Assembly: GCA_010025655.1 (NCBI GenBank)
Contig: RGSV01000013.1
Span: 1-13,653 of the forward strand
Source of the DNA: Acidimicrobiia bacterium
GTDB lineage: Bacteria; Actinomycetota; Acidimicrobiia; Acidimicrobiales; Ilumatobacteraceae
Direction: 5' to 3'
Length of the DNA stretch: 13,653 nucleotides
Shown here: positions 1-13,653 of the stretch, in pieces
How the letters are laid out: each line of letters starts with the position of its first letter
Position numbering within the stretch: the first letter of the stretch is position 1
Program-made: the position numbers and the translations under genes
The notes under the pieces: model-generated
The model's database searches: none
What the model was told of the DNA's origin: nothing
The model's input: only the letters and a program-made list of their open reading frames with translations

Positions 1-374
1 GTCTCGCTGGCGACAACGAGATCGCAACCGAGCGCGAGGTTGCACCCTGCGCCGACCGCCACCCCACGCACCTTGGCGATGGTCGGCTGGGGCATGCGGT
101 GCAGCGAGAGCGCAGCGTCGTTCACCGAACGCATGGCAACCAGTTGGTGCACGGGTCGTTCGCCAGCGGTGCGCGCCGACAAGTCGGCACCCGAGCAGAA
201 CTCGCCCCCTGCCCCGGTGATCACCACACAGCGAACCGTGGTGTCGGCAGAGAGTGCACGAAACGTCTCGGCCAACTGGCCCCACATCTCGCCCGTCACG
301 GCATTTTTGCGTTGCGGACGGTTGATGGTGACCGTCGCTACCCCGCCATCACGCGTGACCTCGATGTCGGCCAT
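1..374 (-). CDS. Enoyl-CoA hydratase/isomerase (crotonase) family protein, N-terminal part; 3' end outside window
   Basis: Reading leftward from the ATG at 374 gives 124 uninterrupted codons to the window edge. The visible part has the crotonase hallmarks: an N-terminal strand leading into INRPQRKNA (about residues 17-25), the first oxyanion-hole/CoA segment TGAGGEFCSGADL (53-65), and the second segment VRGVAVGAGCNLALGCDL (102-119). Family members hydrate, isomerise or otherwise convert acyl-CoA thioesters in the cytoplasm. At the place where classical hydratases carry the first catalytic Glu (GGGCE) this protein has Asn112, so plain 2-enoyl-CoA hydratase activity should not be assumed; an isomerase or another crotonase reaction is possible. 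The position of the second catalytic acid lies outside the window. It diverges from the small gene at 395 and shows no functional link with the phosphonate genes. Family assignment is firm; the substrate is unknown. Confidence 0.9.
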   Translation of the reverse strand, partial: MADIEVTRDGGVATVTINRPQRKNAVTGEMWGQLAETFRALSADTTVRCVVITGAGGEFCSGADLSARTAGERPVHQLVAMRSVNDAALSLHRMPQPTIAKVRGVAVGAGCNLALGCDLVVASE

Positions 375-380
375 ATAGAG

Positions 381-388
381 ACGATACT
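381..388. promoter_or_regulatory. Candidate overlapping divergent -10 elements (leaderless starts both ways)
   Basis: Only 20 bp separate the start codons at 374 (-) and 395 (+). On the minus strand TATCGT (381-386) lies 6 nt before the ATG. On the plus strand GATACT (383-388) lies 6 nt before the GTG. Each matches 4 of 6 positions of the TATAAT consensus, and each would place transcription initiation at the start codon itself. No convincing Shine-Dalgarno sequence precedes either gene. This is an inference from spacing; -35 elements are not evident. Confidence 0.35.
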
Positions 389-394
389 TGCAAG

Positions 395-505
395 GTGGGT
401 TTTGATCCGCACCGCAAATACAAGGCGACTCGCCTCGACTATGTGGTGATTGCTAGCGCGTTCGCCATCATCACTGCGCTCGTCGCGTGGGCATTTTTCG
501 CATGA
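395..505 (+). CDS. Small single-pass membrane protein (36 aa), unknown function
   Basis: A GTG start at 395 opens a 36-codon frame ending in TGA at 503-505, which overlaps the ATG of the next gene at 502 (ATGA). The product starts with a short basic segment (GFDPHRKYKATRLDY) followed by one hydrophobic stretch of about 20 residues (roughly 17-36: VVIASAFAIITALVAWAFFA) ending at the C-terminus. It therefore reads as a single transmembrane helix with a positively charged cytoplasmic N-terminus. The coupled stop/start, the clean hydrophobic pattern and the otherwise unexplained gap between the neighbouring genes argue that it is real. I do not recognise a named family. Chance hydrophobicity in a short frame is the main alternative. 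Confidence 0.6.
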   Translation: MGFDPHRKYKATRLDYVVIASAFAIITALVAWAFFA

Positions 506-759
506 GCCCGCAACACAAGCGGGGCAAGCGCGTGCGAGCGAAAAGCACGCCTCGCCGCCAACGGCCCGCGACGATATGGGACGGCCTCTACGGTCACGTC
601 GATGTGCGTCGTGTGCAGCCCTACGAGGCGCGCAAAGAATACGTGTGCCCGGGTTGCCACCGCACGATCCCGGTCGGCATGGGGCACGTCGTGTGCGTGC
701 CGAGCGAGGCACCAGATTTGCGCCGCCACTGGCACAAGGGGTGTTGGGAGCGCCGCTAA
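502..759 (+). CDS. Small zinc-ribbon-like protein (85 aa), conserved actinobacterial type
   Basis: The start is taken as ATG 502 (MSPQHKRGKR) because it overlaps the preceding stop as ATGA; an in-frame ATG at 487 would only add five residues. The N-terminal third is very basic (RGKRVRAKSTPRRQR), suggesting contact with nucleic acid or acidic surfaces. The C-terminal half carries a likely metal site: C49-P-G-C52, H62, then HWHKGCW with H76, H78 and C81. From memory, actinobacterial proteins of this length and pattern are often deposited as 'ATP/GTP-binding protein', but no nucleotide-binding motif is visible here, so that name looks unsupported. Function unknown. It ends 11 bp before the converging phnE stop codon. 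Confidence 0.8.
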   Translation: MSPQHKRGKRVRAKSTPRRQRPATIWDGLYGHVDVRRVQPYEARKEYVCPGCHRTIPVGMGHVVCVPSEAPDLRRHWHKGCWERR

Positions 760-770
760 CGCGCGAGCGG
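753..770. terminator. Weak bidirectional hairpin between converging genes
   Basis: CCGCT (753-757) and AGCGG (766-770) form a 5-bp stem around an 8-nt loop. It overlaps the stop codon of the zinc-ribbon gene and abuts the phnE stop at 771-773. The following bases (TTATT) are only modestly T-rich. It could act as a short intrinsic terminator in both directions, but the stem is too short to be sure. Confidence 0.25.
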
Positions 771-2468
771 TTATTCCACTAGCCAGCGCACGAACGTGCC
801 GATCAGTTCGATCGAGTACACGATCACGAAGATGACGATCACGATTGCGCCGACCGTTGGCTCTTGCAACACCCGCAACGCAGAAAGCAGCAAGAACCCG
901 ATGCCGCCACCGCCGATGATGCCGAGCACGGTCGACGAGCGCAGATTCACGTCGAGCATGTAGAGCGTCTGGCTCACGAGGTTGGGCAATGCCTGCGGAA
1001 TCACCGAGGTGACGAACTCCTGCGCCCGCGACGCACCAGTGGCGAACACGGCCTCGCGCGGCTCAGGTGACACTTCTTCGAGCGCGTCACCGATGAGCTT
1101 GGCCATGAACGTCGCCGTACCGACGGTGAGCGCGAGCGTGCCGGGCACCGGCCCGAGACCCATGGCGGCCACGAAGAGCACAGCGACAATCAATTCGGGC
1201 AAGCCACGCAACGCGAGCATGAACAGTCGCGTCGTGCCGTAGACGAAGCGGTTCACCACGATGTTGCGCGCCGACAAGATGCCGAGCGGCACCGAAATGA
1301 CCAAACCCAGCGTGGTGGCGATGAAGCCGATTGCTACGGTCTCGCGAATGCCCTGCCAAAGTTCGGGGCCAGCAGTGGTGAAGTCGGGCGGGAAGAGTCG
1401 ACCGAAACTGTCGATGACTTCGTCGCCGAGGCCGAGTGCGGAGAGGTACGGAATATCGATGGTTGCAAACGCCACCACGATGAGCACGAGATAGATGATG
1501 CCAGCCGATGCACGGACCAATCGCTCGTAGGTCCACGGTGGAGTAAGACGCCGGGTCGTGACGGCATCGACGAGCAAGCGGTGGTCACGGCGTTCGCGGG
1601 CCATCGTGCGGGGGGTCTTCTTCGTCGGCGACGAAAGATGGTCACCAATGATTGATGCGCGAAGCCGTGTCGACACCACTTCGATCAGGGTGATGACGAC
1701 AAAGATCACCCCGACAGCGGCAATCGCACGCTGATAATCGAGGCTGCGCAGGTGCTGCTGAACCACGAAGCCCACGCCACCTGCACCGACGAAACCCAGC
1801 ACCGCCGACTCGCGCAGGTTGATGTCGAGTCGATACAACGCCGTGCCGATGAACGACGGCGTCACTTGTGGCACCAACGTGGCGAGCACGGTTTGCCATT
1901 TGCCGGCGCCAGTCGAGGTCACCGCCTCGCGCGACATTGCCTCGGTGTTTTCGACGGCCTCGGTGAAGAGCTTGCCGACCATGCCGATGGAGTGAATCGC
2001 CAAAGCGAGCAGACCTGGCAGCGGCCCGATGCCGAGTGGCAACGTGAGCACTGCAGCGAGCACCAAGGTGGGTAAAGCACGGGTGAGAGTGATGATGGCG
2101 CGCGCCACTGCGAACACCACCGGATTCGGGGTGGTGTTGCGGGCCGCCATGAAGGCCAGCGGGATACTGAGCACTACGCAGGCCGTGGTGCCAATCAATG
2201 CCATCCAAATCGTTTCCACCGTGGCCTTCAACACCACGCGCATGTTGTCGAAGTTGGGCGGCACCATGTCGACCACGAGGTTCCACAGTTCGGTGAAACC
2301 GCCAAAGAGTGTGAGCAGCGTCATGTCGATGTACATCCACGACCACACGACGCCCACGACGTAGGCGACAAACACCGCCAACAGCGCCTTGCTCTGCCAC
2401 TTTCGCGGTGCGCGGGGCAGCTTGTTGCCGGCCGCGCGGGCCAGCGGCTCGACGTGCGCCGCCGTCAT
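771..2468 (-). CDS. phnE: Phosphonate ABC transporter permease, two PhnE domains fused in one chain
   Basis: 565 aa, about twice the length of a usual PhnE (about 260-290 aa). It contains two complete binding-protein-dependent permease domains in tandem. The first half (about 1-275) has its ATPase-coupling EA loop at EAVTSTGA (181-188) and the PhnE ending LGFVGAGGVGF (224-234). After a charged cytoplasmic linker (about 275-318), the second half repeats the plan with EAVFATGA (472-479) and LGIIGGGGIGF (515-525). Each half has several hydrophobic segments. The single chain can therefore supply both membrane domains that PhnC energises to import phosphonate delivered by PhnD. Start ATG 2468 follows the phnC stop by 1 nt, indicating translational coupling. 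Sequence drift between the halves suggests an old fusion of PhnE1 and PhnE2 rather than a recent duplication. The substrate (phosphonate, or possibly phosphite or phosphate ester) is inferred from the neighbours. Confidence 0.93.
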   Translation of the reverse strand: MTAAHVEPLARAAGNKLPRAPRKWQSKALLAVFVAYVVGVVWSWMYIDMTLLTLFGGFTELWNLVVDMVPPNFDNMRVVLKATVETIWMALIGTTACVVLSIPLAFMAARNTTPNPVVFAVARAIITLTRALPTLVLAAVLTLPLGIGPLPGLLALAIHSIGMVGKLFTEAVENTEAMSREAVTSTGAGKWQTVLATLVPQVTPSFIGTALYRLDINLRESAVLGFVGAGGVGFVVQQHLRSLDYQRAIAAVGVIFVVITLIEVVSTRLRASIIGDHLSSPTKKTPRTMARERRDHRLLVDAVTTRRLTPPWTYERLVRASAGIIYLVLIVVAFATIDIPYLSALGLGDEVIDSFGRLFPPDFTTAGPELWQGIRETVAIGFIATTLGLVISVPLGILSARNIVVNRFVYGTTRLFMLALRGLPELIVAVLFVAAMGLGPVPGTLALTVGTATFMAKLIGDALEEVSPEPREAVFATGASRAQEFVTSVIPQALPNLVSQTLYMLDVNLRSSTVLGIIGGGGIGFLLLSALRVLQEPTVGAIVIVIFVIVYSIELIGTFVRWLVE

Positions 2469-2469
2469 G

Positions 2470-3312
2470 TCAGGCGCGCTGACGTTCGGTTATCGGTGCG
2501 GCTGCAGGCGTACTCGGGGTGGCGAGAAGCTCCGACTCGCGGTCCACTCGGCGGTACACCTCCATCACGTCAGTTTGTGACAGGCCGCGCGCATCTTGAT
2601 CGAGCACCACGCGTCCGTCGCGCAAGCCGACGATGCGATGCGCCCAGCCGAGTGCAAGCTCCACCTGGTGCAAGGTGACGATGACGGTCATCTTGTCTTC
2701 GGTGGCCACCTTGAGCAACAACTCGAGCACCTGCGCGCTCGACTCGGGGTCGAGAGATGCCACTGGTTCGTCGGCCAGCAGCAACTGTGGCTGCTGCATG
2801 ATCGTGCGGGCGATGGCAACGCGTTGCATTTGGCCACCCGACAAAGTGTCGGCACGCTGATAGGCCTGCGGGGCGAGACCCACGCGCTCAAGGTGATCGA
2901 ACGCCTCACGGCGCAGCGTGCGTGGGTACGACCACACGCCATAACGCGGGCCACGCAAGCGGCCGAGCGCACCGCTCAACACGTTCTCGAGGCAGGTCGC
3001 CCGACCCACCAAACCGAATTGCTGAAAGACGAATCCGACGTTGCGTCGCACGTCGCGCAACTGCTTGCTCGAAGCCGATGACACCTCGACGCCGAACACT
3101 TTCACGGTGCCGGCGGTGGGCTTGTGCAGCCCGTTGAGATGGCGCATCAGCGTTGACTTACCTGAGCCTGAAAGGCCGATGAGTGACAGCAACTGACCTT
3201 TCGGCACGGTCATTGACACGTTGTCGAGGGCCAGCGTGCCGTTGGGGAAACGCTTCGATACTCCGGTGAGGCTGATGAGGGGATCAGCCCCACCGGAGAG
3301 AACGGTGGTCAT
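2470..3312 (-). CDS. phnC: Phosphonate ABC transporter ATP-binding protein PhnC
   Basis: 280 aa with all ABC ATPase motifs: Walker A GLSGSGKST (46-54), Q-loop FVFQQFG (94-100), signature LSGGQMQRVAIART (157-170), Walker B LLLADEP (177-183) and the H-loop His at 215 (TLHQ). It hydrolyses ATP at the inner face of the membrane to drive uptake through the PhnE fusion. The start is placed at ATG 3312 (MTTVLSGGAD). The open frame reaches back to an ATG at 3387, but the extra 25 residues (rich in Arg and Asn) overlap the end of phnD and are not PhnC-like. The gap to phnD is 43 nt and no clear Shine-Dalgarno is seen. A 20-residue Ala/Pro/Glu-rich tail (about 261-280) extends past the normal PhnC end. 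Confidence 0.95.
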   Translation of the reverse strand: MTTVLSGGADPLISLTGVSKRFPNGTLALDNVSMTVPKGQLLSLIGLSGSGKSTLMRHLNGLHKPTAGTVKVFGVEVSSASSKQLRDVRRNVGFVFQQFGLVGRATCLENVLSGALGRLRGPRYGVWSYPRTLRREAFDHLERVGLAPQAYQRADTLSGGQMQRVAIARTIMQQPQLLLADEPVASLDPESSAQVLELLLKVATEDKMTVIVTLHQVELALGWAHRIVGLRDGRVVLDQDARGLSQTDVMEVYRRVDRESELLATPSTPAAAPITERQRA

Positions 3313-3355
3313 GCGAATGTTGCGCGAGTGGTTACGGTCGTTGTTGCGTTGAGTG

Positions 3356-4438
3356 TTAGCGGCAACGGCTCGACTTGGTGGCTTCACACACCTGGCGAAT
3401 CGCGTCGTACACCGCGTCGCTCGTGGGCTTGAAGCCCCACGTGGCGTCTTCGATCACGTTGCAGTTCGTCTCGTTTGCGCAGAGACCCATGCTGACGAAC
3501 GCCGTCTTGTTGATCTTCTCAAGGATCGTCTTCTTCAGTAATGCAAAGAGATCGGCGGGCAGGTCCTTACGCACCGCGATCGGCGAGTTCGGAATCTCAC
3601 CGCTCTTCCACACGACGTTGAAGTCGGAGGTCTTGATCAAGCCGCGGTCGACGAGCAACTTGTCGAACATGTCGTCGTAGACGAAGCCTGCATCGCACGT
3701 GCCGGCCTGCACTGCAAGCACCGACTTGTCGTGACCACCGGCGAGCACCGAGCGGTAGTCAGTCGCCTGAATACCGTTTTCGAGCAGACCAGCCGTCGGA
3801 TAGAGGAAGCCCGAGGTTGACGCGGCGTCAACGAAGCACAGGTTCTTACCTTTCACGTCTTTGATCGAGTTGATGCCAGAGCCCTTCTTCGTCACGAGGT
3901 AGGACAGGTAATAGCCCGAGGCCACCGTCGAAGTCGGCACCGAGGCACCGACGGCGTCGATCTTTGCACCGCGCGCCTTGGCCAACACATATGAGAACGG
4001 CCCATAGAACACCACGTCGGCGCGACCGGCAACTTGGGCTTCAATGACGCCCGCGTAGTCGGTGGCAGAAATAAAGGTGGTTGGCAGACCGGTCTCTTTC
4101 TCGATGACTTTGACGAAGTTCTGGTAGCGCAGCGTCATGGTTGCCACGTTCTCGCTCGGCACGGCCGCGATCACGAGCTTGGAGGGCCAGCCCGCGCGGG
4201 AGGTCGAGGCACCCTTGGCGGCTGCAGCTGCAGTCCAGGTGTACTTCTTGGTCTTGGCGTTGTAGGTGCAGGTCAGCGTGCCGCTCTTGCGGTTGAGCTG
4301 TGCCTTGGTGCACGCCTGGCCGGCACTCACGCTGGTGAGGGCCTGCGACATGGCAGGTGCGCTGATCGCGAGCACGAATGCGGCAACGGCAGCAACTCGC
4401 GCGAAGCGACGAAGGGTGGGCGTGGAACTGAGCTTCAT
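3356..4438 (-). CDS. phnD: Phosphonate ABC transporter substrate-binding protein PhnD, with extra N-terminal Cys-pair segment
   Basis: 360 aa exported binding protein. Residues 1-33 form a Sec signal peptide (basic RRFAR, hydrophobic core, cleavage plausible after SQA at 33 or APA at 29). There is no lipobox Cys, so it appears secreted or wall-associated rather than a lipoprotein. The PhnD domain starts near 87 (KLVIAAVPSEN) and contains GRADVVFYGPFSYVLAK (137-153) and the phosphonate-loop STSG (206-209), matching the segment that grips the phosphonate oxygens in E. coli PhnD. Near the amine-binding position E. coli has His-Glu, where this protein has H235-D236; substrate preference cannot be read from that alone. 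Between signal peptide and domain lies a compact insert with C43 and C57 and a TKKYTW strand-like end, followed by an Ala-rich linker. It is preceded by a strong Shine-Dalgarno and sits 50 nt after the upstream secreted-protein gene. Confidence 0.94.
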   Translation of the reverse strand: MKLSSTPTLRRFARVAAVAAFVLAISAPAMSQALTSVSAGQACTKAQLNRKSGTLTCTYNAKTKKYTWTAAAAAKGASTSRAGWPSKLVIAAVPSENVATMTLRYQNFVKVIEKETGLPTTFISATDYAGVIEAQVAGRADVVFYGPFSYVLAKARGAKIDAVGASVPTSTVASGYYLSYLVTKKGSGINSIKDVKGKNLCFVDAASTSGFLYPTAGLLENGIQATDYRSVLAGGHDKSVLAVQAGTCDAGFVYDDMFDKLLVDRGLIKTSDFNVVWKSGEIPNSPIAVRKDLPADLFALLKKTILEKINKTAFVSMGLCANETNCNVIEDATWGFKPTSDAVYDAIRQVCEATKSSRCR

Positions 4439-4444
4439 GGGGTT

Positions 4445-4450
4445 CTCCTT
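4445..4450 (-). promoter_or_regulatory. Strong Shine-Dalgarno of phnD
   Basis: AAGGAG on the minus strand lies 6 nt before the phnD ATG at 4438. It is the clearest ribosome binding site in the window; most other genes here are coupled or appear leaderless. It fits the binding protein being needed in excess over PhnC and PhnE. Confidence 0.75.
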
Positions 4451-4488
4451 TGGGGGTGGTTAGCGGTTAGTGGTTGATGATGACGCGA

Positions 4489-6195
4489 TTACTTGCCGGC
4501 TTTGGTCGGTGCCGGAGCGGTGAGCTCGAACATTGCAACGGTGCCCGACAGTTCGTAGGAGACGATGACCAGCGGCTTACCAGTCGGGCTCTCGCTCGCC
4601 TCGAGGAACAAGACGCCCTCGGGCGACACATCACCCGCAGTGTTCAGGTAAATGTTGCCACCCGGCAGGCTCGTGTTGAGGTACTGGCGGAACTGCGGGA
4701 GCACCGGATTGGTCACGTCGTAGAGCACGATGCCGCTGTCGCGCTCGAGCGCGAGCACCATCCACTGGCGGCCGTAGGCCGTGCCGACGGCGAGACCTTC
4801 AGGCTCAGGACCTTTCGCCGACGAGCGTGACTCGAACGAACCAACGAGGCCCGTTTCGGTGTTCCAGTCGGAGTTGAACAGCAACGGACGTCGTGCCGCC
4901 ACGAGTCGCTCGAGTTCGTCACCCGAGTCATAGACGATGTCGGCGTTAAATACACCGTCAATCGTGTTGCTCTTCCACACCGTGAACGAACGACCGCCAA
5001 AGGTGTAGGCGGGCGTCACCTTGGTGGTTGACCCCACGATGGTGCCAGTGACGACCGCCGGCGGGAACACGGTGACGCGGGCACGACCAGCGACGCTCGA
5101 CGGTGTGAGGTTGGTGTCGAGGCCGACGTCGGCGTAGCGCGGATCTTCGCGTTCGGCTGTGGTCGTGCTGGTGCCGCCGAGCAGACATGGCCATTCGCGG
5201 GCGTCACCTTCGTTGGCGGTGATCATGTAGGTGTTGCCACCTGCGGTGACTGATGCGATGGCGTCGGGCAGATACATGCCCTGCACGTTGCGTGGCACGA
5301 TATTGATCGCGTTGTCGCGGTCGCTCATGTCGAGACCCGTGTTGTACACGTTGTGGTTCTTGTAGCCGAGGCCGAGCACGTTCGTGATGGTCGCCGTGGC
5401 GAGGTCAACTGTTGCAATCGAGTTGTTCTCTTGCAGCGTCACGTAGGCGGTCGTGCTGTCGGCGGAAATCGCCGCGTATTCAGGCTCGAGGTCTTGTTCG
5501 ACCGAAGCGCCCGGGCCGAAGATGCGGCCACCGGCGTAGATGATCGCGTTCTTGCGTTGGGCGAAGCTCGTGAAGTCAACCGTCTTCACGGTCGGCGGGG
5601 TGGCTTCGAGATCAACGATGGAGATGCTGCCCTTCGGGTCGGAGGTCTCCGGAAGAGCACCGTTCACGAGGCAGTAGTCCTTGGGTTCGCCTTCGTTCGC
5701 GCTGATGGCGTATTTGCCATCGCTGCTGATGGTCACTGAGTCGGGCAACGCGCCGACGGTCAAGCCGGCGGGCAGACCCTTCACCATCTTGCCGTTGACG
5801 TCCATCACGAACAAGATGCCTGGTGCGGTCTTCGATGCGCCAGCCGAAGCGACGACGACAATGCCGTTTTTCGCGGCAACACTCTGAATGCCGCTCGAAC
5901 CGAGTGCCGTGAAATCAACCGACTTGACGAGCTTCACTTTCTTGGGGTTGCTGATGTCGACGATGTCGATGGTGTTCTTGGCACCGTTGGTGACGAAGAG
6001 TCGCTTCGACTCTTTGTCAACCGCGGAGATCTCCGCTCCGGCGAGACCAGCGCCCGACGTCCAGCGTCCGACGAATCGAAGCTCAGAACCGTTGACGGGC
6101 ACCGTGTTGGCACCCGCCGAAGAAGCTGCAAATGAGCCAGCGGCTAGCGCAAGTGCGGTGGATAGGACGGCAATAACGCGTGTTGAAGTTTTCAT
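4489..6195 (-). CDS. Secreted choice-of-anchor I family beta-propeller-like protein
   Basis: 568 aa from ATG 6195 (MKTSTRVIAVLSTALALAAG). An in-frame ATG at 6291 would add 32 residues, several of them basic, ahead of an otherwise ideal Sec signal peptide, so 6195 is preferred. The signal peptide is about 1-29, with cleavage likely after AGA. The mature part shows propeller-like repeats typical of the choice-of-anchor I group: FVTNGAKNTIDIVDISNP (67-84), SANEGEPKDY (165-174), TLQENNSIATVDL (253-265), LDMSDRDNAINI (288-299), ITANEGDAREW (325-335), PEPEGLAVG (463-471) and SPEGVLFLEA (524-533). C175 and C337 are the only cysteines in the mature chain and could pair. No C-terminal anchor (sortase signal, PEP-CTERM or transmembrane helix) is present, so it is probably released. 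Biochemical function in this family is poorly known; some relatives are annotated as alkaline phosphatase or phytase-like. Its place directly before phnD suggests a role in phosphorus scavenging, which is inference. Confidence 0.82.
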   Translation of the reverse strand: MKTSTRVIAVLSTALALAAGSFAASSAGANTVPVNGSELRFVGRWTSGAGLAGAEISAVDKESKRLFVTNGAKNTIDIVDISNPKKVKLVKSVDFTALGSSGIQSVAAKNGIVVVASAGASKTAPGILFVMDVNGKMVKGLPAGLTVGALPDSVTISSDGKYAISANEGEPKDYCLVNGALPETSDPKGSISIVDLEATPPTVKTVDFTSFAQRKNAIIYAGGRIFGPGASVEQDLEPEYAAISADSTTAYVTLQENNSIATVDLATATITNVLGLGYKNHNVYNTGLDMSDRDNAINIVPRNVQGMYLPDAIASVTAGGNTYMITANEGDAREWPCLLGGTSTTTAEREDPRYADVGLDTNLTPSSVAGRARVTVFPPAVVTGTIVGSTTKVTPAYTFGGRSFTVWKSNTIDGVFNADIVYDSGDELERLVAARRPLLFNSDWNTETGLVGSFESRSSAKGPEPEGLAVGTAYGRQWMVLALERDSGIVLYDVTNPVLPQFRQYLNTSLPGGNIYLNTAGDVSPEGVLFLEASESPTGKPLVIVSYELSGTVAMFELTAPAPTKAGK

Positions 6196-6203
6196 CGCGC
6201 GAG

Positions 6204-6209
6204 AATCTA
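6204..6209 (-). promoter_or_regulatory. Candidate -10 element for the secreted-protein/phnDCE operon
   Basis: TAGATT on the minus strand ends 8 nt before the ATG at 6195, which would give a leaderless or nearly leaderless transcript. No Shine-Dalgarno lies between it and the start codon. A -35 at the usual 16-18 bp spacing is not recognisable. The same -10-to-start geometry occurs before the genes at 6424 and 7788. Confidence 0.4.
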
Positions 6210-6258
6210 CGACTCGCAGGTTTCGCCGCGTTTGACGACTGGCATACGAATGGCGCAT

Positions 6259-6291
6259 TTTTGGTGAACATCGCATGACCGTTTTGTGCAC
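6259..6291 (-). promoter_or_regulatory. PHO-box-like 11-bp direct repeats
   Basis: Read on the minus strand, three consecutive 11-bp units occur: GTGCACAAAAC (6291-6281), GGTCATGCGAT (6280-6270) and GTTCACCAAAA (6269-6259). The second and third resemble the actinobacterial PhoP direct-repeat unit, whose core is close to GTTCACC with 11-bp spacing; the first is a poor match. The block lies in the divergent control region, about 50 bp upstream of the proposed -10 at 6204-6209. That is farther upstream than the usual overlap with the -35. Phosphate-starvation control would suit the gene content, but this is a motif judgement by eye. Confidence 0.35.
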
Positions 6292-6335
6292 CTCGTGAGG
6301 TCACTCAGGTGCCACTGCCTGATCGCGACGTAACG

Positions 6336-6355
6336 AGCGAACCATCGAGTTCGCT
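6336..6355. promoter_or_regulatory. Perfect 7-6-7 inverted repeat, possible operator
   Basis: AGCGAAC (6336-6342) is followed by a 6-nt spacer and its exact reverse complement GTTCGCT (6349-6355). It is intergenic, 68 nt upstream of the dioxygenase start at 6424. Its size suits a dimeric transcription factor, and it is not followed by a T-run, so it is unlikely to be a terminator. The factor is unknown and no regulator gene is present in the window. Confidence 0.35.
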
Positions 6356-6409
6356 GGCAATTCACATGCTGTTGCCCTCGACGTCGCCGTGGGCATCGAC
6401 AGCGAAGGG

Positions 6410-6415
6410 TATTCT
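6410..6415 (+). promoter_or_regulatory. Candidate -10 element for the catabolic operon
   Basis: TATTCT (4 of 6 bases of TATAAT) ends 8 nt before the GTG at 6424, consistent with a leaderless transcript. An AAGG only 3 nt from the GTG is too close to be a convincing ribosome binding site. No standard -35 is evident. Confidence 0.4.
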
Positions 6416-6423
6416 CAAGGCTC

Positions 6424-7191
6424 GTGTCAGGGCAGGTTCTCCAATCGCATGAGCGTGAGTCGTTCGCGCGCGACGGCTGGGTCGTGACCAACCTGCTCGA
6501 TGCCGACCAGACCGCCCGACTGCGGCAATGGGTCGGCGATGTACAGGCGTGGAGTGACGCCGGCGGCTGGATGAATCACTACGAACTCACCCAACACGGC
6601 CCACGCCGCTGTCGCACGGAATATTTCACGCCCTATCACGTCGGACTGCAGCAGCTGTTGTGCACCGGCACGATGATTGCGGCGGCAAGTGAACTGCTGG
6701 GCGAGCAGGCGGTGCTGTACAAAGAGAAGATCAACTACAAACTTGCGGGTGGCGCAGGATGGGAACCCCACCAAGACGCGCCGGCGTATCCGTTCATCGA
6801 GTCGCATATCTCGTGCATGATTGCGGTTGACGACGCCACCACTGAAAACGGCTGTCTCGACGTCGTCTCGGGAATGCACCACGAGTTGATCGAGACCGAC
6901 GAGCGTGGCTGTATTCCCGAGGCCGTGGCGGCAACGTTGCAGTGGCAGCCGGCGCCGCTGCGGGCCGGACAGACCATGTGGTTTCACTCGCGCACACCAC
7001 ACCGCTCAGGCGACAATCGGTCGACGCGCGACCGGCGTGCGATTTACCCCACCTACAACGCAGCGCGCGAAGGCGACCTGCGCGATGAGTATTACGCAAC
7101 GAAGCGCGCCGAGCTCGACCGCATCGCCAGTGGCGAGCGCGTGCAAATATCGCTGATCGACGATTTTCGCGGAATACCGGTGCCGCGATGA
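6424..7191 (+). CDS. phnY: Fe(II)/2-oxoglutarate dioxygenase, PhnY/TmpA-like phosphonate hydroxylase
   Basis: 255 aa, phytanoyl-CoA dioxygenase (PhyH) superfamily. The metal-binding triad is visible as H116-x-D118 (EPHQDAPAY) and the distal His at 193 (TPHRSGDNRS), followed by Arg residues at 202-205, of which one should bind the 2-oxoglutarate carboxylate. The segment LYKEKINYKLAGGAGW (98-113) just before HxD resembles the characterised phosphonate hydroxylases PhnY and TmpA. Those enzymes hydroxylate the carbon next to phosphorus in 2-aminoethylphosphonate or its trimethyl derivative. The call rests largely on the next gene, a PhnZ-like partner joined by an ATGA overlap. The start is GTG 6424. 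Exact substrate is not determinable; 2-aminoethylphosphonate, its N-methylated forms or another alkylphosphonate are candidates. First gene of the rightward operon. Confidence 0.8.
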   Translation: MSGQVLQSHERESFARDGWVVTNLLDADQTARLRQWVGDVQAWSDAGGWMNHYELTQHGPRRCRTEYFTPYHVGLQQLLCTGTMIAAASELLGEQAVLYKEKINYKLAGGAGWEPHQDAPAYPFIESHISCMIAVDDATTENGCLDVVSGMHHELIETDERGCIPEAVAATLQWQPAPLRAGQTMWFHSRTPHRSGDNRSTRDRRAIYPTYNAAREGDLRDEYYATKRAELDRIASGERVQISLIDDFRGIPVPR

Positions 7192-7757
7192 GTCTGGAAA
7201 GTCGTGATGAATTTCTCGCCGGTGTGCGCAGCCTGTATGAGCGCTGGGGCACCAACAAATACGACGAACAGGTGAGCCAAATTGAGCACGCCGTGCAATG
7301 CGCCCAGCACGCACGCGACGACGGCGCCGACGCAGCGCTCGTGGTAGCCACATTGTTGCACGACATCGGTCACCTGTTGGCTCTCGAGCGCAGCGACGGA
7401 AGCGTCGATGTGTCTCTGAACGACACGCACGAGGCGACCGGGGCCGCGTTCCTCGCACGACACTTCAGCCCGGCGGTCACCGCGCCTATCGCTCTGCATG
7501 TCGAAGCGAAGCGATATCTCTGCACGGTGGAAGACGACTATTTCGCCTCGCTGTCGGTGGGTTCGGTGCGCAGCCTTGCCGTGCAAGGTGGTCGCATGAG
7601 CCCCGACGAGGTCGAGCGTTTTCGGCGGCATCCGGCCGCTGAGCGGGCGGTAGCGCTGCGACGCTGGGATGAACGCGGCAAGAGCCTGGCCCCGAGTGGT
7701 CTTACGTTCGATGACTTCTCCAGCGAACTGCTTGCCGTTCGCGCTGACGTCACCTGA
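7188..7757 (+). CDS. phnZ: PhnZ-like HD-domain di-iron oxygenase (oxidative C-P bond cleavage)
   Basis: 189 aa, nearly the length of PhnZ. PhnZ-type enzymes use a mixed-valence di-iron site and O2 to cleave 1-hydroxyphosphonates, releasing phosphate and a carboxylate (glycine from hydroxylated 2-aminoethylphosphonate). Iron ligands fall at almost the same numbers as I recall for PhnZ: H34, H58-D59 (LLHDIGH), H81 (PhnZ H80), H104 and D161. Residues recalled as contacting substrate are also present: H62, K108, S126, Q133 and R158. E27 and a nearby Tyr25 resemble the gating Tyr/Glu pair, although the Tyr is offset by one. The ATG overlaps the dioxygenase stop as ATGA. The conserved pocket supports an enzyme rather than a regulatory HD phosphohydrolase. 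TmpB (trimethylated substrate) is the main alternative identity. Confidence 0.87.
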   Translation: MSLESRDEFLAGVRSLYERWGTNKYDEQVSQIEHAVQCAQHARDDGADAALVVATLLHDIGHLLALERSDGSVDVSLNDTHEATGAAFLARHFSPAVTAPIALHVEAKRYLCTVEDDYFASLSVGSVRSLAVQGGRMSPDEVERFRRHPAAERAVALRRWDERGKSLAPSGLTFDDFSSELLAVRADVT

Positions 7758-7774
7758 TGTTTACGCACCGCTCG

Positions 7775-7780
7775 TACTCT
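7775..7780 (+). promoter_or_regulatory. Candidate internal -10 element upstream of phnG
   Basis: TACTCT ends 7 nt before the GTG at 7788, in the 30-nt gap after phnZ. This is the only gap in the rightward gene string longer than 5 nt, so it may hold an internal promoter giving leaderless phnG-M transcripts. No clear -35 or Shine-Dalgarno is seen. Confidence 0.35.
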
Positions 7781-7787
7781 CGGCAAA

Positions 7788-8246
7788 GTGCCGAGCACTG
7801 CGATTGGGTCTACCGATACCACTAGTGCGCTGATGCGATCGCGGCCCGAGCGCCTCGTCGAGCTCGGCGAACGTTGTCTCACGAGTGAGACTCTGAGATC
7901 TTCGCTCGTTGTCACTCAGCCGCCCGCGTGCGGCACAGTGATGGTGCAGGTGCGCGAGCCGGTGCGTCGCGAGCGTTTCTATCTTGGCGAGATCTTGGTG
8001 ACTCGGTGTGAGGTACGCCTTGACGCTGAGCGGGGTTGGGCAATGATCGACGGCGACGAGCCACGTGCCGCCTTGGCCGCCGCGCTCTGCGATGCAGTTT
8101 CTCGCACGACCGCCGAAGAGTATGAACCTCTACGGCTGGCCATCGATGAACTGTGCCGAGAGACTCGCGAACATCTGGCGGCACAAGAGCAACGTCGCTG
8201 GGATCAGATTGCCGACACACGAGTGAAGTTCGAAGAGTTCGAATGA
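7788..8246 (+). CDS. phnG: C-P lyase core subunit PhnG
   Basis: 152 aa from GTG 7788, about the length of E. coli PhnG (150). The central block VMVQVREPVRRERFYLGEIL (51-70) and the following GWAMIDGDEPRAALAAALCD (84-103) are typical of PhnG, a structural subunit of the PhnGHIJ core. Together with PhnI, PhnH and PhnL it takes part in forming alpha-D-ribose-1-phosphonate-5-triphosphate from phosphonate and a nucleoside triphosphate. An internal ATG at 7833 (MRSRPERL) is an alternative start and would remove a 15-residue Ser/Thr-rich leader. The GTG is chosen because of the -10-like element 7 nt before it. The stop is followed 1 nt later by the phnH start. Confidence 0.9.
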   Translation: MPSTAIGSTDTTSALMRSRPERLVELGERCLTSETLRSSLVVTQPPACGTVMVQVREPVRRERFYLGEILVTRCEVRLDAERGWAMIDGDEPRAALAAALCDAVSRTTAEEYEPLRLAIDELCRETREHLAAQEQRRWDQIADTRVKFEEFE

Positions 8247-8247
8247 C

Positions 8248-8808
8248 ATGACGCTCTCAGCCCTGTCGTCGCGCGACTCAACCTTGGTGTTTCGCTCGTT
8301 GCTCACCTCGCTCTCGAGCCCCGGCGAAAAGGTGCCGATGCCGACGCACCTGTGCGAAACGATGCCACCACGGGCGTTGCCGTTGTTGGCACTCACCGAT
8401 ATCGAGACGACGTTCTGTGCGCCAGATGATCCTGACCTCGAAGCCGAAGTGGCCGAGCTCACCGGCTCGCGCGTGGTCTCGGTAGCCGACGCCAACTTCG
8501 TTCTCTGTTCGACACCTCCGCCGCACGAACTCGTGCTTCACGTCGGTCGCGGCACGCCGTTGCATCCGGAACTCGGTTGTCGTTTGATTGTGTGCACCGA
8601 GTCGCACGAAGGTGACGTGGCCATGCGCCTGACCGGCCCCGGCACACGACCCAATGCGAACCTCTCAGTTTCCGCATCAGCCGACGAGTTCATTGCGGCA
8701 CGGAACATCGCAGTGGCGCATCCACCGTCGGGCATCGACTGCTGGCTGGTCTCCGCGAATGGTGTCGTCGTCGGTCTGCCCCGCACGACGCTTGTGGAGA
8801 AGCGGTAA
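8248..8808 (+). CDS. phnH: C-P lyase core subunit PhnH
   Basis: 186 aa, close to E. coli PhnH (194). It shows the N-terminal FRSLLTSLSSPGEKVPM segment (15-31), which corresponds to the usual FRxxMxAMSxPG pattern. The C-terminal hallmarks are MRLTGPGTRPNA (125-136) and GIDCWLVSANGVVVGLPRTT (162-181). PhnH adopts a PLP-transferase-like fold without cofactor and packs on the outside of the PhnGHIJ complex. ATG 8248 is 1 nt after the phnG stop, and phnI starts 5 nt after its stop, so expression is likely coupled. Confidence 0.9.
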   Translation: MTLSALSSRDSTLVFRSLLTSLSSPGEKVPMPTHLCETMPPRALPLLALTDIETTFCAPDDPDLEAEVAELTGSRVVSVADANFVLCSTPPPHELVLHVGRGTPLHPELGCRLIVCTESHEGDVAMRLTGPGTRPNANLSVSASADEFIAARNIAVAHPPSGIDCWLVSANGVVVGLPRTTLVEKR

Positions 8809-8813
8809 CCACC

Positions 8814-9929
8814 ATGGGCTACGTCTCGGCACGAGGTGGACTCGACGCAATTCGCGCCGCTGAGCGACTCGTGCGGAGATTGCGCCTGACCTCTGAGTCG
8901 TCGTGGCTCGAAGAAGACCAGATTCTCGAAAAGCTCCGCCTGCTCGTCGACCGCGTGATGGGTGAAGCCGGACTGTGGGCACCGCGACTCGCAGCGAAGG
9001 CACTGCGGCAGAGCGAGGGTGACGCCACCGAGGCGGTGCACTTGCTGCGCGCCTATCGCTCGACGCTCCCCCGCTTTGCCTACTCAGAACCGGCAGATGC
9101 CGACGATGTCAGTGTCGAGCGACGAATCGTGCCGGCATTCCAGCGGGTTCCCGGCAGCCAGCTGCTCGGCCGGTCGGTTGACTACACCGCGCGATTCCTC
9201 GAACGACAGAGCGACGACTTGGCCCGCGAAGAGGCCGAGAAACTTCGCTCAGAGGCGTCGGGTACGCCAGACGATGAACGCAGCGAGGCGCACGCCGACG
9301 GTGACACCCCTCAACGTTCGCCCCAGCGACTGCTCGAGATGTTGCGCGAAATGGATCTCGTTGTCGACCGACGACGAGCCGACGATCCCGAGCCGTTCGA
9401 CATCACCCGCACCCCGGCGCGTCCGCCTGCTGCGCGATCGGCGCTGCTCAGCTCAATGACGCGCGCCGACACCGGCGCACTCGTCAATCAGTGGTACCGC
9501 AACATTCTCGGACCTGACGGCTATCTCCACGAAGTCACCCTGGGCGAGGTTCGTCACGGTGCGATCGACGTCGAGGTTCGCCACCCAGTTACAGGGTTGC
9601 CGGTCTGCGTTTCATCGGTGAGAGTCACCGAGGTTGAGGCGATCGAAGATCTCGAAGGCGTCGACGAAGATCGCACCAAGTTTGACGTGGGATACGGCTT
9701 GTGTTTCGGCCACAACGAACGCAAGGCCATCGCGATGGCCAATCTCGATATTGCCTGCCACCGCGATGCAGGGCGGACGCAACTCGAACAGTCGTTGCTG
9801 CTCACCACCGATGCGCTCGATTCGGCGGGCTTTCTCGAACATCTCAAGCTGCCCCACTACGTGACTTTTCGTTCGATGATCGAGCGCAAGTTTGCGATGC
9901 GCAAGGCGAGGAATCGCGATGCTTCTTGA
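8814..9929 (+). CDS. phnI: C-P lyase core subunit PhnI (nucleosidase)
   Basis: 371 aa, slightly longer than E. coli PhnI (354). It begins with the canonical MGYVSARGG. Conserved blocks include YGLCFGHNERKAIAMAN (294-310) and HLKLPHYVTFRS (343-354). The two His residues at 343 and 348, five apart, correspond to the E. coli PhnI pair (H328/H333) reported to bind a metal at the PhnI-PhnJ interface. The extra length sits mainly in an acidic, low-complexity linker at about 137-172 (EEAEKLRSEASG and following), probably disordered. PhnI is the catalytic nucleosidase that displaces the purine from the nucleoside triphosphate during ribose-phosphonate formation. Its stop overlaps the phnJ start by 11 nt. 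Confidence 0.94.
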   Translation: MGYVSARGGLDAIRAAERLVRRLRLTSESSWLEEDQILEKLRLLVDRVMGEAGLWAPRLAAKALRQSEGDATEAVHLLRAYRSTLPRFAYSEPADADDVSVERRIVPAFQRVPGSQLLGRSVDYTARFLERQSDDLAREEAEKLRSEASGTPDDERSEAHADGDTPQRSPQRLLEMLREMDLVVDRRRADDPEPFDITRTPARPPAARSALLSSMTRADTGALVNQWYRNILGPDGYLHEVTLGEVRHGAIDVEVRHPVTGLPVCVSSVRVTEVEAIEDLEGVDEDRTKFDVGYGLCFGHNERKAIAMANLDIACHRDAGRTQLEQSLLLTTDALDSAGFLEHLKLPHYVTFRSMIERKFAMRKARNRDAS

Positions 9930-10764
9930 CGATCTCATCAACCCGACGCAGTCAGACGAGCTGCTCGACGAGTTCGCCAAGCGCGAAATACGCCGCGCGA
10001 TGTTGGCGGCAGTTGCGATTCCGGGTTATCAGGTGCCGTTCGGCTCGCGCGAAATGCCGGTTGCGCGCGGGTGGGGCTCGGGTGGCCTGCAGATCACGCT
10101 CGCCGTCGTGCACGACGACGACGTAGTGAAGGTCATCGACCAAGGCGACGACGACGGTGTCAACGCGGTCAACCTTCGTCGTTTGGTCACGACATCGACG
10201 GGTGCCGACCAGACGAGTGTCGCGGCCGAAGCCAGCGTGATTCAGAGTCGACATCGCATTCCCGAAGATGGCCTCGACGAAGAAAGCATTCTCGTGCTGC
10301 AGGTGCCGGTGCCCGAACCATTGCGTGGCGTCGAACGCGACATGCGCGAACTTGCTCGCATGCACGCAGAAGCCGACTACTCGCGCATGTGGGTGAGCCT
10401 GTACGAAGACAAGGTTCGCAACGGCGTGATCACCCAGACCACCGGGTATCCCTGTTTGGTCAACGAGCGATACGTCGTCGCCACCACACCGATACCTCGC
10501 TGGGACATTCCACGGTTGCACGAATCGCCGTTTCTCACGCTCTTTGGCGCCGGGCGCGAGAAGCGCATCTACGCGATTCCGCCGCGCACGAAGGTAGAGC
10601 CGCTCACGTTTGACGATGTTCCATTCGAAGTTGAGGATGCCGACGGTGCCTCGTGCGCGATGTGCAAGAGCAGCGACGCGTTTCTCGTCTCGCTTCCGAA
10701 TTCCGACGTCTGGATGTGCAGCGACACCGACTGGTGTCGTCGCACGCGCGAGGCCAACGCGTGA
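9919..10764 (+). CDS. phnJ: C-P lyase radical SAM enzyme PhnJ
   Basis: 281 aa from ATG 9919 (MLLDDLINPT), a standard PhnJ beginning. An upstream in-frame ATG at 9892 only adds residues lying inside phnI. PhnJ cleaves the C-P bond of ribose-1-phosphonate-5-phosphate, giving the hydrocarbon and ribose 1,2-cyclic phosphate 5-phosphate. Key features are Gly36 in AIPGYQVPF (equivalent of the glycyl-radical Gly32 of E. coli), KVIDQGDDD (71-79), SRHRIPE (110-116), VPEPLR (131-136) and FGAGREKRIYA (209-219). The C-terminal Cys group is C246, C249, C267 and C273. The Fe-S motif is CX2CX17C, where E. coli has CX2CX21C: the loop before CSDTDWC is 4 residues shorter. C273 matches the fourth conserved Cys (E. 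coli C272). All catalytic residues are present, so it should be functional. Confidence 0.96.
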   Translation: MLLDDLINPTQSDELLDEFAKREIRRAMLAAVAIPGYQVPFGSREMPVARGWGSGGLQITLAVVHDDDVVKVIDQGDDDGVNAVNLRRLVTTSTGADQTSVAAEASVIQSRHRIPEDGLDEESILVLQVPVPEPLRGVERDMRELARMHAEADYSRMWVSLYEDKVRNGVITQTTGYPCLVNERYVVATTPIPRWDIPRLHESPFLTLFGAGREKRIYAIPPRTKVEPLTFDDVPFEVEDADGASCAMCKSSDAFLVSLPNSDVWMCSDTDWCRRTREANA

Positions 10765-11645
10765 CAACCGAAGTCGAATACGGCCGCTACCCCGTTGCGC
10801 GACTCGCAGTGCCGGAATGGATGCTGAAGGTCGAGCGGCTGGGCCGGGTGTACGGACCGTTTGACGACGCCGTCATCGCATCCACGGGTCCCGAGGTCGG
10901 CAGTTCGAAGAGCGCGTTGAACGGCGCGGTCGTAGCAGCGTGGGATGTTTCGTTCGAAGTCGCGGCTGGCGAGGCACTCGGGCTCGTCGGTGAATCTGGT
11001 TCTGGCAAGACCACGGTGTTGCGATGCCTGGCCGGCGATGTCGCACCATCGCGCGGTGAGGCTCGGTTGCGCACCGCCGCAGGTGACGTGTCGATGTTCG
11101 AGCTCGACCCTTCAGCGCGTCGCCGTCTGCGCATCGACACGCTCGCCGTGGTGTATCAAGATCCGGCTGAAGGGTTGAAGTTGAACATCAGCGCTGGCGG
11201 AAACATCGCCGAACCGCTGACAGCGGCCGGCTGGCGCAACTTCGGCAACATTCGCAACCGCGCTTCAGAACTCTTGACGCGCACCGAAGTGCCGATCAAC
11301 CGCATGGACGACCTCGTGCGGGGGTTCTCGGGTGGCATGAAGCAACGCGTGCAGATTGCCAAGGCCCTCGCCAATTCTCCCAGCGTGGTTCTCTTCGACG
11401 AGCCGACGACCGGTCTTGACGCCAGCGTTGCCGCCGGAGTTCTCGACCTCATTCGCTCGCTGCTCGAAGAACACCGAATCGCCGCCATCGTCGTTTCGCA
11501 CGATTTCGCGGTGATCGAGATGCTCACGTCGCGCTGTCTCGTGATGCAACACGGTCGGGTGGTGGAGAATGCGCTCACCGACCAGTTGCTCGAAGATCCG
11601 CACCACCCCTACACCCAACGACTCGTGGCGGCGGCTCGGTCGTGA
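10761..11645 (+). CDS. phnK: C-P lyase ABC-type ATPase PhnK
   Basis: 294 aa from GTG 10761, which overlaps the phnJ stop as GTGA. ABC motifs: Walker A GESGSGKTT (77-85), Q-loop YQDP (132-135), signature FSGGMKQRVQIAKAL (189-203), Walker B VVLFDEP (209-215) and H-loop SHD with His247. A C-terminal DPHHPYTQ (279-286) is of the oligopeptide-transporter ATPase kind, as in PhnK. It is not a transporter: PhnK docks on the PhnGHIJ core. It is about 40 residues longer than E. coli PhnK (252), with an N-terminal extension (1-20) and an insert around 33-58 (AVIASTGPEVGSSK) before the first core strand. ATG 10821 (MLKVERLGRVYG) is an alternative start that removes the extension. Confidence 0.92.
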   Translation: MTTEVEYGRYPVARLAVPEWMLKVERLGRVYGPFDDAVIASTGPEVGSSKSALNGAVVAAWDVSFEVAAGEALGLVGESGSGKTTVLRCLAGDVAPSRGEARLRTAAGDVSMFELDPSARRRLRIDTLAVVYQDPAEGLKLNISAGGNIAEPLTAAGWRNFGNIRNRASELLTRTEVPINRMDDLVRGFSGGMKQRVQIAKALANSPSVVLFDEPTTGLDASVAAGVLDLIRSLLEEHRIAAIVVSHDFAVIEMLTSRCLVMQHGRVVENALTDQLLEDPHHPYTQRLVAAARS

Positions 11646-12397
11646 GACGCGAACCTGTGCTCGATGTGCGGCGACTGCACAAGTCGTTCGTTTTGCACGC
11701 CGTGAGCGACCGAACCGTGGTGGCGTTCGCTGACATCAACTTCACGCTGACCGCCGGCGAACACGTGGCACTCGCGGGCATGAGTGGCGCAGGCAAGTCT
11801 TCGTTGCTCAAGTCGATTTACCGCACGTATCGCCCCGATAGTGGCGAGGTGTGGCTGCAGATTCATGCCGGAGAGTACGTCGACATGTGTTCGCTGAGCG
11901 ATGCCGAGATCGCCGCAATTCGCGGGCATGAAATCGGCTACGTCTCGCAGTTCTTGCGATCAGAACCTCGGCGGGGTGCTCTTGAGATCGTCACGCGATC
12001 GGCGCGCCAGCGCGGCATGACCGACCACGACGCCCGTGAAGCTGCGGCAGCCGCACTGCAGCGAGTCGGCATCGAAGAACGCCTGTGGGATGTGTACGCC
12101 TCGGTGCTCTCAGGCGGCGAGAAGCAACGCGTCAACCTTGCAGCGGGCACCGTTCACCCGCCTCGGCTGTTGTTGCTCGATGAGCCCCTGTCGGCTCTCG
12201 ACCCAGAGAATCGCGAGCGGGCCCTTGCGTTGATTGCCTCGCTCACGCATCGGGGTGTTGCAGTGGTGTCGATCTTCCACGACCTTGAAGCCATTCAACG
12301 GCTCGCCAGCCGAGTGCTCGTGCTTGAGAAGGGTCGGCTCGTTGCCGAACGGTCTCCTGACGAACTCGACTCACGACTCGCATCGGCGGCACGATGA
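11642..12397 (+). CDS. phnL: C-P lyase ABC-type ATPase PhnL
   Basis: 251 aa from GTG 11642, overlapping the phnK stop as GTGA. ABC motifs: Walker A GMSGAGKSS (46-54), Q-loop VSQF with Gln103, signature LSGGEKQRVNLAAG (156-169), Walker B LLLLDEP (176-182) and H-loop FHD with His213. The GKSSLLKSIYRTYRPDSGEV segment after Walker A is characteristic of PhnL. It assists PhnGHI in ribose-phosphonate formation and binds the core complex with PhnK. The phnM start overlaps its stop as ATGA. Confidence 0.93.
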   Translation: MRREPVLDVRRLHKSFVLHAVSDRTVVAFADINFTLTAGEHVALAGMSGAGKSSLLKSIYRTYRPDSGEVWLQIHAGEYVDMCSLSDAEIAAIRGHEIGYVSQFLRSEPRRGALEIVTRSARQRGMTDHDAREAAAAALQRVGIEERLWDVYASVLSGGEKQRVNLAAGTVHPPRLLLLDEPLSALDPENRERALALIASLTHRGVAVVSIFHDLEAIQRLASRVLVLEKGRLVAERSPDELDSRLASAAR

Positions 12398-13584
12398 GCG
12401 GAGCCTCGTTCGCTGTTCGAAACGTCACGGCGGTGCTGCCCGATGCACTTCTCGAGAACGCCGTCGTGGTGGTGGAAGACGGCGTCATCGTCGATGTGTC
12501 GCAACGAGCGGCTCCGCCGAACGCCGTCGACGGTAACGGTGCGTATTGTCTGCCGGGCTTGGTCGACACGCACAACGATGGTCTCGAACGCGAGGTCATG
12601 CCGCGTCCGAGCACCAGGGTGCCAGTTGAGTTCGCTCTCCGCGCATTCGAGTCGCGCATTCGCGCCGCCGGCATCACCACGCTCTTCCACGGCATCAGTT
12701 GGGAGAACGACTCGAAATGGAACCGCACCGTCGAACTCGCCAAAGAGTTCAGTCTGCACATCGCCGACTATCGCGAGTCGGATTCTTCGCTCATCGACCA
12801 CCGACTGCTGCACCGCCTCGATGCTCGCGACGGCGACGGTTCGGACGCACTGCGCACCTACCTTGAAGACGTCGGAGCCCCGCACGACTTTGGCGGCGAT
12901 ACTCCCCTCGTATCATTCGAAGACCACACCCCGGGTCAAGGTCAATACACCGACCGCAGTGGCCTGGTTCGCTACCTCATGGGCACTCGCGGGTTGTCTG
13001 CCGAGCAAGCAGAGGTCGAGGTGGAGAATACCTTCCTCGAACGCGAGGCGAAGAAGCACTACCGCTCGGCAGCCCTCTCGTGGATCGTGAACTCGGCTGA
13101 TCGCGGTCAGATACGTCTCATCGGTCACGATCTCGCAACGACCGCCGAGGTTGAAGAAGCAGCAGAGTGGGGCGCGCACATCGCCGAGTTTCCGACCACC
13201 ATCGAGGCGGCTCGGCTGTCGCGCGAACGCGAACTGCGCATCGTGTGTGGCGCGCCAAACGTGATGCGCGGCGGCAGTCACAGCGGCAACGTCGGAGCAC
13301 TCGAGTTGGTTCGCAACGCACTCTGTGACGGGTTGTGCTCTGACTATCTTCCTTACAGCATGATCGAATCAGTGCCCATTCTCGTCAAAGAGGGTGCGTG
13401 CACGCTTCCGCGAGCGGTTCGTCTGGTCACACGGGGCCCAGCCGTATCGGTGGGTCTCGAAGACCGAGGTTTGATTGCCAAGGGTATGCGCGGCGACCTC
13501 GTGCTTGCCCGCATCGGCGAACGAACCGCACAAGTGTTGGCAGTGCTCACCTCGCAAGCCCGAGCCTCGCTCGTCACCGCATGA
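12394..13584 (+). CDS. phnM: Ribose 1-phosphonate 5-triphosphate diphosphatase PhnM
   Basis: 396 aa amidohydrolase, similar in size to E. coli PhnM (378). It removes pyrophosphate from alpha-D-ribose-1-phosphonate-5-triphosphate to give the PhnJ substrate. Metal-site landmarks are H60-x-D62 in LVDTHNDGLERE, the H136/H140 helix (LIDHRLLHRLD), FEDHTPGQGQY (175-185), LIGHDLAT (242-249) with H245-D246, NVMRGGSHSGN (289-299) and D317 in CSDYLPYSM. The order of these motifs matches PhnM throughout. Start ATG 12394 overlaps the phnL stop (ATGA). A further gene starts on its own stop codon at 13581. Confidence 0.95.
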   Translation: MSGASFAVRNVTAVLPDALLENAVVVVEDGVIVDVSQRAAPPNAVDGNGAYCLPGLVDTHNDGLEREVMPRPSTRVPVEFALRAFESRIRAAGITTLFHGISWENDSKWNRTVELAKEFSLHIADYRESDSSLIDHRLLHRLDARDGDGSDALRTYLEDVGAPHDFGGDTPLVSFEDHTPGQGQYTDRSGLVRYLMGTRGLSAEQAEVEVENTFLEREAKKHYRSAALSWIVNSADRGQIRLIGHDLATTAEVEEAAEWGAHIAEFPTTIEAARLSRERELRIVCGAPNVMRGGSHSGNVGALELVRNALCDGLCSDYLPYSMIESVPILVKEGACTLPRAVRLVTRGPAVSVGLEDRGLIAKGMRGDLVLARIGERTAQVLAVLTSQARASLVTA

Positions 13585-13653
13585 GCGAGACGATCGACCG
13601 CCTGCTGCCTGAGGCGCTCGAGGCCGCCAAGCTCGCCTACGCGCACGCCATGG
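13581..13653 (+). CDS. Start of an unidentified gene coupled to phnM (truncated by window)
   Basis: ATG 13581 overlaps the phnM TGA as ATGA and opens a frame through the window end, giving 24 residues beginning MSETIDRLLPEALEAAK and continuing LAYAHAM. The overlap geometry is the same as at the upstream junctions, so it is probably the next operon gene. The segment is an amphipathic helix and is too short to identify. It loosely recalls the first helix of cytidine-deaminase-like proteins, but that is weak. The beginnings of phnN (a P-loop kinase) or phnP (a metallo-hydrolase) are not evident, since no Walker A or HxHxDH motif is reached. Confidence 0.6.
   Translation, partial: MSETIDRLLPEALEAAKLAYAHAM

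What the first reader, a model, noticed from the sequence alone, without database searches (positions are those of the whole stretch)
6424..13584. Oxidative PhnY/PhnZ pair fused at operon level to a complete C-P lyase phnGHIJKLM
Two mechanistically unrelated C-P bond-cleaving systems lie in one tightly packed transcription unit: an Fe(II)/2OG hydroxylase plus an HD di-iron oxygenase (ligands H34, H58, D59, H81, H104, D161 all seen), then the full radical C-P lyase core. Each route alone should release phosphate. The pair may widen substrate range, with the oxidative route for 2-aminoethylphosphonate-type compounds and the lyase for alkylphosphonates. It might instead act on a phosphonate that the lyase handles poorly, or tune use by oxygen supply. 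I do not recall this gene order as a characterised system.
Basis: partly seen in the sequence, partly recalled or inferred. Interest (0 to 1): 0.75.

Follow-up and report, generated by a model that had tools for sequence, protein, structure and literature searches.

The report
Two phosphonate-splitting systems in one operon
A bacterium related to lake actinobacteria carries, in one tight row of genes, two chemically unrelated ways to free phosphate from phosphonates, and the oxygen-using one has a loop like that of a formate-making methylphosphonate enzyme, so one cell may settle whether that compound becomes methane or formate.

Summary
Window 6424-13584 encodes a PhyH-type hydroxylase (PhnY*), a PhnZ-type HD di-iron oxygenase and C-P lyase phnGHIJKLM on one strand, with gaps of at most 30 nt. 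It is not unique: 5 of 13 genomes of the window's genus carry phnY*Z, and all 5 run straight on into phnG; in the other 8 neither was found. Of 221 genomes of the family, 28 have PhnJ and 23 of those also have a PhnZ-like protein. The PhnY*Z pair adjoins C-P lyase genes in 13 genomes, in four arrangements that fall in separate places on the PhnY* tree. The link is recurrent.

The window PhnZ has a gating loop one residue shorter (YxE) than PhnZ and TmpB (YxxE, whose Glu meets the substrate amine), and the curated hydroxymethylphosphonate-dioxygenase model prefers the short loop. Whole-sequence scores do not settle it. Best reading: a methylphosphonate-type oxidative route (formate) beside C-P lyase (methane). 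Substrate is inferred. PhnZ alone inside C-P lyase operons is already visible in annotated plasmids; ten searches of the held papers showed me no report of PhnY*Z joined to phnG-M. New variant of a known kind.

The parts
6424..7191 (+). phnY*-like Fe(II)/2-oxoglutarate hydroxylase (PhyH family), 255 aa
   Evidence: PF05721 90.1 bits; NF052437 254.8 bits; H116, D118, H193 and R204 invariant in 33 of 33 aligned relatives (their role as metal and 2OG ligands is family knowledge, recalled); model pLDDT 92.9, nearest folds are PhyH-type hydroxylases
7188..7757 (+). phnZ-like HD-domain mixed-valent di-iron oxygenase, 189 aa, short YxE loop (Y25-D26-E27)
   Evidence: TIGR03276 202.7, NF052439 153.0, NF049941 (TmpB) 140.8 bits; six ligands conserved; the ten Foldseek matches with E<=0.001 are all TmpB or PhnZ
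7788..8246 (+). phnG, C-P lyase core
   Evidence: PF06754 87.9 bits
8248..8808 (+). phnH, C-P lyase core
   Evidence: PF05845 97.7 bits
8814..9929 (+). phnI, C-P lyase core
   Evidence: PF05861 327.4 bits
9919..10764 (+). phnJ, radical C-P lyase catalytic subunit (ORF open from 9892)
   Evidence: PF06007 385.4 bits; four Cys, CX2CX17CX5C; start
10761..11645 (+). phnK, ABC ATPase (ORF open from 10653)
   Evidence: TIGR02323 219.7 bits, best model; start
11642..12397 (+). phnL, ABC ATPase-like
   Evidence: TIGR02324 232.2 bits, best model
12394..13584 (+). phnM, diphosphatase
   Evidence: TIGR02318 309.7 and NF011984 305.0 bits
771..2468 (-). phnE, two permease units in one protein
   Evidence: TIGR01097 483.7 bits, two stretches
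2470..3387 (-). phnC, transporter ATPase (5' start uncertain)
   Evidence: TIGR02315 281.1 bits, over cut-off
3356..4438 (-). phnD-like phosphonate-binding protein
   Evidence: PF12974 180.7 bits; TIGR01098 209.6, over cut-off
4489..6195 (-). choice-of-anchor I protein, probably secreted, divergent from phnY* (ORF open from 6291)
   Evidence: PF22494 282.3 bits; kept beside phnY* in all 5 genus members; start at 6195 chosen by a signal-peptide-like N terminus, by eye

Best explanation
A phosphonate-scavenging locus in which an oxidative two-enzyme route and the radical C-P lyase route are made as one unit, next to a phnDCE importer. Inferred steps: PhnY* (Fe(II), 2-oxoglutarate, O2) hydroxylates the carbon next to phosphorus, most likely of methylphosphonate, to hydroxymethylphosphonate; PhnZ (mixed-valent di-iron, O2) splits that into formate and phosphate. 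In parallel PhnGHI(LM) and PhnJK load phosphonates onto ribose and cleave the C-P bond by radical chemistry, giving the hydrocarbon (methane from methylphosphonate) and ribosyl cyclic phosphate. Shown here: the genes, their families, their intact metal ligands, the conserved order in the genus, and repeated linkage in the family. Inferred: the substrate, co-transcription, and any division of labour by oxygen, affinity or by-product.
For: All nine genes on one strand with overlaps or gaps of at most 30 nt. Order conserved: 5 of 13 genus genomes have phnY*Z and all 5 have phnG next. In the family, 23 of 28 PhnJ genomes also have a PhnZ-like protein against 74 of 193 without PhnJ (Fisher p=2e-5, relatedness not corrected). 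Four arrangements of the pair with C-P lyase; at least 5 changes of the linked state on the PhnY* tree of 99 rows. Pair unity: fusions in both orders. Methylphosphonate type: NF052437 is the only hydroxylase model hit strongly; short YxE loop; lengthening that loop lowers the NF052439 score by 5.7, 5.9 and 6.1 bits in three proteins and raises the TmpB score by 8.3, 8.3 and 7.0; shortening it in TmpB itself costs the TmpB model 10.1 bits and gains NF052439 1.9.
Against: The window PhnZ scores only 12 bits better on the hydroxymethylphosphonate model than on the TmpB model, and a YxxE protein from Variovorax shows the same difference (155.0 against 140.2), so only the loop speaks for the type. 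Both curated cut-offs (500, 300) are far from reached. In 8 of 28 PhnJ genomes the PhnZ-like gene is on another contig, in 2 about 11 kb away, and in 5 none was found. No conserved Pho-box was found upstream. The genomes are mostly incomplete drafts (own genome 78% complete).
Confidence: 0.55

Rival explanations
1. The pair serves 2-aminoethylphosphonate or a relative, and C-P lyase serves alkylphosphonates: two arms with different substrates.
For: The founding PhnY*/PhnZ pair acts on aminoethylphosphonate (PMC8154272, PMC10574752, passages). A Glu is kept at the loop (E27; E in 210 and D in 15 of 235).
Against: PhnZ-AEP has YxxE (PMC8177086, passages); here the loop is YxE in 199 of the 217 sequences whose loop could be read. 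The PhnZ of known AEP type (PDB 4mlm) is the poorer match: 78 against 98 bits for TmpB.
Confidence: 0.2
2. The pair, or PhnZ above all, lets the cell use alpha-hydroxyphosphonates such as hydroxymethylphosphonate, which C-P lyase may handle poorly.
For: PhnZ-like genes lie in C-P lyase operons without a PhyH partner in Nostoc and Variovorax plasmids and in G018, G220 and G248. Prochlorococcus MIT9301 with phnYZ grows on methyl- and hydroxymethylphosphonate (PMC6581173, passages).
Against: In the window phnY* is translationally coupled to phnZ and conserved with it, so the full two-step route is kept.
Confidence: 0.15
3. Mere clustering: two independent phosphonate systems gathered beside a shared transporter, with no joint role or regulation.
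For: The choice-of-anchor I/phnDCE block occurs with phnY*Z and no phnG in L040, L042, L043, L044 and with phnG-M and no phnY*Z between in 6 loci (L202, L206, L207, L208, L209, L211).
Against: Repeated linkage in four gene orders, in three of them on one strand, and a 480-aa fused PhnY*-PhnZ overlapping phnM in G538.
Confidence: 0.15
4. The HD protein replaces PhnP (cyclic phosphodiesterase) in the C-P lyase pathway.
For: No PhnP over cut-off in 22 of 22 genomes searched; HD proteins often are phosphoesterases.
Against: All six oxygenase ligands and the gating Tyr are kept, it is coupled to a hydroxylase, and the pair is common in genomes without PhnJ. An inositol-monophosphatase-family gene after phnM is a likelier stand-in.
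Confidence: 0.03

Closest known systems
Gimesia maris PhnY*/PhnZ1, methylphosphonate to formate (Gama et al. 2019; known to me through PMC10574752 and PMC6581173 passages and NCBIfam NF052437/NF052439)
   Same: PhyH hydroxylase plus HD oxygenase; best hydroxylase model; short-loop preference of the HD model
   Different: Far below both curated cut-offs; G. maris lacks C-P lyase (recalled from the abstract, not re-read); here the pair precedes phnG-M
HF130 PhnY*/PhnZ, aminoethylphosphonate to glycine
   Same: Family, ligands, two-step logic
   Different: YxxE loop there, YxE here (PMC8177086)
TmpA/TmpB, trimethylaminoethylphosphonate
   Same: TmpB is the closest solved structure by sequence and by fold
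   Different: YxxE loop; no TmpA chain among 14 PDB profile matches of the hydroxylase
phn C-P lyase operons carrying TIGR03276 HD oxygenase (Nostoc sp. ATCC 53789 plasmid, Variovorax sp. SRS16 plasmid)
   Same: HD oxygenase gene inside or at the end of a C-P lyase operon
   Different: No PhyH hydroxylase annotated within 10 kb there; loops are YxxE
Fungal PhoF, a fused PhnY-PhnZ (PMC10574752, passage)
   Same: Fusion of both enzymes; bacterial fusions seen here in G538 and P0048, P0052, P0103
   Different: The window has separate genes

Membership tests
C-P lyase (phnGHIJKLM) | All core subunits G, H, I, J plus K, L, M | tested here: met
   PhnK and PhnL below their NCBIfam cut-offs but best model
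C-P lyase (phnGHIJKLM) | PhnJ iron-sulphur cysteines | tested here: met
   CX2CX17CX5C; spacing 17-24 among 63 PhnJ rows with the motif, 1 row cut off
C-P lyase (phnGHIJKLM) | PhnP for the cyclic phosphate product | tested here: not met
   0 of 22 genomes over the TIGR03307 cut-off, own genome without any match; PhnP is known to be absent from some C-P lyase operons (PMC10574752, passage)
PhnZ / TIGR03276 HD oxygenase | Six di-iron ligands H...HD...H...H...D | tested here: met
PhnZ / TIGR03276 HD oxygenase | Curated score 214.6 | tested here: not met
   202.7 bits; in the family search 7 of 221 genomes reach it
PhnZ (AEP) and TmpB | YxxE gating loop | tested here: not met
   YxE, Y25-D26-E27
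Hydroxymethylphosphonate dioxygenase (NF052439) | Curated score 300 | tested here: not met
   153.0 bits
Hydroxymethylphosphonate dioxygenase (NF052439) | Short loop | tested here: met
   indirect, by scoring altered sequences
Methylphosphonate hydroxylase PhnY* (NF052437) | Curated score 500 | tested here: not met
   254.8 bits, only strong hydroxylase model
Methylphosphonate hydroxylase PhnY* (NF052437) | Turnover of methylphosphonate | not testable with these tools
   needs assay
One operon | Common transcript phnY* to phnM | not testable with these tools
   gaps, strand and absence of terminator-like sites agree

The most novel reading that the evidence does not exclude
One operon holds two routes for the same molecule, methylphosphonate: an oxygen-consuming route to formate and a radical route to methane. 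Cells of this lineage would then set, by oxygen, iron or affinity, how much methylphosphonate carbon leaves as methane in oxygenated lakes, and estimates of oxic methane from phnJ abundance would overcount them.
Probability: 0.4. Interest if true: 0.7.

Novelty: new variant of a known kind. Interest (0 to 1): 0.5.

Why it matters
phnJ is used as a marker for methane made from methylphosphonate in oxygenated water, and phnJ of Ilumatobacteraceae has been reported from Flathead Lake (PMC10734540, passages). If members of that family carry an oxidative, methane-free route in the same transcript, the marker does not predict methane for them. The repeated joining of the two systems also gives a natural experiment on why a cell would keep two C-P bond-cleaving chemistries.

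Tried and rejected
A Pho-box search (GTTCACC, recalled motif) upstream of phnY* and phnG gave one exact match in the window, but matches were not conserved among the 16 loci compared: inconclusive. A scan of viral contigs with PhnZ found no relative. The choice-of-anchor I protein has no informative solved relative (one match, E=0.0019, hydrazine synthase beta subunit). I could not place the enzymes in a tree with GmPhnY*, HF130 PhnY* or TmpA, because no sequence of these hydroxylases came from any call; the loop probe replaced it. The PhnP-replacement idea for the HD protein was judged unlikely (see rivals). The 80 loci are the best of 256 and are not independent of the genome search set: the six with C-P lyase genes (L037, L038, L039, L041, L083, L088) have the contig lengths of G012, G007, G006, G008, G488 and G495 and were counted once. 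L046 was left out of the count of loci without phnG because only about 300 nt follow phnZ. Of 215 plasmid records with PhnJ only 60 were listed, so I make no count of plasmids with both.
Full report
Setting. The window is a whole contig (G000:C25) of an incomplete draft of 1.52 Mb, 78% complete. The closest named record is L037, an actinomycetota draft labelled Lanier (PhnY* 92% identical), and L039, labelled Ilumatobacteraceae, has the contig length of genus member G006. I therefore take the family to be Ilumatobacteraceae, from lake samples; this is inference from record titles.

Anatomy. On the minus strand lie phnE (two permease units), phnC, phnD and a choice-of-anchor I protein; divergent from it on the plus strand run phnY*, phnZ, phnG, H, I, J, K, L, M. 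phnY*-phnZ, phnJ-phnK, phnK-phnL and phnL-phnM overlap by 4 nt, phnI-phnJ by 11; the largest gap is 30 nt, between phnZ and phnG. No terminator-like site was found in 6100-8300. In the four genus relatives the same gap, measured from the start of the tblastn match, is 30, 87, 72 and 72 nt at most.

The two oxygenases are phosphonate enzymes. PhnZ matches TmpB and PhnZ structures by sequence (98 and 78 bits) and by fold (ten matches with E<=0.001, all TmpB or PhnZ). PhnY* is a PhyH hydroxylase whose best specific model is methylphosphonate hydroxylase (254.8 bits, cut-off 500). Proteins that fuse both domains exist in both orders: PhyH-HD in G538 and HD-PhyH in P0048, P0052 and P0103 (the HD match of P0048 is under the Pfam cut-off).

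Conservation in the genus. Of 13 genomes, 5 (G000, G006, G007, G008, G012) have a strong PhnZ match (202 to 205 bits) and in all 5 the order is choice-of-anchor I / phnY* phnZ phnG phnH phnI. PhnJ was found in 4 of 13; the contig of G006 ends inside phnI. In the other 8 only weak HD matches (7) or none (1) and no PhnJ were found; drafts are 64 to 95% complete.

Trees. On a quick tree of 99 PhnY* rows the 13 linked rows need at least 5 changes. A is one clade (support 85, not starred) beside rows with choice-of-anchor I/phnY*Z and no phnG; B (98*) and D (95*) lie elsewhere; the C rows share a 97* clade of four with G023, which has no PhnJ. PhnJ of the family lies in one clade of 28 rows with two rows from outside it (100/100). 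Since the choice-of-anchor I/phnDCE block is found beside phnY*Z alone (L040, L042, L043, L044) and beside phnG-M alone (6 loci), the A operon may have arisen by joining the two at this shared block; that is inference.

Outside the family. In a sample of 396 Actinomycetota genomes 15 have PhnJ. Of the 14 other than the window's, 3 have a strong PhnZ match (G179, G220, G248); in G220 and G248 it sits beside C-P lyase genes with no PhnY* match, in G248 after a TIGR03364 FAD oxidoreductase. On plasmids, 28 records hold a PhnZ-like gene; I opened three: Nostoc and Variovorax have it in a C-P lyase operon, Rhodococcus has a PhyH-HD pair without C-P lyase within 10 kb. So PhnZ with C-P lyase is not new; the full pair with C-P lyase is what I did not find described.

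Which substrate. PhnZ and TmpB carry a YxxE loop whose Tyr caps the iron and whose Glu meets the substrate amine (PMC8177086, passages). The window has YxE; so have 199 of 235 sequences, 18 have YxxE and 18 could not be read. To learn which loop the curated models hold, I scored one-residue variants. Lengthening YxE to YxxE changed NF052439 (hydroxymethylphosphonate dioxygenase) by -5.7, -5.9 and -6.1 bits, TmpB by +8.3, +8.3 and +7.0, TIGR03276 by +5.1, +5.0 and +5.0 (window, L200, L197). Shortening YxxE changed NF052439 by +4.8 and +0.9, TmpB by -0.9 and -1.9, TIGR03276 by +0.1 and -1.8 (L196, L198). Shortening TmpB itself gave -10.1 (TmpB), -4.7 (TIGR03276), +1.9 (NF052439). Insertions at three other places in the window protein gave NF052439 -2.4, -3.6, -1.6; TmpB +0.2, -3.5, -3.5; TIGR03276 -4.7, -4.7, -1.6. 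The hydroxymethylphosphonate model thus holds the short loop. Against this, the whole-protein score does not single out that model: 153.0 against 140.8 for the window, and 155.0 against 140.2 for Variovorax with YxxE; L197 and L200 are much closer to it (206.5 and 223.7). I read the pair as methylphosphonate-type with moderate confidence. In arrangement D and in G018 the HD protein lacks the Tyr of the loop altogether, so not all linked HD proteins need share a substrate.

Literature. What I saw: passages of PMC9381506, PMC10574752, PMC6581173, PMC3840354, PMC10291797, PMC8316502, PMC12226003, PMC10734540, PMC8177086, PMC11356716, PMC8154272, PMC11203657 (plus its section 2.7), PMC5649143, PMC8774927, PMC12263773; listings only for the rest. 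PMC8154272 counted 7 phnY*Z clusters in 19,425 complete genomes and sorted clusters without C-P lyase genes as a category. That I found no report of phnY*Z joined to phnG-M rests on searches; the founding papers by McSorley, Gama and Rajakovich were not readable here.

Noticed in passing
after phnM in L083, L201, L202, L206, L208, L142, L204: An inositol-monophosphatase-family ORF follows phnM in 7 of 7 ORFs scanned (L142 just under the Pfam cut-off), while no PhnP passes its cut-off in 22 genomes. It may stand in for a late C-P lyase step. The window ends before this position.
   Followed up: partly
window 4489-6195 (-): A choice-of-anchor I protein, probably secreted, is kept between phnD and phnY* in the genus and beside phnG in other genera; role unknown.
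   Followed up: partly
L200 4756-6198 (-); P0048, P0052, P0103: Bacterial fusions of PhnY* and PhnZ in both domain orders; in G538 the fused gene overlaps phnM.
   Followed up: partly
L203, L204, L139: HD proteins of arrangement D and of G018 lack the Tyr of the gating loop but keep the metal ligands.
   Followed up: partly
window 10620-10760: The PhnJ cysteine spacing is shortened to X17 in the genus and varies from 17 to 24 across the rows examined.
   Followed up: partly
L186: G531 has a phnM-like gene directly upstream of phnZ although no PhnJ was found in that genome.
   Followed up: no
L205 about 4850-5400: phnZ of G495 is split over two frames, a mutation or an assembly error.
   Followed up: no
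window 3-374 (-): Start of an enoyl-CoA hydratase gene at the contig edge, conserved next to phnE in some relatives.
   Followed up: no
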